From contig CAJOCT010000003.1 in the NCBI GenBank assembly GCA_905236725.1, positions 1 to 47,942 on the forward strand: a DNA stretch of 47,942 nucleotides. Direction: 5' to 3'. A program made the position numbers and the translations under genes. This DNA comes from an uncultured Selenomonadaceae bacterium (GTDB taxonomy: Bacteria; Bacillota; Negativicutes; Selenomonadales; Selenomonadaceae). Below the pieces are notes generated by a model. The model did not search any database, was not told the origin of the DNA, and saw only the letters and a list, made by a program, of their open reading frames with translations. Positions 1-47,942 of the stretch are shown here, in pieces (position 1 is the first letter of the stretch; every line of letters begins with the position of its first letter).

Positions 1-23
1 GTAACGTTATCGTTGGTGAATAA
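1..23 (+). CDS. 3' end of a truncated gene, paralogue of the next two GNVI-tail proteins
   Basis: The first 23 bases read, in the frame starting at base 3, as N-V-I-V-G-E followed by a TAA stop at 21-23. The two large proteins downstream end in the same kind of tail (GNVISVKTEKFAV and GNVIKVETKKIKA), with nearly the same codons (aac gtt atc). The window therefore most likely opens at the last codons of a third member of that family. Only the tail is visible, so function and length cannot be given. The next gene starts two bases after the stop. Confidence 0.55.
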
Positions 24-25
24 AG

Positions 26-1012
26 ATGATTGAAACTTTTGAGGAATATATTTCCGAGCGTTATAAAAACTTGGAAAAAGATTTTTTGGAAAAAACTTCG
101 GCGCATTTGAGCAAAAATTTTTCGGAAATGCGAAAATTTTGTATCGGCGAGTGGCGAAAGGCGATTTCGGAGGCGGCGGCCTGTCAGGGCGAAAAACTAT
201 GTTCTTATATGAGCATTTCTCTTTTGAACACTTCGATTTTGAAAAATTTTCCGCAGTTTCAAATTGATTTTTATGATGAAGAGTGGGTTTACGGCGAATC
301 TTTTTCACGCAACAGAATGAGCGCGGATTTTTTATTCAAGCACTGGCAAGATTTTATTTTTGACGCGCAGGACGAAAGTTTTTATTTTCGCGGCAATTTC
401 GGCAAAGTTGAAATTCAATCGCTTTTTTTTGGCACGGCGGACAAGTTGGCTTTTATGCTTGCCTGTTTCGCAAAATATTTTGCCTTTCAACTGGAAATTT
501 ATGACGAATTTGACGAACTCAAAAAAGCTGAAAATTTTTACATAACCTGCGGAACTTATCTTGATTGGCAGAACAGAGTTTTTGCAAAGTTGCCGGAAAT
601 TGATTTACTCAACCCCGCGGACAATGAGCAGACGAATTTTCGCGAGATAAGAAATAAAATTTTTCGCGGAAAAAGTTTTCATGATATTGATATGCGGAGT
701 TGCTTTTTTACGGACTGTTTATTTCAAAATTTCGCTTTTGAAAATGTCAGCTTGATTGACGCGAGGTTTTTGCGTTGCAGATTTGTTTCGACGAATTTCA
801 TAAATTCCAAGAGCGCGGGCTGTAATTTTTTTGAGTGTTCGTTCAAAGATTGCACCTTTCAAAATTGCACTTCCAACCCCGCGGACGTTGTCGAAGATAA
901 CAACGAATATTTTGCGCCGATGACGATTTATCATTGCTATCTTTTGAACTGCAGGGACGTTGACTGCGATTTTGAGCAAATTAAATTGCTGGATATTTTC
1001 GAGAAAAAATAA
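26..1012 (+). CDS. Pentapeptide-repeat-like protein, uncharacterised
   Basis: This is a 328-residue protein without a signal peptide or membrane segment. The first ~210 residues are not recognised. From about residue 215 the chain is rich in Phe, Cys, Ser and Asn spaced every five residues (for example CFFTDCLFQNFAFEN and CSFKDCTFQNC), the pattern of a pentapeptide-repeat right-handed beta helix. Such helices usually act as protein-binding or DNA-mimic surfaces; the role here is unknown. The ATG at 26 lies two bases after the stop of the upstream gene, with GGTGA just before it, which suggests translational coupling. It sits between members of a paralogous family and is probably co-transcribed with them. 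Confidence 0.6.
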   Translation: MIETFEEYISERYKNLEKDFLEKTSAHLSKNFSEMRKFCIGEWRKAISEAAACQGEKLCSYMSISLLNTSILKNFPQFQIDFYDEEWVYGESFSRNRMSADFLFKHWQDFIFDAQDESFYFRGNFGKVEIQSLFFGTADKLAFMLACFAKYFAFQLEIYDEFDELKKAENFYITCGTYLDWQNRVFAKLPEIDLLNPADNEQTNFREIRNKIFRGKSFHDIDMRSCFFTDCLFQNFAFENVSLIDARFLRCRFVSTNFINSKSAGCNFFECSFKDCTFQNCTSNPADVVEDNNEYFAPMTIYHCYLLNCRDVDCDFEQIKLLDIFEKK

Positions 1013-1027
1013 TTGGGGGGGAAGATT

Positions 1028-2188
1028 ATGGATTATTCGGTTTATATTTTGGCAGGCGACGACACAAAGAACGACGATATCATAAACGGCTTGTGCAACG
1101 ATGTGAATTTAAAAACTATGGCAGGCGATGCCCTTTTTTCCGCGATTGAAAATCTTACGGGCGTTTCTTTTCACGACAGGTACGCAATGATGTTGACGTG
1201 TAAAGAAAGTGTTGCGCTTACCGGCGGTGTGGTCACGGATTTGACCTATAATACTCAAATTATATTCGGCCAACAGTTCGAATTTAGTGGTGATAACGAT
1301 AAGTACCTGACAGACGTACGCCAAAAATTTTTGAAACATATTTTGACGGTGAAGGGAATTTTGGATCCGAGCAGTGCGTTTTTAGGAATACCGCAACTAA
1401 AAGACCTGTACCAGAGAAAAGATCCCTCGAAACTTTGGATGTGGGCAAATGCTCCCGTTCCCAACGACGCAGTATTAGACCCTGAAGTTGAGAACGGTGT
1501 TGATAAGTATGAAGAAATGCTTCAGATGTACTATCGCCATGTGGTTGCTCAAGTTTATTCCGATTCGCAATCTGTTTTCAGGGAACTTGTTTTGAAAGAT
1601 GCTACCGTCGCCAGTTATGACGAATATTATGACGAAAACGGCGAAGGACATTTTACGCTGGTCATAAATAAATCTATTGCCCGTCCGGAAGGAGGTAACG
1701 AGACCGGAATTACCATGACAGGCCCGACATTTGAAAGAACCTTCTCGTCAACGATGAGCGATATTTCCAAAGCCGCCAAAACTGCCAAGAAAGACCTTGA
1801 CACGGGGCTTGCGGTTGCCGAAAAACTTGCCGAGCAGTCAGATGATGAAGAACTCAAAGAGAGAATCAAGAGAACCAAAGATTTCTCCAAAGGCAGCGGT
1901 AAAGTTGTTGACAGCCTCGATACTATCGTCAGTGGCGGCGGCTTGAATTTCGACGCGGAAACTCTCGTCGATCAGGTCACGGATCAAAAAGAAAACTTCG
2001 AAAAGAATTTCATGGACAAAGATGTATTTGAAAAATCCAAAACCACAACCGAATATTACACGGAAGGAAACAATAAGATCGAAAAGACGACTACCGTCAA
2101 TGAAGACGGCTCAAGAACTGTCGTGACAACTACCAAAGATAAGGAAGGCAACGTTATCTCGGTCAAAACCGAAAAATTTGCGGTGTAA
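1028..2188 (+). CDS. Uncharacterised protein with GNVI-type tail, paralogue A
   Basis: The start is ATG 1028, because a strong run of seven G followed by AAG lies just upstream; the open frame extends to a TTG at 1013 inside that ribosome binding site. The 386-residue product begins DYSVYILAGDD and matches the next gene (2223-3329) along most of its length: YILAG near the N-terminus, a central block with HILTVKGILDP and WMWANAPVP, a Y-D-E-NGEGHFTLVINKS strand block, then a charged repeat-like tail (EDGSRTVVTTTKDKEGNV). No known domain is certain. The beta-rich middle ending in a GHF-K/T-LVIN strand faintly recalls tube proteins of the Hcp/TssD type, but this is only a hypothesis. There is no signal peptide. 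Confidence 0.6.
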   Translation: MDYSVYILAGDDTKNDDIINGLCNDVNLKTMAGDALFSAIENLTGVSFHDRYAMMLTCKESVALTGGVVTDLTYNTQIIFGQQFEFSGDNDKYLTDVRQKFLKHILTVKGILDPSSAFLGIPQLKDLYQRKDPSKLWMWANAPVPNDAVLDPEVENGVDKYEEMLQMYYRHVVAQVYSDSQSVFRELVLKDATVASYDEYYDENGEGHFTLVINKSIARPEGGNETGITMTGPTFERTFSSTMSDISKAAKTAKKDLDTGLAVAEKLAEQSDDEELKERIKRTKDFSKGSGKVVDSLDTIVSGGGLNFDAETLVDQVTDQKENFEKNFMDKDVFEKSKTTTEYYTEGNNKIEKTTTVNEDGSRTVVTTTKDKEGNVISVKTEKFAV

Positions 2189-2222
2189 CGTCGAAGACAA
2201 ATTTTTTTTAGGAGTGAAATAA

Positions 2223-3329
2223 ATGAAATATGCGGTTTATATTTTGGCAGGCAATGATAGACAGAAAGTGAAAGACTTGGTAAAGGATAAAAGCACAGGG
2301 GCAATGATTGCAGGCGCGGCGGCGGGAGCTGTGGCAGACCTTGTGGGTGTCGATTTTTATGATCCCATCGCAAAATCGCTGGGAAATGAAAAAAGTGTTG
2401 CCATCAGCGGCAAGACGATTACCGGCATGGAATACAATACGAGCGTCGCATACGGTACGCGTTATGAGTTCACTAACGAAAGAAAGACGATGACGGACGT
2501 TTACACAACGATGATACTGCATACTTTGACAGTGAAGGGCGTTTTGGAGCCAACCCACGCGATGTTCCAAATAGCTGCCTTGAAAGAACTCCTAAAGAAA
2601 AAAGACCTTTCGCGAGTTTGGAATTGGGCGAATACTCCTTTTCCTGCCAATCCTGACAACGTTGACGACGACTATTACCGAGATGTGGTCGCCATATCCT
2701 ATGCGACGGAGCAGGAGAGATACAGGTCACTTTATATGAATAGAGCGAACGTCGGCAATTATGAAGAGCATTTTGACAAAGACGGCATAGGGCATTTTAA
2801 ACTTGTGATAAACAGGGTTATTGATTACACGCTGGCACCTGCCAATATCAGTCAGAAGCCGGTAGTAGAATTGGTGGGGCAGACCTTTAAATTCAACGCT
2901 ACTCAATTTGTAAAGGCCACGGGAACACTCCTTTCTGCAGGCAAGAAGGGGCTCGACAAAACCGTTGAGGTTGCAGAAAAATTCGGATATGAGCCGAACG
3001 ATGCAAAGAAAGTTTCAAACGCTTTTCAAAAAATGGTTTTTGATCCCGGCAATGCTGCCTTCAACAGCGACGGCAACGGCAAAATTGATTTTACGCCGAC
3101 GAATATCGCCGATCAAATTGAAAAGGGCGTTGAAACGCACAGATTTTTAAATAATGAGGCAGAAAAGAAGAGCTCAACCGAAACCAAAGTTGAGACGAAA
3201 AAAGAAGGCAACAACACAATCATTACGAAGACGATACCCAATGCCGACGGCTCGAAGACTGTCGAGATAACGACGAAGGACGCGAAAGGCAACGTTATCA
3301 AGGTCGAGACGAAAAAGATTAAGGCGTGA
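2223..3329 (+). CDS. Uncharacterised protein with GNVI-type tail, paralogue B
   Basis: The 368-residue protein starts at ATG 2223 behind AGGAGTG. It is a clear paralogue of 1028-2188: both begin with (Y)xVYILAG, share a block around TLTVKGVLEP and WNWANTPFP, share a NYEEHFDKDGIGHFKLVIN segment near residues 175-200, and end with a Thr/Lys-rich tail closing in GNVI-VETKK. A small Gly/Ala-rich stretch (GAMIAGAAAGAVADLVGV) near residues 25-42 could touch a membrane or pack a helix. Function is not recognised. Tandem duplication with strong divergence in the tail linker suggests an expanding accessory family. The last base of this frame overlaps the following gene. Confidence 0.6.
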   Translation: MKYAVYILAGNDRQKVKDLVKDKSTGAMIAGAAAGAVADLVGVDFYDPIAKSLGNEKSVAISGKTITGMEYNTSVAYGTRYEFTNERKTMTDVYTTMILHTLTVKGVLEPTHAMFQIAALKELLKKKDLSRVWNWANTPFPANPDNVDDDYYRDVVAISYATEQERYRSLYMNRANVGNYEEHFDKDGIGHFKLVINRVIDYTLAPANISQKPVVELVGQTFKFNATQFVKATGTLLSAGKKGLDKTVEVAEKFGYEPNDAKKVSNAFQKMVFDPGNAAFNSDGNGKIDFTPTNIADQIEKGVETHRFLNNEAEKKSSTETKVETKKEGNNTIITKTIPNADGSKTVEITTKDAKGNVIKVETKKIKA

Positions 3330-3841
3330 TTGAGATGATTCAGGGCGAATGGTTTTGGATAAAAAAAAATCCCGACGCGGTGCCGATAAACGGCGCAAAA
3401 AATTTTAACAGAAAAAATTATCCCTACTTCATCGACGAGGAAACTTTTTCAAAAATTGATGACAGCGTGGCTTATTACAGGCGTGGCAGTTATTTTGTGC
3501 CGTGCGATATAATTTTTGAGCCGACTTTTCTCATCAGCGAAAAACTTTATCGGCTTTTTTCTTTGCTGGAACCGAATATGGATTTCAACAAAAAATTGCC
3601 GATGCCGCTTTATTGGTTGCCGTATTTAAAAACTTCAAACGCAATTCATGAAAAATCCGAAATTATTCAGGGCAAGCCGAAAAAGTTGGTAATAAAATCC
3701 GAATTCCTCGAAGAAAAAAGAATTTTGCACTGCACACTCCCCGCGTCGGACATTTGGATAATTTCTCTTGAGGCGGCGGAATGTTTGCTTCGCCGTCAAC
3801 CGATTGGAATAATTTTGGAGCAAGTGGAAATCAGTGCTTGA
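3326..3841 (+). CDS. Small hypothetical protein, possibly immunity-type (Imm11/DUF1629-like)
   Basis: The open frame starts at GTG 3326, overlapping the previous stop by four bases (GTGA); an ATG at 3335 is an alternative start with AAGG ten bases upstream. The product is about 170 residues, soluble, without signal peptide. It contains a P-C-D-IIFEPTFLISEKLYRLF segment that resembles the FLVSE-K-L-x-LL core of proteins grouped as Imm11/DUF1629, which are often immunity proteins beside polymorphic toxins. That likeness is weak and by eye only. Position directly after the two large paralogues would fit an effector-immunity arrangement, but no toxin domain was recognised in them. Confidence 0.45.
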   Translation: MIEMIQGEWFWIKKNPDAVPINGAKNFNRKNYPYFIDEETFSKIDDSVAYYRRGSYFVPCDIIFEPTFLISEKLYRLFSLLEPNMDFNKKLPMPLYWLPYLKTSNAIHEKSEIIQGKPKKLVIKSEFLEEKRILHCTLPASDIWIISLEAAECLLRRQPIGIILEQVEISA

Positions 3842-3893
3842 AATACGTCGTAAACTAAAAATGATTTTTTCCGGCAGAAAACTTTTTCAGATG

Positions 3894-4029
3894 TTACTTT
3901 TCTTTGAGCCGCCAAAGTAGTGGATAGTGGTTAGTGGACAGGTTGCAGGGATTTTTCCTGACCACTGACCACTGTTCACTGTCTGCTACTTTCGTCACGC
4001 TCACTAGGCGGGCAAGGGCGCGCTTCCTG
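3894..4029. repeat. 136-bp hairpin repeat, copy A (inverted partner at 12111-12246)
   Basis: This sequence recurs as its reverse complement at 12111-12246 with about five mismatches in 136 positions. Within it, 3926-3942 and 3957-3973 are complementary at 15 of 17 positions (AGTGGTTAGTGGACAGG against CCTGACCACTGACCACT) and would form a long hairpin around a 14-base loop. The arm is built of short words of the type ccactaaccactg, which reappear as fragments at 15352, 32263 and 34580. The element is non-coding and resembles a REP or MITE-like unit. The two copies bracket the genes at 4129-12101. Confidence 0.85.
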
Positions 4030-4128
4030 CATTCTTTTTTCAACAAATTTTTTACATTTTATCGACACGTTCAGACGGATAGAAAATAAATTACTGTCCG
4101 CCAAAAATCGATTGAGAGGAGATTTTCT

Positions 4129-5421
4129 ATGGGAATCTTTGACAGCGACTTTGATATTGAAGATTATATCCGAAAAAAAATTCCCGAGCTTGACGAGTTG
4201 AACAATCGCGAACTTTTTAAAAGTATCGTCGGAAATTTGACGCTGGAACTTTACAAGCACGTCAAGGAAGAATATGAGGCACTCGAAGAGCGGGTTTTCA
4301 GCGAAGCACCGAAGGCAGAAAATTTGCCGAACTTGATAACTTGCGTCGTTTCTCAAGACGAATACGATGTCACTGATGATTTTATGCGCCCGATGTTCGA
4401 CGACGACTTGGCTCAAGTGAAAATTGACGCGCAGGAGATGATTCAAGCCGTCAACACCGGTCACGAATTTTTTTTGTACACCTGCATGATTCAAGCGGAT
4501 TATTTTGAACTGAAAAAAATGCTGGAGACCAAAAGAACTTTCGTCGGCACGATTGAAAACGAGTACGGCGAAACTCCCGCAGAATTTATCTTAAAGCCGA
4601 ATGAACGCTATCGCAAAAAAGCTGAAGAACTTTACAATATCGCGAAATTAAATTTCATTCCGTGGCGAAGCATAAACATTCCCTACCTTTACAAACTTTT
4701 CGATGTTTACGTCGTGAAAATTGAGGAGTGGGACGATCAGCTTGAGGTAAAAAAAGTTACGATTGAGTTTGACGAGTTCAGCGAAAAACTTTTTCCCAAG
4801 CCGTTGCCGCTTTGGAATATAAAAGAAGTTGTCATCAAGGCAAATTCTTATCCGCAACCCGCCGTTGACAGAAAATATTTTGAGCATTATCTGTACAAGG
4901 CGCAATTCACCGAAGGTCACGAATATCTGTTGAAAAATGCGGATACGGTTATCAGAAATATTCGGCGGGAGGACGGCGACGTTTATATAATCTGCGATAA
5001 AGATTTGCCGGGCGATTGGAATTTTTATGAATTTATTCCCGATCCCAACCCGAAAAATTACAAACTGCCTTTGATGAGCAACGAAAAAGACAACAGCTTT
5101 TCGCGGGATATTTTGGAATATTTCGGGCAGAGAATAAAGACGCGCACGGAACTTGTAAGATTTTTGCAATCTTTTAAATGCAGTGAATATCTTTCCTTCG
5201 CCGATGCAAAAATTACGACAAAGCCGCCGGAAATTGAAACTTATTCGACGGAAAAATTTATTGATTACGAATTTCGCACGGGTGACCGCCCGCTTGCTTT
5301 TGAAATTTCCTTCAGACCGAAGGACGAGGATTTTTATTTGAATCGCGACATCATGAGTTTTTTCACTACTGCCCTGCAACATCTTTTTCCGGAATATCTT
5401 TGCATCGGAAAGTTGGTGTAA
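4129..5421 (+). CDS. Uncharacterised protein, first gene of the repeat-bounded module
   Basis: A 430-residue acidic, soluble protein starting at ATG 4129 with GAGAGGAG upstream. No signal peptide, membrane segment or known motif was recognised. It is mixed alpha/beta by eye: a helical N-terminal part (residues 1-60), then blocks rich in aromatic and charged residues, ending in HLFPEYLCIGKLV. It is the first gene after repeat copy A and is followed after three bases by 5425-6132, so the two are almost certainly co-translated. Because the downstream genes encode a GTPase and membrane-active proteins, it may be a structural or adaptor part of the same complex. That is inference from position only. 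Confidence 0.6.
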   Translation: MGIFDSDFDIEDYIRKKIPELDELNNRELFKSIVGNLTLELYKHVKEEYEALEERVFSEAPKAENLPNLITCVVSQDEYDVTDDFMRPMFDDDLAQVKIDAQEMIQAVNTGHEFFLYTCMIQADYFELKKMLETKRTFVGTIENEYGETPAEFILKPNERYRKKAEELYNIAKLNFIPWRSINIPYLYKLFDVYVVKIEEWDDQLEVKKVTIEFDEFSEKLFPKPLPLWNIKEVVIKANSYPQPAVDRKYFEHYLYKAQFTEGHEYLLKNADTVIRNIRREDGDVYIICDKDLPGDWNFYEFIPDPNPKNYKLPLMSNEKDNSFSRDILEYFGQRIKTRTELVRFLQSFKCSEYLSFADAKITTKPPEIETYSTEKFIDYEFRTGDRPLAFEISFRPKDEDFYLNRDIMSFFTTALQHLFPEYLCIGKLV

Positions 5422-5424
5422 GCG

Positions 5425-6132
5425 ATGAATTTTATTTGGGATATTGTTTTGCAGGCGGCGAAAGATGATTTTGAATCGGAAAAATTATTTTTCAAGCCGG
5501 CGGAAAATTTCAGCCCTTACATCGAGCAATCTTTCAAAAGTATAAATCAAAGGCACGTCGAAAATATCAACGTCGAAATAAATCCGCTGTACAGATTTGC
5601 GCCGATTTTTGAATATATTTTGCATCCCGACGTAATAAATTTAATTTTTGAAAATCAGCGACAGTGCATTTTGTTTTATTTCGATTTAATCACGCACATT
5701 TTGGCGGAAATTGATTTGTGTCACGGAATGACGCGGCGCGAATTTTATATAAGAAGAATTCGGCGCGAACTTTTGGACGGAGTTTACGGAGAAGTTGCAC
5801 GCGAGGGAATGGAAAATTTAAGCCGCGAACAACAAATTTCAATCGCAGACGAACTTTTAAAAGTTTTTGAAACCGGCTCAAGCGTAAAATCTTTTTGCAA
5901 CATCATGAAACAAATTTTTGAGGGCTGTATAATTTATCAAGACATTCAACACCCGCAGAAAATTTACGCTTATATCGGCAAAGAGCGCGACGAACAACTT
6001 CAAAAACAATGGCAACTGATTCGCGAAACTTTTTTGCCGCTCGATATGGAGGTCAGAGAGTTTTGGGCGGAGCATTTCGGCATACTCGACATTGACGAAA
6101 CCTTGAAAATAAATTCGATCGCAATTTTTTAA
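5425..6132 (+). CDS. Uncharacterised protein, second gene of the module
   Basis: A 235-residue, mainly helical soluble protein that begins at ATG 5425, three bases after the previous stop. No catalytic motif was recognised. The central part is Arg-rich (RREFYIRRIRRELLDGVYG), followed by helices and a C-terminal segment with DIDETLKINSIAIF. It is followed by a short hairpin and T-run (6144-6167), so these first two genes form a small transcription unit inside the repeat-bounded region. Function is unknown. Confidence 0.55.
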   Translation: MNFIWDIVLQAAKDDFESEKLFFKPAENFSPYIEQSFKSINQRHVENINVEINPLYRFAPIFEYILHPDVINLIFENQRQCILFYFDLITHILAEIDLCHGMTRREFYIRRIRRELLDGVYGEVAREGMENLSREQQISIADELLKVFETGSSVKSFCNIMKQIFEGCIIYQDIQHPQKIYAYIGKERDEQLQKQWQLIRETFLPLDMEVREFWAEHFGILDIDETLKINSIAIF

Positions 6133-6143
6133 AAAAATTTTTT

Positions 6144-6167
6144 TCGGTGCAAAGCCGATTTTTTTTT
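6144..6167 (+). terminator. Rho-independent terminator after 5425-6132
   Basis: A short hairpin (TCGG, loop around tgcaaag, CCGA) is followed by nine T residues. The stem is only four to five pairs, so termination may be partial and leave some read-through into the J-domain gene. Confidence 0.6.
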
Positions 6168-6169
6168 GC

Positions 6170-6175
6170 TATAAT
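6170..6175 (+). promoter_or_regulatory. Perfect -10 element (TATAAT) upstream of the J-domain gene
   Basis: TATAAT lies directly after the terminator T-run, about 32 bases before the TTG start at 6207. No convincing -35 hexamer is visible at the proper distance, because that position is occupied by the terminator hairpin. The site would give the J-domain/GTPase genes their own promoter. Confidence 0.45.
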
Positions 6176-6206
6176 ATGAAAAAATTTTTTAGGGGGCAAA
6201 ATTTTT

Positions 6207-9200
6207 TTGGCACAGCGAAATATTTTTGAAATGCTCGGCTTGGAATTTGATCCTCCCGACAATTTAAAAAAAATTCGTGCGGCGTACGAAACGTGGAAGA
6301 AAAAATTAACTTCAGAGCAAAACACGACTGTTGACCCGAACCGCCTGGAAATTATAAAGTCCGAACTTGCGATGGAAAATTACATCGTTCAAACTATCGA
6401 AAACGCAAGACTTCGGCAACACGAGGCGGAAAATTTAAAACAAAATCGAATCGAACAGCTCCGGCTTTATATCGACATTCAGCGCGGCGACAATTCCGGA
6501 ACTTTGCAGGTCAATCAGGCGCAAATCCGTCAAATAAAAGAAAAATTAAAACTTTCAACGACGACTATTGAGGCGACTTACCGCGAGCAGGGTTTTGAAA
6601 TAAAAAAGCCGCGAACCGATAAAAAAATTTCGGACACGCTGAATAATTTTTTTATTTCGGATTCGGTGATGAATGAGCTGAAAAAAAATTTTGCAGATTT
6701 TCAAAAAGTCCCTGACGCGCGAAATTATTCTTGGTCGGCCAATGTCAACGATTTATACGAGTTGGCGTATTATATCGAAGGGCAGGTCGAAAGTTCTGCG
6801 GATTATTACAAGCGGCGCGATACGGACGACTTGCGAGAAATTTTTCAAAATGAGGCAAAAAAAGTTTCTCAACCGATTCCCGCCTGGCAGTCGATAAAAT
6901 CTTTGCTGAATTTGGCGCAGACGCAAATTTTCAACTCAAATGACAACCGCTGGAAATATGATCATTCGCTCATGTTGGAAAAGTTGAGCGATTTTTTTGC
7001 AAAGTTGAAAGCCGCGCCGGAAATTTTTAAGCGCGATAAATTTTTTGCGGATAATTGCATAAGTCGAATCAGAAAAACTTTCCCGAATTTTTTGACGTAC
7101 GAGTTGAGTGCGGCACTTTACAACAAGGCGGCGGGACTTTTGAAAGAGCCGTACGAGTCGACGGACAATTTTTTTGAAAATTATTTTTGCGTGACTTGTG
7201 CGAATTGCGGAGCCTTTGAAAATTTTCGTACGCGCGAAGAGGCGGAGCGGGCAACTTGCAAAATTTGCGGCGAAAATTTTTATATCGCCTGCCCCAAGTG
7301 CGGCAAAAAAGTTCCTGCAACCGCGGATCACTGCAAGGCGTGCGATTTTTCTTTGAGCGAGCTGAAAAAATATAATTACTATATCGATTACGCAAATTCG
7401 CTTTTGGATTTGGTCGAGCGCGGCGCAAAGTCAATCGACGACGACGTTAAAAATGTCATCGCGGAGGTTATGAAAGTTTTTGCGCGGGCGAAACTCATCA
7501 AAGCCGAAGCGTTGGACTTGAAAAAAATCGAGTGGCGCATAAATAAAATTAACGCGGAATTTAAAAAGCGCGAGTTGGTTCGTTGGGCTGAATCAAAAAT
7601 GCCGGCTCTGGGCACTCCCGACGAAAAAGCCGTCAGCGACTGCATGGAAATTTTGCGCAGGTACAAAGATTACAAGCCTGCGCGAGAAAGATTAAAACTC
7701 ATCAAGCCGAAAAAACCGCTGAAAATTTCCGCGACGATTAAAGAAAATGAGCCTCAACCTCAACAAATTTTTTCAAGCGCGGCGATTTTAAGCAAAATTT
7801 CCGTCAATGCAAAGTCGACGAGTTTAACTCCCGCAACTTATAATTTAACGGCGACGATTTCTTGGCGACCCGACAACGATTTGGGCGTTGTGTACACCGT
7901 CATAAAAAAAACTGACGGCGTGCCGAAAAATTTCAACGACGGCGAAATTTTAATTGAAGGCACCGACAAATTGGAAGTTACGGACAATAATATAAAGCCC
8001 GGCGTTTTGTACGGTTGGGCGGTTTTTGCAAAACGACTCGGCGCGATTTCGGATTTGGTAACCTGCACCGCCGTCCATTACAGCGACATCGAAGAAAACA
8101 AACTCATCGCCAAGACCGAAGGCGGTTACTGTCAATTCACTTGGCGTTTGCCGTCGGATAATTGTTTGGGCGTGAGAGTTTTGCGATCGGACAGCGCGGG
8201 CAACAGCGTCGTTGTTGACGATTGCGTTCATTCGCCTTTTGTTGATAAACTTGTAAAAAATCGAAAGCAATATCAATATCGCCTGCAGTGCGTCTATTAT
8301 TCGGCGGAAGAAACTTTGGCGGATCGCGAAAAATTTTTGGCGGAGGCGGACAACGAAAATTTTAATAAGGTTTGGAAATCCAATCGAACTTACAAATACA
8401 GTCACGGCTTGACGGTCACCTTAACGCCGGAATTTCCGCCGCGACTTTTGAAAAATTTAAATTTCAACGTCATAAATCATCACGTGAGTTTTAATTGGCA
8501 ATCGACGGGCGAGTTTGATGTTTGGTTCAAAGAAATTTCTCCCGACAAAAAATTTCCCGTTGCACAGGAGAAAAAAATTTTTAACCTCGACAAACTCGAC
8601 GAACTTTTGGGCAGCGGCGTTATTTTGAAGAGCGAAGAAAGTTCAAAACAATTTTGTGAATTTGCAATGACCGGCGACGTTATGAAAATTGCCGTCATCA
8701 GCGCGACAAAAGATTTGGGAATCGTCAACGAAATTGTCACTGCGGCCAATGTTGAGCCTTGCGAAATTGACGAAAAAAAAACGCAGATCGACGCGAACGG
8801 CTTAAAGTTGGTTTTAAAAAATTTGCCGAAAAATTTATATCTGATTCATTACAAAATTCAAACCGAAGATTCCGACGAATTTTTCGCGGCGGTCGAGGAC
8901 GCAAAGGCGCGGCACTTAAACAGAATTTACGCAACGAAATACGCGCAGGACACTTTTATTTCTCAACCGCACTTGCCGCAAAAAGAACTTTACATCACGG
9001 TTATCGGCGAATATAAATTGGCGGACGGCTCAATAATTTATTCCGCGCCAAGCAAAATGATTTTGAACAATCGCCCGAAGGCTGTAATTTTTTATTGGCT
9101 TGAGTGGGGGACGAGCGGACTTTTCAACAAAAAAGCACACGCGAAAAATTGCAAGCTCATCATCGAAAGCGACGCAAAAGAAATCCCGAAAATGTTCCTG

Positions 9201-9443
9201 GCTTGCAGAAAAGACGGACGAATGAATATTGAGTTAAAAGATTCTTCAACACAACGTTTATACGCCGTGAAAGAATATGCAAACGGTTTTCCGAACGGGC
9301 GACTGGAAATTCTTTTGCCTGACGACACTTGGCACAACATTGCGCCGGGAACTGTCGTAAAACTTTTGACTCAACCCGAAAACGCAAAATTTTTCGACTT
9401 AAAACCTGCCAAGCCCGACAGCTTAACCGTTCCGAAAAAATAA
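6207..9443 (+). CDS. Large J-like/zinc-ribbon/FN3-like scaffold protein
   Basis: This 1078-residue protein starts at TTG 6207 behind AGGGGGC. Residues ~1-35 (NIFEMLGLEFDPP...IRAAYETWKKKL) look like helices of a J domain, but the HPD tripeptide needed to stimulate Hsp70 is absent. A helical region follows. Two zinc ribbons are clear: C331/C334 with C351/C354, and C362/C365 with C376/C379 (CPKCGKK, CKACDF). From about 530 to 760 there are two or three beta-sandwich units resembling fibronectin type III (LYGWAVFAKR, QYRLQCVYY). The C-terminal ~300 residues are unknown. No signal peptide or membrane segment is present, so it is cytoplasmic. With the GTPase directly downstream, it is most simply read as the scaffold or sensor of a multi-protein complex. 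Confidence 0.65.
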   Translation: MAQRNIFEMLGLEFDPPDNLKKIRAAYETWKKKLTSEQNTTVDPNRLEIIKSELAMENYIVQTIENARLRQHEAENLKQNRIEQLRLYIDIQRGDNSGTLQVNQAQIRQIKEKLKLSTTTIEATYREQGFEIKKPRTDKKISDTLNNFFISDSVMNELKKNFADFQKVPDARNYSWSANVNDLYELAYYIEGQVESSADYYKRRDTDDLREIFQNEAKKVSQPIPAWQSIKSLLNLAQTQIFNSNDNRWKYDHSLMLEKLSDFFAKLKAAPEIFKRDKFFADNCISRIRKTFPNFLTYELSAALYNKAAGLLKEPYESTDNFFENYFCVTCANCGAFENFRTREEAERATCKICGENFYIACPKCGKKVPATADHCKACDFSLSELKKYNYYIDYANSLLDLVERGAKSIDDDVKNVIAEVMKVFARAKLIKAEALDLKKIEWRINKINAEFKKRELVRWAESKMPALGTPDEKAVSDCMEILRRYKDYKPARERLKLIKPKKPLKISATIKENEPQPQQIFSSAAILSKISVNAKSTSLTPATYNLTATISWRPDNDLGVVYTVIKKTDGVPKNFNDGEILIEGTDKLEVTDNNIKPGVLYGWAVFAKRLGAISDLVTCTAVHYSDIEENKLIAKTEGGYCQFTWRLPSDNCLGVRVLRSDSAGNSVVVDDCVHSPFVDKLVKNRKQYQYRLQCVYYSAEETLADREKFLAEADNENFNKVWKSNRTYKYSHGLTVTLTPEFPPRLLKNLNFNVINHHVSFNWQSTGEFDVWFKEISPDKKFPVAQEKKIFNLDKLDELLGSGVILKSEESSKQFCEFAMTGDVMKIAVISATKDLGIVNEIVTAANVEPCEIDEKKTQIDANGLKLVLKNLPKNLYLIHYKIQTEDSDEFFAAVEDAKARHLNRIYATKYAQDTFISQPHLPQKELYITVIGEYKLADGSIIYSAPSKMILNNRPKAVIFYWLEWGTSGLFNKKAHAKNCKLIIESDAKEIPKMFLACRKDGRMNIELKDSSTQRLYAVKEYANGFPNGRLEILLPDDTWHNIAPGTVVKLLTQPENAKFFDLKPAKPDSLTVPKK

Positions 9444-9461
9444 ATCGACAGAGGTGAGGAA

Positions 9462-10604
9462 ATGAATTCGGAGGCGCGGTGTCCGCACTGTCTGCGGAAA
9501 ATAAAATTGAGCGACTTGAAATTTTTCTGCGTGACGGATGACGACAGGCGGCATGCAGTTTCCCTTTCAATTATGGACAGATTCAAAAAACGCTTGCCCG
9601 TTTGCAGGAGAAATTTTTGCAAAAACAAGGGCTTGACGATTCGCGAGGCGGAGTGCAAATATTGCGGTGAACAACTTCCGCCGCAAATTTTATTTCACGA
9701 CAAATTTTTGAGTTTTTGCGCAATAGGAGTTGCGGGCGCGGGAAAATCCAGTTACTTGACGACGATGTTGCACGAGTTGAAATATTCTTCGTTGCCGTGG
9801 GTTTTGCAGGCAATGAACGTTGAAACGACCGAGCAAACTCAATCCGACGAGCGAAATATTTACGAAGTGCGACACTGCCCGGCGGGTACACAGGCGGGAG
9901 TTTCACCCAAGCCGCAACTTTGGACGATTCTGGACAACTCAAACAAAGCCGAAAAAATTCCGACTTACGCGCTGACAATTTACGACGGCGCGGGCGAAGA
10001 TTGCGAACACATCGGCTACACTGCTCAAGATGCGGCGATTGCGAGATATATCGCGGGGACGAAAACTTTGCTGATAATGTTCGACCCGCTTTTGCTTTCG
10101 AGCGTGCGCGGCGAAATTATCCCCGAAATTTTAAACGCGTCGATGGCGACGGAAAGGCAGACCAGTGCGCCGGCGAATATGGTGAGCATGGCAAATTCTC
10201 TTGCAAATTATATTCGTCAAAGTTGCAACATAAAGCCCGGCAAAAAAATTGAGGCGCGGGCGGCGGTTGTTCTGACGAAGCTGGATGCACTGCGTGAAAT
10301 GCCGAGCGGTTTCAGTTCAAGTTCGACGATTTTAAAAGAAAGTCCGCATGCAAAGGCGCGCGGTTTTGTTCAATCCGACAGCGAAATGGTTGACTTGGAA
10401 ATTCGCGACTGGCTGACCGGGCAGGGGGAAACTGCTTTTCTTGACGTAATCGACGCAAACTTTAAACACGTTCGAGTTTTCGGCGTGTCGAGTTTCGGAA
10501 AACCGCCCGATAAAAATAAACGCCTTGCAAAAGTTCGTCCGCACAGAGTTTTGGATCCGATTATGTGGATGCTTGCCGAAGAAGGAATCATCCCGACCGT
10601 ATAA
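9462..10604 (+). CDS. Zinc-ribbon P-loop GTPase (TRAFAC / DO-GTPase2-like)
   Basis: A 380-residue protein starting at ATG 9462 with GAGGTGAGGAA upstream. It opens with cysteine pairs C7/C10, C48/C53 and C65/C68 that form one or two zinc ribbons. A P-loop GVAGAGKS lies at 89-96, a DGAGED segment (the place of the DxxG switch II motif) at 175-180, and a TKLD base-specificity motif at 272-275, so GTP binding is expected. The combination of zinc ribbon and GTPase is typical of the group named DO-GTPase2 in conflict-system surveys; that assignment is from memory of the family. It follows the scaffold protein by 18 bases. It probably acts as the nucleotide-dependent switch of the module. Confidence 0.75.
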   Translation: MNSEARCPHCLRKIKLSDLKFFCVTDDDRRHAVSLSIMDRFKKRLPVCRRNFCKNKGLTIREAECKYCGEQLPPQILFHDKFLSFCAIGVAGAGKSSYLTTMLHELKYSSLPWVLQAMNVETTEQTQSDERNIYEVRHCPAGTQAGVSPKPQLWTILDNSNKAEKIPTYALTIYDGAGEDCEHIGYTAQDAAIARYIAGTKTLLIMFDPLLLSSVRGEIIPEILNASMATERQTSAPANMVSMANSLANYIRQSCNIKPGKKIEARAAVVLTKLDALREMPSGFSSSSTILKESPHAKARGFVQSDSEMVDLEIRDWLTGQGETAFLDVIDANFKHVRVFGVSSFGKPPDKNKRLAKVRPHRVLDPIMWMLAEEGIIPTV

Positions 10605-10610
10605 AAAATT

Positions 10611-10635
10611 GCCGTGAAGAGCGGCGTTTTTTTTT
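10611..10635 (+). terminator. Rho-independent terminator after the GTPase gene
   Basis: The hairpin GCCG-tgaagag-CGGC is followed by a run of nine T. It separates the GTPase gene from the downstream glycine-zipper gene, which has its own -10 element. Confidence 0.65.
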
Positions 10636-10678
10636 CTGTATTGTTCTGCGAGGACAGTACTTTTTTTATTAACCGTGA

Positions 10679-10684
10679 TATAAT
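10679..10684 (+). promoter_or_regulatory. -10 element (TATAAT) upstream of the 459-residue gene
   Basis: TATAAT lies 38 bases before the ATG at 10722, after the GTPase terminator. A matching -35 box is not obvious. The repeated plan of terminator then TATAAT, also seen at 6144-6175, suggests that the genes of this module are expressed from several separate promoters. Confidence 0.4.
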
Positions 10685-10721
10685 TCGCGGAAAAAAATTT
10701 TTTCAAAGTTGAGGTGAGCAA

Positions 10722-12101
10722 ATGGAAAATTTTGCAAATGATATTTTTTCTGACGTGCAAAAAAAAATTTCTGACGGAGCTGACGAACTTGTCGGCAACG
10801 CGCTGAATAACATCGCGAAATATTTGCCGACCGATTCCGAAAAAGAAAATTTCCTTGCACGTATTCAAGAAATTAAAGCTGAAGGAATTGAGGCGGCTTT
10901 GAACGGCGAAGATTATCGGCAATATCTTAATCGCGGGGCTTATGAGACTTCGGTTTTTCTTGCCAATCATTACGCGAAAGAAATTTTGGAACGTGCAAAA
11001 AATAAATTTCCGCGCGGAAAAACTCGTGACGCAATTTTTTCGGCTTTGCAAGAAATGTCGCGAAGAGGGATTGAAGGCTTATGCGGCGGCGAATCTCTCG
11101 AAGTCGTTAAAAATCAGCTGGCGAATATCGGCAGAGAACATTTTAAAAAGTACGTCGAAAATCAAAATAAAATTTGGAGCAAAAATTTCGGCAACAGTCT
11201 TTATCGAAAAATAAAATTCAGCGGGCGCGGCAGTCAAAAGAAAAATCAATATTTGAGAAAAGGCAGAGATATTTTTGCCGATGAGCTGGCTTTTCAAATT
11301 ACGGATAATTTCGGGGCGTGGCTCGGCGGAGAAAAAAATTTTGGAGATGCTGTCACAGATATAACCGTCAACACTGCAAAAAATTCCGCTGTAACTTACG
11401 GGAAAAAATACGGCGAAGAGCTTGCAAGGGACGCGATAAAAGAACTTTCCAAAGTTGCCGAAAAAAAAATCGCCAATGAAACTGCTCGCAAGGTTGCCGT
11501 CACCAACCTCAACAAGCTGGTCAAATCCGATATTGTCGGCTTTGCAGGAATGGCTTACGATGTGGGCAGGGCTCTTAAGCAACTTATTGACGGCGAAATT
11601 TCCAAGACGGAATTTTTGCGCGTGGTCGGCGAAAAAGGTTCTTCAATCGTGGTCGGCGGAGTTTACGGCACGGTCGGCGGAATGATTGGCATGGCGGTCG
11701 GCGGTCCGCTTGGCGCAGCGATAGGTTCCGCCGTCGGTTCGGCAATCGGCTATTTTGCAACGAGTGTGCTTTTCGGCTCGGTTATGCAGGCTTTTGAAGA
11801 GGCTGAACTTTCCCGGCAACGCTATGAAGCAATTCATGAGTTCTGTGAATATTCTATTCGCGAAATGGAGCGTCAACGTCTGCAGTTTGAACAGGATGTC
11901 GCGCAATTTTTATCTCATCGTCAACAAGTCATCGATACCAATCTTGCCGCTTACGAGGAGGCGATAAAAAATAATGACTTCGACAGAGTAAGTTCCGCGC
12001 TCAATGGAATTTCCGAAGAATTTGGCGGGTCACTTCAATTTAAAACTTTCAACGAATTTGACGACTTTATGTCTGATAAAAATTCGGTTTTTGAACTTTA
12101 A
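10722..12101 (+). CDS. Glycine-zipper membrane-active protein, last gene of the module
   Basis: A 459-residue protein starting at ATG 10722 with GAGGTGAG upstream. The N-terminal half is helical and holds two similar units: EIKAEGIEAALNGEDYRQYL near residue 50 and EMSRRGIEGLCGGESLEVV near 110. Residues ~310-355 form a hydrophobic Gly/Ala-rich stretch with GxxxG spacing (VGGMIGMAVGGPLGAAIGSA), a glycine zipper able to insert in a membrane or pack tightly. The C-terminal ~100 residues are charged and helical, likely a coiled coil. No signal peptide is present. Repeat copy B begins ten bases after the stop. A role in membrane association or pore formation is inference from the zipper. Confidence 0.6.
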   Translation: MENFANDIFSDVQKKISDGADELVGNALNNIAKYLPTDSEKENFLARIQEIKAEGIEAALNGEDYRQYLNRGAYETSVFLANHYAKEILERAKNKFPRGKTRDAIFSALQEMSRRGIEGLCGGESLEVVKNQLANIGREHFKKYVENQNKIWSKNFGNSLYRKIKFSGRGSQKKNQYLRKGRDIFADELAFQITDNFGAWLGGEKNFGDAVTDITVNTAKNSAVTYGKKYGEELARDAIKELSKVAEKKIANETARKVAVTNLNKLVKSDIVGFAGMAYDVGRALKQLIDGEISKTEFLRVVGEKGSSIVVGGVYGTVGGMIGMAVGGPLGAAIGSAVGSAIGYFATSVLFGSVMQAFEEAELSRQRYEAIHEFCEYSIREMERQRLQFEQDVAQFLSHRQQVIDTNLAAYEEAIKNNDFDRVSSALNGISEEFGGSLQFKTFNEFDDFMSDKNSVFEL

Positions 12102-12110
12102 CCCGGCGCA

Positions 12111-12246
12111 CAGGACGTGCGCCCTTGCCCGCCTAGTGAGCGTGACGAAAGTAGCAGACAGTGAACAGTGGTCAGTGGTCAGGAAAAATCCCTGCAACCT
12201 GTCCACTAACCACTAGCCACTACTTTGTCGGCACAAAGAAAAGTAA
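12111..12246. repeat. 136-bp hairpin repeat, copy B (inverted partner of 3894-4029)
   Basis: This is the reverse complement of 3894-4029 with about five differences. It begins ten bases after the stop of the glycine-zipper gene. Together the two copies delimit 8353 bp. Inverted copies this alike can recombine and flip what lies between, or may mark both ends of a segment that arrived as a unit. Confidence 0.85.
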
Positions 12247-12348
12247 GTTCCAAAAACTTTTTATTCTAAAAGCCGGTTGTTGAAAAAATTACCATGTGAA
12301 AACACTTTCTCAATAAAAAAATTTTTTACTCAAAGGGAGGAATCTTTT

Positions 12349-13353
12349 ATGCCGATACCGTTTATTTTGGGAGGAGCCGCCGCACTTGCGGGAGGTTACG
12401 GCGTTAAAAAAGGTCTGGACGCAAAAGAGGATATGGACAAGGCGAAACGCACAAATGAACGCGCAAGAGAACTTGCCGCCTCGACGGAACGCAGAATTGA
12501 CAATACGCGCGAATCGACAAACAACAGTTTGCAAGACTTGGGCAGGACAAAAATTTCAATCTTGGCGGGCTCTCTGAATGAATTTGTCGAAAATTTTTCG
12601 CGCATAAAAAACGTAAATATCACTGACAGCGTCGGGCTTGAAGAACTTCGCGGCTTTAACCCGAACAGCAAAGAATTTCTCGACATGAAAGAGGCGGGTT
12701 TTAAAGCGTCGGAATTGGCAACGGGCGGTTTGGGAGGCATCGCGGCAGGAACTTTGACGGCGGCGGGAGCTTACGGCGCGGTTGGACTTCTTGCAACTGC
12801 TTCGACAGGTACGGCAATCGCCGGGTTGACCGGCGCGGCGGCCACCAATGCAACTTTGGCGTGGCTCGGAGGCGGTGCACTTGCCGCAGGAGGTTTCGGA
12901 ATGGCGGGCGGTGCGCTCGTCTTGGGAGGAATCGTTGCCGGTCCCGCTTTGGCAATCGGCGGCGCGTTCATGGCTGCGAAGGCTGAAAAGGCTTTAAACG
13001 ACGCTCGCTCAAATTATGATCAAGCCCGCAGATTTGAACAAGAAGGCGAAAATATTTGCTCGACTTTGAGAGCGATAAAAGACCGCGCCGTTCAAATTGA
13101 ATATCTGCTCAATGACCTGGACGAATATTTGAGCAATTATGTTAGCAGAATGTCTTCGATAATTTCCGCTCGCGGCACGAACTGGGACGACTACAGACCT
13201 GACGACAAAAAATATATCGGGATTGCCGCTCAACTTGCCAAGACAACGAAAACTGTTATTGATACTTCGCTTTTGAGAGAAGACGGAAAATTAAACGATT
13301 CGGCAAGCAGAAAATCTGTTGAAGCCGGTCGAAAAGTTTTGGCGAATATTTAA
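12349..13353 (+). CDS. Second glycine-zipper protein
   Basis: The start is ATG 12349, with AAAGGGAGG nine bases upstream; an in-frame ATG at 12277 has no ribosome binding site. The 334-residue product begins with a short hydrophobic Gly/Ala helix (FILGGAAALAGGYG). A charged coiled-coil segment follows (residues ~18-55), then a long Gly/Ala-rich hydrophobic block at about 126-213 with repeated GxxxG steps, and a helical C-terminal region. This resembles small membrane-inserting proteins seen beside conflict-type GTPases. It lies just outside repeat copy B and may be the partner of 10722-12101. The enzymatic role, if any, is unknown. Confidence 0.6.
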   Translation: MPIPFILGGAAALAGGYGVKKGLDAKEDMDKAKRTNERARELAASTERRIDNTRESTNNSLQDLGRTKISILAGSLNEFVENFSRIKNVNITDSVGLEELRGFNPNSKEFLDMKEAGFKASELATGGLGGIAAGTLTAAGAYGAVGLLATASTGTAIAGLTGAAATNATLAWLGGGALAAGGFGMAGGALVLGGIVAGPALAIGGAFMAAKAEKALNDARSNYDQARRFEQEGENICSTLRAIKDRAVQIEYLLNDLDEYLSNYVSRMSSIISARGTNWDDYRPDDKKYIGIAAQLAKTTKTVIDTSLLREDGKLNDSASRKSVEAGRKVLANI

Positions 13354-13356
13354 TTT

Positions 13357-13632
13357 ATGAAATTTAATTGCGATTGTTGCGGCTTGTGTTGCAGACATAT
13401 CGACAAAGTTCCTCAACTGAAAAATTTCGACGAGGGCAACGGCGTTTGTAAATTTTTAGATGCGGTGACTAATCGTTGCCGCATTTATTTTAATCGCCCC
13501 GATGTTTGCAATGTTGAAGTCGGCTACAAAAAATTTTTTTCCGAAATTTACACGGAAGAAGAATATTTGCGGCTGAATTATGAAGTTTGTTCGCAACTCA
13601 AAAGAAAGCATAAACTCGACGATGAAACTTGA
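13357..13632 (+). CDS. YkgJ-like cysteine-cluster protein
   Basis: A 91-residue protein with the N-terminal motif CDCCGLCC (C5, C7, C8, C11, C12), then C31, C42, C51 and C78. This pattern is that of the YkgJ/UPF0153 family, small proteins that bind a metal ion or Fe-S cluster. The biochemical role of the family is unsettled. It starts three bases after the glycine-zipper gene without a clear Shine-Dalgarno sequence, and its end overlaps the next gene by 11 bases. Co-translation with a radical SAM enzyme suggests that the metal centre serves that enzyme, perhaps in maturation or electron supply; this is inference. Confidence 0.7.
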   Translation: MKFNCDCCGLCCRHIDKVPQLKNFDEGNGVCKFLDAVTNRCRIYFNRPDVCNVEVGYKKFFSEIYTEEEYLRLNYEVCSQLKRKHKLDDET

Positions 13633-15346
13633 TATTTTATTTTTGAACTTGCACCGCCGTTATCTGAATTTGGATGCAAATTTCGGCGGATTTTTGGGCA
13701 TTTATTATTTGTCGGCTTTTTTGCGCAGAAATTTTTACGAGGCAAAAGGTTTTTCGGGAACTTTGAATCAAGGCAAAAAAATTTTGGATAAACTTTGCGC
13801 CGAAAATAAAATTTCAATGCTCGGACTTTATTGCGATTATGAAAACGTGACCGAAAATATTTTTATCAGCCGCCACGTCAAAGAAAATTTTAATTTGCCT
13901 GTAATAATCGGCGGTCCTCAAGCGACGGCTTTGGACGAAAATTTTTTTGTTCGATCGAAGTGCGACGCGGTTGTTATCGGCGAAGGCGAATTGACCGTTT
14001 TGGAACTTGCAAAATTTTTTATCGACGGCGTTGGAGATTTAAAAAATATCTCAGGCATAATTTTTTTGACTGAAAGCGGTTTAAAAAAAAATCCTGCGCG
14101 ACCTTTGATAAAAAATCTCGATGAACTGCCTTTTATCACGGAAAATTGTTATCTTGAGCCGAAAAATTTTTATCAAGATTTAAATATCATGACCGGGCGC
14201 GGCTGTCCTTTTCACTGCGCTTTTTGTCACGAGGGAATCGGCAAGGGCGTTCGTCTGCGCTCGGTAGAAAATATTTTTGCAGAAATCGACGAATATTTAG
14301 AGATTTATTCCGGCGACGAATTGAATATTTATTTCATCGACGACACTTTCACTTTAAATTTTGAGCGCGTCAAAAAAATTTGTGACGGAATAAAAACGCG
14401 CAGAAAAACGCACAATATAAATTTTTTTTGTGAAGGACACGTCCACACGCTTCATAAAAATCCCGAAATGATTCGTTGTCTTGCGGAAAGCGGCTGTTAC
14501 AGATTGCAGCTCGGCATTGAGTCCGGCAACGACGAAGTTTTAAAAATTTACGAGAAAAATACGACCGCCGAAGAAATTTTGGAAGTTGTGAAAATTTGCG
14601 TTGAATCGGGCATAAGAGAAATTTACGGCAATATAATTTTGGGCGGCGCGTTTTTTGGCGAAAAAACTTTTGAAACCGACAAAAAATTTGTGAGCGAACT
14701 TTTGAAAATCGGCGCGGGAGTTATTGAAATCGGCGTTGTGACTTATTATCCCTTGCCGCAAACGAAAATGACGCGTTGCCCCGAAAATTTCGGAATAAAA
14801 ATTTGTGACGCTGATTTTTTAACTTCAGTCGGAGATTTTCCGCAAATTGAAACGGATTCAGCAGATAAATTAAAAATTTCCGAAATGCATCGAGAACTTG
14901 AAAATTACATTTCGGAAAGGATGAAAAAAATTTTACAGACAAGGCAAATTCCCACAGAAAAAATTTTGAGTTGGTTTAATCAATCGTCAAAAAATTCCCG
15001 TCAAAGTGCCTGGTTCATGATTTTAAAAGAACTGGAAATAATTTTCGCTTATTATGAGATGATTTATTTGTGCGAAGGTCTTGAATCGAAAGACGTTAAA
15101 AATTTTGAAACGGCGCATCCGTTGCGAACTTTCGCGATTTATCAACATCTGACAAGGTTTGACGAAAATTCGGCTTTAATCTGCGGAGAAAAATTTTTCG
15201 GCAGGGAGTTGGAAATTTTGACTTTGACGACGGGAAAATTATCAGTTGCCGAAATTGCCGAAAAAATTTGTTTGCCGATTTCGGAACTAAAAAAAACTTT
15301 GAACAGATTGGAAAAAAATTTTTTGATAGTTTACACTGAATTTTGA
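13622..15346 (+). CDS. B12-binding-type radical SAM protein
   Basis: The start is ATG 13622, inside the end of the YkgJ-like gene; the open frame reaches back to 13580, but that part lies within the other gene. The product has 574 residues. Residues ~1-140 form a Rossmann-like cobalamin-binding-type domain (GGPQATA, VIGEGELTVLELA), though the classical B12 motif DxHxxG is not seen. The radical SAM motif C195-x3-C199-x2-C202 follows, in a TIM-barrel region to about 430. The last ~80 residues (LTTGKLSVAEIAEKICLP) look like a PqqD-like or winged-helix domain that could hold a peptide substrate. The reaction is not identifiable; methylation or peptide modification are possible. Confidence 0.75.
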   Translation: MKLDILFLNLHRRYLNLDANFGGFLGIYYLSAFLRRNFYEAKGFSGTLNQGKKILDKLCAENKISMLGLYCDYENVTENIFISRHVKENFNLPVIIGGPQATALDENFFVRSKCDAVVIGEGELTVLELAKFFIDGVGDLKNISGIIFLTESGLKKNPARPLIKNLDELPFITENCYLEPKNFYQDLNIMTGRGCPFHCAFCHEGIGKGVRLRSVENIFAEIDEYLEIYSGDELNIYFIDDTFTLNFERVKKICDGIKTRRKTHNINFFCEGHVHTLHKNPEMIRCLAESGCYRLQLGIESGNDEVLKIYEKNTTAEEILEVVKICVESGIREIYGNIILGGAFFGEKTFETDKKFVSELLKIGAGVIEIGVVTYYPLPQTKMTRCPENFGIKICDADFLTSVGDFPQIETDSADKLKISEMHRELENYISERMKKILQTRQIPTEKILSWFNQSSKNSRQSAWFMILKELEIIFAYYEMIYLCEGLESKDVKNFETAHPLRTFAIYQHLTRFDENSALICGEKFFGRELEILTLTTGKLSVAEIAEKICLPISELKKTLNRLEKNFLIVYTEF

Positions 15347-15351
15347 AGGAG

Positions 15352-15388
15352 AAAATCCCTGTAATCTGTCCGCTAACCACTGATCACT
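15352..15388. repeat. Fragment of the hairpin repeat family
   Basis: Bases here (aaaatccctgtaatctgtcc followed by gctaaccactgatcact) correspond to the loop and one arm of the 136-bp repeat in the orientation of copy B. The other half is missing. It fills most of the 50-bp gap between the convergent radical SAM and ftsY genes. Confidence 0.65.
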
Positions 15389-15396
15389 GAAAAAAT

Positions 15397-16311
15397 TTAA
15401 TTGACGTTGAAAAGAGCGTAGGCAAATTCCTGCGCGTTGAAAGGTCTTAAATCGTCCAAGCCTTCGCCGACACCGACCCACTTGACGGGAATATTCAATT
15501 CTTCTTTAATTCCGATAATCATTCCGCCTTTCGCAGTGCCGTCGAGTTTCGTCAAAACAATTCCGGTGACTTCGGCGGCTTGAGAAAAAATTTCAGCTTG
15601 ACGGAGCGCATTTTGCCCGGTCGTCGCGTCGAGGACAAGTAAAACCTCGTGCGGCGCACCGGGTATTCCTTTGCCGATAATCCTGTTAATTTTTTTCAGC
15701 TCTTCCATGAGATTAAATTTATTTTGAAGTCGTCCCGCAGTATCGACAATTAAAACGTCAATTTTATTCGCAACGGCTGCCCGCGCCGCGTTGAGTGCAA
15801 CCGTTGAAGGGTTGGTTCCTTCGGGCAGTTTGATAATTTCCGCGCCGGTTCTTTGCGCCCAAACTTCCAACTGTTCAATCGCTCCTGCGCGAAAAGTATC
15901 TGCGGCGGCGACCATAACTTTTTTTCCGAGACTTTTATAATATGCGGAAAGTTTGCCGATAGTCGTGGTTTTGCCCGCGCCGTTGACACCGATCATCAAA
16001 ATCACGTACGGCGGCGAAACGTTAAAAATTTCTCCCTGCTCTTTGATTAAAATTTCACGAATTTGATTGGACAAAAATTTTTTCACGTCGTCGGTTGAAT
16101 TTATTTCAGCCTTGCGAACGCCTTTTCTCAAGCCGTCCATAAGTTTTTCCGTCGTCTTCGTTCCGACATCGGACATTATCAAAGTTTCTTCGAGTTCGTC
16201 CAAAAGTTCATCGTCAATTTTTTTTGAGCCGTGCAAAATTTCGTCAATTTTATCTGCAAGTTTTTCGCGAGTTTTTGTCAAGCCCGCTTTCAGTCTGTCA
16301 AAAAATCCCAT
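15397..16311 (-). CDS. ftsY: Signal recognition particle receptor FtsY
   Basis: FtsY is the SRP GTPase receptor that docks ribosome-SRP complexes at the membrane. The start is ATG 16311 with AGGAG upstream; the frame extends to 16344 without good initiation. The 304-residue product has the N-terminal amphipathic MGFFDRLKAGL helix, then the NG domain with G1 GVNGAGKTTTIGKL, G3 DTAGRLQNK and G4 TKLDGTAKGG. There is almost no acidic A domain, the usual short form outside proteobacteria. It is convergent with the radical SAM gene and divergent from cydA. An ffh gene is not in the window. Confidence 0.95.
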   Translation of the reverse strand: MGFFDRLKAGLTKTREKLADKIDEILHGSKKIDDELLDELEETLIMSDVGTKTTEKLMDGLRKGVRKAEINSTDDVKKFLSNQIREILIKEQGEIFNVSPPYVILMIGVNGAGKTTTIGKLSAYYKSLGKKVMVAAADTFRAGAIEQLEVWAQRTGAEIIKLPEGTNPSTVALNAARAAVANKIDVLIVDTAGRLQNKFNLMEELKKINRIIGKGIPGAPHEVLLVLDATTGQNALRQAEIFSQAAEVTGIVLTKLDGTAKGGMIIGIKEELNIPVKWVGVGEGLDDLRPFNAQEFAYALFNVN

Positions 16312-16366
16312 AAAAAAATCTCCTCTCGTTAAAATTTCGCTCATATTTTATCAAAATTCCTTTACC

Positions 16367-16395
16367 TTGCAAACGACTTTTGCCTATGCTAAAAT
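16367..16395 (+). promoter_or_regulatory. Probable promoter of cydA
   Basis: TTGCAA at 16367-16372 and TAAAAT at 16390-16395 are separated by 17 bases, about 30 bases before the ATG at 16426. AAAGGTGGGG provides the ribosome binding site. No redox-regulator operator was recognised. Confidence 0.5.
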
Positions 16396-16425
16396 TTCAG
16401 AAAAATTCGCAAAGGTGGGGATTTT

Positions 16426-17787
16426 ATGGATGCGTTAATTTTATCTCGGTTACAATTTGCGATAACCACGATTTATCATTTTCTTTTCGTGCCGATTACG
16501 CTGGGACTTTCGATTTTCGTCGCACTTTTGGAAACTTGGTATATAAACAGCGGGAGTTATGAGGAAAGGCTCAAACTCAAAAGACTGGTCAAATTTTTCG
16601 GCACTATTTTTTTAATTAACTTCGCGATGGGCGTTGTTACGGGAATTGTACAAGAATTTCATTTCGGAATGAACTGGTCGGAGTATTCGAGATTTATGGG
16701 CGATATTTTCGGTGCGCCGCTTGCGTTGGAGGCGTTGAGCGCGTTTTTCATCGAATCGACTTTTATCGGCGTTTGGATTTTCGGCTGGGACAAGTTGAGC
16801 GAAAAAATGCACTGCCTTTGCATTTGGCTGGTTGCGTTCGGAAGTAATCTTTCCGCATTTTGGATTTTGGTCGCAAATTCTTTCATGCAACACCCCGTCG
16901 GTTATGAAATTGAGGACGGTCGCGCGGTTATGACAAGTCTTTTCGACTTGATAACTAACAGATATGTTCTCGGCGAATATTCTCACGCATTTTTCGCGGG
17001 AATTACTACGGCGGGTTTTTTGGTGATAACCGTTTGCGCGTGGAAGATTGCAACGGATGAAATTTCTCGCGAAATGTTTACAAGAACTTTGAGACGCGCC
17101 GCACTTTTTACCTTGCTCGGAACTTTGGGCGTTATGGGTTCGGGACACATGCACGCTCAATATTTAAACGAAGCCAACCCGATGAAACTTGCGTCTTTCG
17201 AGGCACTTTGGGAGACTGAAAATCCCGCGCCGTTCGCAGTTATCGCCGATATAAATCAGTCGGCGGGAAAAAATGATTCTGAAATTTTAATCCCCTATAT
17301 GTTTACGTTCATGGTTCACAACTCTTTCAGCGGCGAAGTTAAGGGAATCAACGACTTGCAGGAAGAATATATGAAAACTTACGGACCGGGAAATTATATC
17401 CCCGATGTCAAAGGAATGTTTTGGAGTTTTCGCATAATGGTCGGAATCGGCGGACTTCTTCTTTTGATAACTTTCATAACGGCGGTTGTTTCGATTTTCT
17501 TTGAGAGCAAATTAAGATATTGTTGCCTGTTAAAATTTATGCCGCTGTTGTTGCCGTTGCCGTTTATAGCCAATTCAGTCGGTTGGTACATTGCGGAGGC
17601 AGGGCGGCAACCGTGGATCGTCGTCGGACTTCAAAAAACAGCGCAGGCAGTCAGCCCGAATTTGACGAGCGGAGAAGTTTGGTTGACGTTAATCGGTTTC
17701 ACGGCAATTTATTTATTCTTGGCGGTCGTGGCAATTTTTACCGCGATAATGTTCATTCGTCGGACAAAAATAATTGCGGCGGAATAA
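16426..17787 (+). CDS. cydA: Cytochrome bd oxidase subunit I, CydA
   Basis: CydA carries the haems and the quinol site of cytochrome bd, a high-affinity oxygen-reducing terminal oxidase of the membrane. The 453-residue product has the usual multiple membrane helices. Its N-terminal LSRLQFAITTIYHFLFVPIT segment carries the histidine that ligates haem b595. It also has the VQEFHFGMNWSEYSRFMGDIFG helix and the conserved GRQPW motif near residue 390. The Q loop is of the short type. A CydB subunit is normally encoded directly downstream, but here the next gene is a DNA methyltransferase and no cydB is in the window. The gene itself looks intact. Confidence 0.93.
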   Translation: MDALILSRLQFAITTIYHFLFVPITLGLSIFVALLETWYINSGSYEERLKLKRLVKFFGTIFLINFAMGVVTGIVQEFHFGMNWSEYSRFMGDIFGAPLALEALSAFFIESTFIGVWIFGWDKLSEKMHCLCIWLVAFGSNLSAFWILVANSFMQHPVGYEIEDGRAVMTSLFDLITNRYVLGEYSHAFFAGITTAGFLVITVCAWKIATDEISREMFTRTLRRAALFTLLGTLGVMGSGHMHAQYLNEANPMKLASFEALWETENPAPFAVIADINQSAGKNDSEILIPYMFTFMVHNSFSGEVKGINDLQEEYMKTYGPGNYIPDVKGMFWSFRIMVGIGGLLLLITFITAVVSIFFESKLRYCCLLKFMPLLLPLPFIANSVGWYIAEAGRQPWIVVGLQKTAQAVSPNLTSGEVWLTLIGFTAIYLFLAVVAIFTAIMFIRRTKIIAAE

Positions 17788-17798
17788 TTCAAAAAAAT

Positions 17799-17837
17799 GG
17801 CGCATTGCAGAGAAATTTGCAATGCGTTATTTTTTTC
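17799..17837 (+). terminator. Terminator after cydA; left copy of a repeat flanking the RM cassette
   Basis: A perfect nine-pair hairpin (CGCATTGCA at 17801-17809, TGCAATGCG at 17818-17826) is followed by a T-run. The same sequence, slightly decayed, occurs at 20031-20070 after the restriction gene. It acts as the cydA terminator and as one of two direct repeats bracketing the restriction-modification genes. Confidence 0.75.
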
Positions 17838-17913
17838 AAGAAATTTTTCTGCAGGAAATTTTTTTACAAAATCGAATGAAAGCCTGAAATGTTTTTGAAA
17901 GGAGCAATTATAA

Positions 17914-18750
17914 TTGCAGAAAAATAAGTTGGTTGCTCCTGTTTTAAAGTGGGTCGGAGGAAAAAGGCAACTTGTTGAGATTTTTCTTGAATTGATTCCA
18001 AAAAATATAAACTCATATTGCGAGCCCTTTCTTGGCGGAGGTGCTTTATTTTTTTCACTTCAACCCAAAACAGCTTATGTAAATGACATAAATGAAAATT
18101 TGATGCTTGTTTACAACGTTATTCGCGATGATGTTGAAAAACTTATTGAGGAACTTTCGACGTTTAAAAACGAATCGGAATTTTTTTATTCTGTGAGAGA
18201 TTGGGACAGAAATCCCGAAAAATACAATTCTTTGTCAGAAATCAAACGCGCTGCAAGAATTATTTATTTGAATAAAACTTGTTACAACGGTTTGTATCGT
18301 GTCAATAATGCGGGAGAGTTTAACAGTCCTTTCGGAAGTTACCGCAATCCGAATATTGTAAATGCGCCGGTTCTTCGTGCCGTCAGCAAATATTTCAATT
18401 CTGCACAAATTTTTTTCACTTCGACGGATTACGCTGAAATTTTAGCCGAAATTCCAAAAAAAACTTTTGTATATCTCGATCCGCCATATGATCCGATTTC
18501 TTCAACTTCAAATTTTACGGGATATTCAAAGGGCGGATTTACTCACGAAGATCAAATTCGCTTGAAGGAATGTTGCGACTGTTTGACGGAGAAAAAAATT
18601 AAATTTATGCTTTCAAATTCAAAGACGGATTTTATTTTAGATTTATATTCCGCGTACAATATCACAACTGTTCAGGCGAAAAGATCGATAAATTCTGTCG
18701 GAACGGGTCGCGGAAATGTTGAGGAAGTTGTTGTCAGAAATTATGAGTGA
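17914..18750 (+). CDS. Dam-family (D12 class) adenine-N6 DNA methyltransferase
   Basis: The start is TTG 17914, eight bases after GAAAGGAG. The 278-residue protein has the D12-class order: N-terminal LKWVGGKRQL, SAM-binding EPFLGGGA at 37-44, NDINENL, catalytic DPPY at 189-192, and a FTGYSKGGFTHEDQIRL target-recognition segment typical of M.DpnII/Dam enzymes that modify adenine in GATC or related sites. The exact site cannot be read from sequence. It overlaps the following endonuclease gene by eight bases (ATGAGTGA), so the two form a type II restriction-modification pair. Both genes look more A/T-rich than their neighbours, as expected for acquired DNA. Confidence 0.9.
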   Translation: MQKNKLVAPVLKWVGGKRQLVEIFLELIPKNINSYCEPFLGGGALFFSLQPKTAYVNDINENLMLVYNVIRDDVEKLIEELSTFKNESEFFYSVRDWDRNPEKYNSLSEIKRAARIIYLNKTCYNGLYRVNNAGEFNSPFGSYRNPNIVNAPVLRAVSKYFNSAQIFFTSTDYAEILAEIPKKTFVYLDPPYDPISSTSNFTGYSKGGFTHEDQIRLKECCDCLTEKKIKFMLSNSKTDFILDLYSAYNITTVQAKRSINSVGTGRGNVEEVVVRNYE

Positions 18751-20017
18751 AAATAAAAATAATTCTGCTTGGCAAAAAATTTTTGAAAAATATGATGTTC
18801 TGAGAGAAATAGAGCGCAATAATATTTTCAAAATTTCTGCCGAACAAATAAGAGAATTTAGAGAGCCGCGCCTTATGGCAAAATTCGACCACAAAATAAA
18901 TTTGCCAAAAATTTTTCTCGAAAATGGCTTATCGATTTTGCCGATTACGAGAGGCGATTACATAATTTCTCATTTCGATTTGTATCATAAATTTGAAGCT
19001 GAAAATAAAAATATTTGTAAAATGCAATTACCCGATTATATTCAAAGTCTTGACTGCAATGATATTTTCAGCGAATCCGTTGCGTTAAATTGTGCATTTG
19101 CGTCGGGAATAATTTCTGATTTTATTGAAGACGAACAAATTATTCCGGCTGTATTTGGCAGAATGGGCGCAGGCAGTTTTAATTTTTCAGTAGACGACGT
19201 AAAAAATTCTTCAAAACTTTCGATTCAAGTTAAAAATCCTCAAATCGAAATTGATGCCTCATATGAAGGAATAAATAATTTCGCAATATTTGAGGCCAAA
19301 CGCGATATTTCGGAAGATTTTTTGATACGTCAAATTTATTATCCTTACAGAATGTGGAAAGAGAAATTGACGAAAAATATCAAGACCGTTTTTTTCGTGT
19401 ATTCAAACGGAATTTATCATTTGTACGAATATAAATTTGAAAATCCCGAGCATTACAATTCTTTGCAACTTGTTAAGCAAAAAAATTATTCTGTCGAGGA
19501 TACAAAAATAACTGTCGAAGATATTCAAAAAATTTTAAGCGAAATAAATTTTTTGCCGGAGCCCGAAGATATACCGTTTCCGCAAGCAGATAAATTTGAA
19601 CGTATTATAAATTTATGCGAACTTTTGAGCAAAAAAGAAATGCATAAAGATGAAATTACGCAAAAATATGATTTTGATTCAAGACAGACGAATTATTACA
19701 CTGCCGCCGCACGTTATCTGGGACTTATCGAAGGTAAAAATTTGAAATATAATTTGAGCAATTCAGGCAAAAAAATTTTGTCCTGCAATTTTAAAAATCG
19801 CCAGCTTGCTTACTGCAAATGCATTTTATCGCACAAAATTTTTTATGACATTTTGAGAAAATATTTTGAATGCGGAGAAATGCCCGACAAAAATTACATT
19901 ATTCGATTGATGAAAAAATCCAATCTGAATGATATAAAAAGTGATGAAACATTCGGGCGACGTTCGTCGACAATAAAAAGTTGGATAAATTGGATCGTCG
20001 AGTTGATAAATGAATAA
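18743..20017 (+). CDS. Putative type II restriction endonuclease
   Basis: The start is ATG 18743, overlapping the methyltransferase stop; the frame extends to 18716 but only inside the methyltransferase. The product has 424 residues. A PD-(D/E)xK-like core is visible: EID at 169-171 followed by a strand with FEAK (E184, K186), then RQIYYPYR near 195-203, an arrangement used by restriction nucleases. Residues ~290-370 form winged-helix-like units (KKEMHKDEITQKYDF, TAAARYLGLIEG) that may read DNA. It is much larger than DpnII/MboI-type partners, so the recognition site may differ from GATC. Identification rests on the PD-(D/E)xK signs and gene pairing. Confidence 0.72.
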   Translation: MSENKNNSAWQKIFEKYDVLREIERNNIFKISAEQIREFREPRLMAKFDHKINLPKIFLENGLSILPITRGDYIISHFDLYHKFEAENKNICKMQLPDYIQSLDCNDIFSESVALNCAFASGIISDFIEDEQIIPAVFGRMGAGSFNFSVDDVKNSSKLSIQVKNPQIEIDASYEGINNFAIFEAKRDISEDFLIRQIYYPYRMWKEKLTKNIKTVFFVYSNGIYHLYEYKFENPEHYNSLQLVKQKNYSVEDTKITVEDIQKILSEINFLPEPEDIPFPQADKFERIINLCELLSKKEMHKDEITQKYDFDSRQTNYYTAAARYLGLIEGKNLKYNLSNSGKKILSCNFKNRQLAYCKCILSHKIFYDILRKYFECGEMPDKNYIIRLMKKSNLNDIKSDETFGRRSSTIKSWINWIVELINE

Positions 20018-20030
20018 AATTTTTATAAGA

Positions 20031-20070
20031 GGCGCATTGCAGAAAAATTTGCAGTACGTCTTTTTTTTTG
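20031..20070 (+). terminator. Terminator after the endonuclease gene; right copy of the flanking repeat
   Basis: ggcgcattgcag followed by aaatttgca and a T-run match 17799-17837 with few changes. Base pairing of the stem is weakened (one mismatch, one wobble). It ends 37 bases before the pyrB start. The copy order and decay suggest duplication when the cassette arrived. Confidence 0.65.
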
Positions 20071-20107
20071 CTAAACTGAAAAAAATTTTTTGGAGAAGGT
20101 GACGGCG

Positions 20108-21043
20108 TTGGACAATGTAACTTTGTCAGGAAAAAATATTATCGGTCTTGAAAATTTTTCCGCCGATGAAATCAATTTGGTTTTGAAGACTGCGCGGTCT
20201 ATGAAAAAAATTATTCGCGGCAAAGAAAAAAAATTGCCCGACCTCAAAGGCAGGGCAATTATAAATTTATTTTGCGAAAATTCCACTCGGACGCGCACTT
20301 CTTTTGAACTCGCGGGAAAATATCTCGGCGCGGACGTGGTTTCAATTAACGCCGCAACAAGTTCAATGAGCAAGGGCGAAAGTTTGCGCGATACTTTGAT
20401 GACGGTTGAGGCGATGGGCGTTGACGCGATTGTTATCAGGCACAAGGCGGAAGGCTCGGCGGAGTACGCTTCAAAAATCGTCAAGCCGATTATCATCAAC
20501 GCGGGAGACGGTGCGCATGCTCACCCCTCGCAAGGACTTTTGGACCTGTTCACGATTCAGCAGGCGAAAGGTCGGCTGGCGGGATTGAAAGTCGCGATTG
20601 TCGGCGATATTCTTCACTCAAGAGTTGCCCGCTCGGATATTTTCGGCTTAACAAAAATGGGCGCGAAAGTTCATCTCGCCGGACCGAAAACACTTTTGCC
20701 GCGATTTTTCGATTTCGACGGCGTTGAAGTTCATGATAATGTTGAAGACGCGATAAAAAATGCGGACGTGATAAATATTTTGCGTTTACAGCTTGAGAGA
20801 ATGCAGACTGGACTTTTTCCCACGCCGCGCGAATACGCAAGAGTTTTCGGGATAAATGAAAAGCGTTTGGCTTTGGCTAAAGAGGACGTTTTAATTTTAC
20901 ATCCCGGCCCGCAAAACAAAGGTCTGGAAATTTCCAACGACATCACTTACTGCGAAAATTCCGCGATTCGCGACCAAGTTCAAAACGGCGTGGCAATTCG
21001 CATGGCACTTTTATATCTGACACTGAACGGAGGAAACTCATGA
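20108..21043 (+). CDS. pyrB: Aspartate carbamoyltransferase catalytic subunit PyrB
   Basis: PyrB condenses carbamoyl phosphate with aspartate, the committed step of pyrimidine synthesis. The chosen start is TTG 20108, six bases after the GGAGAAGGTG ribosome binding site; the longer frame from 20090 begins inside that site. The 311-residue product has the carbamoyl-phosphate signature STRTRTSFE, the HPSQGLLDLFT segment and LHPGPQNKG. No regulatory PyrI gene is adjacent. The gene ends in ATGA overlap with pyrC. The upstream terminator belongs to the restriction cassette, so its own promoter must lie in the ~40 bases before the start, or read-through drives it. Confidence 0.93.
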   Translation: MDNVTLSGKNIIGLENFSADEINLVLKTARSMKKIIRGKEKKLPDLKGRAIINLFCENSTRTRTSFELAGKYLGADVVSINAATSSMSKGESLRDTLMTVEAMGVDAIVIRHKAEGSAEYASKIVKPIIINAGDGAHAHPSQGLLDLFTIQQAKGRLAGLKVAIVGDILHSRVARSDIFGLTKMGAKVHLAGPKTLLPRFFDFDGVEVHDNVEDAIKNADVINILRLQLERMQTGLFPTPREYARVFGINEKRLALAKEDVLILHPGPQNKGLEISNDITYCENSAIRDQVQNGVAIRMALLYLTLNGGNS

Positions 21044-22362
21044 AAAAAAATATCTGGCATATTCAACGCGCTCAATCGAGCATCAACAGCACTTTTTTAA
21101 TTCGCGGCGGCAGGGTGATCGATCCCGCGAATAAAATTGATAAAATCGCCGACGTTTTGATTGTTGACGGAAAAATTGCGGCGGTTGAAGAAAATATCAC
21201 TTTCGACGCGCAGGAAACTTTTGACGCGACGGGAAAAGTTGTTACGCCCGGTTTAATCGATATGCATGTACATTTTCGCGAGCCCGGTCAAGAGGCTAAA
21301 GAAGATTTTGAAAGCGGTTCAAGGGCGGCAGTTGCGGGAGGTTTCACGACGGTTGCGACAATGCCCAACACTTCGCCCGTCGTCGATAATTCCGCGCTTG
21401 TCCGCTCAATGATTAAACGTGCGGAAGATGTCGGGCTGATAAATATAAAAATTATCGGCGCGGTTACCAAAAATCAGAATGGTCAAGAACTCGCCGAACT
21501 TTTCGACATGATTGACGCGGGAGTTGTTGCTTTTTCCGACGACGGACATTTTGACGACAACGCGAAAATTTTCATGAATGCGCTTGATTATCTTCAGCCG
21601 ACGGGAAAAATTATTATTTGCCACGAGGAAGAGACTTCGCTTGTCAAAGAAGGCGTGATGAATGAAGGGAAACGGAGCGCGATTTTGGGTTTAAAAGGTC
21701 GCCCGACTGTTGCGGAAGATATTGCCGTTGCCCGCGACGCACTGCTGGCGGAGTACACGGGCGGCAGGGTTCATATCGCGCATATGAGTTCGGCGCGAAG
21801 TGTTGAAATTGTCCGCGACGCAAAAAAACGCGGAGTAAAAATCACTGCCGAAGTCACGCCGCAACATTTGACGATGACGGATGATTTGGTTGACCCGTCC
21901 GACACTTCGACAAAAATAAATCCGCCTTTAAGAACTCAAAAAGACTGTGACGCACTTCTCGAAGGACTGAAAGACGGAACGATTGACGCGATTGTCACGG
22001 ATCATTCACCGCACGCACCGGAAGAAAAAGACCGCGAGTATATTTACGCACCGTCAGGATTTCCCGGACTTGAAACGAGTTTGGGAATTTTGTTGACGGA
22101 TTTATATCATAAAAATAAAATCGACTTGCCGACTTTGATTTCAAAAATGACTTACGAACCCGCGAAAATTTTCGGACTGGACGCGGGAAATTTGACGATC
22201 GGCGCACCTGCGGATATAACAATTATCGACACGGAAAGAGCTTGGACGGTTGACGCGGAAAAATTTTACACGCGCGGAAGTCATTCGCCCTTCGTCGGCA
22301 GAAATTTAAAAGGCCGCGCAGTCGCAACGATTGTACACGGAAATTTGATGCGGCTTTTATGA
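21040..22362 (+). CDS. pyrC: Dihydroorotase PyrC
   Basis: PyrC closes carbamoyl aspartate to dihydroorotate, the third pyrimidine step. The start ATG 21040 overlaps the pyrB stop by four bases with GGAGG upstream. The 440-residue protein is a type I amidohydrolase: zinc ligands in DMHVHFREPG, the GGFTTVATMPNT loop, a histidine in HIAHMSSARS and the catalytic aspartate in VTDHSPH. About 18 extra residues (KKNIWHIQRAQSSINS) precede the usual start of the domain. It overlaps the ferredoxin gene by four bases, giving a tightly coupled three-gene unit. Confidence 0.95.
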   Translation: MKKNIWHIQRAQSSINSTFLIRGGRVIDPANKIDKIADVLIVDGKIAAVEENITFDAQETFDATGKVVTPGLIDMHVHFREPGQEAKEDFESGSRAAVAGGFTTVATMPNTSPVVDNSALVRSMIKRAEDVGLINIKIIGAVTKNQNGQELAELFDMIDAGVVAFSDDGHFDDNAKIFMNALDYLQPTGKIIICHEEETSLVKEGVMNEGKRSAILGLKGRPTVAEDIAVARDALLAEYTGGRVHIAHMSSARSVEIVRDAKKRGVKITAEVTPQHLTMTDDLVDPSDTSTKINPPLRTQKDCDALLEGLKDGTIDAIVTDHSPHAPEEKDREYIYAPSGFPGLETSLGILLTDLYHKNKIDLPTLISKMTYEPAKIFGLDAGNLTIGAPADITIIDTERAWTVDAEKFYTRGSHSPFVGRNLKGRAVATIVHGNLMRLL

Positions 22363-22541
22363 AAAAATTTTTTATCACGAAAAATTGTATTCGTTGCGGA
22401 GCTTGCAAAAGTGACTGTCCCGTTCAGGCGATAGAAAATTTTTTCATCAATCAAGATAAATGCGTCAAGTGCGGCGATTGTTATGAAATTTGCCCCGTCG
22501 GCGCGATTGAACAAAAAAAAACCTCTTCAGAAATTTTTTGA
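22359..22541 (+). CDS. Small 2[4Fe-4S] ferredoxin
   Basis: A 60-residue protein with two complete clusters of ligands: C10-x2-C13-x2-C16-x3-C20-P and C35-x2-C38-x2-C41-x3-C45-P. Such clostridial-type ferredoxins carry electrons at low potential in the cytoplasm. The ATG overlaps the pyrC stop by four bases, so it is made with the pyrimidine enzymes; it may pass electrons to or from a dihydroorotate dehydrogenase, which is not in this window. The last codons and the stop form part of a terminator hairpin (22523-22554), an economical arrangement. Confidence 0.9.
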   Translation: MKKFFITKNCIRCGACKSDCPVQAIENFFINQDKCVKCGDCYEICPVGAIEQKKTSSEIF

Positions 22542-22554
22542 AGAGATTTTTTTT
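22523..22554. terminator. Bidirectional terminator overlapping the ferredoxin 3' end
   Basis: CTCTTCA (22523-22529) pairs with TGAAGAG (22539-22545), with an A-run before and a T-run after. It can stop transcription from pyrBC-ferredoxin and from the convergent gene at 22558-23154. The ferredoxin TGA (22539-22541) is inside the right arm. Confidence 0.8.
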
Positions 22555-22557
22555 AGT

Positions 22558-23154
22558 CTACGAAAAAATAATCAGTCCGCCTTTTTGAGAAAAACCGGTG
22601 TCCCAGAGAATATCGAAATTAAACCAACGCGCAACGCCGTAGCTCACGACCTTAACAAAAACTTTTTCGTCGATAAACTCGTAACCTGTCAGCAAAAACC
22701 AATGCCAAACATAATCTTCAAGTTGCGGGTTTTTGTGGTTCAGCACAAGGCAGGGAATCGGCCAACCGTTATCAATCTGATATTTCAAAACCATGTGCGT
22801 CGCCTCAAAGTCCTGCTCGCCCGCCCACGGCAAAAGTTTTAAATTTTTTTCTCCGCGATCTTCCAAAAATTTCGTAAAGCCGTCAATATAAATTTTCAGC
22901 GTGTTTATCCCCGACCAGCGCGGATGCAAATAAGGCTCCATCACGTCGGTAAATTTTACGTAATCCTCCCGCGTCAAATTATTTTTGTCGAAAGGATAAA
23001 GCCCGGAAAAATTTTTGTAAAGTTCAAAATAAATAGAACAGTCACACGCCGTAACCGCTCCGCAACCGCCGATCCTCATCATATATTTCGGCAACCACTC
23101 CTGTTGCCCGCCGTAAGACTCGCCGATTTTAAAATACGGCAACTCGTTTTTCAT
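22558..23154 (-). CDS. Hypothetical C39-like/papain-fold protein
   Basis: A 198-residue protein starting at ATG 23154 with AAGGAAG upstream. GGCGAVTA places a cysteine (C31) at the head of a helix, and VWHWFLLTGY places a histidine (H151) on a strand. This spacing and the aromatic-rich GYEF segment are like cysteine peptidases of the C39-like type. A later aspartate (D181 or D185) could complete a triad. No signal peptide is present, so an intracellular role is likely. The substrate is unknown and peptidase activity is unproven; it may be a non-peptidase relative. Confidence 0.55.
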   Translation of the reverse strand: MKNELPYFKIGESYGGQQEWLPKYMMRIGGCGAVTACDCSIYFELYKNFSGLYPFDKNNLTREDYVKFTDVMEPYLHPRWSGINTLKIYIDGFTKFLEDRGEKNLKLLPWAGEQDFEATHMVLKYQIDNGWPIPCLVLNHKNPQLEDYVWHWFLLTGYEFIDEKVFVKVVSYGVARWFNFDILWDTGFSQKGGLIIFS

Positions 23155-23271
23155 TTAATCAACTTCCTTTGCGAAAAATTTACCACAATCTTTTACTACA
23201 TGCAAATTTGCAGGAAAAATTTTTTATCGGCAGAAAATCTTTTGAGAAAATTTTTTGGGGAAGTGATTTTT

Positions 23272-23850
23272 TTGAAGACGAAAATTATTGTGGGAATAAC
23301 CGGCGCGAGCGGAATTTTAATTGCCGTTGAACTTTTAAAGCGACTGAAAAAAATTGAGACCGTCGAAACTCATTTGATTGTAACCGACGGCGGCGAACTT
23401 ACCATTCGGGACGAAACCGATTTTGATGCATACGAAATCAAACGCCTTGCCGATGTTGTTTACGATGTTCACGAAATGGACGCGGCGATTGCCAGCGGAA
23501 GTTTTTTGGTTGAAGGAATGGTGATTGTTCCCTGCACGATGAAAACTGTTGCCGGAATTGCCGCCGGTTACTGCGAAAATTTACTTTTGCGGGCGGCTGA
23601 TGTCTGCATTAAAGAAAACCGAAAACTTATTTTAATTCCTCGCGAAATGCCTTTCAGCAAAATTCATCTTCGCAATATGAAAGAATTGGCGGATTTTGGC
23701 GTTGTGATTATGCCGCCGGTGATGACTTTTTATCAAACAGATATTACAATCGAGGCGCAAATAAACCACATCGTGAACAAAATTTTATTGCAACTTAATT
23801 TGCCTTCGGAAATTATTGAGTGGCGGGGCGGAAAAAAAATCAGCCTTTAA
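23272..23850 (+). CDS. ubiX: UbiX-family flavin prenyltransferase
   Basis: The start is TTG 23272 with GGGGAAG ten bases upstream; the frame upstream to 22924 is antisense to the C39-like gene. The 192-residue product has the flavoprotein signature VGITGASGILIAVELL and the CTMKTVAGIAAGYCENLLLRA and REMPFSKIHLRNM segments. UbiX enzymes join dimethylallyl phosphate to FMN to make the prenylated FMN cofactor of UbiD decarboxylases. No UbiD gene is in the window. Its last four bases overlap the convergent thrB gene. Confidence 0.88.
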   Translation: MKTKIIVGITGASGILIAVELLKRLKKIETVETHLIVTDGGELTIRDETDFDAYEIKRLADVVYDVHEMDAAIASGSFLVEGMVIVPCTMKTVAGIAAGYCENLLLRAADVCIKENRKLILIPREMPFSKIHLRNMKELADFGVVIMPPVMTFYQTDITIEAQINHIVNKILLQLNLPSEIIEWRGGKKISL

Positions 23851-24797
23851 TTGCCGATTACATAAGCACCGCGCGTATCAAGATTTAAAATCAGCGCGTC
23901 GGCTTGAACGTCATTTTTTTTGAACGCCTGAACCATTTCGGTTGCGATTTCGTTTTCAATGTGTTTGTTCGCCGCCGAAAAAGCGATAAGACACGGTCCC
24001 GCGCCGCTCAACGCCACGCCCAAGGCTCCCGCACGTTTTGCCGCGTCGAAAACTTCGCTCATTCCCGGCACAAGATTTTTTCTGTACGGCTGATGTAACG
24101 CGTCGTCGAATGCGCTCGCCAAAAATTTTTCTTTGCCCTCGATGAGTGCGGCGACCAACATTGAAGCGCGACTGATGTTAAAAATTGCGTCTTTCAGCGG
24201 GACGGTTTTGGGCAAAACTTGCCGCGCCGTTCTTGTCGATAAATGAAAATTCGGCACGGCGACGACCAATTTAAATTTATTTTTCGGCAGGAAAGAAAAA
24301 GTTTGAACCAGCCCTTTGTCCACAACGCTGACGGTAAAGCCTCCGAAAATTGCCGGCGCGACGTTGTCGGGGTGACCTTCAATTTCTGTTGCGAATTTTA
24401 AAAGCTCATTTTTATTGAACGGCTTGCCGATAATTTCGTTTGCCGCAAAAAGCCCCGCCACTATCGCTGCCGCACTTGAACCTAAACCGCGAGACATCGG
24501 CACGTGATTTTCCATGCGAATAATTGCGCCTTTGAACTTTTCCGCCAAGTTCGCACGCTCCAAAACCAGCCGCGCAGATTTCCAAACAATATTTTTTTCG
24601 TCGGCAGGAATAGTTTCCGCGCCTTCGCCCGAAGATTCTATAATCAGCCGCTCATCTTCCAAAAGCGTCAAATCTAAATCGTTGTAAATCGTCACGGCAA
24701 GCCCCAAACAATCAAAACCCGAGCCGCAATTTGCCGAAGTGCCGGGAACCCTGACGACAATTCTGTTTTCGGAAGAAATTTTTTCGGCATTGTCCAT
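23847..24797 (-). CDS. thrB: Homoserine kinase ThrB
   Basis: ThrB phosphorylates homoserine with ATP in threonine synthesis. The 316-residue protein starts at ATG 24797 with AAGGAG upstream. It is a GHMP kinase: N-terminal RVPGTSANCGSGFDCLGLA, the ATP loop PMSRGLGSSAAAIVAG and the C-terminal GVALSGAGPCLIAFS. Homoserine dehydrogenase and threonine synthase genes are not adjacent. Its 3' end overlaps ubiX by four bases. Confidence 0.93.
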   Translation of the reverse strand: MDNAEKISSENRIVVRVPGTSANCGSGFDCLGLAVTIYNDLDLTLLEDERLIIESSGEGAETIPADEKNIVWKSARLVLERANLAEKFKGAIIRMENHVPMSRGLGSSAAAIVAGLFAANEIIGKPFNKNELLKFATEIEGHPDNVAPAIFGGFTVSVVDKGLVQTFSFLPKNKFKLVVAVPNFHLSTRTARQVLPKTVPLKDAIFNISRASMLVAALIEGKEKFLASAFDDALHQPYRKNLVPGMSEVFDAAKRAGALGVALSGAGPCLIAFSAANKHIENEIATEMVQAFKKNDVQADALILNLDTRGAYVIGN

Positions 24798-24890
24798 ATC
24801 AGTTTTTTCTCCTTAATCTAAAAACTTTGTTCAAAAATTATTCGAGAAATTGATAACAATTCCTGCCTTTGTTTGACAGGCGGTCTTTTC

Positions 24891-24928
24891 AAAAAAAAAT
24901 CCCCGACGAAAAATTTTTCGTTGAGGAT
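24891..24928 (-). terminator. Terminator after the topoisomerase-like gene
   Basis: On the minus strand ATCCTCAACGAAAAA pairs with TTTTTCGTCGGGGAT, followed by nine T residues. It lies just downstream of the topoisomerase-like stop at 24936 and upstream of thrB. Confidence 0.8.
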
Positions 24929-24935
24929 ATTTTTT

Positions 24936-26585
24936 TTATGAAGATTTTTTTGCCTTTTTGAGTTGTCGCGCCTCGTAACGTTTTTTTGCTTCGGCAAGAA
25001 TTTTGTTCATCGGGTGATTTTCGCGCGAAGGACAATTTTCATTCCCGCAATAAACCATCGGCGCACGGTCTTTAAACTTGTGCAAAAAACGCGTTGAGCC
25101 GCAATGTCGGCAAAGTTGTTCCTGCGGCTCGTCCCAAGTTCTGAAATCGCACGTCGGGAAATTTTCGCAGCCGTAAAAAACTCTTTTGCCGAAATTTCTT
25201 TTCGTCAACCGCCCGCCGCACTTCGGACATTTTTTCTCAAGATATTCAAAAATCGGCTTCGCGTTTTTACATTCGGGATAGCCGGAACAAGCTAAAAATC
25301 TGCCGTAACGCCCGCGCTTGATTAACATCGGTCGCCCGCACTTTTCGCAAACCTCATCGCTCTCGATAACCGGCTCATCTTGCGGCGTTGCATTTTCGCC
25401 AAGTTCAGCCATTGCCGCTTCAAAAGATTTTTCAAACGTCGCGCAATAATTTTCGACGACAGAATTTTTTTCAACTTTGCCCGCCGAAATTTCTTCAATC
25501 TGCGCGGAAATTTTTTTGTAAGAATCGACGCTGAAAACCTCGTCAAAAAAACCGTCCAACGCGCTCAAAACTTTTTTGCCGATGTCGGTAATTTTTATTT
25601 CGGAATTTTCGACCTCAACATATTTTCTTTTGATAAGCGAACTGATTCCGCCCGAATAAAATTTTTCCCAGTCGACCTGCAAAGCGTCAAAAATCGCCAT
25701 CAAAGAGGCTTCGGAACATTTCCCGTTCAAAATAATTTTTTCGTCAACGCTTTTATCGACTTGCGAAAAAATTAAATCGTACAGTTGAAATTGAGCCGCA
25801 GACAAATAATTTTTGACGCTTTCGGGAGTTCGTCTTTCGCTCGAAAGTTGAATCTCCTCGCCGTGCGGAAATTTTATCAGACCCGCGCAACCTTCTTTAT
25901 CAAAATTCAAGCCCTCAAAAAGTTGTTCGGCGATGACGCGCGTTTTCGTCGCGGAAAAATTTAATTTTTGAAAAGCCAGCTCCTGCAAGACTGCGGGGGA
26001 AAATTTTTTTGCAAGGACAATTTCGCCGTTCAGCTGCTTGCCTTCGATAAGTTTCAACAAAAGTGCGCGAAACCTGCCGACTTTCACGCCGCGATAAATT
26101 TTGCAGGAAAGATATTCGCCGATTTTTTGACTGATAAATTTGTCGATAATCTGCCGCGCCTGAAAAGATTTTACAAGATTTTCGTCGATCGCCCGCGCAT
26201 TTTCAATCGCATTTTTTACCGCGTCTTTCGTGAGTTCGTCGAAAAAAATTCTGCAACGGGATTTTGAATTTACTCCGAAAAGTTCGCAACACTGTTTAGC
26301 CAAAAATTCGCCGGTGTCGTCGGGAGTCGTCGCAAAAAAAACTCGCCGCGCATTCAGTGCCTCGCGCCCGATTTCTTTGAGCAATGAACCTTTTCCGCGC
26401 ACCGTGATATAATCCGGCGAAAAATTTTTTTCTGCGTCTATCCCCAGTCGGCTTTTCGGCAAGTCTTTCAAAAATCCGTCAGTTGACATCACCAAGTAGG
26501 CTCGACTCAAAAGTTTTTTCAACGTTCGTGCTTTTCCCGCGCTGTCCGTCAAAACCAAAGATTTCAAGGTTTTTTCTTTCGCCAA
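24936..26585 (-). CDS. Degenerate topoisomerase I (TopA) homologue lacking catalytic residues
   Basis: This 549-residue protein starts at ATG 26585. The layout is that of TopA: N-terminal TOPRIM-like domain (DLPKSRLGID, YITVRGKG near 41-66), core, then three zinc fingers at C413-C439, C453-C479 and C492-C518. Key residues are changed. The ESPAKAK motif reads TDSAGKA; the metal-binding DPDREGEA reads TPDDTGEF (88-94), losing one aspartate and the glutamate. The active-site block, usually GLITYMRTDS, reads GLIKFPHGEE (235-244), with no tyrosine. It is also about 150 residues shorter than typical TopA (central domain reduced). It is unlikely to cut DNA, but the intact frame and zinc fingers suggest a conserved DNA- or RNA-binding job. 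It follows dprA, the classic topA position. Confidence 0.85.
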   Translation of the reverse strand: MAKEKTLKSLVLTDSAGKARTLKKLLSRAYLVMSTDGFLKDLPKSRLGIDAEKNFSPDYITVRGKGSLLKEIGREALNARRVFFATTPDDTGEFLAKQCCELFGVNSKSRCRIFFDELTKDAVKNAIENARAIDENLVKSFQARQIIDKFISQKIGEYLSCKIYRGVKVGRFRALLLKLIEGKQLNGEIVLAKKFSPAVLQELAFQKLNFSATKTRVIAEQLFEGLNFDKEGCAGLIKFPHGEEIQLSSERRTPESVKNYLSAAQFQLYDLIFSQVDKSVDEKIILNGKCSEASLMAIFDALQVDWEKFYSGGISSLIKRKYVEVENSEIKITDIGKKVLSALDGFFDEVFSVDSYKKISAQIEEISAGKVEKNSVVENYCATFEKSFEAAMAELGENATPQDEPVIESDEVCEKCGRPMLIKRGRYGRFLACSGYPECKNAKPIFEYLEKKCPKCGGRLTKRNFGKRVFYGCENFPTCDFRTWDEPQEQLCRHCGSTRFLHKFKDRAPMVYCGNENCPSRENHPMNKILAEAKKRYEARQLKKAKKSS

Positions 26586-26633
26586 TTAAAACTCCTCCAA
26601 ATTTAGTTTTCAGTGGGTAAAAATTTTTAAAAA

Positions 26634-27722
26634 TTATTTTCTGGTATATCGTCCGCCGTCTTCAACAACGCAATTTTTCAGCCCGAGTTCAATCATCACC
26701 GCCGAAATTTCGCTCACGTCAATATCGTCAACCTGCATCAAAATTTCATCAAGCGTAATATATTCATTGGCGGGGATTATGTCAAAAATTTTTTTCTCAA
26801 TTTCGTTCAGTTTGGCGGGTTCATTCGTCAAAATTTTTTCTGTGGGAACGGGGACTTTTTCAAAATTATATTGATCAAAAACATCTTGCGCACTTGTGAC
26901 TAAAATCGCGCCGTCTCGAATAAGTTCATGGCAACCGGCACTTTTCGGGAAAAAAATATTTCCCGGCACGGCAAAAACATCGCGCCCCGATTCGCCCGCA
27001 CAATTCGCCGTGATAAGTGCGCCGCTTTTTTTTCCCGCCTCGATTACGATAACTCCGCGCGAAAGCCCCGCGATAATTCTGTTTCTCGAAGGAAAACTCC
27101 CTGCGTTCGGCGTAAAATTCGGATTAAATTCAGTTAAAACCGCGCCGCGCTCGGAAATTTTTTCAAAAAGTTTTCTGCCGCCGTGTTTGAAAGCCCAATT
27201 TATTCCGCAAGCCAAAACCGCAACGGTTCGCCCGAATTTTAACGCTCCTTGGTGCGCAAAAGTGTCGATTCCGATTGCCGCGCCGCTGACGACCGTCAAC
27301 CCCGCCGCCGCCAACTCCTCGCCGAAATGCATTGCGATTTTTCTTCCGTAATCGGTATAATCTCGCGTGCCGACAACCGCAATTCTTTCCGCAAAAGTTT
27401 CAATTTTTCCGCGATAATACAAAACTGCGGGGGGATTTGAAATTTCTTTCAAAATCGGCGGATAATCTTCGTCCGAAATGCAAGTTAAGCCAAAATCTTT
27501 TTCTCGGCAAAATTCCGCCAACTTTTCGGGGGTATCGGGATATTTTTCTCGAAAGGTCAAAAAAGATTCCAACGCTCTCGGCGGCAGTCCGGATTTTTCA
27601 ATTTCTTCGCGCTCGGCTTTCCAAAAATTTTCCGCCGACTTGAAAACTTTTGACATTTTAACCGTTCGCTGACTTCCCATTTGACTTGCCGCATTCACCG
27701 CCGCCATAAAAAATTTTTCCAC
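26634..27722 (-). CDS. dprA: DNA-processing protein DprA
   Basis: DprA binds incoming single-stranded DNA in transformation and loads RecA. The start is GTG 27722, seven bases after GAGGAAGG. The 362-residue product has an N-terminal helical (SAM/HhH-like) part, the Rossmann-like DprA core with AVVGTRDYTDYGRK, VVSGAAIGIDTFAH, GSFPSRNRIIAGLS and SGALITANCA, and a C-terminal winged helix (residues ~305-360). It is complete. The topoisomerase-like gene follows after 48 bases. Confidence 0.93.
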   Translation of the reverse strand: MEKFFMAAVNAASQMGSQRTVKMSKVFKSAENFWKAEREEIEKSGLPPRALESFLTFREKYPDTPEKLAEFCREKDFGLTCISDEDYPPILKEISNPPAVLYYRGKIETFAERIAVVGTRDYTDYGRKIAMHFGEELAAAGLTVVSGAAIGIDTFAHQGALKFGRTVAVLACGINWAFKHGGRKLFEKISERGAVLTEFNPNFTPNAGSFPSRNRIIAGLSRGVIVIEAGKKSGALITANCAGESGRDVFAVPGNIFFPKSAGCHELIRDGAILVTSAQDVFDQYNFEKVPVPTEKILTNEPAKLNEIEKKIFDIIPANEYITLDEILMQVDDIDVSEISAVMIELGLKNCVVEDGGRYTRK

Positions 27723-27861
27723 CGCACAACCTTCCTCAAAAAAATTTTTTCAACGCTTTTTACATTAAAGTTTTCAATTTGTCAATATTTTGCAGGAAAA
27801 TCGCGGCGCGGGAAGAATCAATCAAAAAACTTTTAAATTCAGCACGAAGGGAGAAATTTTG

Positions 27862-29127
27862 ATGATTGGTGTAAGAAATGTTGTTGCGATCGTTTGCGGC
27901 GGAGGTCCCGCGCCCGGAATCAATGCGGTTATTCATTCCGTTGTCAACACCGCCAGCCGTCACGGTTGGGACGTTCTCGGAATGTACGACGGTTTTTCTC
28001 ATCTCGGACGCGGTGAAAAAAGTTATATTCGCCTCGATCCCTCCAACGTCAACAGAATTCATTTGACGGGCGGATGTATTTTGAGAATGTCGCGTTTCAA
28101 TCCGACGAAAAAAGAATCTGATTTGCGCACGGTTGTCGATACTTTGACTGAACTCGGCGTAGGCTATCTCGTGACAATCGGCGGCGATGATACCGCTTTC
28201 AGTTCCTCAAAAGTTTCTGAATACGCCCGCCAACTCGGTCGCACGATTAACGTTGTTCACGTCCCGAAAACTATCGACAACGATTTGCCTTTGCCTGAAG
28301 GTATTCCGACTTTCGGTTTTGAAACTGCCCGCGCTTTCGGCACGACGGAAATTCAAAATTTGATGGAAGATGCCCGCACTTCAAACAATCGCTGGTATTT
28401 TACTATCGCAATGGGAAGAACTGCCGGACATCTCGCGCTCGGTATGGGACGCAGTGCAGGCGCGGCGGTTACGATTATTCCCGAAGAGTTCCCGCAAGAA
28501 AAAATTCGTCTTCAGCAGATTGTTGACATTATTGTCGGCTCGATTGTCAAACGCTATCTCATCGGCAAAAATTACGGCGTGGCGGTCATTGCCGAAGGCG
28601 TTATCGAAAAAATTGCCGAAGAAGATTTTGCGGAAATCGGCAACGTTGTTCTTGATGAACACGGTCATATTCGTTACGCTGAACTTGACTTTGGCGAAAT
28701 TATCAAGCAAAAAGTTCTCGCCGAACTCAAAAGATTGGATCTCAATTTCTCAATCGTCGACAAAGAACTCGGCTACGAATTTCGTTGTGCCGCGCCGATT
28801 GCTTACGACATCGACTATGCAAGAAATCTCGGTTATGAGGCAATGCAATTTTTGTTCAGAGGCGACAGCGGTGCGCTTATCACGGTTCAGGACAATAAGG
28901 CCGTGCCGATGCGCTTTGAAGATATTCGCGATCCGGAAACCGGCAAAACTTACGTCCGCCGCGTGAATATAAATTCTGTTCACTACAAAATTGCTCGCGG
29001 GTTTATGATGCGTCTCGAAAAAGGCGATTTGGACGATGCGGGAATTGCAAACGCTTTCAGAATGAGTCCCGAAGAATTTAAAAATCGTTACAACTATCTT
29101 TTCGACGGCGAACCGACCATTGATTAA
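27862..29127 (+). CDS. pfp: 6-phosphofructokinase, PPi-dependent type
   Basis: The start is ATG 27862, with AAGGGAG upstream; the frame upstream to 27790 lacks a good initiation site. The 421-residue protein has the phosphofructokinase fold: VCGGGPAPGINAVIH, the TIGGDDTAFSS motif near residue 100, PKTIDNDLPLP and MGRTAGHLALGMG. The second aspartate in GGDD in place of glycine (GGDGS in ATP enzymes) and PKTIDND in place of PGTIDND mark the pyrophosphate-using group. It would catalyse reversible phosphorylation of fructose 6-phosphate with PPi, saving ATP in glycolysis. It ends in a strong terminator. Donor specificity is inferred from the two motifs. Confidence 0.9.
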   Translation: MIGVRNVVAIVCGGGPAPGINAVIHSVVNTASRHGWDVLGMYDGFSHLGRGEKSYIRLDPSNVNRIHLTGGCILRMSRFNPTKKESDLRTVVDTLTELGVGYLVTIGGDDTAFSSSKVSEYARQLGRTINVVHVPKTIDNDLPLPEGIPTFGFETARAFGTTEIQNLMEDARTSNNRWYFTIAMGRTAGHLALGMGRSAGAAVTIIPEEFPQEKIRLQQIVDIIVGSIVKRYLIGKNYGVAVIAEGVIEKIAEEDFAEIGNVVLDEHGHIRYAELDFGEIIKQKVLAELKRLDLNFSIVDKELGYEFRCAAPIAYDIDYARNLGYEAMQFLFRGDSGALITVQDNKAVPMRFEDIRDPETGKTYVRRVNINSVHYKIARGFMMRLEKGDLDDAGIANAFRMSPEEFKNRYNYLFDGEPTID

Positions 29128-29150
29128 AAAAATTTTTTCCAAATAAAAAA

Positions 29151-29191
29151 AATCTCCGTTCAAAAATTTTTGTTCGGAGATTTTTTTTTTT
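29151..29191. terminator. Bidirectional terminator between phosphofructokinase and map
   Basis: AATCTCCG (29151-29158) pairs with CGGAGATT (29175-29182), with a further A/T stem inside, an A-run before and a long T-run after. It serves both convergent genes. Confidence 0.85.
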
Positions 29192-29205
29192 CACAAAAAA
29201 ATTTT

Positions 29206-30078
29206 TCAGCTTGCCAAAACTTCGCAACCGGTTTCAGTTATCAAAATTGTTTTTTCCCATTGCGCGGATAAACTGCCGTCCTTTGTGCGAACGGTCCATT
29301 TATCCGACTCATCGACAGTAACCTGTTTTCTGCCCGCGTTAATCATCGGCTCGACAGTCAAACTCATTCCCGGCACCAAAAGCATTCCCGAATCCGCCGC
29401 GCAGTCATGACTTACGAACGGATCTAAATGAAATGCTTTTCCGCAACCGTGCCCGCCCAAATCCGTGACAACGCTGTAACCGTTAGCCCGCGCCATTTTT
29501 CCGCAAGCCGCTCCGATGTCGCCGACGAAGTGCCAAGGTTTTGCCGCCGCAATTCCCGCCTCCATAATATCGCGAGTAATTTTTATCAACCGTTGAGCTT
29601 CCAAAGAAATTTCTCCGACAGTGAACATTCTCGACGCGTCAGCAAAATATCCGTCCAAATCCGTCGTAATGTCGATATTTAAAATATCGCCGTTCTTCAA
29701 AATTTCTTTTCGCGAGGGGATGCCGTGACAAACAACATCATTCACCGAAATGCAAATACTTTTCGGAAAACCTTCAAAGCCGAGACAGCTGGGATGGGCT
29801 CCGTGACTTGTGATAAATTCGTGAACAGCGTCGTTAATCGTCAAAGTGTCCACGCCTTCTTTGACGAGAGAGCCCGCCAACTCCAACGCGCCGAAATTTA
29901 TCACTGCCGCACGCTTGATTCCCTCGACGTCAGCCGCGTTGTTAATAATTTTGTGCGGCGGTCGAATTTGTCCCCGCTGCCCGACAAATTTCATCGACTC
30001 AATTTTTTCGTCCATTTCCAAGTGACATTTTTTATATTTTTTGCCGCTCCCGCACCAACAGGGATCATTTCGTTTCAT
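29206..30078 (-). CDS. map: Methionine aminopeptidase with N-terminal SEC-C motif
   Basis: Map removes the initiator methionine from nascent proteins. The start is ATG 30078; the frame reaches to 30114, but AAGGAG lies between the two. The 290-residue product opens with the zinc-binding SEC-C motif RNDPCWCGSGKKYKKCH, followed by the pita-bread fold with metal ligands in VCHGIP (H), LNIDITTDLDGYFADASR (two D), GGHGCGKAFH (H), LTVEPMI (E) and SAQWEKTI (E). SEC-C on Map is known in several Firmicutes and may tether it to the ribosome. It follows trpG on the same strand. Confidence 0.95.
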   Translation of the reverse strand: MKRNDPCWCGSGKKYKKCHLEMDEKIESMKFVGQRGQIRPPHKIINNAADVEGIKRAAVINFGALELAGSLVKEGVDTLTINDAVHEFITSHGAHPSCLGFEGFPKSICISVNDVVCHGIPSRKEILKNGDILNIDITTDLDGYFADASRMFTVGEISLEAQRLIKITRDIMEAGIAAAKPWHFVGDIGAACGKMARANGYSVVTDLGGHGCGKAFHLDPFVSHDCAADSGMLLVPGMSLTVEPMINAGRKQVTVDESDKWTVRTKDGSLSAQWEKTILITETGCEVLAS

Positions 30079-30116
30079 ATTTCGCAACAACTCCTTAAAA
30101 AATTTTACAATCATTT

Positions 30117-30686
30117 TTAAACCTTCGTCAAAAAATTCTCCAAAATAATTTTTCCGTGCGGTGTCAAAATACTTTCGGGGTGGAATTGAACGCCGAAAAT
30201 TTTTGAATTTTTATGTTCAACCGCCATAACTTCGCCGTCAATCGTTCGCGCGGTGATTTTCAGACAATCGGGCAAAGTTTTTTCGTTCAATGCAAGAGAA
30301 TGATAACGTCCGACCAAAAATTTTTTCGGGCAATTTTTGAACAGTGCAGAATTTTCGTCGCAAATAATTTCGGACTGCTTGCCGTGCATAAGTTTTTTTG
30401 CGTAAGTGATAATTCCGCCGAATGCCGCGCAAATTGCTTGATGACCGAGACAAACGCCGAGAATCGGAATTTTATCAAAAAAAATTTTTACAACGTCGAC
30501 AATAATTCCCGCGTCTTCAGGTCTGCCGGGTCCGGGCGAAAGAATTATTTTCGACGGCGAAATTTTTTTTATCTCTTCGACAGAAATTTTATCGTTGCGG
30601 ACAACTTTTATATTGGGTGAAATTTCCCCCGTCAGCTGATAAAGATTGTAGGAAAAACTGTCATAATTATCAATCAGCAAAATCAT
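30117..30686 (-). CDS. trpG: Anthranilate/4-amino-4-deoxychorismate synthase glutamine amidotransferase subunit
   Basis: This 189-residue glutaminase releases ammonia from glutamine for the partner TrpE/PabB. The ATG at 30686 gives the usual MILLIDNYDSF N-terminus; a TTG at 30692 overlaps the trpE stop but lies too close to GGAGG. The triad is visible: nucleophile in GVCLGHQA, and histidine plus glutamate in FGVQFHPESI. The OSPGPG-like loop ILSPGPGRPEDAG is present. Only trpE is adjacent, with no other trp genes, so the pair may serve tryptophan, folate or both. Confidence 0.9.
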   Translation of the reverse strand: MILLIDNYDSFSYNLYQLTGEISPNIKVVRNDKISVEEIKKISPSKIILSPGPGRPEDAGIIVDVVKIFFDKIPILGVCLGHQAICAAFGGIITYAKKLMHGKQSEIICDENSALFKNCPKKFLVGRYHSLALNEKTLPDCLKITARTIDGEVMAVEHKNSKIFGVQFHPESILTPHGKIILENFLTKV

Positions 30687-30688
30687 TT

Positions 30689-32152
30689 TCAAACGTCCTC
30701 CAGATTTATTTCGAGAGCTTTCAAACAGGCTTTAGCTTTATTCATGCACTCGTCAAATTCTTTTTCGGGAACGGAGTCATAAACAATTCCCGCGCCGCTC
30801 CTGACAAAAATTTTGCCGTTCTTCTTGTAAACAATTCTGATAGCAATCGCCGTGTCCAAATTTCCCGTAAAGTCGATGTAACCGAGTGCGCCACCGTAAA
30901 TTCCGCGCTTATTTTTTTCAAGTTCGGAAATAATTTCACAGGCGCGAATTTTCGGGGCACCCGATAAAGTTCCGGCAGGCAAAACCGCTTCGATTGCGTC
31001 AAGTGCGTCGAAATTATTTTTTATTTTGCCGCGAACTACCGAACCGATGTGCATGACGTGAGAAAATTTTTCTATCGCGTGAAGTTTTTCGACTTCAACG
31101 CTGCCAAACTCTGAAATTTTTCCCAAGTCGTTGCGTCCCAAATCGACCAGCATATTATGTTCGGCGAGTTCTTTTTCGTCCGACAAAAGTTCTTTTTCTA
31201 AAAATTCATCTTCTTCAAAAGTTTTTCCGCGCGGACGAGTTCCTGCAAGCGGGAATGTGTGCAAAATTCCGTCTTCGAGTTTTACCAAAGTTTCCGGACT
31301 TGCTCCCGCCACTTCCATATCCGTTCCCGAAAAATAAAACATATACGGCGACGGGTTTATCGTCCGCAAAATTCGGTAAGTGTCGAGCAAAGAGCCTTCA
31401 AACGGCGCGGAAAGTCGGTTTGACAGAACTATTTGAAAAATATCTCCTTCGCGAATGTAATTTTTTGCGCGTTCGACCATTTCGCAATAAGTTTTTTTGT
31501 CGAAAAGCGGCTTGACTTCGTCCAAAAGTTTGCCTGAAGGTTCAAATTTTTTCTCGCCGTGCAAAATTAAATTTTTTAAATTTTTCAGTTCATCGACGGC
31601 ATTTTGATAACTTTGCTCAAAATTTTCCGTCGGCATATTCACGATTAAAATAATTTTTTGGCGGAAATTGTCGAAGGCGATAACTTTATCAAAAAGCATC
31701 AAGTCAACGTCTTGAAAATTTTCCGCGTCGTCGAGTTCGGTTTTCAAAGTCGGCTCGGAGTAAGAAATATAATCGTACGCGAAATAGCCGACAAGTCCGC
31801 CCGTGAAAGTCGGCAAATTTTCAATGCGCGGGCTTTTGTATTCGGCTAAAATTTTTCGGATTTCGGCGGAAGGATTTTCCGTAAAAAATTCTTTGTCGCC
31901 GATTTTCATTTTGCCTTTCGTGCAAGTTATGCAAAGTTTCGGTTCAAAGCCGAGAAAAGTAAATCGCCCCCACTTTTCGCGCTCGGCAACGGATTCAAGC
32001 ATGTAACAATGCGCGGAAACATTTTTTAAAATCCGCAAAACTTCAATCGGAGTGGCGATGTCGGATAAAATTTCGCAACTTAGCGGAATGACTTTAAATT
32101 TTTCTTCGGCAACGATTTTTTTTATTTCGTCGAAAGTCGGATTCAGATTCAT
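30689..32152 (-). CDS. trpE: Anthranilate synthase component I (TrpE), possibly also PabB role
   Basis: The enzyme converts chorismate with ammonia to anthranilate. The start is ATG 32152 with AAAGGAAAA upstream; the frame extends to 32197. The 487-residue product has the N-terminal MLESVAEREKWGRFTFLGF block, which matches the LLES tryptophan-feedback region of TrpE rather than PabB. The chorismate-binding core follows (EGDIFQIVLSNR, AGTRPRGKT, EEDEFLEKELLSDEKELAEH, VVRGK, PAGTLSGAPKIRA, IYGGALGYID). It ends overlapping or abutting trpG. Isolation from the other trp genes leaves the pathway open. Confidence 0.88.
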   Translation of the reverse strand: MNLNPTFDEIKKIVAEEKFKVIPLSCEILSDIATPIEVLRILKNVSAHCYMLESVAEREKWGRFTFLGFEPKLCITCTKGKMKIGDKEFFTENPSAEIRKILAEYKSPRIENLPTFTGGLVGYFAYDYISYSEPTLKTELDDAENFQDVDLMLFDKVIAFDNFRQKIILIVNMPTENFEQSYQNAVDELKNLKNLILHGEKKFEPSGKLLDEVKPLFDKKTYCEMVERAKNYIREGDIFQIVLSNRLSAPFEGSLLDTYRILRTINPSPYMFYFSGTDMEVAGASPETLVKLEDGILHTFPLAGTRPRGKTFEEDEFLEKELLSDEKELAEHNMLVDLGRNDLGKISEFGSVEVEKLHAIEKFSHVMHIGSVVRGKIKNNFDALDAIEAVLPAGTLSGAPKIRACEIISELEKNKRGIYGGALGYIDFTGNLDTAIAIRIVYKKNGKIFVRSGAGIVYDSVPEKEFDECMNKAKACLKALEINLEDV

Positions 32153-32262
32153 CTGGCATTTTCCTTTACAAAAAAAATTCACGCTGAAAAATATCACAAG
32201 CGCGAATTTATTTCAAGTCAAAAAAAACTCCGCAAATTTTTCGCGAAGGTTAAAAAATTTTC

Positions 32263-32285
32263 TATCCACTGTTCACTAACCACTA
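32263..32285. repeat. Fragment of the hairpin repeat family
   Basis: The words tatccactgttcactaacc and cacta match the arms of the 136-bp repeat. The fragment fills the small gap before the stop of the histidine kinase gene. Confidence 0.55.
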
Positions 32286-32289
32286 AAAA

Positions 32290-33594
32290 TTATTCTTCTT
32301 TCGGAGCGTCTTTTTTTATTTTGAGTTCGACTGTAAATTTTGTTCCGTGACCAAGTTCGGAATCGACAAAAATTTTTCCGTCGTGCAGTTTCAAAATTTC
32401 CATTGCGATTGCCAAGCCTAAACCGTTGCCGCCCATTTCCCTCGAACGGGCTTTATCGACGCGGTAAAATCTTTCAAAAATTTTTTCTTGATCTTCCGGA
32501 GCAATTCCGATCCCGCTGTCCTGCACTGAAAAAATTGCGCGGGTCGATTCGGATTTTTCGTGGCGGACGATGACTTTACCGCCGTTGGGAGTGTATTTAA
32601 TCGCGTTATCGACGAGAATTAAAATCAGCTGTTTAATTTTTTGTTCGTCGCCGATTAAAATCATTTTCCGAAAATTTTCGCCGATAAGCGCGATTTCTTT
32701 TTTTTCTGCGAGCGGCGTCATCATTCGGATATTTTGTTCAAGCAATTTTCCCAAGTCGATTTTCTGCATTTTTACTTTCAAAGCGTTATTGTCACTTCGC
32801 GCAACCATAAGCAAATCGCTGACGAGCTTGGACATTTTTTTGACTTCGTCTTTTAAATCGCCCAAAATTTCTTTCAAGAACGGATTTTGAATTGACGGGT
32901 CCGCCAAAAGCAAATCCGCGCTCGCCATGACGACGGCTAAAGGCGTTCTAAGTTCGTGTGAAGCGTCCGCGGCAAATTGTCGCTGTTTATCGTACGCCTC
33001 TTTCATCGGAATTATCGCACGTCCCGCCATAAAATGACCGATAACCGTTGCGATAATCAGCGCGAGCACTCCGAGAAAAATCAGTGCGTAAGTCGCCTTT
33101 TGCAGGCCGGAATATAAAGCCGTGACATCCTTGCCGACGTAAATTATTTGATTTATTTCGCCGATATGAATTTCTTTCGCCGTCATCATTATATTAGTTA
33201 TTCTGCCGGTCTCGTTGGGATAGTCGAAAACTTTTACTTCGCCGCTGCTCAACTTTTCGGGATTCATCGAGTCAAGGACGAAGGGTTCAACGCGAAAAGA
33301 CGCGCGGACGAAATCCAAAAGTTGCCCGTCGCGAGTAAAAATGTAGAAAAATAATCTGTCATTGGAATTTTTATAAAATCTGTTCTCGTCGACAGAAACA
33401 TTCGGGTGTTGAACGTAATAAACCTGCGTTTCCGCGATATTGTCCGCCGCGTCAGAAATTTCCCGCGCCTGTTCGGAAAACATTGACCAATCCATCGTTT
33501 TATGGACGACAAAAATCAGCACGACGAGAAATATTGACATCATCAGCGAATAAGCGAATGTCAAACGCAATCGACTGTTCCGAAAAATTTCCAA
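32290..33594 (-). CDS. Membrane sensor histidine kinase without an adjacent regulator
   Basis: The start is TTG 33594, six bases after GGAGG. The 434-residue protein has a first membrane helix at ~12-31, an extracytoplasmic sensor domain (~32-165), a second helix at ~168-190 and a short linker. A HisKA domain with the phospho-acceptor H213 in DASHELRTPLA follows, then an HATPase domain with N box VDNAIKYTPNGG, DSGIGIAPEDQEKIFERFYR and GNGLGLAIAMEIL. It would sense an outside signal and pass phosphate to a response regulator. No regulator gene lies on either side: upstream is a methyltransferase-like gene and downstream trpE. Confidence 0.9.
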   Translation of the reverse strand: MEIFRNSRLRLTFAYSLMMSIFLVVLIFVVHKTMDWSMFSEQAREISDAADNIAETQVYYVQHPNVSVDENRFYKNSNDRLFFYIFTRDGQLLDFVRASFRVEPFVLDSMNPEKLSSGEVKVFDYPNETGRITNIMMTAKEIHIGEINQIIYVGKDVTALYSGLQKATYALIFLGVLALIIATVIGHFMAGRAIIPMKEAYDKQRQFAADASHELRTPLAVVMASADLLLADPSIQNPFLKEILGDLKDEVKKMSKLVSDLLMVARSDNNALKVKMQKIDLGKLLEQNIRMMTPLAEKKEIALIGENFRKMILIGDEQKIKQLILILVDNAIKYTPNGGKVIVRHEKSESTRAIFSVQDSGIGIAPEDQEKIFERFYRVDKARSREMGGNGLGLAIAMEILKLHDGKIFVDSELGHGTKFTVELKIKKDAPKEE

Positions 33595-33630
33595 GTACTA
33601 CCTCCGCCAATTTCCATCTGATAAAAAAAA

Positions 33631-34527
33631 TTATTTTAAAAGTCCGCCGTCATTTTCAACATCGTAAAGCAATTCACAAATTTCGATAATTTCTTCAATT
33701 TCGGGACGCGAAGAAAAATTTTTTAAGTTCTCATAAAAATTTTCTCTGTGAACGACAACCGAACGAATAAACGCCGCCGCATAATCCGTGAAAATTCCTT
33801 CCGCGTCGAAAAGTTGCCAAAAATTTTTTACATTCTCTTCAACGTCTATATTATATTCAATCCTGTGAATTATCCGTGAAAATTCTGCGCGAATTTTTTC
33901 GGTGAACATCGATTTTAAAAGTGCAAGTTCGGGCATTGATCGCGCGGCGCGAATTAACCAAAATTCAACTTCCAAATCGCCGCCGATATTTTCAAATCCG
34001 CAATCGACAAGTTTTTTCAAAAGTTCGGGCGGAGCTTTTTTTCTAAGCGGCGAAAGTCTCACGTGTTTATAAAATGACGCGTATAAAATTCTCTCAAATT
34101 CCGTGCGCGTGTAAAATCTTGAAACAATTCCGCCGAAACGTCCGCGCATAAGTTTTTCCAAAATTTTCCAGTGACGAATGTTTCTGAAACTCGTCAGCCA
34201 AACGCCCGTCTGCTTTAAATATCGCGAAAAGCCGACTGCAATATCTTGCGGATTTATCACGACTTCCAAAGTTAAATCGCCGATTATCAAGTCAAAAAAT
34301 TCCTCGTCGAAAGGCAAAATTTTTTCGCGATAGTCCATAACAATTACTTGCGCTTTGTCAAAAAATTTTTCGGCGATTTCTTCTTCAGGCGTGATAAAAA
34401 AAATTTCCGACATTGGGAAACGCTCCGCAAGTTCGGAAATATATTCGTAACTTTCCACGACCAAAATTTTTTGAAATAAATCTCCGCCGCCGATAAATCC
34501 CGTCAAACTCGGCTTTATATCTTCCAC
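33631..34527 (-). CDS. Class I SAM-methyltransferase-like protein
   Basis: The start is GTG 34527, eight to nine bases after AAGGGAG; the frame from 34605 runs through a repeat fragment. The 298-residue product has a Rossmann-like order of strands: KILVVESYEYISELAERFP in the place of motif I, EIFFITPEEE, VIVMDYREKILPFDEEFFDLIIGDL, and SRYLKQTGVWLTSFRNI as the motif VI strand. The glycines of motif I are poor, so SAM binding may be weak or lost. It is transcribed with the glycosyltransferase upstream and may modify a glycan or its carrier; this is inference from position. Confidence 0.55.
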   Translation of the reverse strand: MEDIKPSLTGFIGGGDLFQKILVVESYEYISELAERFPMSEIFFITPEEEIAEKFFDKAQVIVMDYREKILPFDEEFFDLIIGDLTLEVVINPQDIAVGFSRYLKQTGVWLTSFRNIRHWKILEKLMRGRFGGIVSRFYTRTEFERILYASFYKHVRLSPLRKKAPPELLKKLVDCGFENIGGDLEVEFWLIRAARSMPELALLKSMFTEKIRAEFSRIIHRIEYNIDVEENVKNFWQLFDAEGIFTDYAAAFIRSVVVHRENFYENLKNFSSRPEIEEIIEICELLYDVENDGGLLK

Positions 34528-34579
34528 AAAAAAATCTCCCTTCGGTCGATTTTTAGGAGACAGGTTATAGAAAAAACTA

Positions 34580-34607
34580 TTCCCTATCCACTGTCCACTG
34601 TCCACTA
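34580..34607. repeat. Fragment of the hairpin repeat family
   Basis: ccctatccactgtccactg followed by tccacta repeats the arm words in tandem. It overlaps the stop codon (34605-34607) of the glycosyltransferase gene, so the repeat has supplied the end of that frame. Confidence 0.55.
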
Positions 34608-35288
34608 AATTTCCGGATGAAGTTCCGCACCGTATTCGCGCAGAAAAATTTTTTGATACTTGCGATATTTCGGGTCAAGAGATTTTTCTTTCGGGCAATG
34701 TATGCACCAAAAATCTTCAGACTGATTCGGCACGACAACTTTGTAACCCGCCCGCTGCATTTCTTTGCAAAGCGAAGTATCGTATAAATGCCAGCCGTCA
34801 AATAAATCTTCGCGCCAAGGCAAATCATATTGAGTCGCCAAAAATAAACCGTCAACGGACTCGACTTCTTGAAAATCTCCGTCCGGTTCTCGACATTCGG
34901 AATCAACGACGCTTTCAGGCTCGCAGGCGTGCAAAACTCTGCCGAAAGTTACCATTCCGTCCCACCAAACGCCCGTCTTCGGCAAATTCAAACAACCGAT
35001 CATCCCGACAACTCCGATATTTTTGTCAGAAAAAATTTTCAGCAAGTCAGAAATTAAATTTTTATTCACGATAAAAGTATCTTGGTGAAGATAAATTTTA
35101 TATTTCGCATCAGTTTTTTTCATTGCCTCGTTGTAACCTGCAGTCATTGAAATCGCGTCAAAAATCGGAATAATTTCCGCCGTCATTCCTTCGGGAATTT
35201 TTAAATGTTTGAGATATAAAAGACATTCGCTGTACCAATAATCGCTGTTGACGCAGGTTATAAACGCAACTTTTTTCTCGTCAGCCAA
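34605..35288 (-). CDS. StrF-like glycosyltransferase family 2 protein
   Basis: A 227-residue protein starting at TTG 35288, seven bases after AGGTG. It has a GT-A fold plan: VAFITCVNSDYWYSECLLYL, the DAISMTAGYNEAMKKTDAKYKIYLHQDTFI segment with the acidic QD in place of DxD, and VDGLFLATQYDLPWREDLFDGWHLYDTSLC. This resembles the StrF-like group of family 2 transferases, often found in Firmicutes glycan loci. The sugar and acceptor are unknown. The stop codon lies in a repeat fragment. It is the first gene of a minus-strand unit with 33631-34527. Confidence 0.75.
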   Translation of the reverse strand: MADEKKVAFITCVNSDYWYSECLLYLKHLKIPEGMTAEIIPIFDAISMTAGYNEAMKKTDAKYKIYLHQDTFIVNKNLISDLLKIFSDKNIGVVGMIGCLNLPKTGVWWDGMVTFGRVLHACEPESVVDSECREPDGDFQEVESVDGLFLATQYDLPWREDLFDGWHLYDTSLCKEMQRAGYKVVVPNQSEDFWCIHCPKEKSLDPKYRKYQKIFLREYGAELHPEI

Positions 35289-35313
35289 AATTTTTCACCT
35301 CGACGAAATTATA

Positions 35314-35337
35314 ACAAAAAAACAGCCCGAAGGCTAA
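35314..35337 (-). terminator. Terminator after the antitoxin/PIN pair
   Basis: On the minus strand AGCC-TTCG-GGCT (35324-35335) is followed by a T-run (35316-35322). The stem is short with a stable TTCG loop. It lies downstream of the shifted tail of the PIN gene. Confidence 0.6.
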
Positions 35338-35405
35338 AAAATTTTATTTCAAATATTTATCGTAAAATTCTCTCGCGGTCACAATTTCTATTCCCGCAAA
35401 ATTTT

Positions 35406-35747
35406 TTATATCGTCAACAAATCATTGTCGCCGCTCACGATATAAATTGCCCTCGCGTCAATCGCGCAATTTATAAATTTATCATCTTTCGGGTCGCGGC
35501 AAATTTTTAAATCTGAAACTTTTTCAAAATTATGCAAGTCTTTAAAAAATTTTTCAAAAAGTTCCTCATTCAAAATGTATTTCGGATTTAAAAGTTTTTT
35601 CTGAATCTGTTCTTTATATTCCGTGATTATTTCTTTATTTACACAAACTTGAAATTTTTCAAAATCCGTCTTGATTAAAAATTCTTTCGGCAGTCCGTGA
35701 AAAAATAATCCGGAAATAATTATGTTTGTATCAATTAAAATTTTCAT
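35406..35747 (-). CDS. PIN-domain toxin, C-terminus lost by frameshift
   Basis: A 113-residue PIN nuclease of the VapC-like TIGR00305 type: KILIDTNIIISGLFF with the first catalytic aspartate, an internal E in KEIITEYKE, and RDPKDDKFINCA and SGDNDLLTI with the last acidic residues. Toxins of this kind cleave RNA. The frame stops at LLTI, but shifting by two bases at TATATAA continues as KNFAGIEIVTAREF and further to a TAA at 35344-35346, exactly the missing end of the family. A two-base TA duplication thus removed about 20 residues. All acidic residues remain, so activity may or may not survive. The ATG directly follows the antitoxin stop. Confidence 0.8.
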   Translation of the reverse strand: MKILIDTNIIISGLFFHGLPKEFLIKTDFEKFQVCVNKEIITEYKEQIQKKLLNPKYILNEELFEKFFKDLHNFEKVSDLKICRDPKDDKFINCAIDARAIYIVSGDNDLLTI

Positions 35748-35957
35748 TCAATATCTGTCAGCCTTCACAATTTTATTCACATATTCGGCGATTTTATCTT
35801 CATAAGTGTCGGGGTCTTGCTCCCACTCTGCGAACATCGCCTGTTCATCTGCAAAAGATTTATTTTCAAATCGCCTTGCATATTGAACAATCGCCAACAA
35901 ATATTTTTCGGGAATATTTTCAATTAAATTTATCGCCTCTGCTCTCAATTCTGACAT
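35748..35957 (-). CDS. Antitoxin of the PIN toxin pair
   Basis: The start is ATG 35957, eight bases after GGAGG. The 69-residue product begins MSELRAEAINLIENIPE, with helices PEKYLLAIVQYARRFE and a charged C-terminal part, the shape of small DUF2281/RelB-type antitoxins. The stop TGA is directly followed by the PIN start ATG, so the two are translated together. It would bind and block the toxin and repress the pair. It follows rimI on the same strand. Confidence 0.7.
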   Translation of the reverse strand: MSELRAEAINLIENIPEKYLLAIVQYARRFENKSFADEQAMFAEWEQDPDTYEDKIAEYVNKIVKADRY

Positions 35958-35982
35958 TTTCGCCGCCTCCAAAATTTTTTTA

Positions 35983-36438
35983 TCAAATTTTTGTATTCCA
36001 CATAATTAAAGCGTCTTCAGTCGGGCTGTCGTAATAATTTTTTCGCCGCCCGACGCTTTTCAGTCCGAAATTTTCATAAAGTTTAATCGCCGCCGAATTA
36101 CTCGCGCGAACTTCTAAAGTTATCGCCGTTGCCCCGCGAATTTTGCAAAGTCCAATCAATTCGGCGAAAAGTTTTTTTCCGATACCCTGACCGCGAAAAT
36201 TTTCCTCAACCGCAACGTTCATAACTTCCGCTTCGTTGAAAGAAATCCACGCGCCCGCATAAGCAATAATTTTCCCGTCGATTTCTCCGACAACGTATTC
36301 TGCAAAATCTCTGTTCGCCTCGTTCAAAAAATCTTCGCGCTTCCAAGGTTTTGAAAAAGTTTTCATTTCAATTTCGGCGACGGCGTCCGCATCTTCAGCC
36401 GTCATTTTTCGGAAAGTAATTTTTGCCGTTTCTCCCAT
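35983..36438 (-). CDS. rimI: Ribosomal protein S18 alanine N-acetyltransferase RimI-like
   Basis: A 151-residue GNAT enzyme starting at ATG 36438, ten bases after GGAGG, overlapping the tsaB end by 37 bases. The acetyl-CoA loop is EENFRGQGIGKKLFAELI, followed by ITLEVRASNSAAIKLYENFGL and GRRKNYYDSPTEDALIM, the RimI signature. It acetylates the N-terminal alanine of S18 or another protein. Its place after tsaB is the usual Firmicutes arrangement tsaE-tsaB-rimI. Confidence 0.9.
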   Translation of the reverse strand: MGETAKITFRKMTAEDADAVAEIEMKTFSKPWKREDFLNEANRDFAEYVVGEIDGKIIAYAGAWISFNEAEVMNVAVEENFRGQGIGKKLFAELIGLCKIRGATAITLEVRASNSAAIKLYENFGLKSVGRRKNYYDSPTEDALIMWNTKI

Positions 36439-37088
36439 AAAACTTCCGCCTCCGACCTGCGAATATAAAGCGGCTCCAAATTCATCACGTTTGAAAATTT
36501 TTCTTCTTCAAAAAATTTTTTTCCGCAAAATGCGACGTTGACGGCACGGGGCATTTTTAAATTTATCGGCGCGATTTTTACATTTTTCGGCAGGGGAATT
36601 TTTATTTTATGCAAAATGTCCCCGCATAAAAAAATTTCGCCGTCATTTTCTCCGGCTTGAATTACAATTTCTTCAATCGGTTTGACTTCAATTTCTGACA
36701 GCGCGACGCAATTTTTAAATTTTTGAACGTAAGCGCGATTTTTTTGCGCGTCCAACATCGGCAAGACTGTTGCGGAATTTGTAGGGAAATTATACGCCAT
36801 CGCCTGAAGAGTCGGCACCCCGATAATTTTTATTTTCCAGGCGTACGCAAGAGACTTTGCCGCCGCAAGTCCAATTCTTAAACCCGTGAACGATCCGGGA
36901 CCGATACTCACTGCAACAGCGTCAATTTTTTCTGCGCCGGAAATTTTTAAAACTTCTTCAATTTGCGGCATTAAAGTTTCAGAGTGCGCTTTTATATCTT
37001 CGCGATTTATTTCCGCCAAAAATTTTTCATCGGAAATGACCGCGACGCTCGAAACTTTTGTTGCCGTTTCTATTGCAAGTATTTTCAA
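36402..37088 (-). CDS. tsaB: tRNA threonylcarbamoyladenosine factor TsaB
   Basis: TsaB with TsaD and TsaE makes t6A37 in tRNAs that read ANN codons. The start is TTG 37088, with GAGGT upstream. The 228-residue ASKHA-fold protein has KILAIETATKVSSVAV, GAEKIDAVAVSIGPGSFTGLRIG and AYAWKIKIIGVPTLQAMA. The usual tsaD gene is not in the window. It is co-directional with tsaE but separated from it by a small membrane-anchored gene. Confidence 0.93.
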   Translation of the reverse strand: MKILAIETATKVSSVAVISDEKFLAEINREDIKAHSETLMPQIEEVLKISGAEKIDAVAVSIGPGSFTGLRIGLAAAKSLAYAWKIKIIGVPTLQAMAYNFPTNSATVLPMLDAQKNRAYVQKFKNCVALSEIEVKPIEEIVIQAGENDGEIFLCGDILHKIKIPLPKNVKIAPINLKMPRAVNVAFCGKKFFEEEKFSNVMNLEPLYIRRSEAEVLWEKRQKLLSEK

Positions 37089-37111
37089 ATTTTTTACCTC
37101 GAATTAAAATT

Positions 37112-37381
37112 TTATTTCAGCAAAACAGCGATAACCATTGCGGCAATCCCAAGAAAAGTTACAATAGTCTGATTTCGTCCGCTTGCTTGGATGTTTTGAA
37201 GACTTTGACGAATCTCGACCATTTCCGCGTGACGCTGATTATCTCTGTCACGCATTTCGTCTATAAAGTCGTCAATTCTGTTGTTAGTTGCGTCAATTTT
37301 TGCCAACAACGAATTAAACTTTTCATCGTGGACTTCGATTTTCGTTTTAAGTTGATTGTTGATAATTTCTTGTTCAGTCAT
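37112..37381 (-). CDS. Small coiled-coil protein with C-terminal membrane anchor
   Basis: The start is ATG 37381 with AAGGCGGTG upstream (a GTG at 37390 lies within that site). The 89-residue product is a charged coiled coil (residues ~5-68, KIEVHDEKFNSLLAKIDATN) followed by a single hydrophobic helix TIVTFLGIAAMVIAVLL at the very end. This is the plan of XhlA-like or tail-anchored proteins. It sits 13 bases after tsaE and 23 bases before tsaB, so it is co-expressed with t6A genes. No function is recognised. Confidence 0.65.
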   Translation of the reverse strand: MTEQEIINNQLKTKIEVHDEKFNSLLAKIDATNNRIDDFIDEMRDRDNQRHAEMVEIRQSLQNIQASGRNQTIVTFLGIAAMVIAVLLK

Positions 37382-37394
37382 TTTAATCACCGCC

Positions 37395-37877
37395 TTAATC
37401 GTCAGTGCTTACAAATTCCTCCAATTCATGAATAAATTCCAAATGTTCCTCGCCGACGCAAGAAAAATTTATCCGCCGCATATTTCTGGAATCTTTTATC
37501 CGTTCAATTTCAATTTTCACATAATCGTCAGGCAGAGCTTCGGAAAATTTTTCTGCCCACTCGATAAAAACAATTCCTTCGGGAAAATCCGTATACTCAT
37601 AAAAGCCGATGTCCTCAAGTTCGTCTTCATTTTGCAGACGATAAAGATCGAAATGAACAATCGGACAAAAACCCTCGTAAATATTCATCAAGTTAAAAGT
37701 CGGGCTGGTAACTTCGCCTTGAACGCCCAAAGTTCTCGCCATACTTTGCACAAAAAGAGTTTTTCCCGCGCCCAAACCGCCTTCAAGACAAATGACCGTG
37801 CCTTCGCGGACGCGTTGAGCAACTTTTTCTGCCAATTTTACCGTCCCGTAAGGGGACTGCGTTATGTGAGTAAACAA
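37395..37877 (-). CDS. tsaE: tRNA threonylcarbamoyladenosine ATPase TsaE
   Basis: TsaE is the ATPase that drives the TsaB-TsaD complex. The start is probably TTG 37877, eleven bases after GAGGAG; the ATG nearer to that site is out of frame. The 160-residue product has the P-loop EGGLGAGKTLFVQ, SPTFNLMNIYEG and HFDLYRL. It leads the tsaE-X-tsaB-rimI unit. Confidence 0.92.
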   Translation of the reverse strand: MFTHITQSPYGTVKLAEKVAQRVREGTVICLEGGLGAGKTLFVQSMARTLGVQGEVTSPTFNLMNIYEGFCPIVHFDLYRLQNEDELEDIGFYEYTDFPEGIVFIEWAEKFSEALPDDYVKIEIERIKDSRNMRRINFSCVGEEHLEFIHELEEFVSTDD

Positions 37878-37954
37878 AAAAATTTCATCTCCTCAAAAAT
37901 TTCATGATTTCTTTGAAGTATTATAAACAAAATTTTTCGCAATGAAAAGAGCAA

Positions 37955-38000
37955 AATAAAAAAGCCGAAGCCAATCACGCCGATTAACTTCGACTTTTTT
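37955..38000 (-). terminator. Terminator after the rsbV-rsbW pair
   Basis: On the minus strand AGTCGAAG...CTTCGGCT forms a long imperfect hairpin, followed by a T-run (37956-37963 read on +). The opposite strand also has a T-run, so it may work both ways. Confidence 0.65.
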
Positions 38001-38011
38001 TGAATCGCGAC

Positions 38012-38419
38012 TTAAAAAAATTTTTTTACCGTCAAAATATTTTTTTCTTCTTCGCGTCTGTAAAAAATTTCGTCAACATTTTTTTTGACGAGGAAAATTC
38101 CCAGTCCGCCGATTTGTCTTTCTTCCGCGCCCAAACTTGTATCGGGGTCTTTGTGTTCAAGCGGATTGTAAGGCGTGCCGGAATCGATAAAAATTAAATT
38201 TATCGCACGCGGCTCATCGTCAAAACTTCTGCAAACGGTAACCGTGCCGACAGAATCTTTGTAAGCGTAACTCGCCACGTTCACAAAAAGTTCCTCGATC
38301 ACCAATTCCATCTGCATGGTAACTTTCATCGGACAGTCGCGGCTTTCCAGTGCGTCAATCACAAATTCCGTGACGGATGTCAAATTTTCCAACTTCGCAT
38401 CGATTGTAAGTTTTTCCAT
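38012..38419 (-). CDS. RsbW-like anti-sigma factor / serine kinase
   Basis: The start is ATG 38419 with ACGGGGAT upstream, 13 bases after the STAS gene. The 135-residue protein is a GHKL ATPase of the HATPase_c_2 type: N box ELVIEELFVNVASYAY, FIDSGTPYNPL and GGLGIFLVKK. These proteins bind a sigma factor or phosphorylate a STAS partner. The paired gene encodes that STAS partner. No sigma factor gene is adjacent, so the output may be elsewhere or not transcriptional. Confidence 0.85.
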   Translation of the reverse strand: MEKLTIDAKLENLTSVTEFVIDALESRDCPMKVTMQMELVIEELFVNVASYAYKDSVGTVTVCRSFDDEPRAINLIFIDSGTPYNPLEHKDPDTSLGAEERQIGGLGIFLVKKNVDEIFYRREEEKNILTVKKFF

Positions 38420-38432
38420 CGATAAATCCCCG

Positions 38433-38732
38433 TCAATTCTCAATTTTCATGAGGTCGGCGAAACCCGTCATTTCCAAAACTTCCATAACCGTATCGTTGA
38501 CGTGGCAAATTTTCATGCTGCCCTGCTTGTTCATTCGCTTTTGAGCCATGAGCAAGGCGCGAAGTCCGGCGGACGCGATGTACTTTAAGTTCGTGAAATC
38601 GAAAATCAAGTCATTCACGCCGTCAAGTGACTTGTTGAGTTCGTCGGTCAGGGTCTGCGCGTTTGAAGCGTCAAGCCTGCCCGATAAGGTCATGTTTAAA
38701 GTCGTCCCGTCCAAATTTTTCGTAATTTCCAT
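38433..38732 (-). CDS. STAS-domain anti-sigma factor antagonist (RsbV/SpoIIAA-like)
   Basis: The start is ATG 38732 with AAGGAGG upstream. The 99-residue STAS protein has DLIFDFTNLKYIASAGLRALL; S54 is the site where the RsbW-type kinase would phosphorylate. Dephosphorylated protein would bind the kinase and free its partner. It is followed by the kinase gene on the same strand. Together they form a partner-switching module. Confidence 0.87.
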   Translation of the reverse strand: MEITKNLDGTTLNMTLSGRLDASNAQTLTDELNKSLDGVNDLIFDFTNLKYIASAGLRALLMAQKRMNKQGSMKICHVNDTVMEVLEMTGFADLMKIEN

Positions 38733-38834
38733 TGAATAAAAAACCTCCTTCTTTTTGGGTGGAAAGGTCAAAAGGCAGTCAGGCAAAAAGTTTTGCTAAC
38801 TCTCCACCTTTGCACTTCGTCACCTTTTCACCTC

Positions 38835-39668
38835 CTAAACAATTTTTCTTGCGATGAGCTGATCCATGCAGTGACGATGATGAGGAACACCCTCGCTTGA
38901 GCAGTCGAAATAAATTTCCTCCATCAGCTCAAATTTCCAATCTTTGCCGTAATAGGCGAAAAGTTCCGCCGTTTCATAAGAATACGCGTTTTTGTCCCAA
39001 TCCGGCGCGGGCTCGATGAAATTTTTTTCGATAATCGCGCTAAGAACACTCAAGCCGCCATTATTGGTTTGAGCTTGAAACATTTTGAAAACCCTCGCCC
39101 GTTCTCTCGGCGGAATGTATTGCAGGGCTCCGCAATCAGCAAAGATTATATCAAACTTTGTTTCAATTTCATAGTTCAAAATGTCCGCATTGAAAAAATT
39201 TATTTCCAGACCGGCTTTTTGGGAAAAATTTTTCGCCTTATCCAGATTTTTTTCGGAAGTGTCGCAGGCAGAAACGATATAACCGTTTCGCGCAAAAAAA
39301 ATCGCCGATTGTCCTTCGCCGCAAGCAACATTTAAAATGCTCAAGGGCTTGGTCGGCGGAAGAAATTTTAAAACTTTCCGCTCAATTCGCCTTATCGTGT
39401 CCCCCCAATTCATTGCGCATTTTTTGCAATTTTTTTCAAACTCGGTCACGCGCAAATTTTCTGCGCGATAACCGAAAAGAGCGTCAACACTTACATCAAA
39501 AAACGCCGCAATCTTTGGCAACATGTCAACGTCAGGACGGCTCTGCCCGTTTTCCCAGCGCGAAATCGACTGCGGGGTCACGCCCAATTTTTCTGCAACA
39601 ACTTCCTGTGTCAATCCCCTCCGCTTTCGTAAAGTGTAAATTTGTTCAGATAAAATATTTTCTTTCAC
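38835..39668 (-). CDS. XRE-type HTH regulator fused to a SAM-methyltransferase domain
   Basis: The start is GTG 39668, nine bases after AAGGGAG; the frame upstream to 39713 lacks such a site. The 277-residue product has an XRE helix-turn-helix at ~6-62 (LRKRRGLTQEVVAEKLGVTP, SISRWENGQSRP) and a class I methyltransferase at ~85-235 with motif I LNVACGEGQSAIFFA at ~112 and NADILNYEI. The HTH-methyltransferase fusion occurs in several Firmicutes. It may couple DNA binding to methylation of a small molecule. Target and substrate are unknown. It lies between uvrB and rsbV. Confidence 0.82.
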   Translation of the reverse strand: MKENILSEQIYTLRKRRGLTQEVVAEKLGVTPQSISRWENGQSRPDVDMLPKIAAFFDVSVDALFGYRAENLRVTEFEKNCKKCAMNWGDTIRRIERKVLKFLPPTKPLSILNVACGEGQSAIFFARNGYIVSACDTSEKNLDKAKNFSQKAGLEINFFNADILNYEIETKFDIIFADCGALQYIPPRERARVFKMFQAQTNNGGLSVLSAIIEKNFIEPAPDWDKNAYSYETAELFAYYGKDWKFELMEEIYFDCSSEGVPHHRHCMDQLIARKIV

Positions 39669-39725
39669 TAAAACTCTCTCCCTTGACTGAAATACCTTCA
39701 TTGCTTCATACAAAAAATATTTTTC

Positions 39726-41711
39726 CTAAAGGTTATCTTCCAATTTCAAAATTATGTCGCGAAGTTCCGCCGCCCTTTCAAATTCCAAATTCCTCGATGC
39801 TTCCTGCATTTGCGCCGTCAGATTTTTGATTAAAGTTTTTTTCTGCGAAGGTGTCAATTTTTTGAGAATTTCACTTGTCGATTTATTTTTTATTCGCTCG
39901 GATTTTTTTAACGGCAATTCAATTAAAGGCGCAACGGGCTTTTCGATTGTTTTCGGCGTGATGTGATTTTTTAAGTTGTAAGCCTGCTGAATTTTTCGCC
40001 GCCGCTCGGTTTCGTCCATCGCTCTTTTCATTGAGTCAGTAATTTTTTCTGCGTACAAAATGACTTTTCCATGTGCATTTCTCGCCGCCCGCCCGATTGT
40101 TTGAATCAGCGAAGTTTCGGATCGCAAAAATCCCTCCTTGTCCGCGTCCAAAATCGCTATCAACGAAACTTCCGGCAAGTCTAAGCCCTCTCGCAAAAGA
40201 TTTATCCCGACAAGTACGTCAAATTTTCCCGCTCGCAGGTCGTGAATAATTTCCGCCCGCTCAATGGTCACCACGTCAGAATGTAAATATTTTACGCGAA
40301 TTCCCGCGCTTGTCAAATAATTTGTCAACTCTTCCGCAAATTTTTTTGTTAACGTTGTGATTAAAACTCTTTCGTTGACTTTGACGCGCTCATGGATTTC
40401 TGAAATTAAATTATCAATTTGATTTTCAATCGGTCGCACTTCGACAATCGGATCCAAAAGCCCCGTCGGTCTGATAATCTGTTCGACTTTTTGACCCGCC
40501 CGTGAAAGTTCGTAAGGTGCGGGAGTTGCGGAGACGTAAATTATTTGAGAAATTTTTTCGTTAAATTCGTCGAAAGTCAACGGCCGATTATCTCTCGCGC
40601 TCGGCAATCTGAAACCGTTGTCAATTAAGACAGATTTTCTCGACTGATCGCCGTTGTACATCGCGCGAATTTGTGGCAGGGTTACATGAGATTCGTCGAT
40701 AACCGTCAAAAAATCTTTCGGGAAATAATCAATCAGCGTAAAAGGCGGTTCGCCTTCAGCGCGTCCGGTCAAATGCCGCGAATAATTTTCAATTCCCGAA
40801 CAGTAGCCCATTTCCTGAATCATTTCCAAGTCAAAATTTGTTCGCTGTTCAATTCGTTGCGCCTCGATAAGTTTTTTATTTTCCCGAAAAAAATTTATTT
40901 GTTCGACAAGTTCCGCACGAATATTTTTTTCTGCGCGTTCAAGGTCGTTTTCATCCGCAACATAATGAGATGCGGGGAAAATAAAAATTTCTTTCCTCAC
41001 GCCCAAAATTTTTCCCGTCAAAATTTCAAATTCGGAAATTTTTTCAATTTCGTCGCCAAAAAGTTCAATTCTTATCGCCCGACCATTGTAACCTGCGGGA
41101 GTGACTTCGACGACATCGCCGCGCACTCGAAATTTTCCGCGCTCAATAATAACGTCATTTCTTTCGTAACGAATGGCAACGAGTCTTTTTAAAATCTCTT
41201 CGCGCTCGATATTTTGCCCTTTGTAGAGGTGAAGGACGAGTTTTGAATAATTTTCGGGAGAACCGAGTCCGTAAATACAAGAGACACTGGCAACAATTAT
41301 CACGTCGCGCCGCTCAAAGAGGCTGCAAGTCGCCGAGTGTCTCATTTGATCAATTTCGTCGTTAATCGACGCATCTTTTTCGATATAAGTATCTGTCGCG
41401 GGCAAATAGGCTTCGGGCTGATAATAATCATAATAACTTACGAAATAGCCGACGTAATTTTCGGGAAAAAAACTTTTGAACTCCGCCGCAAGTTGCGCCG
41501 CCAACGTTTTGTTGTGAGCGATGACCAAAGTCGGAAGTTGAATTTTTTCGATAACTTTCGCAATCGTGTAAGTTTTTCCCGTGCCCGTCGCGCCGAGTAA
41601 AACTTGTGCGGCTAAACCGTCCTCAAGTCCTTCCGCCAAATTTTCTATTGCTTGCGGTTGATCTCCCGTCGGGTTGAACGGCGCAACGACTTTAAATTTT
41701 TTTTCTTCCAT
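39726..41711 (-). CDS. uvrB: Excinuclease ABC subunit UvrB
   Basis: UvrB is the damage-verifying helicase of nucleotide excision repair. The 661-residue protein starts at ATG 41711. It has the P-loop [12 protein letters not shown], the beta-hairpin region [26 protein letters not shown], the DEAD-like [12 protein letters not shown], helicase motifs [18 protein letters not shown] and QTIGRAARN, and the C-terminal UVR motif ([16 protein letters not shown]). All parts are present, so it looks functional. The HD-GYP-like gene lies six bases upstream, and uvrA is separated by two signalling genes. Confidence 0.96.
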
Positions 41712-41717
41712 AATTTT

Positions 41718-42800
41718 TTAAATTTCCTGCGCCGTCAAAAGTGCTTCGACTTTTAAATCAGAGGTTTTATTTAAGTCGATAAATTCATTTTTCACGGTCT
41801 GCACAACGGGTTGGTCAGTGACTCTTGCCTCGTCGATGTAAACAATTTTCGCGCGTTGACCGTCACTCAAGCCGACCCAGTTGCCGTTCAAAGCGCGGCG
41901 GAAATTTCTCATGAACAAAATTCCGAACCGCGTATCAATTTTTCCCTTCAAAACGTCTTCGTACAAAACTTTGAAAATATCGAAAGGCGAATTTCTCTTC
42001 GCGTAAGAACGATTTGCGGCCATTGCGTCGTAAACGTCAAGAATGCCGATAATTTTGCCGAAGTCAGAAATTTGATCGCCCTTGAGTCGATTGGGATAAC
42101 CCGAGCCGTCGCATCTTTCGTGGTGATTGAGAACGCCGGATAAAATATCAGTTTTATTTTTCAGCGCGGAAAGTTTGAGCATGTCATAAGCGTAATCTAC
42201 GTGGCGTTTTATCTGCGCGAACTCTTCCGCGTCGAGCTTGCCTTTTTTGTTCAAAATTTCTTTCGGGACTTTGACTTTGCCGATCTCGCTCAAAATTCCC
42301 GAAAGAATAATATCGTTCGTCAACTCTTGATTGTAACGAAGCCAGCTTGCATAAATTCCCGCCAAAATTCCGACGTTCGCCGCGTGATGAATCGTATAGT
42401 CACCTTTCCGCGTCATGTTGTGAATTTGAGTAATCGCCGTCGCTCCGTCGCAAATTTCCTTTATATTTTCCGGCGTGACAATTTCGTTTAAGGTATCCAA
42501 ATCCAGTTCGTTATGCCGCTCAAACTTATAGAAAACGTCATAAATTTTGTCATACGTTTTTTGATAGCTGTCGAGATATTCCGAATCAATTAAATGTTCC
42601 TGCCCGGCAACGTCCGCAGTTTCCTCCTCTTCGACTTCGTCAATGTAAACCGAAAAAATATTATGCCCGATAAGATTTTGAATCATATCCGCATTGAGAG
42701 TAGTATTTTTCTTTAGAATAACTTTGCCGTCAATATCAAGGACATCTCGCCCGACCTTCATCCCCGAGCGCAAAACATCCACGTCATAAGACCTTAACAC
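41718..42800 (-). CDS. HD-GYP-type protein without the HD residues
   Basis: A 360-residue protein starting at GTG 42800. Residues ~1-60 form a small N-terminal domain (LRSGMKVGRDVLDIDG), ~130-290 an HD-GYP-like domain. HD-GYP enzymes break down cyclic-di-GMP. The histidines H138/H139 and the GYP segment HHERCDGSGYP (226-236) are present, but the HD pair, normally LLHDIGK, reads ILSEIGK with S171 and E172. Loss of both metal ligands makes hydrolysis unlikely, although cyclic-di-GMP binding is still possible. It lies next to uvrB and near a chemoreceptor, a context that fits signalling. Confidence 0.85.
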   Translation of the reverse strand: MLRSYDVDVLRSGMKVGRDVLDIDGKVILKKNTTLNADMIQNLIGHNIFSVYIDEVEEEETADVAGQEHLIDSEYLDSYQKTYDKIYDVFYKFERHNELDLDTLNEIVTPENIKEICDGATAITQIHNMTRKGDYTIHHAANVGILAGIYASWLRYNQELTNDIILSGILSEIGKVKVPKEILNKKGKLDAEEFAQIKRHVDYAYDMLKLSALKNKTDILSGVLNHHERCDGSGYPNRLKGDQISDFGKIIGILDVYDAMAANRSYAKRNSPFDIFKVLYEDVLKGKIDTRFGILFMRNFRRALNGNWVGLSDGQRAKIVYIDEARVTDQPVVQTVKNEFIDLNKTSDLKVEALLTAQEI

Positions 42801-42820
42801 ATAACCGCCCCCACCGTTTC

Positions 42821-42854
42821 TAATGCGTAATTCGTAATGCTTAATGCGCAGTGA
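42821..42854. repeat. Intergenic word repeat (taatgcgtaattcgtaatgc type)
   Basis: taatgcgtaattcgtaatgc and cttaatgcgcagtg form a tandem of related words. This is a different family from the ccactaaccactg words, but it has the same short-word construction. It lies in the gap between the divergent HD-GYP-like gene and the chemoreceptor. Confidence 0.5.
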
Positions 42855-42976
42855 AAAATTACAAATCTCTGATTTTCAGTTGCGGGTAATATTTGCCACG
42901 ACATAAAATTTTCCTGCAACCCTGTCGCCGGTTTTCGATTAAAAGTTTTTGCTAAAAAAAAAATTTTTTTGCCGAA

Positions 42977-43005
42977 TTGAAGGAAAAATTTAATTTATGT
43001 AAAAT
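42977..43005 (+). promoter_or_regulatory. Probable promoter of the chemoreceptor gene
   Basis: TTGAAG at 42977-42982 and TAAAAT at 43000-43005 have a 17-base spacer, about 60 bases before the ATG at 43064. The leader contains GGAAAGG before TTGGTTTTTTAATG. Confidence 0.45.
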
Positions 43006-43063
43006 TTAATTCCAATATTTAAAAACTCAGGTATTATCTTTTTTGGAAAGGGTTGGTTTTTTA

Positions 43064-44812
43064 ATGAGCTGGATGGACAATTTAAAAGTTGCCTACAAGT
43101 TGATCGTCCTGAACATCGTCGCTTTGTTAGGCATGGTAGTTATCGGGGGTTTCGGATATTTCGCACTTCAAGACGCGAAAGCCGACATTAACAGAATGTA
43201 CCAAGTAAACCTCAAAAATATCGACTTGGCGGGGCAGGCTCGTCATGCAATGCGTATGGCTCAACTTCAAGCAATTTTGGGACCTTTGAACGGCGATCCC
43301 GCAGTTTTTCAAGGTCGAATGGACAGATTCAATAACAGTCTTGCAGAAATGGACAAGAATATTGTCGATTACATCGAAATTAACAGAGACACTCCGGAAT
43401 TGATTCAGCAGTTAAACAAAATTCAAGGTCTGTGGGATACATTCAAACAAAAAACAAGTACGCTTATCGCCATGCGTCCTCCGACAAACGGCGATACATC
43501 TGCCATTGCGGCTCACAGAAATCAAGCAATTTCCTATTACGACGCGAATCTTTTGCAACTCGGTTTGGACGTGGGTAATGAACTCGCGGCACTGCAACAA
43601 CTTTCCCGCGATATTTCGGAAAGAGAAATAAAAGCTACTGAAGAAGAAATTGACGCAACAACTCGCAACGTTATTATCGCGATGATTGCCTGCGCATTGG
43701 TTTTAATCGGCACGAGTATTGCAATTACAAAAGCCGTCACCACTCCGTTGAACAATATGATTCACATTTGCAACAAACTTCGTGACGGCGATTTCCGTGA
43801 CAAGGGACACACTGCAGACCCGCGCGGTGATGAATTTGGTTTGATGAACACTGCGGTTTTTGATATGCGCACGACGATTAACCAACTCATGAAAAAAACT
43901 TCCGCCACTGCCGAACAACTCGCCGCCTCTTCCGAAGAGTTGACAGCCTCCGCTCATCAATCCGCGCAAGCCTCCGAACAGGTCGCGCAATCCGTCACAA
44001 ATTCCGCCGCCGCAGTTGCCGAACAGCAACAGAATGTTTCGGACGCAATGGACGCAATTTCTCACGCAATGAACTCTATCAAGGCTCTTAACGAAGCGTC
44101 GGTCGTTGTCGGCGAAAAAGTTGACGAAGCGGCTAAGCAAGCGGCTTACGGCTCAACCGCCATTGAAACTGCCGTAAATAAAATTTTAAGCGTTGAAAAA
44201 ATTGTCAATATCTCCGCCGGAACCGTCGATAAACTCGGTCAGCGTTCTAAAGAAATCGGGCAGATTGTCGAGGCCATCAGCGGAATTGCGGAACAAACAA
44301 ACTTGCTTGCGTTGAATGCGGCGATAGAGGCGGCTCGCGCAGGTGAACACGGGCGCGGTTTTGCCGTCGTTGCTGATGAAGTTCGTAAACTTGCTGAAGA
44401 ATCTCAAAAAGCCGCTCAAAAAATCGCAAGTCTCATCGGCGCAATTCAGCAGGATACCGATGACGCAGTTGCATCAATGCACGAAGGCAGTGTCGCCGTT
44501 AAGGAAGGCACAAAATCTGTTGAAGAACTTCGCACGTCCTTTGAAAATATCGGCAACGCCTCGGGACAGGTTACCGACAGGACGCGTTCAATGGAAAATG
44601 ATATTAAATCCGTCTCCGACGACACTAACTTGATTCAAACTCGTTCCGAAAAAATTTCCGAAAACAGCAATCGAGTGGCAAGCGAAATGGAATCTGTTTC
44701 AGCCGCGTCAGAGGAGCAATCCGCTTCTGCCGGTGAAATTGCTTCCGCCTCCGACGCTCTTGCCAACCTCGCTCAAGATTTGCAAAACTCCTTACAACAT
44801 TTTAAATTCTGA
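43064..44812 (+). CDS. Methyl-accepting chemotaxis protein
   Basis: The start is ATG 43064; the frame from 43043 begins inside the leader. The 582-residue receptor has a membrane helix at ~12-34, a periplasmic or outside four-helix-bundle ligand domain (~35-190), a second membrane helix at ~192-215, a HAMP linker, and a long cytoplasmic signalling coiled coil. The tip is conserved: [20 protein letters not shown] and [18 protein letters not shown]. It binds an outside ligand and controls CheA. No che genes are in the window. It interrupts the uvrB-uvrA neighbourhood. Confidence 0.93.
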
Positions 44813-44830
44813 AAAATTTTTTCAAACAAA

Positions 44831-44868
44831 AAATCCCTTCGACAAAAAATATCGAGGGGATTTTTTTT
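44831..44868. terminator. Bidirectional terminator between the chemoreceptor and uvrA
   Basis: AAATCCCTTCGA (44831-44842) pairs with TCGAGGGGATTT (44852-44863), flanked by an A-run and a T-run. It serves both convergent genes. Confidence 0.85.
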
Positions 44869-44886
44869 AGTTGCGAAAATATTTTT

Positions 44887-47400
44887 TTAAATCGACTGCA
44901 AAATATTTTTTAAAAATTGTCCCGTGTAAGATTTTTCGACTTGAGAAATTTCTTCGGGCGTACCCGTAGCAACAACTTCGCCGCCTTTGTCTCCGCCGTC
45001 CGGTCCCAAGTCGATGATATAATCCGCGCATTTTATCACGTCAAGATTGTGTTCGATAATTAAAACCGTGTCGCCCCTGTCAACAAGTCTTTGCACAACG
45101 TCGATAAGTTTTTTCACGTCGTCGAAGTGCAAACCGGTCGTCGGCTCGTCCATGATATAAATATTTTTTCGTTGAGTAATCGGGCGGGCAAGTTGTGCGG
45201 CAAGTTTTACGCGCTGACTTTCTCCGCCGCTCAAAGTATTTGCGGGCTGCCCGAGTTCAATATAACCCAGTCCCACATCGTGAAGAACTTGCAACATTCT
45301 TTTTATCGCGGGAATGTTTTCAAAAAATTCCAGTGCCTCGTCAACCGTCATTGAAAGAACGTCCGCGATATTTTTATTTTTATAAGTGACTTCCAAAGTT
45401 TCCGCGTTGAATCTTTTTCCCTTGCAAACGTCGCAGGTAACATAAACATCGGGCAAAAAATTCATCGGGATTTTCAAAACGCCGTTGCCGTGACAAGTCT
45501 CACACCTGCCGCCCGTGACGTTGAAACTGAATCTGCCGCCCGTGTAACCGCGAATTTTTGCGCCTTGAGTTTGCGCAAACAGATTGCGAATTTTATCGAA
45601 AATTTTTGTGTAAGTGACGACGTTTGAGCGCGGACTTCTGCCGATAGGGTCTTGATCAATTTTTATAATCGAACTGATTCCGAACAGCTCAAGAATTTTT
45701 TTATCTTTATCAAGTCGAGGAAAAATAATTTCTTCGACGAGAGTGGATTTTCCCGAACCCGAAACGCCCGTGATAATCGTCAAAACTTCGAGAGGAATTT
45801 TTACGGAAATATTTTTTAAATTGTGAACGGATAAATTTTCAAAATCTATCGTCCGCGAAAAATTTCTGCGCGATTGAGGAATTTCAATTTTTTTCCTTCC
45901 GCTTAAATAATCGCCCGTCAACGAATTTTCATTTCGAGAAACTTCCTCCGCATTCCCGACCGCAATAACTTCACCGCCGTTTTTCCCCGCACCGCGCCCG
46001 ATGTCAACCAATAAATCCGCCTCGCGCATCGTTTCTTCGTCATGTTCGACGACAAGCAAAGAATTTCCCAAGTCGCGCAGATTTTTCAACGTCGCCAAAA
46101 GTTTTTGATTGTCGTGTTGATGAAGACCGATTGAAGGCTCATCGAGGACGTATAAAACGCCCGTCAAAGCAGAACCGATTTGCGTTGCAAGTCTTATGCG
46201 CTGAAACTCTCCGCCCGATAAAGTCGCGGATTTTCTGGAAAGCGTCAAATAATCCAATCCGACGTCCTGCAAAAATTTCAGCCGAGATTTAATTTCTTTC
46301 AAAACTTGTCGAGAAATTTTTTTTTCGGTGTCGCTCAATTTATTTTCAAGTTCAGAAAAAAATTTTCCGCAACCTTCCACCGATAAATCCGAAACTTCGG
46401 CAATATTTTTTTCTCCGACCGTAACGCTCAAGGCGGCGGGATTTAATCTTTTTCCGTGACAGGCGGGGCAAATATCGGACTCATTGTCAGTCATTTTAAA
46501 TTCGTGAATCGCCTGCATCCACTCAAACATACTTTGCCAGTTGAGTTGCTGAAAAATTTTTCCGAGACCTTCGCAAGTCGGACAATATCCGCGCGGGCTG
46601 TTGAAAGAAAAAAGTTGCGGCTCAAGGTCAGGCAAACTTATTCCGCAATCGACGCAAGAATTTTTTTCGCTGAACGTCAAAATTTTTTCGTCAACTTCAA
46701 CATAAACAATCCCTCCGCCGAATTTCAGCGCGGTTTCGAGAGAATCACTCAAACGCGAACGAATATTTTCACGGACGACAAGCCTGTCAACAATCAGTTC
46801 GATATTATGTTTTTTGGTTTTGGCAAGTTTAATTTCGCTGTCGAGCTCAAAAATTTCTCCGTCAACTTTCACGCGAACAAAGCCGGAATTTCTCAGCCGC
46901 TCAAAAGTTTCTTTGTGAGTACCCTTCTGAAGTTTTGCAATCGGCGCAAGCAAAATAATTTTCGTGCCTTCGGGAAGTTTTAAAATTTGTTCGAGAATTT
47001 GATCCAAACTTTGCGGCGTGACGGGTTTTCCGCATTTCGGACAGTGCGGCTTGCCGATTCTTGCGAAAAGTAATCTCAAATAATCGTAAATTTCCGTGAC
47101 GGTGCCGACGGTCGAGCGCGGATTATTATTTGTTGTCTTTTGATTTATCGCAATCGACGGACTTAACCCCTCAATCTGTTCAACGTCAGGTTTGTCGGGC
47201 AGACCCAAAAACTGCCGCGCGTAACTTGAAAGACTTTCCAAAAATCTGCGTTGACCTTCGGCATAAATTGTGTCGAAGGCAAGAGAACTTTTTCCCGACC
47301 CCGACACGCCTGTTATAACGACAAATTTTTCTCGCGGAATTTCCACATCAATATTTTTTAAGTTGTGAACTTTTGCGCCGCGAACTTTTATAAAATCCAA
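44887..47400 (-). CDS. uvrA: Excinuclease ABC subunit UvrA, shortened form
   Basis: UvrA is the ABC-type ATPase that finds DNA damage and loads UvrB. The start is TTG 47400 after GGGGGAA. The product has 837 residues, about 100 fewer than usual (~940). Present are both Walker A motifs (GVSGSGKS at 31-38 and again near 545), both ABC signatures ([24 protein letters not shown]), the UvrB-binding domain (~118-240), and zinc cysteines. The missing part lies between CPTCEGLG (273-280) and CPACHGKRL (311-319): 30 residues join what is normally a domain of about 130. The reading frame is intact, so this is an in-frame natural deletion in ATP-binding domain I. Repair function may still be normal. Confidence 0.93.
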
Positions 47401-47493
47401 AAAAATTCCCCCGATTAAGCAATTTTAAATTTCGGGGAATTATATTACTTATCGAAAAAAATTCAAAGTTTTATTTTCCGCGAAAAATTTTTC

Positions 47494-47525
47494 TTGACTT
47501 TTTCAACAGTGGGGGGGGGTATAAT
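47494..47525 (+). promoter_or_regulatory. Promoter with a nine-G tract in the spacer
   Basis: TTGACT at 47494-47499 and TATAAT at 47520-47525 frame a 20-base spacer that ends in nine G (47511-47519). Seventeen bases is the usual spacing. Gain or loss of G by slippage would change promoter strength, a known phase-variation mechanism. It drives the small gene at 47575, which has GGGAGG before ATG. Confidence 0.65.
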
Positions 47526-47574
47526 ATGGTTTAATCAGTTTTAAACAAAGTTTTTTTGGGAGGATTGGTTTTTT

Positions 47575-47760
47575 ATGAAAAAGTTTTTCGACTTGCAGAT
47601 GTTTGCAAAAGTTGTCAAGCTGACGAATAAGGCTGACTATTACGAGAACGAAACTTCAAATGTAAAAATTTTGGCACTGGGTGGAGATGATACCATCAAA
47701 ATAATTCTGTCGGCGAATTTGAATTTAATTCCTCCGAAAAAATTTCTCAAGAAAATTTAA
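47575..47760 (+). CDS. Broken RTX-like surface/secreted protein remnant
   Basis: The start is ATG 47575 with GGGAGG upstream. The 61-residue product begins MKKFFDLQMFAKVVKLTNKA, followed by NETSNVKILALGGDDTI, similar to the N-termini of large Ca-binding RTX-type repeat proteins, where TSN..INALGGNDTI repeats follow. After GGDDTI the frame runs into unrelated residues and stops. Another frame starting near 47697 reads HQNNSVGEFEFNSSEKIS and continues to a TAA at 47778-47780, which looks like an ordinary C-terminus. The gene is thus best explained as a large internal deletion joining both ends out of frame. It is probably not functional. Confidence 0.5.
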   Translation: MKKFFDLQMFAKVVKLTNKADYYENETSNVKILALGGDDTIKIILSANLNLIPPKKFLKKI

Positions 47761-47804
47761 TCACTTTCGCCGAAAAATAAAATTTTTTCTCTGCATAAAA
47801 AAAA

Positions 47805-47837
47805 TTTCCCGACGAATTATCGCCGGGATTTTTTTTT
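47805..47837 (+). terminator. Terminator after the RTX remnant
   Basis: TCCCGACG and CGCCGGGA form an eight-base arm pair with one mismatch, followed by nine T residues. It lies directly beside the end of the insertion element. Confidence 0.7.
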
Positions 47838-47942
47838 CAAACGGTGAAGGTACTCCGACTTAAAGAAGTCGGAGCTTCCTGCTTCATCGGCTGTTGCACG
47901 ATAGCAAGTATCGCGTCTTACATAGTCTCCACAGGCGTGAAT
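47817..47942 (-). CDS. tnpB: 3' end of an IS200/IS605-type TnpB gene (partial)
   Basis: The minus frame entering at 47942 reads IHACGDYVRRDTCYR and then ADEAGSSDFFKSEYLHR, matching the C-terminal tail that TnpB proteins show after the zinc finger (GIHACGD-VRP, EAGSS). TnpB is an RNA-guided nuclease encoded by IS200/IS605 elements. In related elements the stop is a TAG right after the hairpin codons GAG; here the bases read GAGTACC, so the frame runs on through the terminator of the neighbour to a TAA at 47817-47819. The body of the gene is beyond the window. Confidence 0.7.
   Translation of the reverse strand: MHACGDYVRRDTCYRATADEAGSSDFFKSEYLHRLKKKSRR
47842..47942 (-). mobile_element. Right end of an IS200/IS605-family element
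   Basis: CTCCGACTT (47853-47861) and AAGTCGGAG (47866-47874) form the subterminal hairpin typical of IS200/IS605 right ends, with GGTGAAGGTA beside it as the terminal part. The hairpin on the RNA would be the core of the guide (omega) RNA, whose guide is copied from DNA just outside the end, here the stretch at and below 47841. The left end and any tnpA are outside the window. Confidence 0.65.

Follow-up and report, generated by a model that had tools for sequence, protein, structure and literature searches.

The window, the whole stretch of 47,942 nucleotides that was analysed here, comes from an uncultured Selenomonadaceae bacterium. On its reverse strand it carries a TopA-like open reading frame of 549 codons, which starts with TTG and follows dprA on the same strand after a gap of 48 bp. 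The genes around it are a thrB-like kinase gene, a flavoprotein gene, pyrBC, and a pfk-like gene. Between the cytochrome bd oxidase and pyrB lies a type II restriction-modification pair (17914-20017, +), in which a D12-class adenine methyltransferase (PF02086) precedes the type II restriction enzyme (PADLOC REase_II, 415 bits; DUF6996/6997/7226). A 1078-aa open frame at 6207-9443 (+) gave no Pfam match at 1e-8. A 198-aa frame without a Pfam match (22558-23154, -) overlaps the start of the flavoprotein frame (22924-23850, +); the Pfam match of the flavoprotein begins only at residue 120, so that its start is probably further downstream of 22924.

The features of the locus are listed below. Domain boundaries, and the assignment of the deleted blocks to domains II and III, follow E. 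coli TopA numbering, which we take to apply here.

26634..27722 (-), dprA, upstream gene on the same strand (PF02481, 242 bits)
26757..26785 (-), candidate promoter of the TopA-like gene's own, TTGACA-17-TATATT, within the 3' end of dprA (agrees with the consensus at 11 of 12 positions)
26592..26598 (-), Shine-Dalgarno sequence GGAGGAG, 6 nt upstream of the TTG
24936..26585 (-), TopA-like gene, whole ORF, 549 aa (ORF call, Pfam and TIGR01051 homology, orthologues)
26232..26570 (-), Toprim domain remnant, aa 6-118 (PF01751, 26.0 bits against 23.1; phmmer match to 6ozw)
26304..26327 (-), degenerate metal site, aa 87-94, reading TPDDTGEF where TopA has DPDREGEA, with D89, G92, and E93 kept (66-sequence alignment)
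26067..26087 (-), motif VKVGRFR, aa 167-173, specific to the clade and replacing the LSAGRVQ of domain IV (F172 and R173 in all 44 main-clade sequences)
26028..26033 (-), junction of deletion 1, 63-65 aa, which removes the first half of the domain-II arch (residue comparison)
25854..25883 (-), former catalytic loop GLIKFPHGEE, aa 235-244, with Phe239 at the Tyr319 position (phmmer, alignment)
within 25854..25883 (-), junction of deletion 2, 43 aa including HEAIRP, at the end of the GLIKFPHGEE loop (residue comparison)
25741..25746 (-), junction of deletion 3, 65-67 aa, which removes the second half of domain II with the adjoining part (residue comparison)
25656..25673 (-), DWEKFY, aa 305-310, with W for the invariant Arg of GRPSTY (W in 50 of 51 homologues; every canonical TopA has R)
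25401..25715 (-), C-terminal part of domain IV, aa 291-395 (PF01131 profile positions 344-410; model pLDDT about 80-90)
25251..25355 (-), zinc ribbon 1, C413, C416, C433, C439, with the GRYG nucleotide-binding motif (PF01396; invariant in the main clade)
25140..25235 (-), zinc ribbon 2, C453, C456, C473, C479 (PF01396, conservation)
25026..25118 (-), zinc ribbon 3, C492, C495, C513, C518 (conserved cysteines, model strands)

By descent the 549-aa protein belongs to the type IA topoisomerase superfamily. The profile of bacterial TopA (TIGR01051) matched it far beyond chance (E = 1.1e-74), with 252.6 bits where the curated cut-off is 456.4; the profile of topoisomerase III (TopB, TIGR01056) gave 42 bits against a cut-off of 515.75. 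All Pfam gathering scores were exceeded (Toprim, 26.0 over 23.1; Topoisom_bac, 62.4 over 35.1; Zn_ribbon_Top1, 78 over 32), and in a phmmer search of solved structures the protein aligned piecewise to the TopA of Streptococcus mutans and E. coli. A preliminary description of this DNA had placed a TopA homologue with three zinc fingers at the dprA-topA position, and this is confirmed by the TIGR01051 and Pfam matches, the 12 cysteines, and dprA 48 bp upstream. The dprA-topA order is ancestral, as full TopA stands beside dprA in genome G003 of the same genus and in relatives from the class; dprA also adjoins the short gene in most relatives. An AlphaFold model of the protein, built on 8 sequences, had a pLDDT of 67.5, with most of Toprim below 50; it was good only from domain IV onward and contributes little.

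The losses were mapped in an alignment of 66 sequences, made up of 51 short homologues and 15 full TopA from Selenomonadaceae (G003 included) and other families of the class. In the window copy, VESPAKA has become TDSAGKA (E9 to D, a conservative change), DPDREGEA has become TPDDTGEF (D111 to T and E115 to T, with D113, G116, and E117 unchanged), and GLITYMRTDS has become GLIKFPHGEE (Y319 to F, R321 to H), exactly the motif changes first reported. The acidic set required in TopA, E9/D111/D113/E115, reads D/T/D/T and is incomplete. The protein had been described as about 150 residues short; the shortening is real, and its size is refined to about 171-175 residues, lost in three clean deletions (63-65, 43, and 65-67 residues) that are common to all 51 short homologues and whose junctions nearly coincide in the sequences that were compared at residue level. 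The HEAIRP block (His365, domain III) and both domain-II arch segments are deleted in every one of them. D111 is replaced in 45 of the 51 (N in 40, other residues in 5; D in the remaining 6) and E115 is lost in 43, while D113 is present in 45 and position 9 is E or D throughout. The position of Tyr319 is occupied by Y in 37 sequences, F in 11, W in 2, and C in 1, and main-clade sequences have a Pro directly after the Tyr, like Topo III. Arg321 is R in just 5 of the 51, and the Arg of GRPSTY is replaced in all, by W in 50. As read from the alignment, the clade-wide lesion is the loss of the HEAIRP block and of the domain-II arch; loss of the tyrosine does not define it, and the earlier emphasis on that residue was misplaced. 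G032, the least derived relative, retains the Tyr and the complete set of four acidic residues, with the three blocks already gone, a distribution of losses which suggests that the block deletions came first and that active-site residues drifted later. In TopA, Arg321, the Toprim residues, and His365 are required for cleavage and religation, and D111N in the active enzyme traps lethal cleavage complexes (PMC7587558), which is consistent with a protein that no longer cleaves. The 549-aa protein is almost certainly unable to cut DNA, and the predicted enzymatically dead state of the short TopA is well supported.

One large genus of rumen Selenomonadaceae, with more than 60 species and genome sizes of 1.3-3.5 Mb, carries the short form: 54 of its 60 sampled genomes have it. 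Among the other six, G003 has full TopA and five (G002, G006, G036, G073, and G082) have neither form. The relatives with names are assemblies from rumen, sheep, goat, and red deer that bear the label Selenomonadaceae, which makes Quinella (PMC9585023) a plausible candidate for the genus. The short TopA clade is monophyletic (support 100/100), with one origin for the whole genus. The tree of dprA places G003 between the outgroups and all other genus members (support 94/92), a position that identifies it as the earliest branch. In an order sample of 151 genomes, canonical TopA scored above the cut-off in 106 of 109 genomes outside the genus vs 1 of 42 inside it; we infer this absence from metagenome or unnamed assemblies, many of them incomplete, yet it is consistent.

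In the short TopA, constraint has been altered and has not given way to neutrality. Within the main clade all 12 zinc cysteines and the GRYG motif are near-invariant. G116 and E117 are retained, and position 9 is still acidic. At 36 positions one near-invariant residue of canonical TopA has been exchanged for another that is near-invariant in the main clade (R493 to W, Q197 to R, and V to F in GRFR are examples), compared with only 2 such positions in TopB of the same genus vs the family. Frames of 546-609 codons are open in dozens of species, and dN/dS in close pairs is 0.12-0.24, similar to that of dprA. The short TopA evolves at 1.7 times the rate of TopB in the same genomes; the relative rate of canonical TopA is 0.65, from the sole family pair available. 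The dN/dS values, the kept zinc cysteines, and the 36 switched positions argue that the protein is being retained and that the gene is no decaying pseudogene. The proposal of a retained pseudoenzyme in the preliminary description gains further support from the single origin and from the deletion of the catalytic blocks in all 51 sequences. Of the comparisons it had suggested, clade-wide loss holds for the deletions and purifying selection is evident, but the tyrosine is not lost across the clade.

The same description expected an active TopA elsewhere in the genome, and this expectation failed. No second canonical TopA was detected by Pfam and TIGR01051 search in the window's 97%-complete genome, in which the two further type IA genes both encode TopB, and 41 of 42 genus members in the order sample are without canonical TopA. 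TopB is ancestral in the family. It scored above the search threshold in every sampled genus member except G003, and the full-length copies that were read have DPDREGQ and YPRSD intact. G003, the earliest branch, has full TopA and no TopB, and the others have TopB and no working TopA. In the window's genome the C27 copy of TopB is the vertical one. The second (G000:C47:13768-15078) sits on a long separate branch with copies from G013, G036, and G073; it is perhaps carried by a mobile element, and because of this branch it was rejected as a replacement for TopA. Most of the other family members read have a distal C-terminal zinc-ribbon extension (~130 aa) on TopB that the main TopB of the genus is without, though several genus members have a TopB with 2-3 ribbons. 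Compensatory remodelling of the TopB core was also rejected, as just the 2 positions are switched and the main change is the loss of a distal C-terminal ribbon, with extra ribbons instead in some members.

One type IIA A subunit is encoded in the window's genome, and one (gyrase) in nearly all of 61 Selenomonadaceae genomes, which points to an absence of Topo IV across the family. The topoisomerase set of the genus would appear to be gyrase and TopB (Topo III). E. coli topA mutants depend on gyrase mutations or extra Topo IV (PMC6160223). With Topo IV missing in the family, its amplification, one of the common rescues when E. coli loses topA, would be unavailable.

It is fairly probable, in our judgement, that the gene is a topA descendant turned into a non-cutting, gate-less binder of ssDNA or R-loops, with the cutting done by TopB. 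The chromosomal topA would have become a pseudoenzyme in the ancestor of the genus, after G003 had split off. The three deletions take out the arch of domain II and the catalytic portion of domain III and leave no strand-passage gate; decay of the metal site, and of the tyrosine in some lineages, probably came later. What remains is a core resembling Toprim, a domain IV whose DNA-groove motif is remodelled and newly fixed, and the three zinc ribbons, in which the residues that bind single-stranded nucleic acid in TopA are still present. In TopA, zinc-ribbon aromatics bind ssDNA (PMC10969213). The short protein may bind, without cutting, ssDNA or R-loops exposed by negative supercoiling, possibly at transcription bubbles and attached to RNA polymerase, or it may shield or mark R-loops. 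It might also help or recruit TopB, which would do the cutting. The cells would run with gyrase and without TopA or Topo IV, relaxation having been handed to TopB. A nucleic-acid-binding function had been offered earlier as a possibility; the kept ribbons and zinc ligands favor it, and we infer the role itself, with any putative partner, from sequence. Against the proposed role, R169 to Q, Q197 to R, and R493 to W are changes of domain-IV residues that are close to the DNA in TopA, and the old DNA-binding mode may be gone. Some residual chemistry may persist in parts of the clade, given the Tyr and four acidic residues of G032. The further claim of a large free-living lineage that lives on gyrase and Topo III only, its former TopA being a non-cutting ssDNA/R-loop subunit that partners TopB or RNA polymerase (one protein that cuts and one disarmed paralogue), is tentative and rather doubtful.

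Recruitment to DprA-linked ssDNA handling, in transformation or recombination and with no role in supercoiling, is unlikely. The gene lies 48 bp from dprA on the same strand, and dprA is absent from all five genus members that are without either TopA form. However, the gene order is ancestral, joint absence of neighbours is expected from a single deletion or an assembly gap, and dprA and the short TopA are on different contigs in G034, G028, and G029. In addition, comEC is present in G006, which is 99% complete and has no dprA and no TopA-like gene. Loss of both genes seems real in G006, where the short TopA is dispensable. Five independent losses of the short gene, which is missing from genomes scattered on the TopB tree, are not claimed, as four of the five are merely 80-84% complete. 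A link to competence was likewise rejected, because adjacency or missing contigs explain the co-loss and comEC is kept in G006.

A mainly structural or regulatory role at RNA polymerase, exerted through the zinc ribbons and independent of DNA, is quite unlikely. The ribbons of E. coli TopA bind RNA polymerase (Cheng et al., 2003, as cited in PMC10969213), and ribbons are among the best-conserved regions of the short protein, but the ssDNA-binding motif is conserved equally. A Foldseek search with the model returned TopA structures, including RNA polymerase-bound TopA. That match was discarded as evidence for the polymerase, since it reflects TopA homology only and the model is poor.

We consider it very improbable that the protein is a divergent but active minimal topoisomerase or nickase, in which E9/D113/E117 (and the Tyr where present) cleave one strand, perhaps with no religation or only together with TopB. 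Such an enzyme would account for the frequent Tyr and D113, the invariably acidic position 9, the full acidic set with Tyr in G032, and the Topo III-like Pro after the Tyr in the main clade. Every member, however, is missing the HEAIRP block and domain II, few keep Arg321, the window copy has Phe and no DxD, and D111N would trap lethal cleavage complexes (PMC7587558) and be selected against if cleavage persisted. A decaying pseudogene with a frame intact by chance, to which the faster rate than TopB and the outright absence of the gene in G006 could be attributed, is hardly tenable, being already contradicted by the long open frames in dozens of species, the low dN/dS, the conserved zinc ligands, and the 36 newly fixed residues.

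The non-cutting TopA descendant favored here resembles bacterial TopA (TIGR01051) in descent, dprA-side locus, Toprim, domain IV, a domain III remnant, and three C4 zinc ribbons; it differs in being a short protein without domain II and HEAIRP, with a degenerate metal site and, in the window copy, Phe for Tyr. With TopB it shares the superfamily, and in most relatives a Pro follows the Tyr position in a way reminiscent of TYPR, but a complete and separate TopB occurs in the same genomes and the TIGR01056 score is low. Bacterial pseudoenzymes derived from DNA enzymes have lost catalytic residues and kept the binding scaffold under selection, and the short TopA has likewise lost catalysis and kept its scaffold under selection. 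The topA gene has been lost in some Buchnera (PMC11813355) and is a pseudogene in Blochmannia obliquus (PMC4389277). These endosymbionts are also bacteria without a working TopA, but their genomes are reduced and topA is deleted or broken, whereas the rumen genus has genomes of 1.3-3.5 Mb and keeps the gene as a conserved short protein. In the literature searched, which included few subscription journals, there was no TopA-derived pseudoenzyme and no larger-genome genus without TopA.

In reviews, topoisomerase I has been placed in all bacteria (PMC7140829), or bacteria are described as having at least one (PMC10969213). The exceptions that we found to this universality are reduced-genome insect endosymbionts, to which the rumen genus adds a larger-genome case. 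A TopA-like match does not equal TopA activity, which calls for caution in annotation. The genus provides a natural experiment on whether gyrase can be balanced by Topo III alone, and a conserved, disarmed TopA offers a way to separate TopA binding from TopA cutting. If the proposal is true, type IA activity would be split in these bacteria between a cutter (TopB) and a disarmed paralogue.
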